Source: Candidatus Woesearchaeota archaeon (GTDB taxonomy: Archaea > Nanobdellota > Nanobdellia > SCGC-AAA011-G17 > GW2011-AR18). From it: DNA of 49,921 nt. The translations under genes and the position numbers were made by a program. Location of the stretch: positions 1 to 49,921 of the forward strand of contig JAGVZM010000020.1 in the NCBI GenBank assembly GCA_018302545.1, read 5' to 3'. Each line of letters opens with the position of its first letter. Position 1 is the stretch's first letter. The notes beneath the pieces were generated by a model that was not told the origin of the DNA, did not search any database, and saw only the letters and a list, made by a program, of their open reading frames with translations. Positions 1-49,921 of the stretch are shown here, one piece after another.

Positions 1-1
1 T

Positions 2-346
2 GCAATAACCGGTTTTAAATTAACTCTTGGGAATAGAGAATTATTATGGGGAATATTTTCTAACATTTCTCAACAATATTCGATATTAATCTTAGTTGTA
101 GGGTTTTTAGTAATAATCTTAGGAATATCAATATTAATTTTAGTCCAATATAAATATGATAGTCAATGTCCCAATCCATTATGTAAAAAACATTATGGTT
201 TGATTGAGAGTAGAAATCCAATTATAAATGAAGTTAAAGCTCATGATGGTTTAAAAAGAACTACAAAAAGATTTTATAAATGTAAATTTTGTCAACAAGA
301 TTATAATCCGCACGCGATTACAGAAACAATTCCTTACAAAAATTAA
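2..346 (+). CDS. Membrane-anchored zinc-ribbon protein (5' truncated)
   Basis: The reading frame is open from the window edge to a TAA at 344-346, so only the C-terminal 114 residues are visible. They begin with a polar stretch, continue with one strongly hydrophobic membrane segment (about residues 28-48 of the visible part), and end in a cytosolic or exposed domain carrying two CxxC-like knuckles: CPNPLC shortly after the membrane segment and CKFC about 40 residues later. This looks like a treble-clef or zinc-ribbon metal site. The function is unknown; the missing N-terminus could hold the main domain. It is followed at once by the first copy of the intergenic repeat. Confidence 0.6.
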   Translation, partial: AITGFKLTLGNRELLWGIFSNISQQYSILILVVGFLVIILGISILILVQYKYDSQCPNPLCKKHYGLIESRNPIINEVKAHDGLKRTTKRFYKCKFCQQDYNPHAITETIPYKN

Positions 347-351
347 TAACA

Positions 352-439
352 AAATCTGTTACTTCTAAGCAACAGCGTTGATCTTAAATATAATTAACCT
401 CTAATTTTTATGAATGAAAACTCATGCAAGATTTCATAC
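352..439 (+). repeat. Intergenic repeat, copy 1
   Basis: First and one of the most complete of four same-orientation copies (others near 1431, 2003 and 2831). Shared landmarks in order are CAACAGCGTTGA, a TATA-like TTAAATATAATTAAC, and ATGAATGAAAACTCAT followed by TTTCATAC. The first landmark holds a small inverted repeat, CAAC-AGC-GTTG. It carries the layout of a promoter plus a short leader or start codon, and sits 8 nt upstream of a foldable RNA candidate. Confidence 0.75.
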
Positions 440-446
440 AAAAAAA

Positions 447-551
447 GAAGCCAGCTTATTTGAACTGCCTACTCCGGTGGCTTTATCTTCTTATGATTAC
501 GCCGCCGGCTGTAGAACTCATCCAAATAAGATGACGCCGTCCAGAGGCTTT
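447..551 (+). ncRNA. Candidate structured RNA (unknown class)
   Basis: This GC-rich island lies in a very AT-rich intergenic region and folds by eye into one long nested hairpin. The helices are 447-452 with 546-551, an 8-bp perfect helix 455-462 with 523-530 (CTTATTTG/CAAATAAG), 469-472 with 511-514, and 474-481 with 501-508 (8 pairs, one G-U), capped by a 19-nt loop. The TATA-like sequence of the upstream repeat could drive it. Two helices flanking an internal loop (463-468 and 515-522) resemble an H/ACA guide, but no ACA box follows the lower stem. It could instead be a leader of the methyltransferase gene at 629, although that gene has its own TATA box near 600. Confidence 0.45.
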
Positions 552-628
552 GAACAAATACTAAAACTTCTTTAATACATTCTCAATTTTTTCGATTATT
601 TTAAATAGTTAAATAATAAAAATACCAT

Positions 629-1432
629 ATGAAAAAAGAGTTCTGGTGGGGACGTGATAGAGATTTCAAAACCTTAGATTCCCGATTTGAAAATAAAATT
701 AGTAAATTTATTTCTTCATTAAATAATAAAATTTCTATTCTTGAAATTGGATTTGGTGAAGGAAAGGCATTATTAGAAGTAATTCAAAATTTTAGAGATA
801 AACACCTTAAATGTTATGGTATAAACTTAAAACCTGAATGTGGAGTTAAGAAAAGAATTGATTTATTAAAAAATGCAAAGAAGTTTAAGATTTCAATAGA
901 AAGATCCAAAATCCCGATAATCTATTTTTATGATACTGGAGAAGGTCTAAAATTCAGAGATAATTCATTTGATATTATTATGAGTCAGGTTGCATTCCCT
1001 TATGTTCCAGACAAAGCAAAACTTATTGAAGAAATTTGGAGAGTATTAAAACCAAATGGAAAAGTATTCATCCATATTGATAATGCAAGAAACTTTGATT
1101 CTTTCCCAGATTTTCTAAAACAAAATGAAGAAACTCCAAGATTTATTATTTATGATAATAAAAAAATTATAAAATTAAGTGAAATAATAAAAGAATTACA
1201 AAGAAAAGGTTTTGATATTTCTTTATGGTTTGATAAAAATAAACCTGCACAAAGACATTTAATAATTACTAAGAATAAGAATGTTCCATTAAAACTTAAT
1301 TTGAAATTAGATAATGTTTCAACATTCGATCTTACAATCCATTCTATAGATTCGGATTTTAATCGTGTTGATAAATACAAAAACGGAGAAAATGGTTGGT
1401 GGGGAACTAGAAGTTTTTTTTATCTAAAATAA
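629..1432 (+). CDS. SAM-dependent class I methyltransferase
   Basis: This 267-residue protein has a Rossmann-fold methyltransferase core: motif I ILEIGFGEGKA (residues 37-47) for SAM binding, the acidic/post-I region, and the typical run DNSFDIIMSQ followed by IEEIWRVLKPNGKVFI, as in the Methyltransf_11 family. The substrate cannot be told. The C-terminal 100 residues are not recognised, and the protein begins and ends with similar Trp-rich patches (FWWGRDRD and GWWGTRSF). A TATA-like TTTAAATAG about 28 nt upstream fits leaderless transcription from this ATG. It stands between two intergenic repeat copies, as a free-standing cassette among TA genes. Confidence 0.75.
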   Translation: MKKEFWWGRDRDFKTLDSRFENKISKFISSLNNKISILEIGFGEGKALLEVIQNFRDKHLKCYGINLKPECGVKKRIDLLKNAKKFKISIERSKIPIIYFYDTGEGLKFRDNSFDIIMSQVAFPYVPDKAKLIEEIWRVLKPNGKVFIHIDNARNFDSFPDFLKQNEETPRFIIYDNKKIIKLSEIIKELQRKGFDISLWFDKNKPAQRHLIITKNKNVPLKLNLKLDNVSTFDLTIHSIDSDFNRVDKYKNGENGWWGTRSFFYLK

Positions 1433-1468
1433 ATCTGTCACCAACCAGCAACAGCGTTGAACTTAAAT
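1431..1468 (+). repeat. Intergenic repeat, copy 2 (short)
   Basis: This copy overlaps the end of the methyltransferase gene and contains ACCAACCAGCAACAGCGTTG followed by AACTTAAAT, almost identical to copy 4. It is cut short where the convergent toxin gene begins, so the toxin stop codon (1463-1465) lies inside the repeat. Confidence 0.65.
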
Positions 1469-1717
1469 CTTCTCATAAACATTTTTTCTATGTCCAATAA
1501 AAGTTATTTGTATAAATTTTTCACTTTGGTTTATATCAGCAATAATTCTATAATCACCAACTCTTAATTTATAATCCTCTCTTCCAGATAATCTTTCAAA
1601 ATAACGCAAAGGATTTTCTTTTGTTTGAAGAATCTTCTTATATATTCTTTCTTTTATATGTTTCTCGAGATTATTTAAAATTTCAATAGCTTTTTCATCA
1701 AAAACTAATTCATACAT
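1463..1717 (-). CDS. RelE/ParE-family toxin
   Basis: The product is an 84-residue RelE-type mRNA interferase or ParE-like toxin. Family features are the N-terminal strand ending in DEKAIEILNNL, two helices rich in Lys/Glu, NPLRYFERLSG, and the C-terminal sheet YKLRVGDYRIIADI followed by FIGHRKNVYEKI, where Arg, Tyr and the HRK tail are the usual active-site positions. The start codon overlaps the stop of the upstream antitoxin by one base (TAATG), so the pair is translated together. The 3' end runs into intergenic repeat copy 2. Activity is inferred from the family only. Confidence 0.85.
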   Translation of the reverse strand: MYELVFDEKAIEILNNLEKHIKERIYKKILQTKENPLRYFERLSGREDYKLRVGDYRIIADINQSEKFIQITFIGHRKNVYEKI

Positions 1718-1956
1718 TAAAGACCTAGCCTCTTTTTTGCTTCAGATTCTGTTAAAAATTTACCTTTCTTTATTCTTTCTCTTGCTTTTTCTATTGCATC
1801 AATAGTTTCTCTACTTAATTTTGGTTCGTCTTTTACATTTTGTACTATAAAGAGTATTTTTTTTATGACTTCATCATAACTTTCATTCTTATACTCTCTA
1901 TACAAATCAAGTTGTTCCTTTGTATCTTCATATATCTTTATTGTTGAAGTATCCAT
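1717..1956 (-). CDS. Antitoxin partner of RelE toxin
   Basis: This 79-residue protein has a short N-terminal beta strand (TSTIKIYEDTKEQLDLYREY), typical of ribbon-helix-helix-like archaeal antitoxins. A charged helical C-terminus (ETIDAIEKARERIKKGKFLTESEAKKRLGL) would wrap the toxin. It lies directly upstream of the RelE gene with a 1-nt overlap. A strong Shine-Dalgarno-like GGTGGTGG precedes the ATG on the minus strand. The upstream region (about 1975-1997) holds two AGTATA direct repeats and a TTTAAATATAC TATA box, a plausible site for autoregulation. Confidence 0.8.
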   Translation of the reverse strand: MDTSTIKIYEDTKEQLDLYREYKNESYDEVIKKILFIVQNVKDEPKLSRETIDAIEKARERIKKGKFLTESEAKKRLGL

Positions 1957-2002
1957 TTTCCACCACCTACCACTTAAGTATACTTTAGTATATTTAAACC
2001 TT

Positions 2003-2070
2003 TCTGCTACTCAAAAACAGCCACATTGACCTTAAATATAATTAACACTAACTTCTATGAATGAGAACCA
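2003..2070 (+). repeat. Intergenic repeat, copy 3 (diverged)
   Basis: The most diverged copy: CTGCTAC, CAGCCACATTGACC, TTAAATATAATTAAC and CTATGAATGAGAACCA can be lined up with the other copies. It lies between the first TA pair (divergent, left) and the second TA pair (right). Confidence 0.6.
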
Positions 2071-2090
2071 ATAAGTAAATAGAAAGCTAT

Positions 2091-2120
2091 TTATATAAGT
2101 TTATATAACTAATTATATAA
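2091..2120 (+). promoter_or_regulatory. Three TTATATAA boxes before TA operon
   Basis: The self-complementary octamer TTATATAA occurs at 2091-2098, 2101-2108 and 2113-2120, with starts 10 and 12 bp apart and so on nearly the same helix face. The array ends 20 nt before the ATG of the winged-helix antitoxin gene at 2141. It can serve as TATA box and as a multi-site operator for autoregulation by the antitoxin. Confidence 0.5.
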
Positions 2121-2140
2121 TATTATTAAGGAAAAATGTA

Positions 2141-2434
2141 ATGAATACAAGTTCAGTAGAAGAAAGAAACGAAATAGGAATAGATATACTTCATTATCCT
2201 AGTTTAAAAACTGTATTAATGGTTGAAAATACTTTAAAGAAGGCAAATAAACCAATGAACAGAGAACAAATAAAGAAATTATTACCAACAAAAATTATGC
2301 ACCAAACATTAAATGTTATTCTAAAATATCTTGAAGATAGTGGAAAAATTCTAGATGGAAGAAAAGGAATAGTTTGGATATATAATCCAAGCCCTAAATT
2401 AGACAAAGCAATCAAAGAGGGTGTTAGTGTATGA
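2141..2434 (+). CDS. Winged-helix antitoxin-like protein
   Basis: The 97-residue product has a winged helix-turn-helix core: ENTLKKANKPMNREQIKKLL (helices 1-2), MHQTLNVILKYLEDSGKI (recognition helix) and the wing GRKGIVWIYNP. The C-terminal tail PSPKLDKAIKEGVSV is suited to bind the toxin. Its last four bases overlap the start of the RelE-like gene (ATGA), which indicates an operon and a DNA-binding antitoxin role. Three TTATATAA boxes upstream are the likely operator. The family is not one of the classical antitoxins, so the assignment rests on context and fold. Confidence 0.65.
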   Translation: MNTSSVEERNEIGIDILHYPSLKTVLMVENTLKKANKPMNREQIKKLLPTKIMHQTLNVILKYLEDSGKILDGRKGIVWIYNPSPKLDKAIKEGVSV

Positions 2435-2814
2435 ACTTATTTCATGGAAAACCTGTAGATGTAAAAGTCACAGGCGATGCTAGAATTGCCTATGAAGAAT
2501 TAAATAAAATTGTTGGAGAAGAAAAGACCAAAGGAATTACAACTAGCCCAAATCAAGTATTGTTCAATTCTATTAAGCAAAAGATAGAATTTATTAGAGA
2601 AAATCCAGAATACGGAATTCATATACCTAAAAATTTAATTCCAAGAGATTATATTAATAATTATGATGTAAACAATTTATGGAAAGTTAATATTACTGGA
2701 GCATGGAGGATTATTTACACTATTAAAGGAAGTGAAGTTGAAATAATTGCTTTAATCTTAGATATTTTTAATCACAAAGATTATGATAAGAAGTTTGGTT
2801 ATAAGAAAAGTTAA
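2431..2814 (+). CDS. RelE-like toxin, second TA pair
   Basis: This 127-residue protein is longer than a classical RelE. The N-terminal half (VDVKVTGDARIAYEELNKIV, then SIKQKIEFIRENPEYGIHIPKNLIP) matches the helical part of the RelE fold, and the C-terminal strands WKVNITGAWRIIYTI and VEIIALILDIFNHKDYDKKFGY match the toxin sheet with conserved Trp-Arg, Asp-His and Tyr. It overlaps the winged-helix gene by four bases. Repeat copy 4 follows 17 nt downstream. It is probably an mRNA interferase whose DNA-binding partner represses the pair; the target is unknown. Confidence 0.7.
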   Translation: MNLFHGKPVDVKVTGDARIAYEELNKIVGEEKTKGITTSPNQVLFNSIKQKIEFIRENPEYGIHIPKNLIPRDYINNYDVNNLWKVNITGAWRIIYTIKGSEVEIIALILDIFNHKDYDKKFGYKKS

Positions 2815-2830
2815 ATTAAAATATTCAAAG

Positions 2831-2918
2831 TTTACTGCTACCAACCAGCAATCACGTTGAACTTAAATATAATAAACAACTAATTATCATGAATAAAAAC
2901 TCATAAAAAAGTTCATAC
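2831..2918 (+). repeat. Intergenic repeat, copy 4
   Basis: This well-preserved copy contains ACCAACCAGCAATCACGTTG, AACTTAAATATAATAAAC, ATGAATAAAAACTCAT and a following TTCATAC. Compared with copy 1, CAACAGCGTTG has become CAATCACGTTG, which keeps the possible 4-bp stem with one G-T pair. Confidence 0.7.
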
Positions 2919-2932
2919 ACTATAAAATTTCA

Positions 2933-3508
2933 TTATAAGATATTCTTACTAGAAAGTACTATTGCAGGAGGCAAATTTAGAAAGATAAAATCACAATTAA
3001 GGTTTTTCATATAAGCTTTACTTTCTTTAAGGGCATTCAAAGAAAATAAATAAAGATAGGATACATAAAGTCCCTCATCATTCAAAATATTTTTAGCTGT
3101 AGCTAAAATTTTTATCTTTTGTTTTTTATCAAGTAAAGCAAGAGGTATTGAGCAGACAACATAATCTGCTTTTATCTTAAAACGCTCTAGATATTTCTGA
3201 GAACTTTCAGCATTGGAATTAACAACAACCAAACGCCTATCAGAAAATCTTTTTTTTAAATAGTCAGCAAGTTTTTTATTTTTTTCAAAAACCACAATAT
3301 TACAATCTTTCCTTGATTTATTCAAGAGAATTCTGGTTATACTGCCTGTTCCAGGTCCGTATTCAACGATGCATTTAGCAGTTTCAAAATCAATCTTACT
3401 AACCATTGCATCTAATAAGAATCTAGAGCTCGGAGTAATACTCCCGATCTCTTTAGGATTTTCTAAAAATAATTTAAGAAAGATCAATCTTTCATTTATC
3501 CTATTCAT
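2933..3508 (-). CDS. Phospholipid N-methyltransferase-like protein
   Basis: This 191-residue SAM-dependent methyltransferase resembles COG3963 (PmtA-like, also related to KsgA-type folds). The N-terminal signature FLENPKEIGSITPSSRFL (residues 14-31) is characteristic of that group, followed by motif I IVEYGPGTGSITR (47-59), VVFEKNKKLADYL (post-I acidic loop) and ADYVVCSIPLALL (motif IV region). The family modifies phosphatidylethanolamine or similar lipids at the membrane. Archaeal lipids differ, so the true substrate is open. The gene stands alone on the minus strand, convergent with repeat copy 4. Confidence 0.7.
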   Translation of the reverse strand: MNRINERLIFLKLFLENPKEIGSITPSSRFLLDAMVSKIDFETAKCIVEYGPGTGSITRILLNKSRKDCNIVVFEKNKKLADYLKKRFSDRRLVVVNSNAESSQKYLERFKIKADYVVCSIPLALLDKKQKIKILATAKNILNDEGLYVSYLYLFSLNALKESKAYMKNLNCDFIFLNLPPAIVLSSKNIL

Positions 3509-3701
3509 AAAGATTATTATAACTACTATTTAAAAAATTTTTCTAAAGATAACTCATTTCAATTAAAATATACTCCCCTACATAAACACCTAAAAACCTT
3601 GCAGCAATCGCAAACAAAATCTGCCAATTTCCAATTCCAATTACTGTTCTTTTTGAAAATGAAGAAAAATACTTATAAAATTTCTCTCCAAATAAGGTTT
3701 A

Positions 3702-4133
3702 TTAATCTTTGTGATCTTTTATATTTTCAGCAAACACAACTTTTCCTTGTTGACTATGAAACTGAAAACCGTATTTATCTAATACAGGCTGAAAAAAATC
3801 TCGATATCCAAACTCATATTGTATATATCTTCCCACCTTAAGACCAGTAATATGCCCCATTAATGCCATTAATACCTTTGTTCCAAAACTACGATGTTGA
3901 TATTCAGGATCTACATATGCTCCCACTTGAATAGCTGCAACAGCTGGACCTGCGGCAGCCCATCCAACTATTTGATTATCCAGGTAGATCATAGAAGAAT
4001 ATTTATTAGATTGATCCTTATCAGTTAGCCAATTTCGGAAAACACTTGGACCTTCTTTTGTTAATTCAAGAAGTCTTTCTCTTTCAATTATCTCTAGCTC
4101 TTTAAATGTTTTGACTACAATTGATTCAATCAT
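3702..4133 (-). CDS. GNAT-family N-acetyltransferase
   Basis: The 143-residue product has the GNAT order of elements: N-terminal strand and helices, then strand 4 IQVGAYVDPEYQHRSFGTKVLMAL (about residues 69-92). The acetyl-CoA loop reads HRSFGT in place of the usual RxxGxG/A, so the first Arg is shifted. The final part YGFQFHSQQGKVVF is the usual strand 6-7 region. The substrate is unknown. It is monocistronic; the 190 bp between its stop and the next gene on the left (3509-3701) hold no convincing gene or site. Confidence 0.6.
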   Translation of the reverse strand: MIESIVVKTFKELEIIERERLLELTKEGPSVFRNWLTDKDQSNKYSSMIYLDNQIVGWAAAGPAVAAIQVGAYVDPEYQHRSFGTKVLMALMGHITGLKVGRYIQYEFGYRDFFQPVLDKYGFQFHSQQGKVVFAENIKDHKD

Positions 4134-4268
4134 AAATAGGGTTCATAAATTTAATATATAAAGATTATCAACTATTATTATTTATTATATTTAAATTCTC
4201 ACCTAATTTATTCTTTCCTAAAGTAGTGTAAGGCTAAAGATTATAAATACAATTAAAAGCCTGATATC

Positions 4269-4823
4269 ATGAGACATTTCCTTATATTATCAAGGTCAGG
4301 GCAAACTTCTAGTAATTTCACCTCATTAAGAGAAGCAGGACGTTTAGATCTAGTAGCTCAATGTTTAACATCTTCTATATTTATCTCACATAAAACAAGA
4401 AAAGATGTTATTGTTCACATTATATTAACAGGTCCTCCAAACCCACCAATATATTTAAGAGTAGAATCATCTAAGTTATATGATATAAGAACAGATGAGG
4501 ATTCTTGGAAAGAAATTCTAAAAAATGTTTTAGATAACAAACAGCATCCGGGTTTTACCATATTTAAAAAAAGTTTCCAAGAAGTGATAAAAGAACTCTC
4601 AAAAGAAGTGTCTCAAATTTATATATTAGAAGAAAAAGGAATAAATATCTCAAAAGAAGAGATAAAAGAAAATGTTCTATTTATTTTAGGAGATCACATT
4701 GGTTTACCAAAGAAAGATGAAAATTTTGCATTAAGATATGGAAAAAAACTATCTTTAGGAAAAACTAAATATTTAGCAAAAAGTTGCATAACAATAATAA
4801 ACTATATCTTAGATCAAAAATAA
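4269..4823 (+). CDS. trmY: tRNA pseudouridine-54 N1-methyltransferase TrmY
   Basis: The 184-residue protein is a SPOUT-class methyltransferase of the archaeal TrmY (DUF358) family, which makes N1-methylpseudouridine at position 54 in the tRNA T-loop. It opens with MRHFLILSRSGQTSS and shows the family region ILTGPPNPPIYLRVESSKLY. The trefoil-knot SAM site is formed by FILGDHIGLPKKDE (about 138-151) and LGKTKYLAKSCITIINYIL (about 163-181). The length fits the family. The gene starts about 25 nt after a TATA-like ATTATAAATAC, with almost no leader. Confidence 0.9.
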   Translation: MRHFLILSRSGQTSSNFTSLREAGRLDLVAQCLTSSIFISHKTRKDVIVHIILTGPPNPPIYLRVESSKLYDIRTDEDSWKEILKNVLDNKQHPGFTIFKKSFQEVIKELSKEVSQIYILEEKGINISKEEIKENVLFILGDHIGLPKKDENFALRYGKKLSLGKTKYLAKSCITIINYILDQK

Positions 4824-4883
4824 AACACCATTAAACAATATTTATAAAAAATATTCAAACCAAATAAAACACTATTATAATTC

Positions 4884-5390
4884 ATGAGGTTACATGTAAT
4901 AACTGGGGGTCCTGGAGTAGGTAAAACAACCCTTTTGCAAGAATTAGAAAAAATAGGATATCCTATCCTACCAGAAGTAGCAAGAGATATTATAGAAGAA
5001 GGAAAGTATCATCCTAGTAAAGATTATAAAAAGTTTGGAAAAGAGGTAGTAAGAAGACAAAAAGCATTAGAAAGAACTGTAAATGGGGTTACTACCTTTT
5101 GTGATAGGTCATTAGTAGATGCAATAGCATATAAAAGAATATATAATTTAGATGTAGATTTAAGTAGAATATTAGAAGCAAGAAACAGATATTCAAGAGT
5201 TTTCTTATTAGATAGTTTACCAAATTATCAAAAAGATGACGTCAGATTCGAATCTCCAGAATTTGCAAAAAGAATTCATCAAGAAATAGAAAGAACTTAT
5301 ATTTCATTAGGTTATAATCCCATAATTCTTCCACCAGTTTCAGTAGATGAAAGAGTATCTCTTATCTTAAGAGAAATTGAATCTACTTAA
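4884..5390 (+). CDS. AAA_28-type P-loop NTPase/kinase
   Basis: The 168-residue protein is one P-loop domain. Walker A is GGPGVGKT (residues 8-15), followed by the family run YPILPEVARDIIEEGKYHPS. A Walker-B-like CDRSLVDAIAYKRIY (73-87), VFLLDSLPNYQKDDVRFE and a C-terminal YNPIILPP/VDERVSLIL segment match AAA_28 proteins, which are related to small nucleotide or metabolite kinases. The substrate is unknown. Its 3' end overlaps the convergent HTH-Nudix gene by 24 bp, so the two transcripts would pair at their ends. Confidence 0.75.
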   Translation: MRLHVITGGPGVGKTTLLQELEKIGYPILPEVARDIIEEGKYHPSKDYKKFGKEVVRRQKALERTVNGVTTFCDRSLVDAIAYKRIYNLDVDLSRILEARNRYSRVFLLDSLPNYQKDDVRFESPEFAKRIHQEIERTYISLGYNPIILPPVSVDERVSLILREIEST

Positions 5391-6068
5391 TCTTCCATTT
5401 GATTCTTTCATGAAACCTTCTTTGATTTTAACTTTAGAATTCAATTTATTCACAATTAACCATTTATCAGAAGGAATAATCTTAACTTTAGAAATATCTT
5501 TAATATTAAACCATTTTAGTTTTCCATACTTTCCGTCCACAAAATTTAATCCCTTACTTCTAACTTTTGTAAAAAATAACATAAAATCATGTATAATCTC
5601 ATCTCCATTTTTAACATGTTCATGTAAAACAGAATTTACAGAAACAAAACTACAGTCTAGTTTCGACCTGATACTAGTCAATCTTTCACTAGCTCTTTCA
5701 AAATTTTCTCCAAATAATATTTTTCCACCAATTAATCCCCAATAATCTTTGTAAGGTCTATTATTCCTTTTAATTAATAATATTTTATCCTTATTAACAA
5801 CAGCAACTAACACAACTGCCAAAGGGCTCATACTCTCTCCAGTAATATTTGAAAAAACAGGAATATATTTTTCTGCATTTTTAGTTAAAACATAATAATC
5901 GCCTTTCTTCTCTAGTAAACATTCTTGTAGCATCTTCTCTAAATGATAGGAAACCATATTTGACCTAATACCTAAAAACTTTTCAATTTCATTAAACTTT
6001 AGTTTATCATTATCTAAGAATAGTCTAAAGATCTGTTCCCTTTCCTTCTTAATCAAAGCCTTAACCAT
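5367..6068 (-). CDS. HTH-Nudix fusion, probable transcription regulator
   Basis: The 233-residue protein has two parts. Residues about 8-62 form a winged helix (REQIFRLFLDN, FNEIEKFLGIRSNMVSYHLEKML, wing KKGDYYVLT). Residues about 83-210 form a Nudix fold (VVLVAVVNKDKILLIKR, DYWGLIGGKI). The Nudix box at 114-139 is degenerate: GGKILFGENFERASERLTSIRS lacks the REUXEE glutamates that hold the catalytic metal. A non-catalytic Nudix domain joined to an HTH is the design of NrtR-like sensors, so it probably binds a nucleotide-type ligand and controls the divergent Nudix hydrolase gene. A perfect dyad starts 4 nt before its ATG. Confidence 0.75.
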   Translation of the reverse strand: MVKALIKKEREQIFRLFLDNDKLKFNEIEKFLGIRSNMVSYHLEKMLQECLLEKKGDYYVLTKNAEKYIPVFSNITGESMSPLAVVLVAVVNKDKILLIKRNNRPYKDYWGLIGGKILFGENFERASERLTSIRSKLDCSFVSVNSVLHEHVKNGDEIIHDFMLFFTKVRSKGLNFVDGKYGKLKWFNIKDISKVKIIPSDKWLIVNKLNSKVKIKEGFMKESNGRLSRFNFS

Positions 6069-6071
6069 TTA

Positions 6072-6087
6072 CTCGAATCAATTCGAG
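6072..6087. promoter_or_regulatory. Palindromic operator between divergent genes
   Basis: CTCGAATCAATTCGAG is a perfect 7-bp dyad with a 2-bp centre. The AT palindrome at 6095-6102 (TTAAATAT) is about 27 nt from both divergent start codons (6068 on minus, 6124 on plus), so one TATA region could serve both. The dyad lies between TATA and start on the minus strand, a repressor position for the HTH-Nudix gene, and next to the BRE side for the plus gene. Confidence 0.65.
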
Positions 6088-6123
6088 GGATTACTTAAAT
6101 ATTATCTATTTTTATCCACTATT

Positions 6124-6606
6124 ATGCAGGATATCCAAGAAAAAGCCCATTATATTGCAGTAACAGGAATTATAAAAAGAGAGAATAAATACTTAATCTG
6201 TAAAAGATCTTCAAGTGAAAAAGTATTTCCAAATAAGTGGTGCGTTCCAGGCGGAAAAATTGAACAAAAGGATTTTATAAATAGTCCCAAAGACACAAAG
6301 GACCATTGGTTTGACATTTTTGAAAAAACATTAAAAAAAGAGATAAAAGAAGAAACAAACTTAGAAATAAAAAATATAGGTTATGTTTCAAACTTAGCGT
6401 TAATAAGACCAAATGGTTTTTCTACAATAATAGTAAGTTTATTTGCAGAGCATTATTCTGGAGAAGTAAAACTAAATGAAGAAGAATTAACTAATTATGC
6501 TTGGATAACATTAGAGGAAGCAAAGAATTATGATTTAATAGAAAATATTTATGAACAAATTAAAAAAGTAGATGAACTATATAAAAATCAGGTGCGTTTC
6601 AATTAG
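6124..6606 (+). CDS. Nudix hydrolase
   Basis: The 160-residue enzyme hydrolyses a nucleoside diphosphate linked to another moiety. It has the Nudix strand VTGIIKRENKYLICKRSS, NKWCVPGGKIE (residues 37-47) and a metal-binding helix EKTLKKEIKEETNLEI (67-82), where KEIKEE keeps the catalytic glutamates (R replaced by K, final G by N). About 18 residues are inserted between GGKIE and the catalytic helix, longer than the standard Nudix box. It is divergent from the HTH-Nudix regulator across a 55-bp region with a palindrome, and overlaps the next convergent gene by 8 bp. Confidence 0.85.
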   Translation: MQDIQEKAHYIAVTGIIKRENKYLICKRSSSEKVFPNKWCVPGGKIEQKDFINSPKDTKDHWFDIFEKTLKKEIKEETNLEIKNIGYVSNLALIRPNGFSTIIVSLFAEHYSGEVKLNEEELTNYAWITLEEAKNYDLIENIYEQIKKVDELYKNQVRFN

Positions 6607-6907
6607 AAACACGCAACCCATAACTTACATTTTTGCCTTCATAAACGAGTACTCCGTTTTTTCCTAAGTAATCTAAAACAATATCCAATTCAGTATCTCC
6701 AATATCTTGTCCCAATCTCCACCTTAAGTTCCCGTAAAAACTATCTACATTGAGAATAGCTTTTCTAGCCTCCTGAAAAACTGCTTCACATAAAGGAAGA
6801 ACCCTTTCAATTGCTTCTAAAGTTGCTGCATCCTCAAACACTATATTATTAAGTTTGTCTCCTAATTCCATATTATTTGCCTCCAAAACCGTTTTTAGTA
6901 ACTTCAT
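6599..6907 (-). CDS. Hypothetical protein, possible winged helix
   Basis: The frame is open from a TTG at 6955, but the first ATG at 6907 (MKLLKTVLEANNMELG) has a TATA-like CTTAAAGAT 27-36 nt upstream and is preferred here, giving 102 residues. The C-terminus LDIVLDYLGKNGVLVYEGKNVSYGLRVSN reads like a recognition helix and wing, so a small DNA- or RNA-binding role is possible. No family was recognised. The 3' end overlaps the convergent Nudix hydrolase gene by 8 bp. Upstream (6960-6973) there is a small inverted repeat TAGCT-CAAA-AGCTA. Confidence 0.45.
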   Translation of the reverse strand: MKLLKTVLEANNMELGDKLNNIVFEDAATLEAIERVLPLCEAVFQEARKAILNVDSFYGNLRWRLGQDIGDTELDIVLDYLGKNGVLVYEGKNVSYGLRVSN

Positions 6908-7062
6908 TAACAAGAACTCTCTGGAAATTGAAATCTTTAAGAAAGAACTTGTCAATGCACTAGCTCAAAAGCTAATATGAATAATACTAAAAATAATAGC
7001 ATTACAAGTTATCATAAATTAAGAGATTATTTTAAATATTTAAACTTTTTCCTCAAATCATT

Positions 7063-7134
7063 GGGCCCGTGGTCTAGTGGAATGACGTTTCCTTGACGTG
7101 GAAGAGGTCGCCAGTTCGAATCTGGTCGGGCCCA
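7063..7134 (+). tRNA. tRNA-Val (anticodon GAC)
   Basis: A complete cloverleaf: acceptor GGGCCCG/CGGGCCC (7 bp), D-stem GTC/GAC, anticodon stem TTTCC/GGAAG with loop TTGACGT giving anticodon GAC, a 5-nt variable loop, T-stem GCCAG/CTGGT with loop TTCGAAT, and discriminator A. CCA is not encoded and there is no intron. A TATA box TTTAAATATTTAAAC (7031-7045) lies about 25 nt upstream, and six T residues (7135-7140) directly downstream form a terminator. Confidence 0.96.
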
Positions 7135-7174
7135 TTTTTTCTTACTTGAACTGTCGAGAAAATAAAAATGAACT

Positions 7175-7759
7175 TTATTCACTAAAACCCGATATAGTCA
7201 TTTCAGTGGTTAAATTATAAGGGCTTGCTGGATTTCCCCTGTTTAATTCTTGTTGGATTATCACCGTTACTTTTTTTCCATCTGCTTCTTCTTTTTCTCT
7301 TTGTATAAATTTATATCTAACTTCTTTTAGTTCATCATTAGCATAAAAACCGATAGCAAGAGAAGTTACTGCTAAATAAACTGCTCTTGATGGATCTTTT
7401 TCAAGTAAACTCAAAACATAACCCTTCCATTCTCTATATTTGCTTATATCTCTTTTCGGGAATACAATCTCTATGTCCGTTAACTTTGCTAAAAGATTTA
7501 AATATTTTACACCGAATTTCCAATTAAAACCTAAAAAATATAAGTTGGCCCGATTATATCCTTTTAGGTCATTTTTCAAAGCTACTTTTACAAATTCAAC
7601 TAAAACGTCTTTAGCTTGTTCAGGCCATTGGTCTTTATTAGTCTCAAGAATGGGGCAGTTATCCCGACTAAATTCTGTTTCATCAAAACACACTATTTTT
7701 CCTTGCTGCCTATTACCTGGTGTCTTTAATTCTTTAATCTTTTGTCTAAACCATTTCAT
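7175..7759 (-). CDS. Hypothetical protein
   Basis: No family was recognised for this 194-residue protein. It is soluble, with no signal or membrane segment. It starts with a basic helix (MKWFRQKIKELK), has an acidic CFDETEFSRDNC segment with two Cys about ten residues apart, and a central alpha/beta-looking region (ANLYFLGFNWKFGVKYLNLLAKL, then IEIVFPKRD). A hydrophobic helix AVYLAVTSLAIGFYAN is followed by a beta-rich end with an Asn/Thr-rich tail. A TATA box (TTATATTTAAG on the minus strand) lies about 25 nt before the ATG. The 190 bp upstream of the start (7760-7951) hold nothing recognisable except promoters. Confidence 0.5.
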   Translation of the reverse strand: MKWFRQKIKELKTPGNRQQGKIVCFDETEFSRDNCPILETNKDQWPEQAKDVLVEFVKVALKNDLKGYNRANLYFLGFNWKFGVKYLNLLAKLTDIEIVFPKRDISKYREWKGYVLSLLEKDPSRAVYLAVTSLAIGFYANDELKEVRYKFIQREKEEADGKKVTVIIQQELNRGNPASPYNLTTEMTISGFSE

Positions 7760-7951
7760 TAAATAAGTTAACTTATTCTTAAATATAAGTCTTTCTTTAA
7801 TTTGTTTCTTTTAAGCATTGTCTACCTGAACGGCTCCAAACTTTCAAGAGTCTTTATTTTGGAGGAGAGTCAGTCATCCATGGCCCATTCAAATTTAAAA
7901 TATATTAACAATTAAAATAAAACTTATAAAGGATTAAACGATCCCTTCCTT

Positions 7952-8422
7952 ATGGGTACAAAGCCAGAAAAATTTGCAGTTGGTGCAGTAATTTACAAGG
8001 AACCTAATATTCTAATCGTAACCCCTGGTAAAGATCAATTAAATGAAGGAATTTTAACACTTCCAGTAGATTATGCAAGAATTGCAGACGGATCTTTAAT
8101 AACAACTTATCCAAGAACTGAAGATTGGCATAGATCAACGAGAAGTTTTCTAAATAGGGGTTTAGGATTAAGTGATTTAGAAGTAACTATGAAATTAGGA
8201 GAACCCACTATAGAACTTGAGGATCACGAATTAACTATGGCAGTTTATTTAATAAAATTAACTAGCAAAAGAGAAGTAAAACCTGATGGAAAACTTTTTA
8301 CAGCTGCAGAATTTAGGGATCCAAGAGAGGTATTTGCTAATACTTCAAGAGACACTAAAGATTTAGCAGTAAGAATTTATCTAGAACAAGTAGGAAGAGA
8401 TCCAGAATTCTATAAAGTTTAA
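7952..8422 (+). CDS. Nudix-fold-like protein without catalytic box
   Basis: The 156-residue protein begins with a strand pair typical of the Nudix fold (FAVGAVIYKEPNILIVTPGKD), then GILTLPVDYARIADGSL where a Nudix enzyme would have PGG, and a helix TRSFLNRGLGLSDLEV where the catalytic helix would be. The metal-binding glutamates of the Nudix box are absent. The later ELTMAVYLIKLTS also fits the fold's outer strand. It may be a non-catalytic nucleotide-binding protein; it is the third Nudix-like product within 3 kb. A TATA-like CTTATAAAGG about 30 nt upstream supports this ATG. Confidence 0.45.
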   Translation: MGTKPEKFAVGAVIYKEPNILIVTPGKDQLNEGILTLPVDYARIADGSLITTYPRTEDWHRSTRSFLNRGLGLSDLEVTMKLGEPTIELEDHELTMAVYLIKLTSKREVKPDGKLFTAAEFRDPREVFANTSRDTKDLAVRIYLEQVGRDPEFYKV

Positions 8423-8423
8423 T

Positions 8424-8888
8424 TCATTTAGAAAAATCAACAATCTCAGGTTTAACACATTGTGCCCAATCTTTTGCTTTCATCCTTATAGATCTAGTAT
8501 GTAAACCAGCATTGAATTCTATTTCTTCATTCTCTAGCAAAGAAGAATCGCAATAAATTTTTAAATCATACAAATTCCCAAATGGAGGCACGCTTCCAAT
8601 TTCACAATGGATATTTTTTATAACTTCTTCAGGTGTAGCAAAACTAGCACTATTATTTCCTAGAATTTCTTTAACTTTTTTCCAGTCTATTTTCTTAGAA
8701 GCACTCAAAACAAAATTATAAAAATTGCCATTACTTCTAATAATCATAGATTTAGCACCTTGTTTTAAATCTGCATTTCTAATTCTGGCAGCATCCTCGC
8801 TTGTGTAAACAGGCTCATGATCTATAACTTCATAATTGATTTTATTCTCATCTAAAAATTTCTTAATTTTTACAAAATCTTGTTCCAT
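8424..8888 (-). CDS. YbaK/ProX-type aminoacyl-tRNA deacylase
   Basis: From the ATG at 8888 this is a 154-residue single-domain member of the YbaK/EbsC family, which removes wrongly attached amino acids from tRNA (for example Cys- or Ala-tRNAPro). Typical elements are FLDENKINYEVIDHEPVYTSEDAAR, GAKSMIIRSNGNFYNFVLSASKKIDWKKVKEIL, SFATPEEV and CEIGSVPPFGNLYDLKIYCDSSLL, where the Gly-x-x-Pro-Pro-Phe segment forms the pocket. The frame could begin at a TTG four codons upstream, but the ATG is more likely. Its first bases belong to a direct repeat that reappears at 9445. Confidence 0.85.
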   Translation of the reverse strand: MEQDFVKIKKFLDENKINYEVIDHEPVYTSEDAARIRNADLKQGAKSMIIRSNGNFYNFVLSASKKIDWKKVKEILGNNSASFATPEEVIKNIHCEIGSVPPFGNLYDLKIYCDSSLLENEEIEFNAGLHTRSIRMKAKDWAQCVKPEIVDFSK

Positions 8889-8933
8889 AAAAAATAGCAA
8901 ATTTAATAAAATATAAAGTTAATGATAATCTTT
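8874..8933. repeat. Direct repeat flanking TA module, left copy
   Basis: It contains AAAATCTTGTTCCATAAAAA followed by ATAG, and later TTAATGATAATCTTT; both blocks recur in the same order at 9445-9507. This copy covers the first codons and promoter of the deacylase gene. Confidence 0.7.
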
Positions 8934-8940
8934 TCAGAAT

Positions 8941-9192
8941 TCATTTATATATTCTACTTCTCTTATCAAGTATACGAACCCTCAAAATTTTATTTTGAAA
9001 ATCAACATCTACCAATGCCCTATAGTCTCCCATTCTATATTTATAGAAATCATTCCCCTCAAAATGTTCTAAATAATGAAAAGGATTGTCTACCTTGAGT
9101 TTTTCTAAACCATTGCGCAGTCTTTTCTCTATATGTTTATCTTGTTTTTTAAGAAAATTAATCACATCTGGGGACAATAGTATTTTCCACAT
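8941..9192 (-). CDS. RelE-family toxin, third TA pair
   Basis: This 83-residue RelE-like protein shows the fold order: strand WKILLSPDVINFLKKQ, helices KHIEKRLRNGLEKLKVDNP, HYLEHFEGNDFYKYRMGDYRALVDV and the last strand ILRVRILDKRSRIY. The Arg after MGDY and the terminal RSRIY are the usual active-site positions. It lies 2 nt downstream of its antitoxin gene. The pair is enclosed by two copies of a roughly 60-bp direct repeat. Confidence 0.85.
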   Translation of the reverse strand: MWKILLSPDVINFLKKQDKHIEKRLRNGLEKLKVDNPFHYLEHFEGNDFYKYRMGDYRALVDVDFQNKILRVRILDKRSRIYK

Positions 9193-9194
9193 TA

Positions 9195-9368
9195 TTATAA
9201 TTCAATATATTTGGAATCTGGAGTGGCTCTAGCTTTAGCTAAACGCATTTTTGCTTCTTCCTTTAATTCTCCTTCTTCAGATAATATGTGCTTTATTATA
9301 GAAATATCTCTCTTTAGTAATTCAAGATCTTCATGAATATGTTTTATTTCTGCATCTGTATTTGTCAT
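9195..9368 (-). CDS. Antitoxin, third TA pair
   Basis: From the ATG at 9368 the product is 57 residues long: TNTDAEIKHIHEDLELLKRD, ISIIKHILSEEGELKEEAKM and RLAKARATPDSKYIEL. It is almost entirely helical and charged, as in small archaeal antitoxins that pair with RelE; a TTG three codons upstream is less likely. A TATA box (AAGTATATAAATT on the minus strand) lies about 30 nt before the start. The toxin gene follows after 2 nt. No separate DNA-binding domain is visible. Confidence 0.75.
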   Translation of the reverse strand: MTNTDAEIKHIHEDLELLKRDISIIKHILSEEGELKEEAKMRLAKARATPDSKYIEL

Positions 9369-9444
9369 AATTTTCAATTAATTAAAAAATTTATATACTT
9401 ATCGGAAAAATTTTGATATTTTGTAAATTATTCTTTATCATTGT

Positions 9445-9507
9445 AAAATCTTGTTCCATAAAAAATAGAAAAAGGATTTATATATAAGTTTAATTAATGA
9501 TAATCTT
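9445..9507. repeat. Direct repeat flanking TA module, right copy
   Basis: Same blocks as at 8874-8933: 24 identical bases starting AAAATCTTGTTCCATAAAAA, a diverged middle, and TTAATGATAATCTTT. Here there is no deacylase reading frame attached, so it looks like the displaced duplicate of the deacylase start region. It lies just before the TATA region of the gene at 9535. Confidence 0.7.
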
Positions 9508-9534
9508 TATATATTTGAATAAAACCTTAAAATA

Positions 9535-9846
9535 ATGCCAAAAAAAGAGATTAAAATCTATGAAGTTATCTGTTCTGGTTGTGGTTCTAAATTTAAAAAT
9601 ATATTTTTCGCTACAGAGAATGTTTGGTGCAAAGGTTGTTTTAAAACAATAAGTGTAGTAAAAGATCTTGCAAAAAGAGCAAAAAAGAAAAGCTTAGATG
9701 AAAGAGAGATATTAACATCTATCCAAGAAGTTATGTCTGATAATCCTCAAATAAACACCCAAAAATTTAGATTATTTGTAGATGGGTTATTAGAAGAAGT
9801 AATCCCAGATAATTCTGAGAGAAAACAAATAGTAATTAAACTTTAA
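9535..9846 (+). CDS. Small zinc-ribbon protein
   Basis: The 103-residue protein has four cysteines in two CxxC knuckles (C13, C16 and C32, C35; IYEVICSGCGSKF and ENVWCKGCFKT), a classical zinc ribbon. A Lys-rich linker and a helical domain (DEREILTSIQEVMSDNP, KFRLFVDGLLEEVI) follow. It probably binds nucleic acid or a partner protein; the function is unknown. The ATG follows a TATA-like TTTATATATTTG by about 26 nt. It is convergent with the gene at 9865. Confidence 0.6.
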   Translation: MPKKEIKIYEVICSGCGSKFKNIFFATENVWCKGCFKTISVVKDLAKRAKKKSLDEREILTSIQEVMSDNPQINTQKFRLFVDGLLEEVIPDNSERKQIVIKL

Positions 9847-9864
9847 TCTAAAAGAATTGATATT

Positions 9865-10059
9865 CTATTCTAAAACAATCTTGAATTTTTTACTTAATCC
9901 AAATCTGGATTTAACAACTTTAAAATTTTTATAACCTTGACTTTGAGCATATTCCTTAGCTTTTTCTTCACTCAAAAAAGTCTTTAACCTAGGCTTCCTA
10001 TTTCTTTCAGCACCTGCAGGCATATATCTTTTCCTTCTTGTGTGTAATTTTCTTGCCAT
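9865..10059 (-). CDS. Small basic protein, ribosome-associated-like
   Basis: From the ATG at 10059 the product has 64 residues: a very basic N-terminus MARKLHTRRKRYMPAGAERN, then RKPRLKTFLSEEKAKEYAQS and KNFKVVKSRFGLSKKFKIVL. The KTF...EEKAKEYAQSQGYKNF segment resembles small conserved archaeal proteins seen near translation genes. The in-frame TTG at 10080 touches the TATA box (CTTTTTAAATTG), whereas the ATG is about 27 nt from it, so the ATG is chosen. RNA binding is plausible from charge alone. Confidence 0.5.
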   Translation of the reverse strand: MARKLHTRRKRYMPAGAERNRKPRLKTFLSEEKAKEYAQSQGYKNFKVVKSRFGLSKKFKIVLE

Positions 10060-10109
10060 AAAATCATGGAAAATCAGCAATTTAAAAAGCTTTGCTTTGA
10101 CTTATAAAC

Positions 10110-10382
10110 TCAATTTTCAACGTTTTTACAATAAACCTCTGTAACGCTTTTAGTGTTTATACCTTCATTTCTAGTTAAAGTGTTGTATAAACAATCTATC
10201 CTATTGCCTTCTTCATCATAAATTGTCTTGGTTTCAACTCTCCTTTCAACTTGAACAATCTCTCTAGGTATTAAAGACCTAAAATAATCTAAACTCCGTG
10301 GCCCAAAAGCAACATACATATTCATAGCACTAAATACAAAACCAGTTACAAACATAAAATTTTTAATCTTATTCTCAAGCAT
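10110..10382 (-). CDS. Small membrane-anchored protein of unknown function
   Basis: The 90-residue product has an N-terminal hydrophobic segment (NFMFVTGFVFSAMNMYVAF, about residues 8-26) that could be a membrane anchor or uncleaved signal. A polar domain follows with RREIV-type charged strands and two cysteines (C64 and C85) that could form a disulfide. A strong Shine-Dalgarno GGAGGTGG lies a few bases before the ATG, which supports the start. No family was recognised. Confidence 0.55.
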   Translation of the reverse strand: MLENKIKNFMFVTGFVFSAMNMYVAFGPRSLDYFRSLIPREIVQVERRVETKTIYDEEGNRIDCLYNTLTRNEGINTKSVTEVYCKNVEN

Positions 10383-10503
10383 TTTTCCACCTCCAATATT
10401 ATAAGAATTATAAAAATCTATTAATAAACTCTCACATAAAAAATCCGAAAGATTTTCAAGATTTAATAGAAAACAATATAAATTTTAAACTAAAAAGAGA
10501 AAT

Positions 10504-10689
10504 ATGAAAAAATGTAAGAAAATAGATATAGCCTTAAAAAAGTTTACAAGAAATGAAATAACTGTTTCAACAGCAGCAAAAATAGCAGGCCTGCCACTAA
10601 CTACCTTCTTAGATGTTCTATCAAATAAAAAAATAAGATTTCATTATGGTTTAAAGGAATTACAAGAAGATTTTGAAAGATTAATTTGA
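10504..10689 (+). CDS. UPF0175-like helix-turn-helix antitoxin (orphan)
   Basis: The 61-residue product is helix-turn-helix throughout: LKKFTRNEITVSTAAKIAGL, PLTTFLDVLSNKKIRF, then HYGLKELQEDFERL. The ending resembles UPF0175 antitoxins, which usually precede a DUF3368/PIN toxin gene. No PIN gene follows here; the next gene is convergent and unrelated. It may be a leftover of a TA pair or a free regulator. The ATG lies about 27 nt from a TATA-like TATAAATTTTAAAC. Confidence 0.6.
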   Translation: MKKCKKIDIALKKFTRNEITVSTAAKIAGLPLTTFLDVLSNKKIRFHYGLKELQEDFERLI

Positions 10690-10694
10690 GAAAA

Positions 10695-11042
10695 TTAAGA
10701 AGAATTAGATGCTTTTGTTTTATCTCTAACCATTCCCATGCTTTCAAATAACTCAACTCTTTGTTCTAATTCTCCCTCATTTAATTTTAATTTTTTAGTA
10801 ATACTATCAGAAGTTTCACCTATAACTATTGCCTTTAATAATTCTCTATTTGTTTCATCTGAAAAAGTTTGGTATCTTGTTTCAAGAATTTTTGTATCTT
10901 TAGGAAATAACTCAGGAAAGCAACTCGCATATGAATCATAAAAAACCCTATCCCCCTCACCATAAGAATGCAGGTATAAAAATTTCCAATACTGACTAAC
11001 TCTTTCTAAATTTCTATCACCCTCTCTAGTTAAAATTGCCAT
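10695..11042 (-). CDS. Hypothetical protein with C-terminal HTH
   Basis: The frame is open up to 11165, but that would overlap the divergent gene at 11080. The ATG at 11042 (MAILTREGDRNLERV) lies about 27 nt from a TATA box (CTTTTATATTTTC, minus strand) and is preferred, giving 115 residues. The C-terminal half, ELLKAIVIGETSDSITKKLK followed by LNEGELEQRVELFESMGMV, looks like a LuxR/sigma-type helix-turn-helix. The N-terminal half is aromatic-rich (QYWKFLYLHSYGEGDRVFYD). No family was recognised. Confidence 0.5.
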   Translation of the reverse strand: MAILTREGDRNLERVSQYWKFLYLHSYGEGDRVFYDSYASCFPELFPKDTKILETRYQTFSDETNRELLKAIVIGETSDSITKKLKLNEGELEQRVELFESMGMVRDKTKASNSS

Positions 11043-11079
11043 AAAGTTTAATAATATCAGAAAATATAAAAGATTTGCT

Positions 11080-11319
11080 ATGTCCTCTTTAGAAACAGAA
11101 TATATAGAAACATTATATTTTGAAGAAGATCCTGAAGAAATTGCAAGGATTAGAGTACGTTTCACTCAAATTAAGCGAAATTTACATAAAGTCACTACAC
11201 AATTAGAAGGCAATATTAATGGAAAATGGTTTCCTTTAATAAGATATGATTTTGATCCAAGAGAAAAAATGCCCTTGCATATACAAAAAGAATATATTTC
11301 AGAAGACAAATATTTCTGA
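11080..11319 (+). CDS. Hypothetical small beta-rich protein
   Basis: The 79-residue product has a beta-rich pattern (ARIRVRFTQIKRNLHKVTTQ, WFPLIRYDFDPREKMPLHIQ). The WxPLIRYD...LH order is reminiscent of DUF7718-type proteins, which have RYDxxH. This is a weak resemblance. It is divergent from the HTH protein on the left; the 37-bp region between them carries AAATATAAAAG, usable as a TATA box on both strands. The gap that follows (11320-11718) contains the broken DUF5615 toxin gene on the other strand. Confidence 0.45.
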   Translation: MSSLETEYIETLYFEEDPEEIARIRVRFTQIKRNLHKVTTQLEGNINGKWFPLIRYDFDPREKMPLHIQKEYISEDKYF

Positions 11320-11350
11320 AAGAAGGAAAATAGATCTCAATTTTAATAAT

Positions 11351-11704
11351 CTACACAAATATATTCAAAGGATAAACTTTATTTTCTATATTTATTCTGT
11401 TGTTAATAATCTGTCTCTCTAAATTTTTGAGTGCTTTTATGATCTTGTCAATTGTCATTCTTTTTCTAACTTCTTTTGCAGGATATATAATTAATATCCC
11501 TTTATGTCTAGCCAGAGAAATTTTTGAAATTTTTATATCATTTGTTAGAAGGATTGCGCTTTTTAATCTACAAACATCTAAATGTTACTCTATATACTTA
11601 TTTTGCATTCCAATACCTAAAGAACTAATAACGTCAAAACCTTGTTTTGTTAAGCTTACTCTTAATATATCTTGATCTAATGATTCATGTAAATATATTT
11701 TAAT
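11351..11704 (-). pseudogene. Broken DUF5615 (PIN-like) toxin gene
   Basis: Reading the minus strand from an ATT at 11702-11704 gives IKIYLHESLDQDILRVSLTK, QGFDVISSLGIG, then a TAA stop at 11585-11587, and in the same frame CRLKSAILLTNDIKISKISL, ARHKGILIIYP and a helical tail ending at a TAG (11351). The order of an acidic DENL-like start, GFDV, LLTND and HKGIxII is that of DUF5615 PIN-like toxins. Two lesions are visible: the expected ATG is ATT, and codon 40 is a stop. The toxin is probably inactive; its DUF433 antitoxin lies intact immediately upstream. Confidence 0.7.
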
Positions 11705-11718
11705 TTCTAAACACCTCT

Positions 11719-11994
11719 TTAATCTAAACCTGCTTCTTCACTCTCTTTTTTTATTGTATCCCAAAGCGTTTCACTATTATTTTCACACCATTTTATTGCT
11801 TGTAGTATTGCTTCCAATGGTAACTTTTTGTCTTTTGAAATATCTTCTGGTGATAAGCCCCATGTTTGATAAGGCAAACAATATATCTGGTCAACCCTAT
11901 AATTAGTACCGGTTATATGAGGTATTTCTTTATCCTCTGGTCTATATTGAAGTAAACCATACACTTTTCCTAAATCTTTATTTGCTGCCAACAT
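11719..11994 (-). CDS. DUF433-type antitoxin
   Basis: The 91-residue protein matches the DUF433 pattern: EIPHITGTNYRVDQIYCLPY, TWGLSPEDISKDKKLPLEAI and LQAIKWCENNSETL. This is the usual P-H-I-x-G-T-R start, a GLSPEDI helix-turn-helix and the LEAILQAIKWC helix. DUF433 proteins are antitoxins of DUF5615 PIN-like toxins. The toxin gene follows 14 nt downstream but is disrupted, leaving the antitoxin as an orphan. A TATA region (GTATATTTAAG/TTTATAG) lies upstream of the ATG. Confidence 0.75.
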   Translation of the reverse strand: MLAANKDLGKVYGLLQYRPEDKEIPHITGTNYRVDQIYCLPYQTWGLSPEDISKDKKLPLEAILQAIKWCENNSETLWDTIKKESEEAGLD

Positions 11995-12105
11995 TTTATT
12001 ATAATGGATCTATAAACTTAAATATACTTTGTATGTGTTTTATTTGTCACTGTTTAATAATTATTTCAGTTAAATATTTAAACTTTTGCAGATATAAATA
12101 TCTTT

Positions 12106-12930
12106 ATGAAACTAGAACAAATAGCATTGGGCGGATTTTTAGTTTTGGCAGCTTGTGGAGATAATCCAACTCCAAATGTTCAAGATAGTAAACCATCTAG
12201 TTCTTTAGATGCTTCTGTAAATGATTCTTCTGAAAGAAAAGATTCAGGAACTGACACAGGAAATGGAAGACCAGATTCAGGAATTCCTTTTGATGCTTCT
12301 TTAATTGATTCTGGTAATCCAGAAGATACAGGTATTATCATGAACAGAAAACCAAGAATTGAAGCAATAGATAGAAATCAAAATCCTTACACTCAAAGAA
12401 CTGTAAATCCTCAAGTAGATGTTGCTTACTTATTTAGAGCTGCAGATCCTGATAATGATTCTATAGAAATAAGGGTTGAAATAAGTGATGGTTATACAAG
12501 AGATTGGAACTCAGATCCAAGAGTTATCCATGCTATCCAAATGGTTGGAGATTATGTTTTAAGAGCTTTAGCTAAAGATGATAAGGGTTTAGAAAGTGAT
12601 CCTTATATTGTTAATCTCCAAGTTAGGACTGGAAATTTACCACCTGTTGCTGTCTTAAGATGCAATGAAAGAGATCCTGCTGATGGTTTATGTGTTTATA
12701 GGGCAGCAGTTAGAGAGATCATTGTTTGGGATGGCTCTGAAAGTTATGATCCTGATGGAAATATTATTGAATATACAATAGAACCTGCAATTGGATTTTC
12801 GAGAAGTTCTGGTCCTGAATCAATGAGGAGAGTTAGATATACAGAAACAGGGAATTTTGAGGGGAGATTCTGGGTAAAAGATAATAATGATACAGAAAGT
12901 TTTGTTTCTTTTAGAGCAGTTATTAATTAA
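12106..12930 (+). CDS. Secreted lipoprotein with PKD-like domain
   Basis: The 274-residue protein starts with a lipoprotein signal peptide (MKLEQIALGGFLVLAAC, lipobox LAAC, lipidated Cys17). A low-complexity linker rich in Asp, Ser and Gly follows (residues 18-75, repeated DSG/DTG motifs). Then come two beta-sandwich-like domains: one around 81-175 (VDVAYLFRAADPDNDSIEIR, YVLRALAKDDKGLESDPY) and a PKD-like domain with the signature VWDGSESYDPDGNIIEYTI near 206-224. It is anchored outside the cell and may bind partners or carbohydrate. The DSG linker style is better known from bacterial (myxobacterial-type) lipoproteins. The gene is monocistronic, with a TTAAATATTTAAAC TATA box upstream. Confidence 0.65.
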   Translation: MKLEQIALGGFLVLAACGDNPTPNVQDSKPSSSLDASVNDSSERKDSGTDTGNGRPDSGIPFDASLIDSGNPEDTGIIMNRKPRIEAIDRNQNPYTQRTVNPQVDVAYLFRAADPDNDSIEIRVEISDGYTRDWNSDPRVIHAIQMVGDYVLRALAKDDKGLESDPYIVNLQVRTGNLPPVAVLRCNERDPADGLCVYRAAVREIIVWDGSESYDPDGNIIEYTIEPAIGFSRSSGPESMRRVRYTETGNFEGRFWVKDNNDTESFVSFRAVIN

Positions 12931-13985
12931 TATTGCGCTAATGTAACTCTAACTTGATTTGGTGCTCCGGGAAGGGGTGTTGGCGTTGATGAAGTTAAAT
13001 AAAATGCACTTGTAAAATTGCTTATATCTAATGGAAATGCAGTAGGATCTCCAATTATTTGAACATCCAAGCTATCAGGAGCCAGAACATCAGATTGATA
13101 AAAAGCTGAACCAAAATCTCCTACGAAACTACTAACACTAGTGCAGCTAACATCAGTTATGCAAATAGTTCCATTTGTAGGATAGTTATTACTAAGTAAT
13201 GTTAAGTTAACTTGATCAGCATTCAAATTAGTTAATGAAAATGTTAAAACTTTCTCATTTAAAGTATTAACTATATGTAAATTTCCAGAAACATCTTTGA
13301 ACATATAAAATCCGCCAAATTCAGGATCTTTTTTTCTAGCTTCTCCTAAAAAAACTAAACTAAAATTATCCAATTGTCTATTTGAATCCAAACTTCTATA
13401 AGTACCATAATTAATAACTTTAGGAAATTCTTTTTGATAAATCTCAGAAGTTTCCTTATATTCTTCCAGATTAGGATAAGTTGTAACTGTATTATATTTA
13501 ATAACTAAAGGAAATAAAAGTAAAGCAAATATTAATGCAGCCATAATAAAAACTTGGCCTCTTCTACCTTTAATATATCCTTTAACATCTAAAGAATCAA
13601 TTAAAATAAAAATAACTAATAAAATAGAAGCCCCAAATAAAGCCCAAAGGGAATACAAAGAAACAGGAAATAATTCAACATCAATATTTTTAGGAATCTG
13701 TTCTAATTCTGTTAACTTTAAATTAATGTCTAGTTTAGGCTTTTTGATAGTTAAAGTTTCAGGTTCAAAACCTTCATTATCTTTTAACTCATCTAAATTT
13801 GTAACAATATATTCATCAACTAATTTTAGATCTAATTCAACTTCATCTTCTTCTAAAGGTTCAAAACCATCTAAGTCAGAACCACATACAGGTTTATCAT
13901 TAATAATTTTACAATTTAAAGAAATTGCATTAACATTATTTATAATAAATAAAAACAAAATTAAAACTAAAATAAGTTTTTTCAT
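12927..13985 (-). CDS. Surface protein with internal pilin-like signal
   Basis: The 352-residue protein has a cleavable signal peptide (1-20, ending NVNA) and a short acidic external domain (21-105). A membrane helix at 111-130 follows, then the basic cytosolic turn KGYIKGRRGQ, a second helix VFIMAALIFALLLFPL (145-160) and an external beta-rich domain (165-352). RRG|Q plus a hydrophobic run at 141-160 has the form of an archaeal class III (pilin-like) signal, which normally sits at an N-terminus. The protein looks like a fusion of a small membrane protein and a pilin-like secreted protein. It overlaps the convergent lipoprotein gene by 4 bp. Confidence 0.6.
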   Translation of the reverse strand: MKKLILVLILFLFIINNVNAISLNCKIINDKPVCGSDLDGFEPLEEDEVELDLKLVDEYIVTNLDELKDNEGFEPETLTIKKPKLDINLKLTELEQIPKNIDVELFPVSLYSLWALFGASILLVIFILIDSLDVKGYIKGRRGQVFIMAALIFALLLFPLVIKYNTVTTYPNLEEYKETSEIYQKEFPKVINYGTYRSLDSNRQLDNFSLVFLGEARKKDPEFGGFYMFKDVSGNLHIVNTLNEKVLTFSLTNLNADQVNLTLLSNNYPTNGTICITDVSCTSVSSFVGDFGSAFYQSDVLAPDSLDVQIIGDPTAFPLDISNFTSAFYLTSSTPTPLPGAPNQVRVTLAQY

Positions 13986-14093
13986 AACAATTTAATTCAA
14001 CTTTCTATATTTATATATTTTCAATTCTAATAATCTAGTTTAATTATATTTAACCACCAATATTTTATTAAATGGAACTCATTTTATTTAGTT

Positions 14094-16349
14094 ATGGTTT
14101 CCATGTCTGAAACAATTGTGGGTGGAAAACTCGAAGACAAAATTTCTAGTTTTAATGTTAGAAGAACTCATGGCACTGACCTTTCAACAACTATGGGCCG
14201 TCTTCTATTCCAAGATGTTATAACTTCAGTCCTTGAATTAGTTGCAAATTCTTATGATGCAGACTCAACCCATGTTGGTATAACTTATGAACCAGAAAAC
14301 AATTTACTTGTAATTTCAGATAACGGTTCTGGTATGAATATAGAGGCTATAAAGTCTTTCTTTAGAGTTGGAGATAGTACAAAAAGAATGAATCCAATAT
14401 CTCCAAATGGAAGAAAAAGAATTGGAGAATTTGGAATAGCTACTCTCGCATTAAAATCCCTTGCTCACCATTATTCCCTTGAAACAACATGTGACAACGT
14501 CAAGTATAAACTAGAAGAAACAATTGATCCAAGAGATAGAGATGATAAACCTCTTGAAGTCAATCCAACAAGAGCAGAAGGAGAAGATACAGGAACAAAT
14601 TTAATTTTAGATGATCTAGCTTTCTTGGCTGATGGACGTCAATTTACAATTGAAGAACTAAAACGTAGACTCTCTATTGAAATGCCAATATCAAAAGATT
14701 TTACTGTAAGTGTAAATAACCAAGTTATTGCAGCAAAAGAAGATATAAGAAGTTCAAGAGAGTATATTCTCGATATAGATGATTCCGAAATTGGAAAAAT
14801 AAGCGGAGCTATATTTTACTCCCGTAAAGGTTTTGGAAAAGACGCAGGAGTTTATATTAAAGTTCATGGCAGAGCTGTTGGGGGAGCAAACCAGGACATA
14901 TTTGGGGAAGCTTTTAGAGTAGGTTTAGCTAAAAGATTATATGGTTTTGTTCATGCAGATGGTTTGCGTCCTTTAATTGGATTAGATAGAAAGAGCTTCT
15001 TAAAAGATCATCCTTATTTCCAGAAGGTAACTGAGTATGTGTTAGATGTTCTACGTCAAATAAGACAAGATGAAGAGATGGATCGAAAACTAGATAACAA
15101 AGGCAAAACTGAGTTAAAACTAGATAGCATTCTCTCAGCAGCTGCTCGAGATGTTCGTGATCTTGTTGATCCTGATGGACCAGATTATAAAATAGAACTT
15201 AATGAAGATGAAGCAGGTGAAATTGCCTATCTTGATCATGATGAAAGAGTTCTTTATGTAAATCCAAATTCTCCCGCACTTGGTTTAGCTGCAGTTAAAA
15301 GAGCTGAGGTTAGAATGGCTATTTTAAAAGCAGCGGAGTTTGCTTTAGTACAAGGATCCCTTCCAATTAAAGGTAATGCTAGAGATAAACATAAAGCAGC
15401 TGTTCTAGGTATAGCTAGAAAGTTTCAAAGATTTCATAAAAATTCTTTATCAGATCTTATTGAAGATCAAGATAGTGAAGAATATGAAGGAAAGTTTTAC
15501 CGTATTAGCCCAGCAAGATTGTATACATTTACAGAAATTAGTAAAATTACAGGATGGAGTAATGCAGTAATTAAGAGAATGGCTAATTCAAAAGTAATTC
15601 ATGATAGAGGAGATGAAAGAATTTTAGGTGCAGAAATTCCACAAGTACAACAATTAATGGGAGGAAGACTATGTATATACGATGCTGTTAGAGTTGCATT
15701 TCCTAACCCAAAAGGAGTTATAGATTATGCTTTCTGGCAAAATAGAGAAGATACAGCTAATAGGCGTCTTGACAAAATTGCAGATAAAAGTAAGGAGTTG
15801 CCGCCCTATATTAGAAATATTGCTCCTGAAGGAGAGCCATCTTTTTGGATTGCAGACAAATCTAATATGGAGTCATATAAAAAATTTATGGAAACAGGCA
15901 AACTTCCTATTGAAGGAACCTTAACAAATCCAAGATTTTCATATTGTAAACTACATAGTTCAGACGAAGCAGCAGTATTCTATTTGTTAGAATTTGAAGG
16001 AGAAATGGATGAAAACTCAGTAAGAAAAACAACAGAATCACGTCTTAAAACCATTAAAGATTTAGGAGAAGGAGATTTGCCTGCAGGAATAAAGACAAAA
16101 TCATGGTGCTCCAATTATGAAGGCAAAAGATATATACTTGGAATTTTCGCTGGTGATTTTGCAAGTGCTATTAAGGAAGTTGCTCAAGAATTATCAACAG
16201 AGGGATTTACTAGAAAAAATGTACTTAAAACAGGTATTCAAACAATTTATGATGAAGTTATAAACCAAAGATCTTCTGCTTGGCCTTTATATGTAATTCC
16301 TAAATTCCCTGATAATGTTGCAAGTGTTTTAGAACAAATGTTAAAATAA
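14094..16349 (+). CDS. GHKL (MORC/Hsp90-like) ATPase with HTH segment
   Basis: The 751-residue protein carries an N-terminal GHKL ATPase: N-box ELVANSYDAD (residues 48-57), G1 DNGSGM (76-81), the lid and G2 GEFGIATLAL (111-120). A transducer-like domain with GLDRKSF (about 300) follows. This order is typical of MORC, Hsp90-like and MutL-related ATPases that dimerise on ATP and act on DNA or chromatin-like substrates. Around 475-515, YTFTEISKITGWSNAVIKRM followed by DERILGAEIPQV reads as a MerR-like helix-turn-helix. The C-terminal 230 residues are unrecognised. Codons use more G/C at third positions than neighbouring genes, a weak sign of transfer. Confidence 0.75.
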   Translation: MVSMSETIVGGKLEDKISSFNVRRTHGTDLSTTMGRLLFQDVITSVLELVANSYDADSTHVGITYEPENNLLVISDNGSGMNIEAIKSFFRVGDSTKRMNPISPNGRKRIGEFGIATLALKSLAHHYSLETTCDNVKYKLEETIDPRDRDDKPLEVNPTRAEGEDTGTNLILDDLAFLADGRQFTIEELKRRLSIEMPISKDFTVSVNNQVIAAKEDIRSSREYILDIDDSEIGKISGAIFYSRKGFGKDAGVYIKVHGRAVGGANQDIFGEAFRVGLAKRLYGFVHADGLRPLIGLDRKSFLKDHPYFQKVTEYVLDVLRQIRQDEEMDRKLDNKGKTELKLDSILSAAARDVRDLVDPDGPDYKIELNEDEAGEIAYLDHDERVLYVNPNSPALGLAAVKRAEVRMAILKAAEFALVQGSLPIKGNARDKHKAAVLGIARKFQRFHKNSLSDLIEDQDSEEYEGKFYRISPARLYTFTEISKITGWSNAVIKRMANSKVIHDRGDERILGAEIPQVQQLMGGRLCIYDAVRVAFPNPKGVIDYAFWQNREDTANRRLDKIADKSKELPPYIRNIAPEGEPSFWIADKSNMESYKKFMETGKLPIEGTLTNPRFSYCKLHSSDEAAVFYLLEFEGEMDENSVRKTTESRLKTIKDLGEGDLPAGIKTKSWCSNYEGKRYILGIFAGDFASAIKEVAQELSTEGFTRKNVLKTGIQTIYDEVINQRSSAWPLYVIPKFPDNVASVLEQMLK

Positions 16350-16483
16350 ATTTTCCTTTTATTATTAATACCAGTTGGCCTAATTGGAAAATAAATAATT
16401 GAAAATATATATTAAATAACAATGGACGACGACACAATTTCCACCCACATAAACCTTTTAAAAATAAACACCATTAATAAACC

Positions 16484-16747
16484 ATGATGAATACCCTAAA
16501 ATTATTCGAAGACAAAAAAATAAGAGCAGAATGGGATGCTGATAAAGAAAAATGGTTCTTTTCTATTGTTGATATTATTGCTGTACTAACAGAACAGGAA
16601 GACTTTCAAACAGCAAGAAAGTATTGGAATAAGCTTGCACAGCGTTTACGTGAAGAAGGAAATGAGTCGGTGACAAATTATCACCAACTGAAAATGCTTT
16701 CTTCTGATGGAAAAATGAGACTTACAGATGTAGCAGATACATTTTAA
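16484..16747 (+). pseudogene. Truncated BRO-N domain gene
   Basis: The 87-residue product is a virus-type BRO N-terminal domain: KLFEDKKIRAEWDADKEKWF, FSIVDIIAVLTEQEDFQTAR, KYWNKLAQRL and LKMLSSDGKMRLTDVADT. Family members go on for some 150-200 residues after DVADT (T, then E-rich helix and C-terminal domain), but here the frame ends at once with F-stop. The KilA-N gene begins 24 nt later. The 3' part of the gene seems to have been lost in a deletion. The remaining domain could still fold and bind DNA, so it may not be fully dead. Confidence 0.65.
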
Positions 16748-16771
16748 GGAAAAGAAAAAATTAGAGATAAA

Positions 16772-17599
16772 ATGAATAAAATTATCAAAGTTGAAGGATA
16801 TGAAATTGGAATTAAAGAGATAGATTCTCAAAAGTATATTTCTTTGACTGATATTGCTAGAAAAAAGAATCCTGAAGATCCTAGATTTGTTGTTATTAAT
16901 TGGCTTAGAAATAGGAATACTGTTGAATTTCTAGGTATTTGGGAGAAAATTCATAATCCTAATTTTAACCGTGTCGGATTCGATACGGTTAGATTACAAT
17001 CAGGTTTAAACTCTTTTACAATATCCCCTTCAAAATGGATAGAATTAACTAATGCTATGGGGATTATATCTAAGAGTGGGAAATATGATAGCGGGACATA
17101 TGCTCATGAAGATATTGCTTTGGAATTTGCATCATGGATTTCAGCTGAGTTTAAGCTCTACTTTATTAAAGAATTTAGAAGGTTAAAATACGAAGAGAAT
17201 GAAAGATTAAAACTTGGATGGAATGTAAAAAGAGAATTAGTTAAAATTAATTATAAAATACATACAGATGCAATTAAGGAAAATTTAATTCCACCAGAGA
17301 TTACTCCAAAGGAGGCTAAAGTAATCTATGCTTCTGAAGCAGATGTTCTCAATAAAGCATTATTTGGAAAGACTGCAAAAGAATGGAGTGACGAAAATCA
17401 TGATAAAAAAGGGAATATGAGAGATTATGCAAATGTTACTCAATTAGTAGTTTTAGCAAATTTAGAATCACTAAATTCGGAATTTATTAAACAAGATTTA
17501 TCCCCAGAAGAGAGATTGATTAGACTTAACAAACTTGCTATATCCCAAATGACTTCTTTGGTTGGGGATAGCAGAATTGAAAGACTGGAGAAAAAATGA
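16772..17599 (+). CDS. KilA-N domain DNA-binding protein
   Basis: The 275-residue product has a KilA-N domain in the first 130 residues: KYISLTDIARKKNPEDPRFV, INWLRNRNTVEFLGIWEKIH, then SPSKWIELTNAMGIISKSGK, YDSGTYAHEDIALEFASWIS and FKLYFIKEFRRLK, the usual ending. KilA-N proteins are DNA-binding factors of viral origin, spread widely by transfer. The C-terminal half is helical and has a conserved YASEADVLNKALFGKTAKEW segment found in bacterial KilA-N proteins. It follows the truncated BRO gene closely; together they look like remains of a viral or mobile element. Confidence 0.85.
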   Translation: MNKIIKVEGYEIGIKEIDSQKYISLTDIARKKNPEDPRFVVINWLRNRNTVEFLGIWEKIHNPNFNRVGFDTVRLQSGLNSFTISPSKWIELTNAMGIISKSGKYDSGTYAHEDIALEFASWISAEFKLYFIKEFRRLKYEENERLKLGWNVKRELVKINYKIHTDAIKENLIPPEITPKEAKVIYASEADVLNKALFGKTAKEWSDENHDKKGNMRDYANVTQLVVLANLESLNSEFIKQDLSPEERLIRLNKLAISQMTSLVGDSRIERLEKK

Positions 17600-17657
17600 A
17601 TTTTAAATAGAAAACAACAAAGCAAGTTTTATATACATAAAAAATCAAGCTTTTAAT

Positions 17658-19697
17658 ATGAAAAAGAGGGGACAAGCTGCTGCTTTCATAATTATAGGTA
17701 TTATACTTTTAGTTGTAGTAGGAGCATTTATAGCAGTAAAAACAGAATTCTTAGATGATTTATTTTCAAAAATAGCTACAGAAAGAAAAACAGTACCTCA
17801 ACAAGTAAAACCTTTGCAAGATTTTCTAGATTCATGTGTAAAAAGAACAGCAGAACAAGCAGTCCAAATATTAGCCTTACAAGGAGGTTATATAGAACTC
17901 CAGCAAGATAGTATTCCAACAACATCTTTCACTCCTTTAGGATCAACTCTAGAAATAATTCCAAATTCAGGATTTGCAACATCTGTTTGGTTTAGGGAAA
18001 GGGGAAACGGAATTCAAGATTTAAATGTTCCATCAAAAGAAAAAATGGAATTAGAAATAGAAAATTATTTAGAAAGAAATTTCATATTTTGTGTTGCAAA
18101 TTTAACAGAGTTTGATGAAAGAGGTTATGAAACAACAGCAAATGGAATTCCAAAAGCAGATGTTATAATTGCAGATAGAAAAATATCAACAAAAATAACA
18201 TTTCCTATAAATGTGAAAATAGAATCTACAGATTTCTTATTAGAGGAGCATACCGCAGAGTTTAGCTCAAATCTAGGGTTACTGCATAAAACAGCAAAAG
18301 AAATTCTAGAAGCAGAAAACAAAGGATTTTTCTTAGAGAATAAAACCATAGATATGTTAGTAGCTTATGATCAAGAAATACCTTTCTCAGGAATAGATTT
18401 ATCATGTCAAGAAAAAATATGGTTTAAAGATGAAGTTCAAGAAAAATTAAAAAATATTTTGCAAGAAAATACAGCAGCTATAAGAATTAAAGGAACAAAT
18501 TACGAATTACAAAATGATAAATATAAATATATGGAATTTAATGCGCTAAAAAGTTCTAATAAAGAAATAACAGCCAACTTAATGTATCTTCCAAATTGGC
18601 CAACATTAATAGAAATAACACCTTCAGAAGGAAACATCTTAAAATCACAGCAAATATCAAAACAAGGAACAGGCCCTGTATCTGCAATAGTTTCAGCATT
18701 CTTCTGTTTAAATCATCATAGATTTGTTTATGATATAAAATACCCAATCTTAATAACCTTAAGAGATGAAAATAATTTAGTATTCCAGTTTGCAACTCAA
18801 GTAATTATAGATAATAATGAACCAAGAGAATATAGAAAAGAGATATTAGAAATTCCAGATACAAGATCACCAATATGTGATTATCCCACTAAAGAAGTAA
18901 GTATCTTCACAGGATTTATAGATGAGAATAATGATTTAAAACCATTAAATGATGTTAAATTATCATTCAAATGTTTTCCAGCAGCCTGTGACTTAGGTTC
19001 TTCTATTCTAAATCCAAAAGTAGAACCAGTATTAACAACTAAGGTTCCTGCTTGTTACAACGGAATTATAGAAGGTTCTAAAGAAGGATATAAACAAATA
19101 CAAAAAACAATTTATTCTTCAAATAATGAAAATACGCCCCCTCTAGCTCTAGTTCAATTAGAGAAAATCTACAAAAAACCAGTTAAGGTATTTGTAATAG
19201 AAAAAGATTCTGGAAAAGTACGTGAACCGTACGATTCAGAACAAATAACATTTACATTTACACACAAAGAAGTTACAGATCAAAGATCTTATTTGCATCC
19301 TTCAGAGACTAATGAAATAGAATTACTTCCAGGAAAATACTTAATAAGTGCATTTATCTTAAGAGAAGCAACAACTTACAAATTCTCTGTACCAGCACAA
19401 GAGCTTGAATCATGTGTTGACTCAAAAGATTTTGGAATATTTGCATTATTTTCAGGAAAAACACAAGTTTGTAAAAAAACAAAAACAAAACCTTTAGAAT
19501 TAGAAACAGTATTAACTGGAGGTTTCCAAGATTATGAACATAATTTCAAAAGAGAAGAATTAGCTTCAGAAGAATCCTTAAATTTATTTGTAGTTTCTTC
19601 TGGAATTCCAACAAGTTTAGAAGACTTACAAAGAGTTTCCATAGAAATAGAAACAAATAAAGATCACCCTGAGTTTAAACCACCTGTAATAAGATGA
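17658..19697 (+). CDS. Secreted surface protein with pilin-like leader
   Basis: The 679-residue protein starts MKKRGQAAAFIIIGIILLVV, a class III-like signal (KRG|Q then a hydrophobic helix) of the kind processed by archaeal prepilin peptidases. An extracellular beta-rich body with scattered Cys follows (for example CVANLTEFD, SCQEKIW, CFPAACDLG, CVDSKDFG), suggesting disulfides. A C-terminal half is made of Ig-like or carboxypeptidase-regulatory-like beta domains (SGKVREPYDSEQITFTFTH, LLPGKYLISAFIL). It is the first gene of a four-gene operon, overlapping the giant surface protein by 4 bp. A TATA box GTTTTATATAC lies about 40 nt upstream. Confidence 0.6.
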   Translation: MKKRGQAAAFIIIGIILLVVVGAFIAVKTEFLDDLFSKIATERKTVPQQVKPLQDFLDSCVKRTAEQAVQILALQGGYIELQQDSIPTTSFTPLGSTLEIIPNSGFATSVWFRERGNGIQDLNVPSKEKMELEIENYLERNFIFCVANLTEFDERGYETTANGIPKADVIIADRKISTKITFPINVKIESTDFLLEEHTAEFSSNLGLLHKTAKEILEAENKGFFLENKTIDMLVAYDQEIPFSGIDLSCQEKIWFKDEVQEKLKNILQENTAAIRIKGTNYELQNDKYKYMEFNALKSSNKEITANLMYLPNWPTLIEITPSEGNILKSQQISKQGTGPVSAIVSAFFCLNHHRFVYDIKYPILITLRDENNLVFQFATQVIIDNNEPREYRKEILEIPDTRSPICDYPTKEVSIFTGFIDENNDLKPLNDVKLSFKCFPAACDLGSSILNPKVEPVLTTKVPACYNGIIEGSKEGYKQIQKTIYSSNNENTPPLALVQLEKIYKKPVKVFVIEKDSGKVREPYDSEQITFTFTHKEVTDQRSYLHPSETNEIELLPGKYLISAFILREATTYKFSVPAQELESCVDSKDFGIFALFSGKTQVCKKTKTKPLELETVLTGGFQDYEHNFKREELASEESLNLFVVSSGIPTSLEDLQRVSIEIETNKDHPEFKPPVIR

Positions 19698-22600
19698 AAA
19701 AGAGGAATTATATAAGTGCAGTTTTCTGTATGCTTTTAATAATCCTAACTCCATTTACATTTGCAGCTAGTATTAATTCAGAAGAGGGATTAGCTCCTGG
19801 TGATGTAGGTTTCCAAGACACAGCAACTCAAGGATCATTTGGTCCAGAGCAATATTTAGGTGAAGCAATTATTTTAAATGTATATGAACAAGAACCTCAT
19901 GTAGTAAGACAATCTTTCTTAGAACAACAAGATGTGCCAGTATTTATATACTTAAGAGGTTTAACAGTAGGAAACTTATTATCTCCTATAACTGATGATC
20001 CAAGTGCAAGAGATCCTCTTCAAGGAATTACAAACATTCCGCCTATTGATCATATTGATGTAAGACAAAACTTAACAAAAGATTCAAAAGATTTTATTAG
20101 GTTTGTACAATATATTCCTCCTCAAAAGGATAAATATTCTCTAAATAATTTAGGTTACTTAATGATTTATTTAAAAAGAATAGATTCAGAACAAGATCTT
20201 CCAGAAAATAATACAATAAATCTAAATCTAGATGCAAAAATATATTTAAAATTAGAAGAGTCTAATTTATTAGGAGTTTCACAGCAGGATTTAGTAGTAA
20301 AACAATATCCAGAAGAAAAAGAATTTTTAAAATACAAAGAAGATCATTCATTCTTCTCAAATAAAGGGTTCATAAGAGCAACAAGAATAGGAACAGATAG
20401 TGCAACTATAGTAGTTTATAACAAAAACCTAAACCCTATAAGTTTGCATACAACACAACCTTCTCCTTCAACATCGGGAGTTACTCAAAGAAGTGTTATT
20501 ACATTAACAAAAGGACAGACATCTCCTCCATTATCTTTTGGATATACAGGAAATCCATTAAATGATTTATTTAGGATAAAATTAGAAGATGTTTCATTTC
20601 CAAGAGATAAAGCAGAAGTTGAACTTCAAATAAACGGAAGAAACACCTTAAGAAAAGTTCCTATAAACGGAAGATTACATTCATTCTCTTCTTGGATAGT
20701 AACAAGAGTAACTAAAGAAGCAACTCCTCCAGTTTTAATAACCAATGCTAATTTAGAAGACGTTGCAGAAGAATTTAATTTAAATCCACAACAAAAAAAT
20801 CAATTAACTTCATTAATTGCTCAAACTAAAACCGCAGGAGAAGCACCAAGAATAGAAACTCATCAAGTTTCATTAGAAAGCCAATATTCAAGAGAAACAA
20901 AAGAATTAACAAGAAGAATAATAACTACTGGTTCAGAAAGTGTCTTCAAAAATTATCAACCAATAGACAGCAATAGAGTAGATTTTTTACATCATCAATA
21001 TTGTAATGATGAAAAGGATTATGCATGTATAGCAGCAAATAAATTTAGGGAAGTAATAGAAAAATATCCAGATTCTCCAGAAGCAACATTAGCAAAGAGG
21101 GACTTAGCAGAGTTATATGCAAATTTTTTAATCGAATATCCTTCTTGTAATCCAGATAATACAGGAACTAAAGCACAAAATGAACAAGAATGTAAAAATT
21201 TCCAATTAGACATGTTGGACCTGGCTTTATATTATTATGCTCAAATAGGAGAGGAAGATAAAATATTAGATATCTTTGGTTCTATTACAACAACTGAATA
21301 TCTAGAAGATGAAGGAATATCTATAAAATTAAAAAGAGCAATATATGAAAATGATGAACAATCTTCTGCATTCTTAAGGGTTTATACAGATCCAACAAAT
21401 TTTAAGGATTTATCCGCATTAAATCCAGGAGCAGAAATAAAAGAATTAGGAGATAATAACATAAGGTATAATGAAAAAGATAGTCATGTTTGGAGAGTAG
21501 AAAATATTCATCCTACATCTACAAATATTAGACTCTATAGAAAAGATCAAAATAATCAGTATACAGCAACTTCTCTATTAAGAACTATAAAATTAAATGA
21601 GAGACAATCAATAGAAGTTAAATTTCCAGAGCTAGACCAAAATAAAAGACCAATAGGAAGTCCAGAAGTTAAAGATATTCAATTAACAAAAGTAGATTCT
21701 TCAAATGAAGCTTATTTAACAATAATTCCAGGAATAGGAAGAGCATTTACAACATCTAATTTTAATGTACACATTCAAATTGATCCAAGACCATTTAAAC
21801 TAACTCCAGATCAACTAGAATCCCAAATAAACACAACAAGAACAATAATAAATGATTTAAACAAAGTAATAACAGATTTAGATGAATTTATTTCAACCAT
21901 GAAGAAACTTTGTTTAGGTGCATTTGCTTTCTTAACATTAAAAAATACATTACAAGGAGGAGCAAGAGCAATTGCAAGAAGAGAATCTTCAGATTTCTGG
22001 AAACAAAGATGCGCAAATGAAGTAAGAGCTGATAAAAAATTCCAAACAATAGATAGGTGTTTATCACATTACTCCTCTGAAATAAAATCAACAACAGACA
22101 GGACTGAATCTCATATAAAAGATCTAAATTCTGGAATAAGTGGAAAAACAGCAGAAGAACTAAAAACTTCAGACTTTACTGAAGGCTCAACTTCATCTGT
22201 AGTTGAAGGAGGATGTGGTACATTTGAAGCATTCAGAGAAGGAAGTTTAAGCTTAAATGGAAATGATAAAGTAAGATCATATAGAGATTGTGCTTTAAAT
22301 GCAAGATTAAATTCAGATTCATTAACAGATTCAAAATATCAATCATATCAATCAGAAAAATTACAGCAATCAGGAGTAAAAGATACTTCTGAAGTTTATA
22401 ATCAAGCTAAAAAAATATTAAAGACTCAGGGAGGAGATGAAAATGATCAGACTCATGTAAGGGCAGTAATTGCACAGCTAAACACAAAAAAAGCACAGCA
22501 AAAAGATAGTATTCTACATTCAGTAATACCAGAGGATATTAACCCAGGAGAATGGTCTGCAACAGCATATCTCCCAAATCCAATAGCAACAAAACCAGAA

Positions 22601-25600
22601 GATGCTTTAACACAAGCAAAATTACATGGATTAAGTGAATATGATCAAATATTAATTAGAAATGATTATGATCCAGAAAAAGCAAAAGAAGACATTTGTG
22701 AAAAACAATTAAGTGGAGAATGGAAAGATAAAGGATGTATATCAGGAAGAGGAACTCAACCAGATGTTACTCTTCAAATACCTACAGAAATAGAAAAATT
22801 AAAATTAAAGCCAGGAAATGCTCCAGGAAGTAATCAACAACAATATGTTTCAGAAGTTTTCTATAATAGAGTAATAAACATAGCTGGAAGTACACAAAGA
22901 CCTGATTTAAGTAAAATAGAAGATCCTGTAGATTGTGTAAAGATAGGAGCTAAATTTGATGGAAAGTGCGAACCAGAAATTTACACAACAACATTATCAG
23001 CAGATACAGCTGGAAGATCGATAAATGGTGCTTATTCAGAAAAAGATCTAAAAGCCCAATATGATGGAGAAGGTCTTCCTTATTGTTATCCCACAGGAAA
23101 TGGAGAATATGTCACAGTATTAAACAGATTCAAAAGTAATGAAATAGAAAAATTAAGAGTTTGGAATGTAGGTCCTAATGGGAGAATTGAATGTGGCGGA
23201 GGAGATGACGAAATAGTTGTAGATGAAACTGTCTTAGAAACTCAAAAAAATTTAAAACAAAAATACTTAAGAGCTGCACCTAAAAAAAGATGTACTGCTA
23301 CAGGTGGTTCAGGAAATGCAAAAGAGGGAGACATAGTTGGAAAAACTCCAGATGGAAAGCATAATATTGTTTGTTCAACACAAGGAGCAGAAGTTTTAGA
23401 TTCTTTGGCAAACCCAAAATGTATAGATGTAATGGATCCAGCAGATTGTAAGATTTTATTCAATTTCTGTGATCCTGTCATGTGTCCAAGTTCAAGATGT
23501 ACATTTGGCGGAAGATTCCCCCCAAGAAATGTTATCCAATCTGGTTTAATAGGTTCAACTTTATTATGTCTTCCAAATTTCAAGGAAGGAGTTTACATTC
23601 CAGTATGTTTAACAGGAATTTCAGCAGGACTTAAAAATATAAGAAGTATTTTAGAAGGTTACGCAACATGTTTAGAAATTAATCTAAAAGAAGGAAAACA
23701 TGTAGGTTTCTGTGATTATATTTCTGCTGTAGGAATTTGTGAGATGGTTTGGAGAGAAGCTAATACTGTTCTAGATATTGGATCTAAAGGAATAATAGAT
23801 TGGTTGTCTGGAAAATTATTTGGTGCACCAGATGGTGGTGGAGAATACTTAACATTTGAATCATCATTACAAAATGTAGGTGATTCTGTAAGAGTATTTA
23901 CTGAAGAATACAAAACAACATACACAGCACAATTTTTATCACAATCAACAGAAGAAATTGGTTCAGAAATTTGCAGATTACAAGTTAACGGAAAACTTCC
24001 AAATATAGGACAAATTCTAGATCATATAACACAGCCAGAAGATCCACCACAATTTACAGCATTCTTTGATGAAGTTCCTTATGCCTCTACAGGAGATTCA
24101 AGAACTTCAGTTCCAGGAACTCAATTAGGAACAGCAGGATCTCAAGGAGAATTATCCTTATACAAAGTATTTTACCATATTTATGCAGGAACTGGCTATT
24201 ACCAAGGATCTTATACAGAACCTCAAAGTTTATTTGCTCCAGGAACAGAACCAGGACCATCACAACCAATAGTTTATTCTGTTTACTTAATTAATAGGGA
24301 ACAAAATTATCGTCCAGTATATGTAACATTCCCAGAAAGAGGCGGCGGTACAGGAAGCTCATTTGCTCCAGGATTTGGTGGAGGTTTCTCATCTGGAGAC
24401 TTAGGAAATTCATTAACTGGATTCCAGCAAAATAATTTACAGCCTTCTCAATTTGGGGGAGGTTTCCAAACAGGATCAGCAAATCAATTTGCAGTACAAA
24501 GAGGATTGCAAGGAAGAATAGATCCTGGAAGATTTGCACAAGAAACTGTACAAAAAATAGCTCAAAAAGGTTACAATCAAATTTGTGTTAACATTAATGG
24601 AATAGAAGAATGTGGTTTTGGAAGAACTAGTTCATCATTTGGATTAAACGAATTAAAAGATGCAGTAACAGCACAGGGAGCAGCAACAGAAATAAAATCA
24701 GCAGATGAATGTGTTCCAAATTCAAGAAATTCAAAATCCCATTCAATAGCAAGATTAGGAGCATTAGGAGCTTCAGTAGCAGTTGGAGGAGTAGCTCCAG
24801 GTTTAGTAACTTCTGGCTTAGATAATCAATTATACAGTCAAGGACTAACAAGAGTTTGTAGTGTAACAGAACCAACTCAAGATCCAGGAAGATGGCAGGT
24901 TGTAGGTTCTTGTGGTGCTGATGATAATGGAAAAGAGAGAGGTTCTTGTTGGTTAGACTTAAACTCAGTAAGTATTGATGATATAGAATTGAATAATAAA
25001 TTAAAAACAGAATTGACAGCAAGAGCAGATTCAAGCTTAAGAATAATAGATGAAGATACTTCAAAATCTGCTTTATCAACTTTAAATGAAGGGCGTGATA
25101 GCGTTATAGAAAGAATAAGAGAATTAGTTGAAGAAGCAAAAAGGTCAGGAAAAGTTCCACCTCAATTAAAAATAGGATTATCTCAAATAATAGTTAGTAC
25201 TCAAACTTCAGCACAAACAACTACTATAACTCAATTACAAAATGGTGCAGCTCTCAGACAATGGCCAGTAAGTCCAATAGAGGGTAAATTAATAAATTCT
25301 TGTTATGGTTCCCGTAATAATCCTACAGATCCTTCAAAAGGAAGCGAATGGCACGATGGAATTGATATAGGTGGAAGTACTGGAGATAAGATCTTAGCTA
25401 TAGAAGATGGAATTGTAGAAGATTATTGTCAGGGAAACTGCGGAGGTTACGGCAATAATGTAATAATGAAACATGATAGTGGTATTTACGCTAGATATTC
25501 TCATTTAGACAAAATAGATTCAATAGTCCTGAAGTTTGATAAGTCAAAAAAGAATAATATCAAAATAGATAAAAATCAACAAATAGGAACTATGGGAAAT

Positions 25601-25780
25601 ACAGGAAGATCAACAGGAACACATTTAGATTTAAAAATATATTTAACAGATAATTTCCAACCAGATGTAGGTGGTAAAGGTAGTTATGATAGAGATCCAT
25701 TAAAATATTTACCCAAAATTGATAAACCAACTGGAAGAAATTGTGCAGATTCGCCAACAATTAAAGATATTTATGATTAA
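19694..25780 (+). CDS. Giant secreted protein with C-terminal M23 domain
   Basis: At 2028 residues this is the largest gene here. A signal peptide (ending near residue 25, TFAA) leads a long extracellular protein: beta-rich N-terminal region, a TPR-like stretch near 430-530 (YACIAANKFREVIEKYPDSP), a coiled region near 720-760, a Cys-rich zone near 1100-1330, Gly/Ser/Phe-rich low complexity near 1550-1600, and a hydrophobic segment near 1690-1720. The end is an M23/LytM domain (about 1855-2010). Its metal motif HDGID (H1887, D1891) and H1937 in YSHLD are present, but the final HxH reads HLD (H1977, D1979), so one zinc ligand is replaced by Asp. Cells of this type lack murein, so its target or role is unclear. 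Confidence 0.7.
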   Translation: MKKRNYISAVFCMLLIILTPFTFAASINSEEGLAPGDVGFQDTATQGSFGPEQYLGEAIILNVYEQEPHVVRQSFLEQQDVPVFIYLRGLTVGNLLSPITDDPSARDPLQGITNIPPIDHIDVRQNLTKDSKDFIRFVQYIPPQKDKYSLNNLGYLMIYLKRIDSEQDLPENNTINLNLDAKIYLKLEESNLLGVSQQDLVVKQYPEEKEFLKYKEDHSFFSNKGFIRATRIGTDSATIVVYNKNLNPISLHTTQPSPSTSGVTQRSVITLTKGQTSPPLSFGYTGNPLNDLFRIKLEDVSFPRDKAEVELQINGRNTLRKVPINGRLHSFSSWIVTRVTKEATPPVLITNANLEDVAEEFNLNPQQKNQLTSLIAQTKTAGEAPRIETHQVSLESQYSRETKELTRRIITTGSESVFKNYQPIDSNRVDFLHHQYCNDEKDYACIAANKFREVIEKYPDSPEATLAKRDLAELYANFLIEYPSCNPDNTGTKAQNEQECKNFQLDMLDLALYYYAQIGEEDKILDIFGSITTTEYLEDEGISIKLKRAIYENDEQSSAFLRVYTDPTNFKDLSALNPGAEIKELGDNNIRYNEKDSHVWRVENIHPTSTNIRLYRKDQNNQYTATSLLRTIKLNERQSIEVKFPELDQNKRPIGSPEVKDIQLTKVDSSNEAYLTIIPGIGRAFTTSNFNVHIQIDPRPFKLTPDQLESQINTTRTIINDLNKVITDLDEFISTMKKLCLGAFAFLTLKNTLQGGARAIARRESSDFWKQRCANEVRADKKFQTIDRCLSHYSSEIKSTTDRTESHIKDLNSGISGKTAEELKTSDFTEGSTSSVVEGGCGTFEAFREGSLSLNGNDKVRSYRDCALNARLNSDSLTDSKYQSYQSEKLQQSGVKDTSEVYNQAKKILKTQGGDENDQTHVRAVIAQLNTKKAQQKDSILHSVIPEDINPGEWSATAYLPNPIATKPEDALTQAKLHGLSEYDQILIRNDYDPEKAKEDICEKQLSGEWKDKGCISGRGTQPDVTLQIPTEIEKLKLKPGNAPGSNQQQYVSEVFYNRVINIAGSTQRPDLSKIEDPVDCVKIGAKFDGKCEPEIYTTTLSADTAGRSINGAYSEKDLKAQYDGEGLPYCYPTGNGEYVTVLNRFKSNEIEKLRVWNVGPNGRIECGGGDDEIVVDETVLETQKNLKQKYLRAAPKKRCTATGGSGNAKEGDIVGKTPDGKHNIVCSTQGAEVLDSLANPKCIDVMDPADCKILFNFCDPVMCPSSRCTFGGRFPPRNVIQSGLIGSTLLCLPNFKEGVYIPVCLTGISAGLKNIRSILEGYATCLEINLKEGKHVGFCDYISAVGICEMVWREANTVLDIGSKGIIDWLSGKLFGAPDGGGEYLTFESSLQNVGDSVRVFTEEYKTTYTAQFLSQSTEEIGSEICRLQVNGKLPNIGQILDHITQPEDPPQFTAFFDEVPYASTGDSRTSVPGTQLGTAGSQGELSLYKVFYHIYAGTGYYQGSYTEPQSLFAPGTEPGPSQPIVYSVYLINREQNYRPVYVTFPERGGGTGSSFAPGFGGGFSSGDLGNSLTGFQQNNLQPSQFGGGFQTGSANQFAVQRGLQGRIDPGRFAQETVQKIAQKGYNQICVNINGIEECGFGRTSSSFGLNELKDAVTAQGAATEIKSADECVPNSRNSKSHSIARLGALGASVAVGGVAPGLVTSGLDNQLYSQGLTRVCSVTEPTQDPGRWQVVGSCGADDNGKERGSCWLDLNSVSIDDIELNNKLKTELTARADSSLRIIDEDTSKSALSTLNEGRDSVIERIRELVEEAKRSGKVPPQLKIGLSQIIVSTQTSAQTTTITQLQNGAALRQWPVSPIEGKLINSCYGSRNNPTDPSKGSEWHDGIDIGGSTGDKILAIEDGIVEDYCQGNCGGYGNNVIMKHDSGIYARYSHLDKIDSIVLKFDKSKKNNIKIDKNQQIGTMGNTGRSTGTHLDLKIYLTDNFQPDVGGKGSYDRDPLKYLPKIDKPTGRNCADSPTIKDIYD

Positions 25781-25781
25781 G

Positions 25782-27545
25782 ATGAAAAAAATAAATTTAA
25801 TACTAATTTGTATGTTATTTTTAATAGTTCTAACTTTAAATGTAAATGCAGAAAATACGGGTTGTAATGAAAAGTATGGAGAACAACTTTTTACTTGCAC
25901 AACAGGATCATTAAAATCTCTAGAAAATGAGGGTTATTCTTGTGTAACTGGAAAAAAATGTGATGGTAACTATTGTTGTGGTTCTGGAGGAGAATATTGT
26001 TGTAGAAAATTAGATCTAGGAACTTTAAAACAATTAAGTACTAAATTAGACACAGGATGTATTCAAGAATATGGAACTAATGATTATATGTGTATTCCAG
26101 CAGAATTCAAAAAAGATAGTTATGTGTGTATAAAAGGAAAAGAATGTAATAATAATTACTGCTGTGGAACAGGTAATAGTTATTGTTGTCAAATAGCTGG
26201 AGGAGAACAAGTAAAAGAAATAATCGCAAAAGATTCTTTATTCTCATTCGAATCATTAGGAGATAATAAAGTAAAAACTTTAATAAGTGATTTCAAAAAT
26301 CTAAAATCTGGAGATATTGATTATGAAAGATTAAGTAGGGAATCAGTCTCTACAAACATTAAAGCTTCATCTTTATATGACCAAGCCAAAGGTTATAAAG
26401 AAATTGCAGGATTAAGAAGAGACTATTTAGGAATTCCTGCATACGTAATCACAAAGCCAGATAATATAGAAAAAAAAGTTGTTAGTTCTCAACAATCTGG
26501 AACAGAGGTTCCAGGATCAGGAATAAGTATAAAAGAAGATCTTTTTAGCGATGATGAAGAAAATACAAAATCAAAAGAGAAAGAGTCAGATAGCTATGAA
26601 ATAGTCCTACAAGGTCCAGGTACTAACCATATAGTTTTTTTCAAAAATTCAAAATGGTATTGGTGCAAAGATCAAAGAACTACAAGTTTCTTACCTGGAA
26701 TAGAACCACATTGTGAAAATACAGAAAAAAATGTTGAAGATTTAAAAGGATTAGATGGAAATTCAAAATATTATAATATAATACCAAATTTAAAAGATAA
26801 AGGTTTATCTGATGGTTTGGATATTTTATTAATATTAACTGCTGAATATCACTTTCAAAAAGCGGGAACAAGATACCAATCAGACTTTGAGTTATATGTA
26901 AAAGAAATTAAAAAAACAATAAGTTTTAAACCAAAAAGTGATAAACAATCAAAAGGAACAGCAGATTTAAAAATAGACGACCAATCTTTTCCAGAGGTTA
27001 TTGAATATGATACTTCTAAAAAACCAATAGTAAAGTCTACAAATAGTTACATAAATGCGCTTGTGGATATTAAAGAACTTGTTTCAAAACAAAAATCCAG
27101 AACCATTAATATTCCGTCTACAAATTCGGAAATAAATTTAGGTTCTATTAAAGAATCCAATAAAATAAAGGTATATAGTGGAGAGTTTACAGGAACTCAC
27201 ATCGAACTAGTTTATCAGCAAGGTAAATGGAAAGCTAAATTAAATCCAGAGAATAAATTTGATTTAGCATATAATAATATAATCAGAAAAAAATCTAAAG
27301 ATTATTCTGAAATTTCAAAATGGTATCAGGACTTATTAATTGCCTTAGGTGAAGATAGTTATAAAGATGATTTCAACTTAAAAGGGGATTATTTAGAAGG
27401 AATAAAGATAATATCAAAACAATTAGAATTAGATCCATCAATTTTTGGTACTCCTCATGTAACTATAGAGGGGGTAATATTACCTAAATCAGGTCAAGAG
27501 AAAATAGATCAAAATGAATTTGCAGAAACTGCATTTAAGGAATAA
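25782..27545 (+). CDS. Secreted protein with two Cys-rich repeats
   Basis: The ATG at 25782, one base after the stop of the giant gene, begins a clear signal peptide (MKKINLILICMLFLIVLTLN, cut after VNA), so it is preferred over an earlier in-frame ATG at 25719. The mature protein of about 560 residues opens with two tandem Cys-rich units, each with C-x-YG...C, C-x-GK-x-C and NYCC-G-G-YCC. These look like small disulfide-knotted modules. The rest is charged, with Lys/Glu/Ser-rich linkers and two similar halves (NHIVFFKNSKWYWC and THIELVYQQGKWKA). It probably sits on the surface with the giant protein. Confidence 0.6.
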   Translation: MKKINLILICMLFLIVLTLNVNAENTGCNEKYGEQLFTCTTGSLKSLENEGYSCVTGKKCDGNYCCGSGGEYCCRKLDLGTLKQLSTKLDTGCIQEYGTNDYMCIPAEFKKDSYVCIKGKECNNNYCCGTGNSYCCQIAGGEQVKEIIAKDSLFSFESLGDNKVKTLISDFKNLKSGDIDYERLSRESVSTNIKASSLYDQAKGYKEIAGLRRDYLGIPAYVITKPDNIEKKVVSSQQSGTEVPGSGISIKEDLFSDDEENTKSKEKESDSYEIVLQGPGTNHIVFFKNSKWYWCKDQRTTSFLPGIEPHCENTEKNVEDLKGLDGNSKYYNIIPNLKDKGLSDGLDILLILTAEYHFQKAGTRYQSDFELYVKEIKKTISFKPKSDKQSKGTADLKIDDQSFPEVIEYDTSKKPIVKSTNSYINALVDIKELVSKQKSRTINIPSTNSEINLGSIKESNKIKVYSGEFTGTHIELVYQQGKWKAKLNPENKFDLAYNNIIRKKSKDYSEISKWYQDLLIALGEDSYKDDFNLKGDYLEGIKIISKQLELDPSIFGTPHVTIEGVILPKSGQEKIDQNEFAETAFKE

Positions 27546-28306
27546 TGATAAACCTAAAAACTACTAAAAATAAATTTATAATAATAACAATAGTAGAAAT
27601 AATCTTCACAATTTTACTAATACTTTTACTTGTTTTTTCAAGGCAAAAATCAATAGAATATCTACAAGAAATTCAATTTCTCTCTCAAGACATAGCATTA
27701 ATAGAACAAGATTTGCAAACCCAAAATGTTTCAACATATGATCAAGAAAAAGTAGCAAATACAATTAATAATCTAGATTCAAAAATCCAAAAAGGTTTAA
27801 TTTTCTTAAAAGTAATACTTCCAATCTCAATAATACTTTTATCTTTAATATTTTACTTTATAATCTGGAAGATAAATACAAATATTTCAATTAAAAGATT
27901 CTTGCAAGCTTCAATAATTCCAATATTTTTAACATTAGCAGCAGCTTTTTTCACATTAAATTATATTTCATATTCATTTTACTTTGTAGAGGAGAACCCA
28001 ATAGTTTATTTGATAATATCAATTATATTATTAATAATAACTTATTACATATCTTTATTCTTACTAATAAAAAAAACAACATTCAAAAAAACATTAAAAT
28101 TGGCAGTTAAAAATATACCAAAAATAACAGTCTCCTATATTATAATGTTAATCGCTAACTTAATCTATTTCATGCTAATATTTATCTTATTCTTTATGAC
28201 TTATGCAGAAGCAGATATATTAATTCCAAGTATTGCAATATTTATTTTAATAATAATTCTGAACTTCCAAAGAATTCATTTAACAAATAAAATCTTAAAA
28301 TTATGA
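27545..28306 (+). CDS. Multi-pass membrane protein of surface operon
   Basis: The 253-residue product has about six hydrophobic segments: 11-29, 81-102, 118-138, 150-173, 194-216 and 224-242. The short loop after the first helix (30-75, Gln/Asp-rich) would lie outside. There are no recognisable catalytic motifs. The start overlaps the preceding stop by one base (TAATG), so it is co-translated with the surface proteins. It may anchor or export them; this is inferred from position only. Confidence 0.55.
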   Translation: MINLKTTKNKFIIITIVEIIFTILLILLLVFSRQKSIEYLQEIQFLSQDIALIEQDLQTQNVSTYDQEKVANTINNLDSKIQKGLIFLKVILPISIILLSLIFYFIIWKINTNISIKRFLQASIIPIFLTLAAAFFTLNYISYSFYFVEENPIVYLIISIILLIITYYISLFLLIKKTTFKKTLKLAVKNIPKITVSYIIMLIANLIYFMLIFILFFMTYAEADILIPSIAIFILIIILNFQRIHLTNKILKL

Positions 28307-28936
28307 AGTCTTAGCTTCTAATAACCTTTTCATATAATTATCTAAGAGATTAGATCTATTTACAGCAAAGTCAGCTTCCAAATCTGAAACATCTAATTGT
28401 AATTCTCTATTTCTATGCCCCTCTCTATTTTTCTTTTTAATAACTCCTGCTAAAGTTTTAGCTAATCCTAACCCCCCACCAATAGCTGCACCAACATATT
28501 CGCTAACATAATCACCACCTAAAATTGCACCTAAAACAACTCCCCAAAATGGATAAGCTAAATTAGCTTTTGTTTTAGCAAATTCATCTACTACAGTCAT
28601 GCCTAACCCTACTAATGCCCCTGCTACAGTAGTATAAGCATTATTTCCAACACTTCCTCCTGCTATACCTCCCCAAAGAGCATTCCAAAAAGTTCTATTT
28701 AAGTCCATATCAGATATACCATGAACTAGTTGTCTAGTTTCAGAACTTCTTAATTTATCAATTTCAGCATAATGTCTGTTTGTTAAAGAAACATATTCTC
28801 TTGCAAAGTCTCTATATTCTGAAGAAAGTCCACCAACATACTCTGTTAGTTGACGACTATCAATTAATTCACCTTTCACTAGTCTCTGATCTACTTCATC
28901 ACAAATTGATTCTAATAAAATTTTTTGATCTGACAT
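28301..28936 (-). CDS. Glycine-zipper membrane-associated protein
   Basis: The 211-residue protein has helical soluble ends and a central hydrophobic part (about 85-165) rich in small residues: WNALWGGIAGGSVGNN, VAGALVGLGMTVV, WGVVLGAILGGDYVS and VGAAIGGGLGLAKTLAG. The repeated GxxxG spacing is a glycine-zipper pattern found in membrane-inserting and pore-like proteins. There is no signal peptide. The family is unknown. It is convergent with the surface operon, overlapping it by 6 bp. Confidence 0.5.
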   Translation of the reverse strand: MSDQKILLESICDEVDQRLVKGELIDSRQLTEYVGGLSSEYRDFAREYVSLTNRHYAEIDKLRSSETRQLVHGISDMDLNRTFWNALWGGIAGGSVGNNAYTTVAGALVGLGMTVVDEFAKTKANLAYPFWGVVLGAILGGDYVSEYVGAAIGGGLGLAKTLAGVIKKKNREGHRNRELQLDVSDLEADFAVNRSNLLDNYMKRLLEAKTS

Positions 28937-29085
28937 AAAATTAGGATTTACAATTTATTTATAAAGATTTTGTTTGTTCTTACTAAAGAGTAGATCAGAG
29001 ATCAATATAAAATTTTAAAAGAACTAAATTCCATAAACTATATATTTAGTAATTTTCCACAAGTATTATGTATTGAGGAGGAAAA

Positions 29086-29445
29086 ATGAAAAAAATAATA
29101 TTTACAATATCATTACTAATCTTAATTATCTTTAGTCTTGGATGCACAAATTTAAATGGAAACGCAATTAAAGATAGTTCTTCAAAAGAACCTTTAGTTG
29201 TTATGTTAGGAGTAGATAGAACTGGATACACACCTAATGAAATAATATTAGAGAAAGGAAGACCAACAATATTTAAAAATGACGGTTCTCTTGCAGGATG
29301 TGCTAACTATGCAGTACAACCAGAATTAGGAATAAATGCTAATTTTGCAAAAAACCCAGAATATAGTTTTACACCAAATAAAGAAGGCGAATTTATCTTC
29401 ACTTGTAGTATGGGGATGGTTCCTGGAAAAATAATTGTGAGGTAA
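29086..29445 (+). CDS. Cupredoxin-domain lipoprotein (COG4633-like)
   Basis: The 119-residue lipoprotein has a signal with lipobox SLGC (lipidated Cys20) and a cupredoxin domain: LVVMLGVDRTGYTPNEIILE, GCANYAVQPELG and GEFIFTCSMGMVPGKIIV. The copper-site Cys residues are in GC and TCSMG, and the Met residues next to it could add ligands. It would bind copper outside the cell. It has a strong Shine-Dalgarno GAGGAGG 5 nt before the ATG and a TATA-like CTATATATTTAG. It begins a chain of closely spaced genes for copper handling; the same domain is repeated twice in the fusion protein at 33413. Confidence 0.8.
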   Translation: MKKIIFTISLLILIIFSLGCTNLNGNAIKDSSSKEPLVVMLGVDRTGYTPNEIILEKGRPTIFKNDGSLAGCANYAVQPELGINANFAKNPEYSFTPNKEGEFIFTCSMGMVPGKIIVR

Positions 29446-29455
29446 AATAAATATA

Positions 29456-30238
29456 ATGTCTTTTTTGTTGTATAGTATTGGTTCATTTTTAGCAGGCCTA
29501 GTCTCTTTCATGGCTCCATGCACTTTACCATTGATTCCTGCTTACTTTGCTTATTCTGGAACATCAGAAAGATCAAAAGTTGTTTCAAATACATTATTCT
29601 TTGGAATTGGAATGGCTTTAACTTTTATTCTATTAGGCGTTTTAGCAGGTAGCCTAGGGAGAATAGTTTTAACTTATAAAAAAGAAGTAATATTAATTTC
29701 AGCAATATTAATAATAATTTTTGGTTTATTATCTTTGTTAGGAAAATCTTTTAAAATATTTAATTTTAATATTAATTATACAGATAAAACAATTAAAGGT
29801 TCTTTAATTTTTGGTTCTTTAATGGGATTAATCTGGTCTGGTTGTTTAGGGCCTGTTTTAGGTGCAATATTAATATTAGCAGCAAATACAGGAACTGCTT
29901 TTGGAGGAGGATTACTTTTATTTATACACTCTTTAGGATTATTATTACCTTTATTTTTATTTTCTTTATTTTTATATAAATTACCAAAAGATGGAAAATT
30001 CTGGAGATTTATGAAAGGCAGATTATTAGAATTTAACTTTCTAGGTAAAAAAAGATATATTCACACAACAAATTTATTAACTGGAATTTTATTCATATTA
30101 TTAGGCGTTATTATTCTATTAGACTTATATTTCGGTTTTACTAAATTAATACTTCCTTCAACTACAAACTTAGTTTTTGATATTCAAGATTGGATTATAA
30201 ATACATTCAAAATATCTTCTTTGAGGGGATTTAATTAA
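29456..30238 (+). CDS. CcdA/DsbD-like thiol transporter
   Basis: The 260-residue membrane protein has about six helices and belongs to the CcdA/DsbD transmembrane family, which passes electrons from cytosolic thioredoxin to the outer face. The paired redox cysteines are in MAPCTLPLIPAY (C22, helix 1) and SGCLGPVLG (C130, helix 4). In this setting it may keep the cysteine ligands of the cupredoxins reduced. It lies 10 nt after the cupredoxin gene and 3 nt before the multicopper oxidase gene. Confidence 0.85.
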   Translation: MSFLLYSIGSFLAGLVSFMAPCTLPLIPAYFAYSGTSERSKVVSNTLFFGIGMALTFILLGVLAGSLGRIVLTYKKEVILISAILIIIFGLLSLLGKSFKIFNFNINYTDKTIKGSLIFGSLMGLIWSGCLGPVLGAILILAANTGTAFGGGLLLFIHSLGLLLPLFLFSLFLYKLPKDGKFWRFMKGRLLEFNFLGKKRYIHTTNLLTGILFILLGVIILLDLYFGFTKLILPSTTNLVFDIQDWIINTFKISSLRGFN

Positions 30239-30241
30239 AGT

Positions 30242-31762
30242 ATGAAAAAAATAATATTATCCCTAGTATTAACTTTGATTTTATTTGGATGCACAAACAA
30301 TTTTCAAACAAAAGAAAACACAAATGAACAATTTACAATAGGTTCTTCAATAAACAAATTAGAGCAAGCTAAATCTCCTGAGATTATAGAAATTAAAGAT
30401 AAAACTATTTTTAATTTGAAAGCAAGTATAATTGAGAAAGAATTAAATGGAAACAAACTAAAAATGTATGCCTATAATAATATGATTCCTGGTCCAACTT
30501 TCAAAGTTAAACAAAATTCAAATATTAAAATTAATTTCACAAACAATATAGATCAAAACACAACAATTCATTGGCATGGTTTAAGACATAATGTTAAGGA
30601 TGATGGTGTCCCAGGAATTTCTCAAGATCCAATTAAACCAGGAGAAAGTTATTCTTATAACTTATTCTTTCCAGATGCAGGAATTTATTGGTATCACCCT
30701 CATATTAGAGAAGACATACAACAAGAAGGAGGATTGGCTGGAAATATTATTGTAGAACCATTAGAAGAAGACTATTATAATAAAGTTGACAAAGAAGAAA
30801 TAATTGTTTTAGATGATATTCTATTAACTGATGGACAAATAGAACCATTTGGAAAAGAACATTCTAATTTTGCTATAATGGGAAGATTTGGAAATAATTT
30901 ACTAATAAATGGAGATACAAATTACAATCTAGAATTAAATAAAGGAGAAGTTGTAAGATTTTATATTACAAATGTAGCTAATGTTAGGCCTTTCAACTTA
31001 TCTTTTGAGGGAGCTAAAATAAAATTAATTGGAAGTGATTTAGGAAAATACGAAAAAGAAACTTTTGTAGATAGTATAATTATAGCTCCAGCAGAAAGGT
31101 ATATTATTGAAGTTAAATTTGAAGAATCAAAAGAATATAAAATATTTAATATTAATCCAGTAAAAACTTATGATTTAGGTAAAATAAAAGTAAAAGAAAA
31201 TAACACTAAAGAAATTGAATTTGAAAAATTAAAATCAAATAATGAAGTTGTTGAAGACATTAATAAATTTAGAGAGTATTTTAATAAAAAACCAGATTAT
31301 AATTTAGATTTAACAATAGATATGCCTAATATGAAAATGATGCATAATATGGAGGAACCAGAAAAAATAGAATGGGAAGATGATATGGGAGTTATGAATT
31401 TGATTTCAGATTCTAGTGATATAACTTGGATAATAAAAGACTCTAAATCTAAAAAGAAAAATATGGATTTTATGATGAAAGCTAAAGTTGGAGATAAATT
31501 AAAGATAAGATTATTTAATGATCCAAAATCTATGCATCCAATGCAGCACCCAATACATTTACATGGCCAAAGATTTTTAGTTTTAAGTGAAAATGGAATT
31601 CCAAATAATAATTTAGTCTGGAAAGATACTGTTTTAGTTCAAACAGGATCAACAATCGAAATTTTAGTAGATGTTACAAATCCTGGAGAATGGATGATGC
31701 ATTGCCATATAGCAGAACATTTAGAATCTGGAATGATGACTGCTTTAGAGGTTAAAGAATGA
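30242..31762 (+). CDS. Multicopper oxidase lipoprotein
   Basis: The 506-residue three-domain multicopper oxidase has a lipoprotein signal (LILFGC, Cys17). All four copper-binding motifs are present: HWHG (110-113), YWYHPH (149-154), HPMQHPIHLHG (432-442) and HCHIAEHLESGM (487-498), so type 1 Cys488, His493 and axial Met498 plus the trinuclear centre are complete. A Met-rich stretch (about 355-405, MPNMKMMHNMEEP, DDMGVMN and MDFMMK) recalls CueO-type cuprous oxidases. It probably oxidises Cu(I) to the less toxic Cu(II) with oxygen at the cell surface. The stop overlaps the next start by 4 bp. Confidence 0.92.
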   Translation: MKKIILSLVLTLILFGCTNNFQTKENTNEQFTIGSSINKLEQAKSPEIIEIKDKTIFNLKASIIEKELNGNKLKMYAYNNMIPGPTFKVKQNSNIKINFTNNIDQNTTIHWHGLRHNVKDDGVPGISQDPIKPGESYSYNLFFPDAGIYWYHPHIREDIQQEGGLAGNIIVEPLEEDYYNKVDKEEIIVLDDILLTDGQIEPFGKEHSNFAIMGRFGNNLLINGDTNYNLELNKGEVVRFYITNVANVRPFNLSFEGAKIKLIGSDLGKYEKETFVDSIIIAPAERYIIEVKFEESKEYKIFNINPVKTYDLGKIKVKENNTKEIEFEKLKSNNEVVEDINKFREYFNKKPDYNLDLTIDMPNMKMMHNMEEPEKIEWEDDMGVMNLISDSSDITWIIKDSKSKKKNMDFMMKAKVGDKLKIRLFNDPKSMHPMQHPIHLHGQRFLVLSENGIPNNNLVWKDTVLVQTGSTIEILVDVTNPGEWMMHCHIAEHLESGMMTALEVKE

Positions 31763-32244
31763 AGCCGCAAAAATTAGGAAAAATAATAATCTTAGGAACT
31801 GTATTAATTTTAGCTCTAATGATCTTTTTTATTTATGAATTAAATCAACAACAATTAGAATCTTGTGCTGCATTCTGTAATCAAGCAGGAATAGCTCATA
31901 ATATAGGGCAATGTCCTTATCATCAAGGAACAACTATTTCATGGCTGCCAATAATCTCTAGCATATTAGTTGCCTTTATTGGAGGTATCGGAATATATCT
32001 AGCATTATCAAAAGACACAAAAATAATTGAAAGAAAAGAATATGATTTAACTAAATTAGCTAAAGAAGAAAAAGAAATATTCGAATTATTAAAAAATAAA
32101 AAAGAAGGAATTTATCAAAGTGAAATTTGTAAAGAATTAGCAATATCAAAAGTAAAGATGACTAGAATATTAGACAAACTTGAAAGAAAAGGATTTATCG
32201 AAAGAAAAAGAAGAGGAATGACTAATTTAGTATTACTAAAATAA
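31759..32244 (+). CDS. Membrane-tethered wHTH regulator, likely metal sensor
   Basis: The 161-residue protein has two membrane helices (about 9-26 and 62-83) joined by an outside loop containing C36, C40, H47, C52 and H55, a potential Cu or Zn site. A cytosolic MarR-like winged helix follows (95-161: AKEEKEIFELLKNKKEG, YQSEICKELAISKVKMTRIL and KLERKGFIERKRRGMTNLVL). It resembles the archaeal predicted membrane-associated regulators of COG2512. The layout suggests a one-component sensor that reads metal outside the membrane and acts on DNA inside. It is co-translated with the oxidase (4-bp overlap). No direct evidence of its target exists; the dyad at 32837 is a candidate. Confidence 0.75.
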   Translation: MKPQKLGKIIILGTVLILALMIFFIYELNQQQLESCAAFCNQAGIAHNIGQCPYHQGTTISWLPIISSILVAFIGGIGIYLALSKDTKIIERKEYDLTKLAKEEKEIFELLKNKKEGIYQSEICKELAISKVKMTRILDKLERKGFIERKRRGMTNLVLLK

Positions 32245-32246
32245 AA

Positions 32247-32840
32247 ATGCATGAAAAATATATTAAACTATTTTATGTAATTTGGTCTAAGATATATGAT
32301 ACTATTCTTGATAAATTATTTAAATTTGATAGGAAAGAAACAATTTCAGAACTTAAAATAAATAAAAGAGATAAAATACTAGAAATTGGTGTTGGTTCTG
32401 GTTTGAATCTCGAATATTATCCAAAATATTGTCATGTTTATGGAATAGATCTCTCAAAATCTATGTTAGAAAAAGCTAAAAATAAAACAATTAAAGCAAA
32501 ATTAAATTTAGAAATAACAAATGCTGAAAGTCTGAAATATAAAAATAATTACTTTGATAAAGCATTGTCAACATATACATTAAGAGTCTGCAAAGATCCA
32601 AATAAAGTCCTAAAAGAGATTTCAAGGGTTGTAAAACCAAAAGGAATCTTTGTAATATTTGACCAATTTAAAGAAAATAAAAAGGTTTCAATAAGAGATT
32701 TTTTCAGTTCAATTATTGGATGGGGAAAAAATATATATTTAGATGATATAATAAAATATACTAGTTGGAAGGTAATTAAAATTAAAAATAAGCCTTCAAA
32801 TGTAAAACTAATTGTTCTTAAAAATGTAAAAAATGAGTGA
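32247..32840 (+). CDS. UbiE/PmtA-like SAM methyltransferase
   Basis: The 197-residue class I methyltransferase has motif I ILEIGVGSGLNLEYYP (about 44-59), acidic loop VYGIDLSKSMLEKAK, motif NNYFDKALSTYTLRVCKDPN and motif VLKEISRVVKPKGIFVIFDQ. This is close to the UbiE/phosphatidylethanolamine N-methyltransferase group. It follows the regulator after 2 nt and probably belongs to the same transcript. A copper connection is not obvious; related genes often travel with metal-resistance loci. Its last codons overlap a perfect dyad that begins the next promoter. Confidence 0.75.
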   Translation: MHEKYIKLFYVIWSKIYDTILDKLFKFDRKETISELKINKRDKILEIGVGSGLNLEYYPKYCHVYGIDLSKSMLEKAKNKTIKAKLNLEITNAESLKYKNNYFDKALSTYTLRVCKDPNKVLKEISRVVKPKGIFVIFDQFKENKKVSIRDFFSSIIGWGKNIYLDDIIKYTSWKVIKIKNKPSNVKLIVLKNVKNE

Positions 32841-32874
32841 AACTAGTTTCACGAGATATTTATAAATAGTTTCA
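32837..32874. promoter_or_regulatory. Dyad and TATA box inside copper island
   Basis: GTGAAACTAGTTTCAC (32837-32852) is a perfect 16-bp palindrome that overlaps the stop codon of the methyltransferase gene. A TATA box TTTATAAATAG follows (32859-32869), and a third half-site TAGTTTCA lies at 32867-32874, overlapping the end of the TATA box. The start codon is at 32889, so this is a new promoter with binding sites on both sides of TATA. Confidence 0.65.
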
Positions 32875-32888
32875 TACTCATAAAATTT

Positions 32889-33416
32889 ATGAAAATAGAA
32901 AAGAGAAACATAATATTAATCTTCTTTGCACTAGGTATACTATTAAATTCTCTAATGGTTTATGCACATGGTGAAGAAACATTTGCACAAGCAGAGGAAT
33001 TAATTAAACAAAGGATAGATTGTAATAATCTAACAACTGATCAATTAGAAATAATAGGCGAATACTATATGGAGCAAATGCATCCTGGAGAATTGCATGA
33101 AATTATGGATAGGATGATGGGTGGAGAAGGCTCTGAAAGTCTAAAACAAGCCCATATAAATATGGGTAATTCTTTTTATTGTGGAGAACACCAGTTTTTA
33201 TCTTCTAACATGATGAATATTATGATGAGTAGAAATAATCAATTTAGAGGGGGTATGATGAATATGATGGGTTATGGAACTTCTTATGGATTGTATAGTG
33301 GAGCTTGGATGATTCTATGGTGGATAATTGGAACCGCTTTAATTGCATTTATCTTTGGTATAATTTTTTGGTGGACTTATAATCTAATTGTAAAGAACAA
33401 TAGGCGAAGTAAATGA
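32889..33416 (+). CDS. Met-rich membrane protein, probable copper binder
   Basis: The 175-residue protein has a signal peptide (ending VYAHG), a mature part with a conserved ECxx-type region (DCNNLTTDQLEIIGEYYMEQ, MHPGELHEIMDRMMGGEG and SFYCGEH), and dense Met clusters (SSNMMNIMMSRNN and FRGGMMNMMGYG). It ends in a C-terminal membrane helix (WMILWWIIGTALIAFIFGII). Met clusters and Cys/His of this kind bind Cu(I) outside the cell. The gene has its own promoter with a dyad just upstream and overlaps the next gene by 4 bp. Confidence 0.7.
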   Translation: MKIEKRNIILIFFALGILLNSLMVYAHGEETFAQAEELIKQRIDCNNLTTDQLEIIGEYYMEQMHPGELHEIMDRMMGGEGSESLKQAHINMGNSFYCGEHQFLSSNMMNIMMSRNNQFRGGMMNMMGYGTSYGLYSGAWMILWWIIGTALIAFIFGIIFWWTYNLIVKNNRRSK

Positions 33417-35104
33417 AAGAACTAAAATTACATGTATCTGGAATGCACTGTGCAAGCTGCGAAGTTATTATTGAAAGAAAATTAAAGAAAGTTCCAAATG
33501 TCAAAAAAGTCAAAGTTAGTAGGGCTAAAGAAGAAGTAAAGATATCTTATTCAGATAAGATTAACATAGAAGATTTACAAAAAGTTATTTCTCCTCATGG
33601 ATATAATTTATCACAAAATAAAGTTAAAAATAAGATAGATAAAAAGATCTATATTGAGATAGCAGCAACACTGGTAATTATTCTAGGGATATATCTATTA
33701 TTAAGTTATTTTGATATTCTTCCAAAGAGTTTTTCTGTAACAGATAATATGAGTTATGGATTTATCTTTATATTAGGTTTAATTGCTGCAACATCTACAT
33801 GTTTAGCAGTTGCAGGAGGCTTATTGCTTGCAGTTGCTAATAAATTCAATAAAGAAAATCCAAATTTAACAGGATGGCAAAAATTCAAGCCTCATATGTA
33901 CTTTAATCTTGGAAGAATAATTGGTTACGTTATATTGGGTGGTTTAATAGGTTTATTAGGATCAATATTAACATTATCTCCAAGAGTAACAGGAATAATA
34001 ACTATCTTAGCAAGTTTATTAATGATTTTAATTGGAATTCAGTTATTAGGAATATTTCCTTTCTTAAATAAAATTCAATTTAAAATGCCCAAATTTATAG
34101 CACATAGAATTTACGATGCAAGTTCAAATAAAAAATCAAAATCAACAAAACTAAAGTCCTTTTTATTTGGTGCTTCTACATTTTTCCTACCTTGTGGATT
34201 TACCCAAGCATTACAGCTATATGTTCTGAGTCAAGGTTCATTTACTGTTGGTACTTTAACAATGCTTGCATTTTCATTAGGAACATTACCCTCTTTAGTA
34301 TCAGTTGGAGCATTATCTAGTTTCTTAAAAGGAAATCTGCAAAGAAGGTTTATAACATTTTCAGCTATAGTTGTAATACTTCTTGGTTTATTCAACATTC
34401 CAAATGGTTTTGGATTAACTGGTATAAATATAGGTTCTATTAATTCAAATCCTACAGGTTTAATAGATAATAATGTAAATATTATTGATGGAAAACAAAT
34501 AATTGATATGAAAATAGTAGGTCTAGATTACGCTCCTTCAAACTTTAAGATAATTAAAGGAATTCCTGTAGAATGGCGCATAGATGGAACTCAAGCACAA
34601 GGTTGTGCACAAGTAATTACCTCTCCCAAAATAGGTGTTACAGAATATTTGCCAAGAGACAAAATAAAAACAATTACATTTACACCAACGGAATTAGGCA
34701 AAATTCCTTTTTCTTGTACTATGGGTATGACTACATATGGAGCAGGTTTTGAAGTAATAGAGAATAATATAGGTCTTGAATCAGATAGTTTAAACCTTGA
34801 AAATAATAATGAGATTTGTGATCCTGAATCTTGTGAGGTTCAAAAGCTAAAGATGGAAGTTTCAAGAGAAAGTGGATTTGCTCCAAATTTATTCTTAATT
34901 AAAAAAGATATACCTGTTGAACTTGAAATAGATACAAAATTAGTAATGGGAGGATGTATGTCTACATTAGTTATTCCAGATTATGACATTGCCCATAAAT
35001 TAGATTTAGGTAAGACTGTATTAAGATTTATTCCTAAAAAAGTTGGAAGATCAATATTCACATGTAGTATGGGCAGTAAAATAGGAGAGTTCATAATTGA
35101 ATAA
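33413..35104 (+). CDS. HMA-TauE/DsbD-cupredoxin fusion, copper transport
   Basis: The 563-residue protein joins four modules: an N-terminal heavy-metal-associated domain with GMHCASC (residues 9-15), a six-helix TauE/SafE or DsbD-like membrane region (about 80-335, with CLAVAGG and FLPCGFTQ positions typical of COG2836), and two tandem cupredoxin domains (about 365-445 and 478-563), each with a GC...C(T/S)MG metal site as in the lipoprotein at 29086. The design suggests passing Cu from the cytosolic HMA domain through the membrane part to the outer cupredoxins. It starts within the previous gene by 4 bp and ends 1 nt into the next. Confidence 0.8.
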   Translation: MKELKLHVSGMHCASCEVIIERKLKKVPNVKKVKVSRAKEEVKISYSDKINIEDLQKVISPHGYNLSQNKVKNKIDKKIYIEIAATLVIILGIYLLLSYFDILPKSFSVTDNMSYGFIFILGLIAATSTCLAVAGGLLLAVANKFNKENPNLTGWQKFKPHMYFNLGRIIGYVILGGLIGLLGSILTLSPRVTGIITILASLLMILIGIQLLGIFPFLNKIQFKMPKFIAHRIYDASSNKKSKSTKLKSFLFGASTFFLPCGFTQALQLYVLSQGSFTVGTLTMLAFSLGTLPSLVSVGALSSFLKGNLQRRFITFSAIVVILLGLFNIPNGFGLTGINIGSINSNPTGLIDNNVNIIDGKQIIDMKIVGLDYAPSNFKIIKGIPVEWRIDGTQAQGCAQVITSPKIGVTEYLPRDKIKTITFTPTELGKIPFSCTMGMTTYGAGFEVIENNIGLESDSLNLENNNEICDPESCEVQKLKMEVSRESGFAPNLFLIKKDIPVELEIDTKLVMGGCMSTLVIPDYDIAHKLDLGKTVLRFIPKKVGRSIFTCSMGSKIGEFIIE

Positions 35105-35601
35105 TGAAAACAAAATCAAAAATTATTCTAGCAGTAATATTCTTAGCCTTAATATCAATAATAGTTTATTCAATTCTAAAGAATAATCAAGAGGTTATAT
35201 TTAATAACCAAGTTATTCCAAAAGGAAATACACATTGGCATCCAAATATAAAGATTATAATTAATAATCAATCTATAACTATACCAAATAATATTGGGGT
35301 TGGGACAGGGAAAATTATAGATCTCCCTTTAAGTGGAATGGGTATGTCACCAACACATACTCATGAATCTGATGGAACTATTCATATAGAAAATAAAAAT
35401 CCAAGCTTAAAACCAGAAACATTAACCTTAGGTTATTTTTTTGATGTATGGGATAAAAGGTTTGACCAAAATTGTATATTTGATTATTGTAGCAATAACG
35501 GAACTTTAAAAATGTATGTTAATGAAAAAGAAAATTTTGAGTTTAGAGACTATATCATGCATGATAAAGATAAAATAATAATTGAATATTCAAGCAATTA
35601 A
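35104..35601 (+). CDS. Membrane-anchored His-rich protein
   Basis: The 165-residue protein has an N-terminal membrane anchor (about 6-24) and an outside domain with two His clusters, THWHPNIKI and SPTHTHESDGTIHIE, plus C-terminal CIFDYC and MHDKDKIII. The arrangement matches a small archaeal family of HWHPxI and HTHxxDGxIHxE proteins. The function is unpublished as far as can be recalled, but the clustered His, two Cys and position argue for metal binding. It overlaps the preceding gene by one base (TAATG). Confidence 0.65.
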   Translation: MKTKSKIILAVIFLALISIIVYSILKNNQEVIFNNQVIPKGNTHWHPNIKIIINNQSITIPNNIGVGTGKIIDLPLSGMGMSPTHTHESDGTIHIENKNPSLKPETLTLGYFFDVWDKRFDQNCIFDYCSNNGTLKMYVNEKENFEFRDYIMHDKDKIIIEYSSN

Positions 35602-35620
35602 GTTACTTCAGGATAGAAAT

Positions 35621-35663
35621 CTTTAAATAGATGAATATAATTTCATATGAATATGAATTCATC
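35621..35663. promoter_or_regulatory. ArsR operator with TATA box
   Basis: A TATA box CTTTAAATAG (35621-35630) is followed by concentric dyads centred at 35646/35647: outer arms GATGAAT (35630-35636) and ATTCATC (35657-35663), inner palindrome TTCATATGAA (35642-35651). The start codon ATG (35647) lies in the centre, so a bound repressor would cover the transcription start of this leaderless gene. This AT-rich dyad form is typical of ArsR/SmtB sites. Confidence 0.65.
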
Positions 35664-35967
35664 TAATACATTCGGGGCATATAAGCTTTTCTTCGCTACT
35701 TTAGCAAATGATAGTAGATTAACAATATTAGGTATTATAAGAAAAGAACCTAAAAATTTAAGTGAAATATGTAAGATTACAGGTTTTGAGCAAAGCATGG
35801 TTTCTCACAATATGAAACTTTTAGAATACCACGGAATGGTTTTCGTTGAAAAAAAAGGTAAATTCAAGTATTATTCATTAAATAAGAATACAATCAAGCC
35901 TTTACTAGATTTAATTGATCAACACACAAACAAATATTGCTGTAAGATTTTAGAAGGCAAAAGATGA
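35647..35967 (+). CDS. ArsR-family transcriptional repressor
   Basis: The 106-residue protein has the ArsR winged helix: YKLFFATLANDSRLTILGII, NLSEICKITGFEQSMVSHNM, KLLEYHGMVFVEKKGKFKYY and SLNKNTIKPLLDLIDQH. C25-type sites are absent; instead Cys in LSEICKI and the C-terminal HTNKYCCKILEG offer metal ligands (His, Cys-Cys). It probably releases DNA on binding Cu(I) or a similar ion and so induces itself, the CopZ-like chaperone and CopA downstream. Its promoter carries a 34-bp dyad over the start codon. Confidence 0.85.
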   Translation: MNMNSSNTFGAYKLFFATLANDSRLTILGIIRKEPKNLSEICKITGFEQSMVSHNMKLLEYHGMVFVEKKGKFKYYSLNKNTIKPLLDLIDQHTNKYCCKILEGKR

Positions 35968-35977
35968 GGTGGTTAAA

Positions 35978-36181
35978 ATGGAAACAAAACTAAAAATAAA
36001 AGGAACACATTGTAATTCATGTAAAATCTTAATTGAAGATGTCTGCTCTGAATTTCCAGAAATTAAATCTTCAAACATGGATCTAAAAAAAGAAGAATTA
36101 ACAATAATTCATGATAAAAAAGTAGATGTTAAAAAATTAAAAAAAGAAATTGAGTCTTTAGGAGATTATAAAGTAGAATGA
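35978..36181 (+). CDS. CopZ-like copper chaperone (HMA domain)
   Basis: From the ATG at 35978, preceded by GAGGTGG at 35966-35972, the product is a 67-residue HMA domain with the ligand motif GTHCNSCK (Cys pair near residues 11-14) and the beta-alpha-beta order ([51 protein letters not shown]). The usual Met of GMTCxxC is Thr here. An upstream GTG (35969) would only add three residues and remove the ribosome site. It overlaps the CopA gene by 4 bp, fitting a donor of Cu(I) to CopA. Confidence 0.8.
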
Positions 36182-38376
36182 AAAAAACAACACTAAACAT
36201 AACTGGAATGCATTGTGCTAGTTGTGCAACTATAATAAGTAAGGGTTTATTAAAATCAGAAGGAGTAAAGGAAGCAAGTGTGAACTTCTCAACTACAAAA
36301 GCAACAATAGAATTTGAGGAAAATTTAACAAATGAAAATAAATTAATTGAAATTGTAAAATCTAAAGGCTATGGGGCTTACTTATCAGAAGGGTTAAACC
36401 CAGAAGAAGAAACTAAAAAAAGAAATTTAGAAATTAAAAAATTAAAAGACCTATTTTTCCTTAGTGTCTGTCTATCTTTACCTGCTTTGATAATAGGAAT
36501 GTTATTTATGAAAGATGGTTTAGTTTATACTGGATACGAATTAGAATTTGGCAAATATTTCTTGTGGATATTATCAACACCTGTTCAGTTTTATGTAGGT
36601 TCTGGTTTCTATAAGGGGGCATGGTCAGCATTAAAAAATAAAAGTGCTAATATGGATTCTTTGATAGCTTTAGGAACTAGTGCAGCATATTTTTATAGTG
36701 TTTATGCAATATTATTCAATTTAGAAGCGCAATATTTTGAAATTTCTGCTGTTTTAATAACATTAGTAATAATGGGGAAATTATTAGAAGCAATAGCGAA
36801 AGGAAAGACAAGTGAAGCAATTCAAAAATTAATGGGATTATCACCAAAGATAGCAATAGTAATAAGAGATAACCAAGAGATTAAGATCTCTGTAGAAGAA
36901 GTTAAAGTAGGAGACATTATCTTAGTTAAACCTGGAGAAAAAATACCTGTTGATGGAGTTGTGATTTCTGGAAATTCTTCTGTAGATGAAAGTATGATCA
37001 CCGGAGAGAGTATTCCTGTAGAAAAAATGAAAGATTCTTTAGTTACTGGAGGAACAATAAACAAACACGGAAGCTTCAAATTTAAGACAACAAAAATAGG
37101 AAAAGATACTATGCTTTCTAATATAATAAAATTGATAGAAGAAGCTCAAGGAAGAAAAGCACCAATTCAAAGATTTGCAGATATAATCTCCTCCTATTTT
37201 GTTCCAGTAGTTATATTAATATCTGTTATAACTTTTATAATTTGGTATTTTTTTGCTTCGCAAATATTATCCTTTGCTCTTTTGACTGCAGTAGCTGTTT
37301 TAGTAATAGCCTGCCCATGTGCTCTAGGATTAGCAACCCCTACTGCTATCATGGTTGGAACAGGGAAGGGAGCTAAAAATGGGATATTAATAAAGGGAGG
37401 AGACATCTTAGAAAAAACACACAAAATAAAGCAGGTTATATTCGATAAAACAGGAACATTAACTAAAGGAAAACCAGAAGTTACAGATATTATACTTTTA
37501 AATAAATTATCAGAAAAAGAAATTCTAACTATTGCTGCAAGTATAGAAAGAGAATCTGAACACCCATTAGCAGAAGCAATAGTAAAACATGCAGAAAATC
37601 AAAACTTAAAATTGAATAATATCTCAAAATTTAAAGCAATCCCAGGTCATGGAATCACAGCAAAGATAGGAACAAAACAATATTTATTAGGAAATGAAAA
37701 ATTAATCAGAGATAATAAACTAAAGTTTAATTCTTTAGAAAAACTCCATGAATTAGAAGAACAAGGTAAAACTGTAATGATCTTAGCTTCAGATAAACAA
37801 GTTCTTGGTTTAATTGCAGTTGCAGATACAATAAAAGAAACTTCAATAGAAGCAGTAAAAAGATTACATAATATAGGTTTAGAAGTTTATATGATAACAG
37901 GAGACAATCAAAGAACAGCTAATGCAATAGCAAAACAATTAGGAATTAAAAATGTTTTTGCAGAAGTTCTTCCAGAAGATAAAGCAAATTATGTAAAAAA
38001 ATTACAAGAAAAAGGTGTTGTAGCAATGATTGGTGACGGAGTAAATGATGCTCCTGCTTTAGCTCAAGCTGATGTAGGTATAGCAATGGGTTCTGGAACT
38101 GATGTAGCAATGGAAACTGGAGACATAGTTTTAGTAAAAAATGATTTACTAGATATTTCAAAATCAATTAAGTTAAGCAAAATGACTATCTCAAAAATAA
38201 AACAGAATATGTTCTGGGCTTTAATTTATAATGTTTTAGGAATTCCAATTGCAGCAGGAATACTTTATCCATTTACAGGGTGGTTATTAAGCCCAATAAT
38301 AGCAGGAGGAGCAATGGCTTTAAGTTCTGTTAGTGTTGTAACCAACTCTTTATTATTAAAGATGAAGAGGTTATAA
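36178..38376 (+). CDS. copA: Cu(I)-translocating P1B-type ATPase
   Basis: The 732-residue pump exports Cu(I) from the cytosol. It has one N-terminal HMA domain (GMHCASC at 10-16), the eight-helix P1B layout and the transport motif CPC (C379-P380-C381). The phosphorylated D423 lies in DKTGTLTKG, the P1B-specific SEHP motif is at H462-P463, TGDN and GDGVND (619-624) form the hinge, and actuator TGES is in [13 protein letters not shown]. The C-terminal membrane pair YNVLGIP and MALSSVSVV with Met is the pattern of the Cu(I) subgroup (P1B-1). It is translationally coupled to the chaperone gene. Confidence 0.95.
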
Positions 38377-38838
38377 ATGGATAAAAAAGAGTTCATTAAA
38401 AAAACAAAAGTAATTTTTAAAAAAGGAATCTTGGTTTTTTTATTTAGTTTCTTCTTAAATTTTTTTTGGGAATCTATTCATGCAGTATTATTTTATGAAG
38501 GACATTCTTCTTATTACTCCTCTTATTTTATAAAAATGATTAGTTATGCTTCAACTATAGATGCATTATTAATCTTTATTATATTCTCTTTAGGCTGTTT
38601 ATTTTTTGGAAAAACTTGTTGGTTAGAAAATTATAAGTTTAGAGAAGCATTATTTACTATAATATTAGGAATACTTATTGCAGCAATAATTGAAACAAAA
38701 GCATTAATTCTTAATCAATGGAGTTATAATGAAATTATGCCAACAATATTAGGAATAGGTTTAAGCCCATTAATACAACTTGCAATTACAGGAGTTTTAA
38801 GTATATTTTTAACTTCAAAATTATATCAAATAAAATAA
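38377..38838 (+). CDS. Small membrane protein at end of copper operon
   Basis: The 153-residue product has four hydrophobic helices (about 15-38, 60-78, 88-106, 125-147). Notable is LNFFWESIHAVLFYEGHSSYY after the first helix, with two His, and CLFFGKTCW near the second, with two Cys. No family name is known. It starts directly after the CopA stop, so it belongs to the operon and may assist metal export. The 140 bp that follow (38839-38979) hold no gene that can be supported. Confidence 0.5.
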   Translation: MDKKEFIKKTKVIFKKGILVFLFSFFLNFFWESIHAVLFYEGHSSYYSSYFIKMISYASTIDALLIFIIFSLGCLFFGKTCWLENYKFREALFTIILGILIAAIIETKALILNQWSYNEIMPTILGIGLSPLIQLAITGVLSIFLTSKLYQIK

Positions 38839-38979
38839 TTTGAAACATTAGATGTGAATGGCAAAGAAAGATCTACATCTATCATATTGTACTAAGAGGT
38901 GATAACAACTAGAGAATTAAATATTTGAGATACTCTCTCATAAAGATTCACAGAGATTCTGCGGATTCAAGTATGAAAA

Positions 38980-39092
38980 TGCGGGAGACAGGATTCGAAC
39001 CTGCGAAGACCTAAGTCACCAGGGCCTAAACTTAGCCACCCTCTAAAAATATTAAAGAGTTCTGGCCCATTTGTCCGCTCTGGCACCCCCGC
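38980..39092 (-). tRNA. tRNA-Leu (anticodon UAG) with intron
   Basis: Read on the minus strand: acceptor GCGGGGG/CTCCCGC, TG, D-arm CCA...TGG, G26, anticodon stem CCAG+G / CCTGG, loop TTTAGGC with anticodon TAG, long variable arm GAC-TTAG-GTC typical of Leu, T-arm GCAGG TTCGAAT CCTGT, and discriminator A. The cloverleaf only closes if a 30-nt intron (39032-39061) is removed between positions 30 and 31, inside the anticodon stem. CCA is not encoded. The 5' half overlaps the frameshifted LAGLIDADG reading frame. Confidence 0.88.
39032..39061 (-). other. tRNA-Leu intron with BHB motif, position 30/31
   Basis: The 30-nt intron runs AACTC to GCTAA on the minus strand. The splice motif is well formed: intron helix ACTCTTT/AGAGGGT (7 pairs with G-U), 3-nt bulge AG|A, central 4-bp helix GGCC/GGCT, and 3-nt bulge AA|G, each cut after the second bulge base. 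The outer exon helix is weak (relaxed form). Archaeal introns most often lie at 37/38, so this site is non-canonical. Confidence 0.8.
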
Positions 39093-39744
39093 AAAAGAAG
39101 ATCAATATACTCCTTTTTAAAAGATAGGCCATAGTATTCCTTTTTATATTTTTGGTATAGCCATTTATCTCTAAAAGTGTCTATTCCACAAGATCCAAAT
39201 AAATTTATTAATCCAACCCACAGATTTCTGCTAGCAGTAGATAATCCAAAACCCTTTTTCTCCTACCTCCTTCTGTAGCCATGATGCCCAATAAAAAAGC
39301 AGATTTTATCTTTTTATTTGAATTGAAAATTAGTTTTGGAACCACAACAATATCACTCTTTTTACCAAAAGGAATTTCAAAAACCTTATTTAGCAGAAAA
39401 TAAATTGCTTTACTATCAATGTAGATGGCATATGTTTGTTTTCTCCCATTTCTTTTTATCTGACGTACATTAAAACTTCTATCAAATAATCCTAAACAGA
39501 TTTTATTTATATAATTAAGCAGAACCAAATTAGACAGTTCGATGGAAATTTGATATTTACCTTTTTTAAGATGCCCATCTCCTATTATACAAGCTACGAA
39601 GAAACTTAACTTTTGCTCTAAATCTAAGGGAATCTTAGTTTCTTTGCTTGGACCAAATTTAGCTTTTACAATAATAGAAGATCTCTCAATATTAATTTTC
39701 TTTAAACTTTCTTGAGATTTTAATACTTCCTTTTTAATATTCAT
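39032..39744 (-). pseudogene. Frameshifted LAGLIDADG homing endonuclease
   Basis: From the ATG at 39744 the first 155 or so codons encode a LAGLIDADG nuclease: first motif LSFFVACIIGDGHLKK, IELSNLVLLNYINKI, RNGRKQTYAIYIDS, VFEIPFGKKSDIVVVPKLIF and second motif SAFLLGIMATEGGRRKR. There the frame goes to a premature stop at 39208, but after a one-base shift in the AAAAAGGG run (about 39252-39259) it continues GFGLSTASRNLWVGLINLFG, IDTFRDKWLYQKYKKEYYGL and SFKKEYIDLL, the usual C-terminus. This second frame has no stop until TAA at 39032-39034, the last three bases of the tRNA intron. It is a decayed gene or a sequencing indel. Confidence 0.8.
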
Positions 39745-39800
39745 AAATTAAATAAGTGCCTACTATTTTTAGATAATATTAAAGAATTTCCGAAAATTTT

Positions 39801-40037
39801 TCAAGAATATTCAACTTTATCAATATCTAAAAGCATGGTTTCTATTAATCTATCTGATTTAACTTTATCTCCAGAAATCTCTGCTTTAATAGCTTGTTCA
39901 GCTTTAACATAATCCATCTCTATTTCATTAAACAATTCCATTACAAATTCTAAACCTTTCCTACGCAAAGTAACATTATCAGAATTTAAAATCATACTCA
40001 AAACAGCCTTTGCTTCAACTAATACTACATTATTCAT
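39801..40037 (-). CDS. Hypothetical protein in Lsm-L37e operon
   Basis: This 78-residue, wholly helical, acidic protein includes VVLVEAKAVLSMILNSDNVT, GLEFVMELFNEIEMDYVKAE and DRLIETMLLDIDKVEYS. No family was recognised. Its start overlaps the L37e stop by 4 bp, so it is translated with the Lsm-L37e pair and may have a role linked to RNA or ribosomes; this is inferred from position only. Confidence 0.5.
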   Translation of the reverse strand: MNNVVLVEAKAVLSMILNSDNVTLRRKGLEFVMELFNEIEMDYVKAEQAIKAEISGDKVKSDRLIETMLLDIDKVEYS

Positions 40038-40228
40038 TTTCTTCTTATTGTCTTACCTCCTCTTTTTGTCTGCCAATTATATCTTCTTAATTTTGCAGTT
40101 TCTCCATATCCGCATGAAGCACATTTTTTATTTCTAACACTATAACTCCTTTTTCCGCATCTTCTACATCTTTGTACTAAGTTACTCTTTCCACTCTTCT
40201 TACCCATAGATGCAGTTCCTTTTGTCAT
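40034..40228 (-). CDS. rpl37e: Ribosomal protein L37e
   Basis: The 64-residue zinc-finger protein of the large subunit begins MTKGTASMGKKSGKS, the standard archaeal/eukaryotic L37e start. It has four zinc ligands in CRRCGKRSY and CASCGYG (two CxxC pairs), then the basic tail AKLRRYNWQTKRGGKTIRRK. The length and start match the family. It lies 13 nt downstream of the Lsm gene, an arrangement seen in many archaea. Confidence 0.95.
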   Translation of the reverse strand: MTKGTASMGKKSGKSNLVQRCRRCGKRSYSVRNKKCASCGYGETAKLRRYNWQTKRGGKTIRRK

Positions 40229-40241
40229 AGGTATACCTCAA

Positions 40242-40463
40242 TTAAGCAGTTGAAATAAATATTATTGTATCTCCCCTTATGAAGATTGTACCTAGTTTCC
40301 TAGTAACAACATTATCAACCTTCTCATCACAATTATCTAGAACCATATTAACATGTTGGTCAAAACTTCTTAAAAGCCCGACAAACTGTTTACCGCTCTT
40401 TAATTCTACTATTACGCCTTTTCCCTTTGCTTGGTTTAATGTATCAAATGGTCTTGCTTCCAT
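40242..40463 (-). CDS. Sm-like RNA-binding protein (Lsm)
   Basis: From the ATG at 40463 the protein has 73 residues and is a single Sm fold: RPFDTLNQAKGKGVIVELKS, GKQFVGLLRSFDQHVNMVLD (Sm1, with the RNA-contacting Asp/His and Asn), and LGTIFIRGDTIIFIS (Sm2 with the IRGxxI pattern). It should form a heptameric ring that binds U-rich RNA. A TTG four codons upstream is unlikely because the TATA box (ATTTAAATAG) lies about 25 nt from the ATG and only 10 nt from the TTG. It heads the Lsm-L37e operon. Confidence 0.93.
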   Translation of the reverse strand: MEARPFDTLNQAKGKGVIVELKSGKQFVGLLRSFDQHVNMVLDNCDEKVDNVVTRKLGTIFIRGDTIIFISTA

Positions 40464-40507
40464 AAATTCTGCCAACCCCCGGACTATTTAAATCTTGCTA
40501 AAAATCC

Positions 40508-40635
40508 GGGGTTGGTGCGAAACTAAAATTTTAATCAGAAGTCTTGCTCAAAAAGTAAAGAAAATGCCCTCATATTAATTAATTTGTTGTTTGTCTCCAT
40601 AGACTAATTATATTGTACTATCTCGCACCAACCCC
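40508..40635. ncRNA. Candidate structured RNA between Lsm and S8e
   Basis: The element is closed by a perfect 13-bp stem, GGGGTTGGTGCGA (40508-40520) with TCGCACCAACCCC (40623-40635). Inside are AGTCT (40540-40544)/AGACT (40601-40605) and TAAT/ATTA (40532-40535/40607-40610). On the plus strand a TATA box TATTTAAAT at 40485-40493 lies the right distance upstream. On the minus strand TTTATATAA (40650-40658) and a terminal T-run (ATTTTT after CCCCGG) also fit, so the direction is undecided. A further inverted repeat, CCAACCCCCGGA (40472-40483)/TCCGGGGTTGG (40505-40515), flanks the Lsm TATA box. No known RNA class was recognised. Confidence 0.55.
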
Positions 40636-40681
40636 TAAAAATCCAAAAATTATATAAACACTCCAAATCCACAACCAAAAC

Positions 40682-41062
40682 ATGGTAGTATATCAAAAAC
40701 GTTCAAGAAGAAAAGTATCTGGGGGAAGATATATCTCTTCAGAGAAAAAAAGACTAGCAAATATGGGATCATTACCTACATTAACTAAAGTTGGAGAAAC
40801 AAAAATAAAGCAGAAAAGAGAGATTGGTGGAAACTTAAAGAGCGTATTATTATCTGCTAATAAAGTAAATGTAATTGACCCAAAAACAAAAAAGGGTAAA
40901 GTAATTGAAATTTCTAAAGTAATTGAAAGTCCAGCAAATAGACACTTCATTAGAAGGAATATAATAACAAAAGGAAGTGTAGTAGAAACAAAATTAGGAA
41001 AAGTAAAAATAACTTCAAGACCCGGTCAAGAAGGAACTTTAAATGGCGTTTTAATTCAATAA
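40682..41062 (+). CDS. rps8e: Ribosomal protein S8e
   Basis: The 126-residue small-subunit protein opens MVVYQKRSRRKVSGGRYISS, with the S8e/NSA2 family signature (S-x-R-K-x-S-G-G), then GSLPTLTKVGETKIKQKREI and GGNLKSVLLSANKVNVIDP. The ending SPANRHFIRRNIITKGSVVE and GKVKITSRPGQEGTLNGVLI is as in archaeal homologues. The length fits. A TATA box TTATATAAAC (40650-40659) lies about 25 nt upstream, so it is leaderless. Confidence 0.95.
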   Translation: MVVYQKRSRRKVSGGRYISSEKKRLANMGSLPTLTKVGETKIKQKREIGGNLKSVLLSANKVNVIDPKTKKGKVIEISKVIESPANRHFIRRNIITKGSVVETKLGKVKITSRPGQEGTLNGVLIQ

Positions 41063-41092
41063 ACTTTTAAAATTTTCTTAAATATGTAACTT

Positions 41093-41467
41093 ATGGCACA
41101 AAATTCAAGTATTGAATCCATATTAACTAAATTACCAAACAATTCTATAGCTTTTTTCTGTTTACACATACCTTATCCAGATATAACGAGAGATAAAATT
41201 CCAAAACACCTAAGGCCTTGGGTTAGATGTTTAGATTTTGAAATTAATCATTGTTGGTCAGATTCTACTGATCTTGGAGTTTATACACTATTAAGAAATT
41301 TAAAATTAAATAATATGCCAGAAGATTTTTTCATACATTGTATGTGGGTTCTAACAGGAACAGAGCGATTAGCTTTTCCTTATATTGAAGAAGGAGATTA
41401 TTATGCTGTAGAAGTACCCTCAAAAAGAGATGCATACAAAATCTTTAGAAAATACCTTCCTAACTAA
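41093..41467 (+). CDS. Hypothetical protein
   Basis: The 124-residue soluble protein mixes helix and strand: SIESILTKLPNNSIAFFCLH, IPYPDITRDKIPKHLRPWVR, CLDFEINHCWSDSTDLGVYT and LTGTERLAFPYIEEGDYYAV. Four Cys and several Trp/His are spread through the sequence without a clear metal motif. No family was recognised. It starts about 25 nt after a TATA-like TCTTAAATATG and sits between S8e and ArgS. Confidence 0.5.
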   Translation: MAQNSSIESILTKLPNNSIAFFCLHIPYPDITRDKIPKHLRPWVRCLDFEINHCWSDSTDLGVYTLLRNLKLNNMPEDFFIHCMWVLTGTERLAFPYIEEGDYYAVEVPSKRDAYKIFRKYLPN

Positions 41468-41504
41468 TAAAAATACTTATTAACCTCCAAATAATTAAAA
41501 TTTT

Positions 41505-43385
41505 ATGAAATTCAAAAAAGAATTTGCTAAACTAATTAGTAAAGAAACCAAGATAGAAGAATCAAAATTAATAAAAATTATAGAAGTTCCACCAGATCTT
41601 AAATTAGGAGATTATGCATTTCCTTGTTTTATATTATCTAAAGAACTAAAAAAATCTCCTCAAGAAATATCAAAATTGTTATCAAATAAATTAAAATCGA
41701 GTTTATTCTTAAAGTTCGAACCAATAGGGCCTTATATAAATGCTTTCGTAAACAAACAAGAATTCATAAAAGAAGTTTTTAAAGATAAAATAATAGAGAA
41801 AAAATCAGAAAGAGTTTTAGTTGAATATATGAGCGCCAACCCAAATAAGCCTTTGCACATAGGCCAAGCTAGAAATATATGCATTGGAAATTCTATGATA
41901 AAAATTTACAAATATTTAGGATATTCAACTTTATCTGTAAATTATGGAGATGATACTGGAGTTAACGTTGGATACAACATTGTTGCACATATGTATTATC
42001 AAATACCAATAAAAACAGATAAAAAATTTGATCATTATTGTGGACAAATATACACAGAAATGAGAAAAAAAGAAGATGATCCAAAATTCAAAGAAATACT
42101 TTCAGAGACTTTATTAAAAATAGAAGAAGGAAAAGATAAAGATGTAATGAAATTCCACCAACAATATACAAAAAAATGTGCTATTTCTCAATTTGAATCT
42201 TGTTGGAGATTAAATGCTTTTTTTAATTTAGCAAATTGGGAATCAGATATATTACATTTAAAATTCTTTGAATCCACAATTGAAAGATTAAAACAGGATA
42301 AACATGTAAGATATTTAGAAGAAGGAGATTTAAAAGGATGTTGGGTTTTAGATTTATCAGAAATAGATGAATTTAAAGGTAATAAAAATACTTATCAAGT
42401 CTTAATAAAATCTGATGGAGTAGCAACTTATGTAGCAAAGGATATAGTCTACGCAATGTGGAAATTAGGTTACCTAAAAAAAGATTTTTTCTATAAAAGG
42501 TTAGTAAAACAATCAAATGAAGATTACATATACACAACAAGTTCAAACCCTGCAGATACAGAACTATCAAAGTTTAGAAATAATGATATAGCAATAGCTG
42601 TAATTGATAATAGGCAAGACCATCCACAAAAAGTCGTAAAAGCAGCTCTAAAAATATTAAATTTTGAAACAGAAAATAAACATTACTATCATCTGAGTTA
42701 TGGTGTAGTTTATTTAACTCCAAAAACCTTAATTGAATTTGGATTTAAATTAACTCCAGAAGAGAAAAAAGAATCAAGGCTTCCGTTCTCATCTAGAAAG
42801 GGTTGGTTCGTTACTTTAGATGAAACAATGAATAAATTACATGAAAAAGCATACCAAGAAAGTAAAAAAAGAAATCTAGAAAAATCTGAGGAATGGCTCC
42901 ATTCAACAGCAGAAGCAATAGCTTTAGCATCATTAAGATTCTTCTTAACAAAGTATGATACAAATAAAGATATCACATTTGATATAGATGAAGTTCTAGA
43001 TATGGAAGGAGAAACTGGAGCATATGTTCTTTATTCCTATGCAAGAATATCGAATATATTCTCAAAAGCAGAATTAGCACCAGAAAAATTGCAGAAAACC
43101 TTCAAACAAGAATTATTACAAGAAGACTTAGAATTAGAAATAATAAAAAAAATCTCACAATTAGACGAAATAATAGAATCAGCAAAAAATAAACTTGCTC
43201 CAAATATTTTGTGTAATTATATATTAGAATTATGCCAATTATTTAATTCATACTATGCGAACTTCCCCATACTAAATAATGAAAAAGATCTAAAGATAGC
43301 AAGACTAAATTTGTTAAAAAAACTGCAAGAAATTCTAAAGACTTCCATTAATCTTATCGGAATAAAAGAAGTAGATAGAATGTGA
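41505..43385 (+). CDS. argS: Arginyl-tRNA synthetase
   Basis: The 626-residue class I synthetase charges tRNA-Arg. It has the N-terminal ArgRS additional domain (KLGDYAFPCFILSKELKKSP, to about residue 90) and then the catalytic domain with SANPNKPLHIGQARNICIGN, where the HIGH motif reads HIGQ (118-121), and NYGDDTGVNVGYN. The region PFSSRKGWFVTLDE provides the KMSKS-equivalent loop (the SSRKG form is used in ArgRS). The C-terminal DALR anticodon-binding domain starts near 505 (LYSYARISNIFSKAELAPE) and continues to the end. It is convergent with the next gene, one base apart. Confidence 0.95.
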   Translation: MKFKKEFAKLISKETKIEESKLIKIIEVPPDLKLGDYAFPCFILSKELKKSPQEISKLLSNKLKSSLFLKFEPIGPYINAFVNKQEFIKEVFKDKIIEKKSERVLVEYMSANPNKPLHIGQARNICIGNSMIKIYKYLGYSTLSVNYGDDTGVNVGYNIVAHMYYQIPIKTDKKFDHYCGQIYTEMRKKEDDPKFKEILSETLLKIEEGKDKDVMKFHQQYTKKCAISQFESCWRLNAFFNLANWESDILHLKFFESTIERLKQDKHVRYLEEGDLKGCWVLDLSEIDEFKGNKNTYQVLIKSDGVATYVAKDIVYAMWKLGYLKKDFFYKRLVKQSNEDYIYTTSSNPADTELSKFRNNDIAIAVIDNRQDHPQKVVKAALKILNFETENKHYYHLSYGVVYLTPKTLIEFGFKLTPEEKKESRLPFSSRKGWFVTLDETMNKLHEKAYQESKKRNLEKSEEWLHSTAEAIALASLRFFLTKYDTNKDITFDIDEVLDMEGETGAYVLYSYARISNIFSKAELAPEKLQKTFKQELLQEDLELEIIKKISQLDEIIESAKNKLAPNILCNYILELCQLFNSYYANFPILNNEKDLKIARLNLLKKLQEILKTSINLIGIKEVDRM

Positions 43386-43386
43386 T

Positions 43387-43998
43387 TTACTTTCTAAATT
43401 TGATAAAAGCTAAAACTCCTACCAAAATAATTATAATACCCACTAAAGAAACAGTAAATGGATTATATTTTTCTTTCTTGCTTCCAGTACTAACCTCTGT
43501 AGGGTCTATTGCAACAAAAGTCTTAGGAATATCAAATTTACTTGTTTTCAAAAATGGAACTTCAAAAAATATAACTGAGTTCTTTCCTTCTAAATTCATA
43601 GATTCTTGTCTAAGAATCATATAAGGTATTGCTTCATAAGTATAATTAACTTTATAATTTTCTGAAGGTTTAATTATAACCTCTTCATCCTCTCCAGAAT
43701 CTTTAGATAATAATAAAACAGTTTCTTTCTCACCAATTTTTTTTACAATTAAGCTATTCTTAATTAAAACAATTCTAGAATTATCAGGATCAACAATATT
43801 AAAATCTATTTTACTACCTTCATAAATCCTTAACCAAGTCTTAGAAAACATGGGCAATAATACTTTAGCATCCTCTCCTTTTTGAACCTCTTGAATGTTT
43901 CCTACCTGATTTTCAGGAAAACTTTTATGATTAGATGAAAATACTAAAGGCAATACTAAGATAAACATCACAAGTAGAGAAACCAATTTAATTTTCAT
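43387..43998 (-). CDS. Secreted protein with C-terminal membrane anchor
   Basis: The 203-residue protein has a signal peptide (1-21, ending VFSS), a beta-rich extracellular domain (about 30-165, with VDPDNSRIVLIKNSLIVKKI and EEVIIKPSENYKVNYTYEA) and a C-terminal membrane helix (VSLVGIIIILVGVLAFIKFRK) that leaves a short basic tail inside. This is a type I anchored surface protein. No family was recognised. It is transcribed divergently from the TFB gene. Confidence 0.55.
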   Translation of the reverse strand: MKIKLVSLLVMFILVLPLVFSSNHKSFPENQVGNIQEVQKGEDAKVLLPMFSKTWLRIYEGSKIDFNIVDPDNSRIVLIKNSLIVKKIGEKETVLLLSKDSGEDEEVIIKPSENYKVNYTYEAIPYMILRQESMNLEGKNSVIFFEVPFLKTSKFDIPKTFVAIDPTEVSTGSKKEKYNPFTVSLVGIIIILVGVLAFIKFRK

Positions 43999-44072
43999 AA
44001 AACAAAAAATAATTAAGCAATTTAAATAATTTATGAAAAAATTATCTAATTTATAAAACTATAAAAACCAAA

Positions 44073-44153
44073 AGCTTTATATATAACAAAATCTAATGCT
44101 TTATAAAGGTTGTTATGACCTTATTGAGGGGTAGTAATTTGGGGGTAATTTTG
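44073..44153 (+). promoter_or_regulatory. tfb promoter and G-tract leader
   Basis: Two TATA-like boxes, GCTTTATATATAAC (from 44074) and GCTTTATAAAGG (from 44099), are about 25 bp apart. The region before the TFB start then contains two related G-rich units, GGGGTAGTAATTT (44128-44140) and GGGGGTAATTTTG (44141-44153), 8 nt before the ATG. Most genes here have no leader, so this one is unusual and may control TFB translation. Confidence 0.45.
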
Positions 44154-44160
44154 TAGTTGA

Positions 44161-45102
44161 ATGGCAGCAGAATACATAAAAAAGTGCCCAGAATGTGGCG
44201 GTTCTAATTTATTGATACAAAAAGATAGAGGAGAAGCTATTTGTAGAGACTGTGGTTTAGTAATTGAAGAGAAAATGATTGACTTTGGTCAAGAATGGCG
44301 TGAATTTTCTGAAGATTCAGCATCCAAAAAAAGGAGAACAGGTGCTCCTATGACTTATACTAAATTTGATAGAGGGCTAGGAACAGATATTGGTCAAAAA
44401 GGAGATATTTATCAATTAAGTGCAAAAGGAAAAAACAAGTTCTTTAGATTAAGAAAATGGCAACATAGAATCTCTACTGCAATTGAAAGAAACTTAAAAC
44501 TAGCCTTAGCAGAATTAAAGAGAGTAAGTTCTTATTTAAAATTACCAAAATCTGTTGAAGAAGAAGCAGCTAGAATATATACTATGGCTGTTCAAAGAGG
44601 ATTGGTTAGAGGACGTTCAATGGAATCTGTTGTAGCAGGTTCTTTATATGCCTCTTGTAGAAGACATGAAGTGCCAAGAACTTTAGATGAATTAAGTGAA
44701 GCATCTGGAATTGATAAAAAAGAAGTTGGAAGAACTTATAGATTTATAACAAGAGAATTAGGAATTAGAATTCTTCCAAGTAATCCAGTAGATTATTTAC
44801 CAAGATTTGTCACAGCTCTAAAATTAAGTGCTGAAACACAAAGTAAGGCTGTTGATATTTTAAATCAAGCTAGGGATGCAGAGTTAACTTCTGGGAGAGG
44901 TCCAACAGGTATTGCAGCAGCTTCTTTATACGTTGCAGCATTAATGAATAATGAAAAAAGAACCCAAAGAGAAGTTGCAGATGTAGCAGGTGTTACAGAA
45001 GTCACAATCAGAAATAGATATAAAGAATTGTTAAAAGAACTCAACCTAAAAGATAAAGTTAAGAAGAAACTTCTAAAAGAAGCAGGAATAGAGGAAGAAT
45101 AA
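44161..45102 (+). CDS. tfb: Transcription initiation factor TFB
   Basis: The 313-residue archaeal TFIIB homologue recruits RNA polymerase to TBP-bound promoters. It has a zinc ribbon with C9, C12, C28 and C31 (KKCPECGGSN, ICRDCGLVIEE), the B-finger/reader region (EWREFSEDSASKKRRTGAPM and KFDRGLGTDIG), and two cyclin-like repeats (about 110-205 and 210-305). The second repeat has the helix-turn-helix TQREVADVAGVTEVTIRNRY that contacts the BRE. The length is standard. A G-rich leader precedes it. The next gene starts 1 nt after the stop. Confidence 0.97.
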   Translation: MAAEYIKKCPECGGSNLLIQKDRGEAICRDCGLVIEEKMIDFGQEWREFSEDSASKKRRTGAPMTYTKFDRGLGTDIGQKGDIYQLSAKGKNKFFRLRKWQHRISTAIERNLKLALAELKRVSSYLKLPKSVEEEAARIYTMAVQRGLVRGRSMESVVAGSLYASCRRHEVPRTLDELSEASGIDKKEVGRTYRFITRELGIRILPSNPVDYLPRFVTALKLSAETQSKAVDILNQARDAELTSGRGPTGIAAASLYVAALMNNEKRTQREVADVAGVTEVTIRNRYKELLKELNLKDKVKKKLLKEAGIEEE

Positions 45103-45103
45103 A

Positions 45104-45421
45104 ATGTCAAGAATTAATTTATATGATGGTGAGCTACCAAAAGAAGGATTTTATAGTCCATCATTTTTTGATTATGCTGATGGATTTGCTATACAAAAGA
45201 GAATAAGTCCTCCATTAGGGGTATTAGGATCAGGACCATTTGATCATATGTGGGATAAAGATGGTGTTTCTATTACATATAGGGGAAATAGTATCTCTAA
45301 CCAATTAACTGTATGTCTTGAAGGGGATGAAAAAAAGGTAGCAGGTGTGGAGAGAATTATTAGAGAAGCAGAAACAGAATTTAATAAAAATCGGATTCAA
45401 ACAACAAACGCAAATGCCTGA
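45104..45421 (+). CDS. Hypothetical protein downstream of tfb
   Basis: The 105-residue protein has an N-terminal Gly/Pro-rich region (INLYDGELPKEGFYSPSFFD, RISPPLGVLGSGPFDHMWDK) and a C-terminal strand-helix (VSITYRGNSISNQLTVCLEG, KKVAGVERIIREAETEFNKN). No family was recognised. One base separates it from the TFB stop codon, so it is transcribed with TFB and perhaps translated by reinitiation. Confidence 0.5.
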   Translation: MSRINLYDGELPKEGFYSPSFFDYADGFAIQKRISPPLGVLGSGPFDHMWDKDGVSITYRGNSISNQLTVCLEGDEKKVAGVERIIREAETEFNKNRIQTTNANA

Positions 45422-45492
45422 TATTTCAAGCCCTTCAAATTAATATTTTTTATCTTCTAAATATTTATAAATTAAGATATTTTTTCAAAATA

Positions 45493-45741
45493 ATGAGGGA
45501 AGTACTATTTAGTGAATTAGATTATGAACATTTTGATTTAGAAGGACTTGATATTCTTGCTAGTTACTATAGAGCTAGAAAGGTTTACTCTCAAGATACT
45601 ATTACTGGACAACAAATTAGAATTTTAGCTATAGATCGAGCATTGTTAGTATATGATCATAATATAAAAGCAGGTAAAGTAGAAATTGCTTTAATTGGAA
45701 GCGAACAAGAAAGAAGAGAACTTTCAAGTAAATTACTATAA
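45493..45741 (+). CDS. Small hypothetical protein
   Basis: The 82-residue soluble alpha/beta protein includes MREVLFSELDYEHFDLEGLD, YYRARKVYSQDTITGQQIRI, LAIDRALLVYDHNIKAGKVE and IALIGSEQERRELSSKLL. No recognised domain. It has its own TATA region (ATATTTATAAATTAAG, about 30 nt before the ATG). Confidence 0.45.
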   Translation: MREVLFSELDYEHFDLEGLDILASYYRARKVYSQDTITGQQIRILAIDRALLVYDHNIKAGKVEIALIGSEQERRELSSKLL

Positions 45742-45849
45742 TTGAATTATTTTATAACTCTTTATGTAATAACTGTCATTCAGATTTAGATGAATTATTC
45801 TAATATTTAACTAAAAGTTTATAAATACTAAATAAAAAATATTTTTCTC

Positions 45850-46290
45850 ATGCCAATAGAAGAATTCATAGAATATGCTGAAAAAAACCAAGGAAATGGA
45901 GAAGCAAGAGCAAGAGAAGATTCAAGACATTTAGCAGTAAGAAGACAGATATTTTATTCACCAAGATTAGTAGGAGTTCCTTCAGATATACAAAATAAAT
46001 TCCAATCTGTACCAATATATAGAGGTCAAAGAGATTTAGTGACTGTTTTAGATATAGTATTTGCCTCAGATGAAGAATTATATTTTGTTAGGGCAACAGC
46101 AGGAACAGCACATGATGATGAAAGAAAACTTTCTATGCTAAGACAAGCTTATGAAGCTGTAAAGTCACAATTCCAAATAATGCCAAGATTAATATTAGCA
46201 AATAGGCCAGGAAATAAAAATAAAATAGATTATAGAGAGCACTCCTATGATTTAAGTCCATTAATTGAACCTTTAGTTAATTCTGCCTAA
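45850..46290 (+). CDS. Hypothetical protein, possible nuclease-like fold
   Basis: The 146-residue protein includes REDSRHLAVRRQIFYSPRLV, QRDLVTVLDIVFASDEELYF and VRATAGTAHDDERKLSMLRQ, with later FQIMPRLILANRPG. The order of an Asp at the end of one strand (TVLDIVFA) and a second strand ending in an acidic/basic pair recalls PD-(D/E)xK nucleases, but the ExK dyad is absent (YFVRATAG). This is only a suggestion. The gene has its own TATA box (GTTTATAAATAC) and is followed by the CARF-like gene. Confidence 0.4.
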   Translation: MPIEEFIEYAEKNQGNGEARAREDSRHLAVRRQIFYSPRLVGVPSDIQNKFQSVPIYRGQRDLVTVLDIVFASDEELYFVRATAGTAHDDERKLSMLRQAYEAVKSQFQIMPRLILANRPGNKNKIDYREHSYDLSPLIEPLVNSA

Positions 46291-46322
46291 AAGTTTATAA
46301 ACAAAATAATTATCAAAAAGCT

Positions 46323-46679
46323 ATGACATGTTTAGTTGCTTCTTTAAGCACAGGAAAGGGGACCTGGGGTCATGTTTCTAGACTAGTCCAAGACGGTGAA
46401 TGGGAAAAAATATTCTTAATAACTAACGAATTTGGAAAAGAAAATTACACAACCGAAAAGAAAGTAGAATTAATTGTAATTAACGATAGAGCAGGACTTG
46501 AAGAAATAAGAGATTCTATAAAACAACAATTACAAGGAAAACTAACAGATACAGAAGTAGCTGTAAATCTAATATCAGGATCAGGAAAAGAACATATTGC
46601 TTTAGTCTCAGCCATATTAAAACTAGGATTCGGAATTAGATTAGTTGCTGTAACTAAAGATGGCGTAAAAGAAGTTTGA
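46323..46679 (+). CDS. CARF-like Rossmann-fold protein
   Basis: The 118-residue single domain has a pattern like CARF or related ligand-sensing Rossmann folds: first strand TCLVASLSTGKGTWGHVSRL (STGKGTW loop), strand KIFLITNEFGKENY, strand VELIVINDR and a long helix DSIKQQLQGKLTDT. The loop-helix VAVNLISGSGKEHIALVSAI at the position of the CARF N-x-T-G-G-T-K motif and the last strand LGFGIRLVAVTKDGVKEV follow. No effector domain is attached and no CRISPR array is in the window. A nucleotide-sensing role is an inference. It has its own TATA box (AGTTTATAAAC). Confidence 0.5.
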   Translation: MTCLVASLSTGKGTWGHVSRLVQDGEWEKIFLITNEFGKENYTTEKKVELIVINDRAGLEEIRDSIKQQLQGKLTDTEVAVNLISGSGKEHIALVSAILKLGFGIRLVAVTKDGVKEV

Positions 46680-46714
46680 ATCAAAAAGGATATAAATTTT
46701 GTTTATTATAATAA

Positions 46715-46820
46715 GATTAATGGAAAGCTAGGGTAAGTTTTGGCGGTTAAACCCGATCTTCGGTTGAAGGTGAAATACCCTTACCAAAGTTAACTGAAAT
46801 CCTGCCCCAAGCAATTCCTT
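46715..46820 (+). ncRNA. Candidate structured RNA upstream of orc1/cdc6
   Basis: This GC-richer block in AT-rich surroundings has many possible helices: an outer stem GGAA-A-GCT-A-GGG (46722-46733) with CCC(C)A-AGC-AA-TTCC (46805-46818), a hairpin CCGA-TCT-TCGG (46753-46763, extended by AA/TT), GGTAAG/CTTACC (46732-46737/46780-46785) as an alternative, and AAGGT/ACC-TT (46767-46771/46777-46782). A TATA box GATATAAATTT (from 46690) lies about 25-30 nt upstream. The downstream cdc6 gene has its own TATA-like ACTTAAAAG, so the RNA may be a separate transcript. Its class is unknown. Confidence 0.45.
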
Positions 46821-46859
46821 TATAGAAAACATTAAAACTTAAAAGATTGTCTCAAAATC

Positions 46860-47900
46860 ATGGGGGATTTATTCAAGGATATTTTAAAAGAGGAAGAATC
46901 ACTATTTTTGAATCCTCAATTTCTAGATTATGATTATCAACCAAAATTAGTTCCGTGTAGAGAACCACAACAACAACAGATAGCCTCATGTATCAAACCA
47001 TTATTACAAAGAAGAAATGGTAAGAATTTAACAGTTTTAGGAACTCCTGGAGTAGGAAAAACAGTATCTCTAAAACATATATTGTATGAATTAAAAGAGG
47101 ATTATTCTAATGAACTATTCTGTATTTATTTAAATTGTTGGAAAAAGGATACTTCATTTAAAGTAATCACAGATATCTGCCATCAATTAAATTATAAGTG
47201 GACCCATAATAAAAACTTTGAAGAACTGGCAAAAGCAGCAGCAGAATTAATAAATGAAAAATCAGCAGTAATAATTTTAGATGAAGTAGATAAACTTCAA
47301 GATGACAACATAATTTATACCCTATTAGAAGATATTTTCAAAAAAACTTTAATACTAATAACCAATGAACAAGATTTCATAATAAAATTAGATAATAGAA
47401 TAAGATCAAGATTACAACCAGAATTATTAGAATTCAAACCCTATACAAAAGAGCAAGTAAGAGAGATATTGCAACAAAGAGTAAAATATGTTTTTGTTCC
47501 AGAAGTTTTAGAACAAGAAGCACTAAACATAATAATAGACAAAACTTTTGAAAGTAAAGATATGCGTGTAGGGATATTCTTACTAAAACAATCAGGAGAG
47601 AATGCAGAAGAGAAAAGCTCAAAAAAGATAACAATAAAATATGCACAAGATGCAATAAATTCTTTAACAGAATTAGATATAAATAATAATCTAAACTCAG
47701 AAGAGACTTTATTGCCTCTAATTAAAGAAAATTCAGGAAAACCACAATCAGAAATATTTAAGATTTATGAAGAAAAAGAGAGAAAATCTTATAGAACATT
47801 CCAAAGAAAGCTAAATGAATTAAAAAAAACAAATAAAATTAAAACAAAAGAAGAGCAAGGAGATCTAGGAAAGCACACAATATTAGAATATTTAGATTAA
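46860..47900 (+). CDS. cdc6: Orc1/Cdc6-type replication initiator
   Basis: The 346-residue AAA+ ATPase belongs to the archaeal Orc1/Cdc6 family, which recognises the origin and loads MCM helicase. Visible are the entry segment PKLVPCREPQQQQIASCIKP, Walker A GTPGVGKT (61-68), Walker B IILDEVDK (138-145), sensor 1 LILITNEQDF, and the lid with Arg (DNRIRSRLQPELLEFKPYTK) that carries the initiator-specific region. The C-terminal winged helix ends in a Lys-rich recognition element (SYRTFQRKLNELKKTNKIKT). It is monocistronic or coupled to a micro-ORF that starts 2 nt after its stop. A nearby origin would be usual. Confidence 0.92.
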   Translation: MGDLFKDILKEEESLFLNPQFLDYDYQPKLVPCREPQQQQIASCIKPLLQRRNGKNLTVLGTPGVGKTVSLKHILYELKEDYSNELFCIYLNCWKKDTSFKVITDICHQLNYKWTHNKNFEELAKAAAELINEKSAVIILDEVDKLQDDNIIYTLLEDIFKKTLILITNEQDFIIKLDNRIRSRLQPELLEFKPYTKEQVREILQQRVKYVFVPEVLEQEALNIIIDKTFESKDMRVGIFLLKQSGENAEEKSSKKITIKYAQDAINSLTELDINNNLNSEETLLPLIKENSGKPQSEIFKIYEEKERKSYRTFQRKLNELKKTNKIKTKEEQGDLGKHTILEYLD

Positions 47901-47901
47901 T

Positions 47902-47958
47902 ATGAATTATAGAAAAAATAAAGAACCTCAAAATAATTTGAATGATTATTTCCAATAG
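47902..47958 (+). CDS. Micro-ORF with PIP-box-like motif
   Basis: An 18-codon frame (MNYRKNKEPQNNLNDYFQ) begins 2 nt after the cdc6 stop codon. QNNLNDYF fits the PCNA-binding PIP-box consensus Q-x-x-[LIM]-x-x-[FY]-[FY], preceded by basic residues as in many real PIP boxes. Position next to the replication initiator suggests a translated peptide that binds the sliding clamp, but a chance match in a short frame cannot be excluded. No separate promoter or ribosome site is visible. Confidence 0.3.
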   Translation: MNYRKNKEPQNNLNDYFQ

Positions 47959-48032
47959 AAATATCACAATTATCGAAATATAGAAAATGAATGTTAATAA
48001 TTATTATAAATAAAAAATAAATAAAAAGAAAA

Positions 48033-48647
48033 ATGAACTTTGAATCTAGGCTAAAACAAACTATTGCAAATTATCAAGGTTTTCTAAAAACAGGAAATAT
48101 AATTGCTGCAAGGAATGTTTTAGTAAATCAATTACAAGCAAGGGGTATTTTTGCAGATAATAAAGATTCTGCTATAAAACCAATTCAAATTGAACTTTGG
48201 GGGACAACTTTTTGTATTCCTGCTCCAGGATTATGTGATCATATAGGATTGAATGTAGGTTATTCCCCACAATGGACTAAATATGAATCTAGAACAAATA
48301 ATATAACTTTAGATCCAGAAAAAAACGGTTATGTTCAAGTTTATTTTGTACATGATGAAGATGACGTAAAAGGAGTAACTTTTGAATTTATGCCTTACTT
48401 GACTCTAGGAAATGCACGAGTATATCCTTATATGTCAAGATCAGGAGAAAAATTACATACTTATGCAAGAGAAGAAGAAGATATGAATGGAGAAATATCT
48501 TTAAGGATCTCTTCAGAAACAAATAGGGTTACAAAAATAAATTTCAAACCAAATATATTAAGAAAAGGAAGTAAATCTATTGAAGGAACATTAACATTAT
48601 TCTTCAAAGATTGTGGTTGGCAAAGTTTAGATGATCTTGTAAATTAA
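48033..48647 (+). CDS. Hypothetical protein
   Basis: The 204-residue soluble protein has a helical N-terminus (MNFESRLKQTIANYQGFLKT, GNIIAARNVLVNQLQARGIF) and a beta-rich body (IQIELWGTTFCIPAPGLCDH, YVQVYFVHDEDDVKGVTFEF, NARVYPYMSRSGEKLHTYA). No family was recognised. Its last four bases overlap the end of the convergent radical SAM gene. The upstream 47960-48032 region is AT-rich and contains only promoter-like A/T runs. Confidence 0.5.
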   Translation: MNFESRLKQTIANYQGFLKTGNIIAARNVLVNQLQARGIFADNKDSAIKPIQIELWGTTFCIPAPGLCDHIGLNVGYSPQWTKYESRTNNITLDPEKNGYVQVYFVHDEDDVKGVTFEFMPYLTLGNARVYPYMSRSGEKLHTYAREEEDMNGEISLRISSETNRVTKINFKPNILRKGSKSIEGTLTLFFKDCGWQSLDDLVN

Positions 48648-49684
48648 AAACAATTTTCATCTAACAAATCTTGAGGATTATTAGCAGTAGCAATCCTAAT
48701 TGTAATTTTTCCTTTAACTAAAGAAGATAAACCAGAAAATAAATCCCTCATAAATCTTGTAGGATCAGAAGCTCCATAGACTAAGTTTATAACCCTCAAA
48801 GCATCATTTAATCCATGAGTATCTTGTTCTGAATAAGTTACCCAGCTATTAGGACTTAAAAATCTGCCATATGCCCTAGTAACTTCTGGTAAATATTTAG
48901 AGCCTCCATGCAATGCTTGAATATAATCTCTAGCAATACTAATTCTCGGATTGTAACCAAGACCAACAGGAATATTTTCTTCAACTACAGGATCTATAGT
49001 AGAAATTCCACCCATATTATCTAAAAAAATATAAGGTTGATGTCCTTGTATTCTATCAATCACATTAATCCATGGTTCTTTCAAAGTATCTAATTCTCCT
49101 CTTAATTTTCTAAATTCTTCATCAGATAAGCTAAATAAAGAAATTTCTCTTTTACCTCTATTTAAAGGTCTAAATTGATAAACCTTCCAATAAACAGGAT
49201 CAACATCTTTAATTAAATCATAAATTCCTAAAATTCCATCTCTATTTACTGAAGTTGCTGTAGTTTTGAATGCAATTTTAAATCCTAAAGGAATAGAATA
49301 TTCAATAATCTCTCTAATTAAATTAACATAAGGTCTACTTCTCATCAATCTATTTTGTCTTTCATCTACACTATCAATAGGTAAACTCAAAATATCTACT
49401 AATCCAACTAAACCTTCAATTCTATCTTTTAATATTGTTCCATTTGTATGAAGACTAACAAAAACACCTCTTTCTTTCAAAACTAAAAGTATTTGTTCTA
49501 AATCCTCTCTCAATAAAGGCTCTCCCCCACCAATTGTTACTCTATCAACACCTTCATCAGCCATATAATTGGCTAGTTTAATCATTTCTGAAGTCCCTCT
49601 TTCTTCAATATCCCTCTCTCTAAAACAATACCCACAAGTGAGATTACAATCAGAATTAACAAACCAATTAACTTCTATACCCAT
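48644..49684 (-). CDS. Radical SAM enzyme with viperin-like features
   Basis: The 346-residue radical SAM enzyme has the [4Fe-4S] motif C13-NLT-C17-GY-C20, a GGEP motif (GGGEP 52-56), and the barrel segments LHTNGTIL and LSLPIDSVDERQNRLMRSRP. Features shared with viperin-type proteins are the CxxxCxxC-F sequence (CNLTCGYCF), FKIAFKTTATSVNRD near 155, and DVDPVYWKVYQFRPLN near 185, equivalent to NPVRWKVFQ. The C-terminal part (about 215-346, PYIFLDNMGG and later helices) is longer than in viperin. It could be a prokaryotic viperin-like nucleotide modifier or another radical SAM family with the same WKVYQF strand. It is monocistronic. Confidence 0.65.
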   Translation of the reverse strand: MGIEVNWFVNSDCNLTCGYCFRERDIEERGTSEMIKLANYMADEGVDRVTIGGGEPLLREDLEQILLVLKERGVFVSLHTNGTILKDRIEGLVGLVDILSLPIDSVDERQNRLMRSRPYVNLIREIIEYSIPLGFKIAFKTTATSVNRDGILGIYDLIKDVDPVYWKVYQFRPLNRGKREISLFSLSDEEFRKLRGELDTLKEPWINVIDRIQGHQPYIFLDNMGGISTIDPVVEENIPVGLGYNPRISIARDYIQALHGGSKYLPEVTRAYGRFLSPNSWVTYSEQDTHGLNDALRVINLVYGASDPTRFMRDLFSGLSSLVKGKITIRIATANNPQDLLDENCF

Positions 49685-49834
49685 TAATAAGCTGAAAAGT
49701 CCTAATTTATATCAAGAACTAAACTAAAATATATATTTTCTAGTACAACAGTGGACGACACGACAGGGGACCCGCGTAAGGCTTTTTTAAATGAAATACT
49801 ATTAATATAATATCAAACAAGGAGGTAAACAAAA
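49685..49834. other. Intergenic region with GC-rich TGGACGAC motif
   Basis: This 150-bp gap holds the divergent promoters of the radical SAM gene and the gene at 49835. It also has an unusual GC-rich stretch, TGGACGACACGACAGGGGAC followed by CCGCGTAAGGCTTTTTT (49752-49788). A similar TGGACGACGACAC occurs near 16423 in another intergenic gap. No gene or known RNA was recognised in it. Confidence 0.4.
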
Positions 49835-49921
49835 ATGCTGCCAATAGAATTCGACCCAAAAAAGATAGCAGATCTACTTAGTGACCAACTATGTAATCTA
49901 CCAATACCTACAGAAAAGTTG
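49835..49921 (+). CDS. Start of a gene cut by the window edge
   Basis: The ATG at 49835 follows a very strong Shine-Dalgarno AAGGAGGT (49819-49826) at good spacing and a TATA-like ATTAATATAATA. The frame is open for 29 codons to the end of the window: MLPIEFDPKKIADLLSDQLC, then NLPIPTEKL. No family can be given from this fragment. Confidence 0.6.
   Translation, partial: MLPIEFDPKKIADLLSDQLCNLPIPTEKL

Follow-up and report, generated by a model that had tools for sequence, protein, structure and literature searches.

A free-standing LAGLIDADG endonuclease gene flush with a single-copy tRNA-Leu(UAG) gene in a woesearchaeal genome, and its relatives at archaeal tRNA genes

The stretch of DNA analysed here, called the window below, comprises 49,921 nt of contig JAGVZM010000020.1 from a Candidatus Woesearchaeota archaeon. 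At the locus under study, a ribosomal protein gene, a short open reading frame, a homing endonuclease (HE) gene and a tRNA gene lie on the same strand, and the last two share bases. The features are as follows.

40034..40228, minus strand: gene for ribosomal protein L37e, whose position upstream of tRNA-Leu(UAG) is conserved throughout the order; our anchor for the empty-site comparison
39801..40037, minus strand: 78-aa ORF between L37e and the HE gene, no Pfam match
39208..39744, minus strand: LAGLIDADG HE gene, 5' part, 178 aa before the frameshift stop
39252..39259, minus strand: AAAAAGGG run, where the frame breaks relative to homologue L031
39032..39251, minus strand: HE frame, 3' part after the break (frame translation), running without a stop across the tRNA 5' exon and the intron up to a TAA
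38980..39092, minus strand: tRNA-Leu(UAG) gene, anticodon 39028-39026, single copy in the assembly
39062..39092, minus strand: first 31 bases of the tRNA gene, its 5' exon up to position 30, which double as coding sequence for the C-terminal tail of the HE
39032..39061, minus strand: bulge-helix-bulge (BHB) intron of 30 nt at the noncanonical position 30/31 (cloverleaf solver and fold)
39032..39034, minus strand: TAA stop of the HE frame, the final three intron bases

The ORF 39744..39208 carries one LAGLIDADG motif, FFVACIIGDGHL, and the beginning of another, FLLGIMATEGG; within the AAAAAGGG run at 39259-39252, a one-base frameshift interrupts the HE frame. Past the break, the neighbouring frame at once encodes homologous protein, with 54% identity to L031 over 39307-39065. 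The break may represent a real pseudogene or an error of the MAG or its assembly. According to the first-pass annotation, correction of one base leaves the LAGLIDADG frame open through the tRNA 5' exon and the intron up to a TAA (39034-39032) made of the last intron bases, and this description proved right, coordinates included. The protein of the window, a broken copy, reaches 15.4 bits, which is below the Pfam cut-off; its intact relatives pass that cut-off (PF14528, PF03161), and the subfamily profile matches I-DmoI (about 1e-10) and archaeal intein endonucleases. A PF00961 search of the window's own genome gave no match. As the ORF begins upstream of the tRNA and lies mostly there, and the intron is just 30 nt long, the gene is free-standing and sits outside the intron, as had been stated earlier; an intron-encoded archaeal HE was ruled out on the same grounds. 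The genome of the window harbors a second free-standing HE (L080 / L244, G000:C14:64205-64573), which ends 27 nt before tRNA-Ile(GAU).

The tRNA gene (39092..38980) was missed by the default run of ARAGORN and by the Rfam gathering score, its CM score being 12.8 bits. A purpose-written cloverleaf solver was used for it, which splices out exactly 30 nt (39061-39032) and reads the anticodon as UAG, hence the assignment to Leu. BLAST of the assembly revealed no second tRNA-Leu(UAG) copy. In the precursor fold, a 4-bp helix (GGCC/GGCU) is flanked by the 3-nt bulges AGA and AAG at the intron borders (AG^A, AA^G), which is the helix and bulge arrangement of archaeal BHB introns, and the cut points of the fold agree with those of the solver. 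Because both methods place the intron at 39061-39032, the TAA corresponds exactly to its last three bases. Folding the anticodon arm by itself puts the exon stem in competition with the BHB. The tRNA-Leu 5' exon, as read off the sequence, contains zero stops in any frame, and thus an HE frame that stays open through it is by itself weak evidence of a connection. One splicing endonuclease gene is present in this genome. About 8 of its 13 detected tRNAs have introns, judged by length, and several apparently have at least two (L062-L084).

A homologue of the HE found on a Pacearchaeota contig (L031) is 62% identical to that of the window and has no frameshift; its reading frame continues into tRNA-Leu(UAG) in the same phase and terminates at the anticodon, TAG. 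The first-pass annotation counted homologues that stop before the tRNA or adjoin unrelated loci as a refutation, and it was not refuted: the close homologues lie on the same tRNA-Leu(UAG) and run into it. We assembled 164 distinct free-standing LAGLIDADG ORFs from searches of relatives, the order and the class, and compared them using a tRNA detector that gives 0.1 matches per 50 kb in shuffled sequence. A tRNA was present at the HE 3' end of 97/164 ORFs, a fraction (59%) that is biased upward for the clades from which the query profiles were built, because the sample was drawn in part with profiles of tRNA-adjacent members; similarity alone led to clades such as Arg(UCG), Ile(GAU) and Gly. 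These 97 cases comprise 42 ORFs ending inside a same-strand tRNA, 37 with a same-strand tRNA within 150 nt and 18 with a tRNA on the opposite strand. Ten of the 164 have a tRNA solely on the HE 5' side, and 57 have none detected, some of the latter lying at protein genes (EF-2, pheT, RFC large subunit). When one common search window was applied, a tRNA was found at 96/161 HE ORFs, at 32/228 other ORFs of the same loci and at 0/9 intein-type ORFs. The association between HE and tRNA, as seen at the L031 junction and in 97 of the 164 relatives, exceeds chance, and a tie of the nuclease to its tRNA gene is strongly supported. In the open-access literature we found no published description of a LAGLIDADG family lying flush at tRNA genes in archaea. 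At six loci (L048, L147, L165, L170, L176, L179) the HE gene runs antisense into the tRNA 3' end. The start codon of pheT is overlapped by the 3' end of a LAGLIDADG gene at L030, and that of an apparent RFC large subunit gene at L113/L058.

Of the overlapping HE frames, nine use a stop at 8-10, mostly TAG, and end at tRNA base 10; six use a TAR at 13-15 and end at base 15; in Leu the stops lie deeper in the tRNA, often within the intron. Protein-coding and tRNA sequence thus share bases on one strand, and it is the tRNA that provides the stop codon. Among the Leu clades, the nuclease domain finishes no more than a few codons from the tRNA edge; we infer flush insertion of an HE gene that lacked its own stop from the outset. 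A conserved, tRNA-coded protein tail was considered and rejected, since the phase of the HE/tRNA junction differs between clades; the read-through tail is rather a by-product, as no frame of a tRNA-Leu 5' exon contains a stop.

The site itself can be followed across the order, in which tRNA-Leu(UAG) lies downstream of L37e. Among about 58 genomes with this orthologous site, both HE-plus and HE-minus alleles are present. Within a single genus (g16), the site is empty in G017 and G034 (L306, L297), where the tRNA begins 10 nt past the L37e stop, an intact HE occupies it in G045 and G099 (L089, L132), and G098 (L295) retains a decayed remnant with its middle deleted. Another decayed remnant is found in G066 (L158). 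Between the window and L031, dN is 0.32 and dS 1.71; the corresponding values for L085/L086 are 0.20 and 1.20, and dN/dS is about 0.17-0.34 in further HE pairs. Judging by these substitution rates, intact copies are under purifying selection, and such selection, together with the empty, occupied and decayed states, fits the life cycle of a homing endonuclease. Close relatives thereby offer a natural set of sites in all three states for homing studies in DPANN archaea. L242 has two HE ORFs in tandem, with 15 nt of the tRNA 5' end repeated upstream, and insertion may have happened there more than once.

The nuclease tree comprises 97 domains, of which 67 have a confident tRNA label (18 states); along it the label changes 20 times, with a possible minimum of 17 and with 42-50 changes in 200 shuffles. 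The HEs of Leu(UAG), Tyr, Arg(UCG), Ile(GAU) and Thr(GGU) form clades; those of Leu(UAG) fall into two, the smaller of which contains the window, L031, L104, L108 and L130. The fidelity of each clade to a single type of tRNA suggests that tRNA genes are the landing sites, and this tracking of isoacceptors may in part reflect vertical descent at one fixed locus and not target specificity.

As to expression, it had been suggested that one transcript could carry both the nuclease and the tRNA. This is possible in the window, where the two are on the same strand, but it is not a rule, as the tRNA is on the opposite strand in 18/97 cases. TATA-like boxes lie ahead of the HE start in 51% of cases (control 12%) and, within the HE coding sequence, ahead of the tRNA in 36% (control 17%). 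An HE that uses only the tRNA's own promoter is not supported, given that just 10 nt separate L37e from the tRNA in the empty allele and that TATA-like boxes occur before HE starts.

We propose that the window contains a free-standing HE gene inserted flush at the 5' end of the single-copy tRNA-Leu(UAG), from a large family of this archaeal class, with isoacceptor-specific clades that probably cleave their tRNA genes; on sequence comparison, we put the probability of this reading at about 0.74. Each clade would use the gene of one tRNA isoacceptor as its insertion site and, presumably, as its cleavage target. A tRNA allele lacking the HE would be cut, then repaired from an HE-bearing copy, and would thus gain the nuclease gene. 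The 3' side of this gene would be bounded by the tRNA edge, often with no stop of its own, so that translation would read into the tRNA and end at a TAG at 8-10, a TAR at 13-15, the anticodon or an intron stop. HE and tRNA may be cotranscribed. The gene would pass through gain, decay and loss, and the frameshifted copy of the window may be at the stage of decay. A nearby mini-intron may mask the target and be transferred along with the gene, which is only suggested by the data.

Several known systems resemble this arrangement in part. Archaeal BHB introns with internal LAGLIDADG genes, of the I-DmoI type, involve the same nuclease superfamily (by profile match) and the same splicing motif, but there the nuclease lies inside the intron, whereas here it is outside, flush with the tRNA end. 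LAGLIDADG genes also occur in group I introns of archaeal rRNA, Pacearchaeota included, and all 39 cases described are in rRNA genes (PMC6125680). The SegB nuclease of phage T4 is free-standing, is inserted between tRNA genes, targets a tRNA intergenic region and drives its inheritance (PMC2988022, citing Brok-Volchanskaya 2008). As far as that account of SegB goes, the likeness is a free-standing nuclease gene adjoining tRNA genes; SegB differs in its GIY-YIG fold, the family of the window being LAGLIDADG, and in its setting, a tRNA cluster of a T-even phage genome, and neither an overlap of nuclease frame and tRNA nor isoacceptor-tracking clades are reported there. In collaborative, or trans, homing, a free-standing nuclease is paired with a nuclease-less intron, as mobE is with the nrdB intron (PMC2988022). 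Here, too, a free-standing nuclease stands beside an intron with no working nuclease of its own; however, mobE and nrdB concern group I introns and phage protein genes, and our case BHB mini-introns and archaeal tRNA, with the intron not always present. A parallel in layout is tRNA-Thr(GGU) of Caldiarchaeum, where an 813-bp ORF directly upstream accompanies a newly gained noncanonical intron and an integrase element was proposed (Sugahara 2012, PMC3293823). In both loci an ORF immediately precedes a tRNA of the same strand and a noncanonical tRNA intron has been gained, but the Caldiarchaeum one was read as a pNOB8-type integrase element and is flanked by a repeat of a 5' tRNA fragment. To judge by layout, the two may be the same phenomenon.

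tRNA genes are classic integration sites, and one may thus ask whether site-specific recombination into the tRNA, as by SSV or pNOB8 elements, could have produced these loci, an interpretation already given to the similar Caldiarchaeum locus (PMC3293823). We regard this as very improbable: the protein is a LAGLIDADG nuclease, and the upstream repeat of the tRNA 5' end that an integrase would leave is absent in nearly all loci, the exceptions being one 15-nt and one 13-nt match, so that the combination of integrase and tRNA fragment repeat seen in SSV and pNOB8 elements is not found here. Scarcely more credible, indeed somewhat less so, is chance or an accident of annotation, the frame of a decayed ORF extending into a tRNA by coincidence. 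The stop-free tRNA-Leu 5' exons and the frameshift in the window would allow for it, but intact homologues have the same junction and the pattern recurs class-wide. It is also conceivable that tRNA genes are merely tolerated spots and that the HEs cut elsewhere, their adjacency being hitch-hiking. Free-standing nucleases of T4 can cut far from their own gene (PMC2988022), and some HEs of the present set lie at protein genes; against this, the HE clades track the isoacceptor and the 3' ends are flush in both tRNA orientations, and we thus find harmless landing unlikely in comparison with insertion at a cleaved tRNA gene.

A stronger form of our main reading is collaborative homing, in which the HE would cut the intronless tRNA-Leu at the intron site and a mini BHB intron that destroys this site would be carried along by co-conversion. 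The first-pass annotation had connected the endonuclease with the spread of the tRNA intron; the connection with the tRNA is strong, and the part on intron spread finds weak support. In tRNA-Leu(UAG), where positions 30/31 and 37/38 are common intron sites, any intron is present in 8/9 genes with an HE vs 26/49 without one (five HE-less rows were called by eye, as the script was unable to parse them). In EF-2, a P-loop mini-intron is present in 3/3 genes with an HE just upstream (G060, G047, G099; an insertion of roughly 30-36 nt) vs 12 of 40 HE-less ones, 28 being without it; this count leaves out inteins, and the G060 insertion was read by eye. The combined one-sided p for co-occurrence of HE and intron, which ignores kinship, is about 0.012. 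L087, the sole intronless HE-bearing tRNA-Leu at the syntenic site, has an intact HE and a paired D-stem change absent from its HE-free congeners L312/L314; this change alters the DNA and keeps the fold, and it could, as one case, be another escape from cutting. The joint gain of an ORF and an intron at tRNA-Thr provides a precedent (PMC3293823). Yet the 30/31 intron taken separately is found in only 6/9 genes with an HE vs 18/49 without (p 0.14 two-sided), many introns occur with no HE, and HE-flush tRNAs free of introns include L087 (Leu), several of Thr, Ile and Arg, and also Gly. The intron was therefore rejected as a fixed partner of the HE. We hold collaborative homing to be possible, with the odds against it, and spread of the intron by the HE to be plausible but unproven. 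A further elaboration, which we consider doubtful, would be a two-part selfish element made of an isoacceptor-specific HE fused at the tRNA edge and a target-masking BHB mini-intron, which would spread noncanonical tRNA and EF-2 introns; expression of the HE would be throttled in it, because RNase P would cut the HE message before its stop codon. The origin of many oddly placed archaeal tRNA introns is an open question, for which an HE family bound to isoacceptors would be a concrete, testable agent.

The EF-2 loci deserve mention in their own right. To our knowledge, pre-mRNA BHB introns are rare in archaea; in many genomes of this order, BHB-like mini-introns of roughly 30-36 nt occur in the EF-2 P-loop (AHID^HGK region; L327, L347, L348, L350, L353-L358, L360, L361, L011, L162 and L004/L323), where other relatives carry inteins. 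The EF-2 of the window's genome (G000:C9:60487-60825) lies in a 1217-aa frame and probably has an intein at the P-loop. The intron-bearing EF-2 genes of L004, L011 and L162 are each closely preceded by the 3' end of a free-standing LAGLIDADG gene, which at L011 overlaps the EF-2 start. The insertion at L011 folds as a textbook BHB (z -4.3), and those at L162 and L004 fold weakly.
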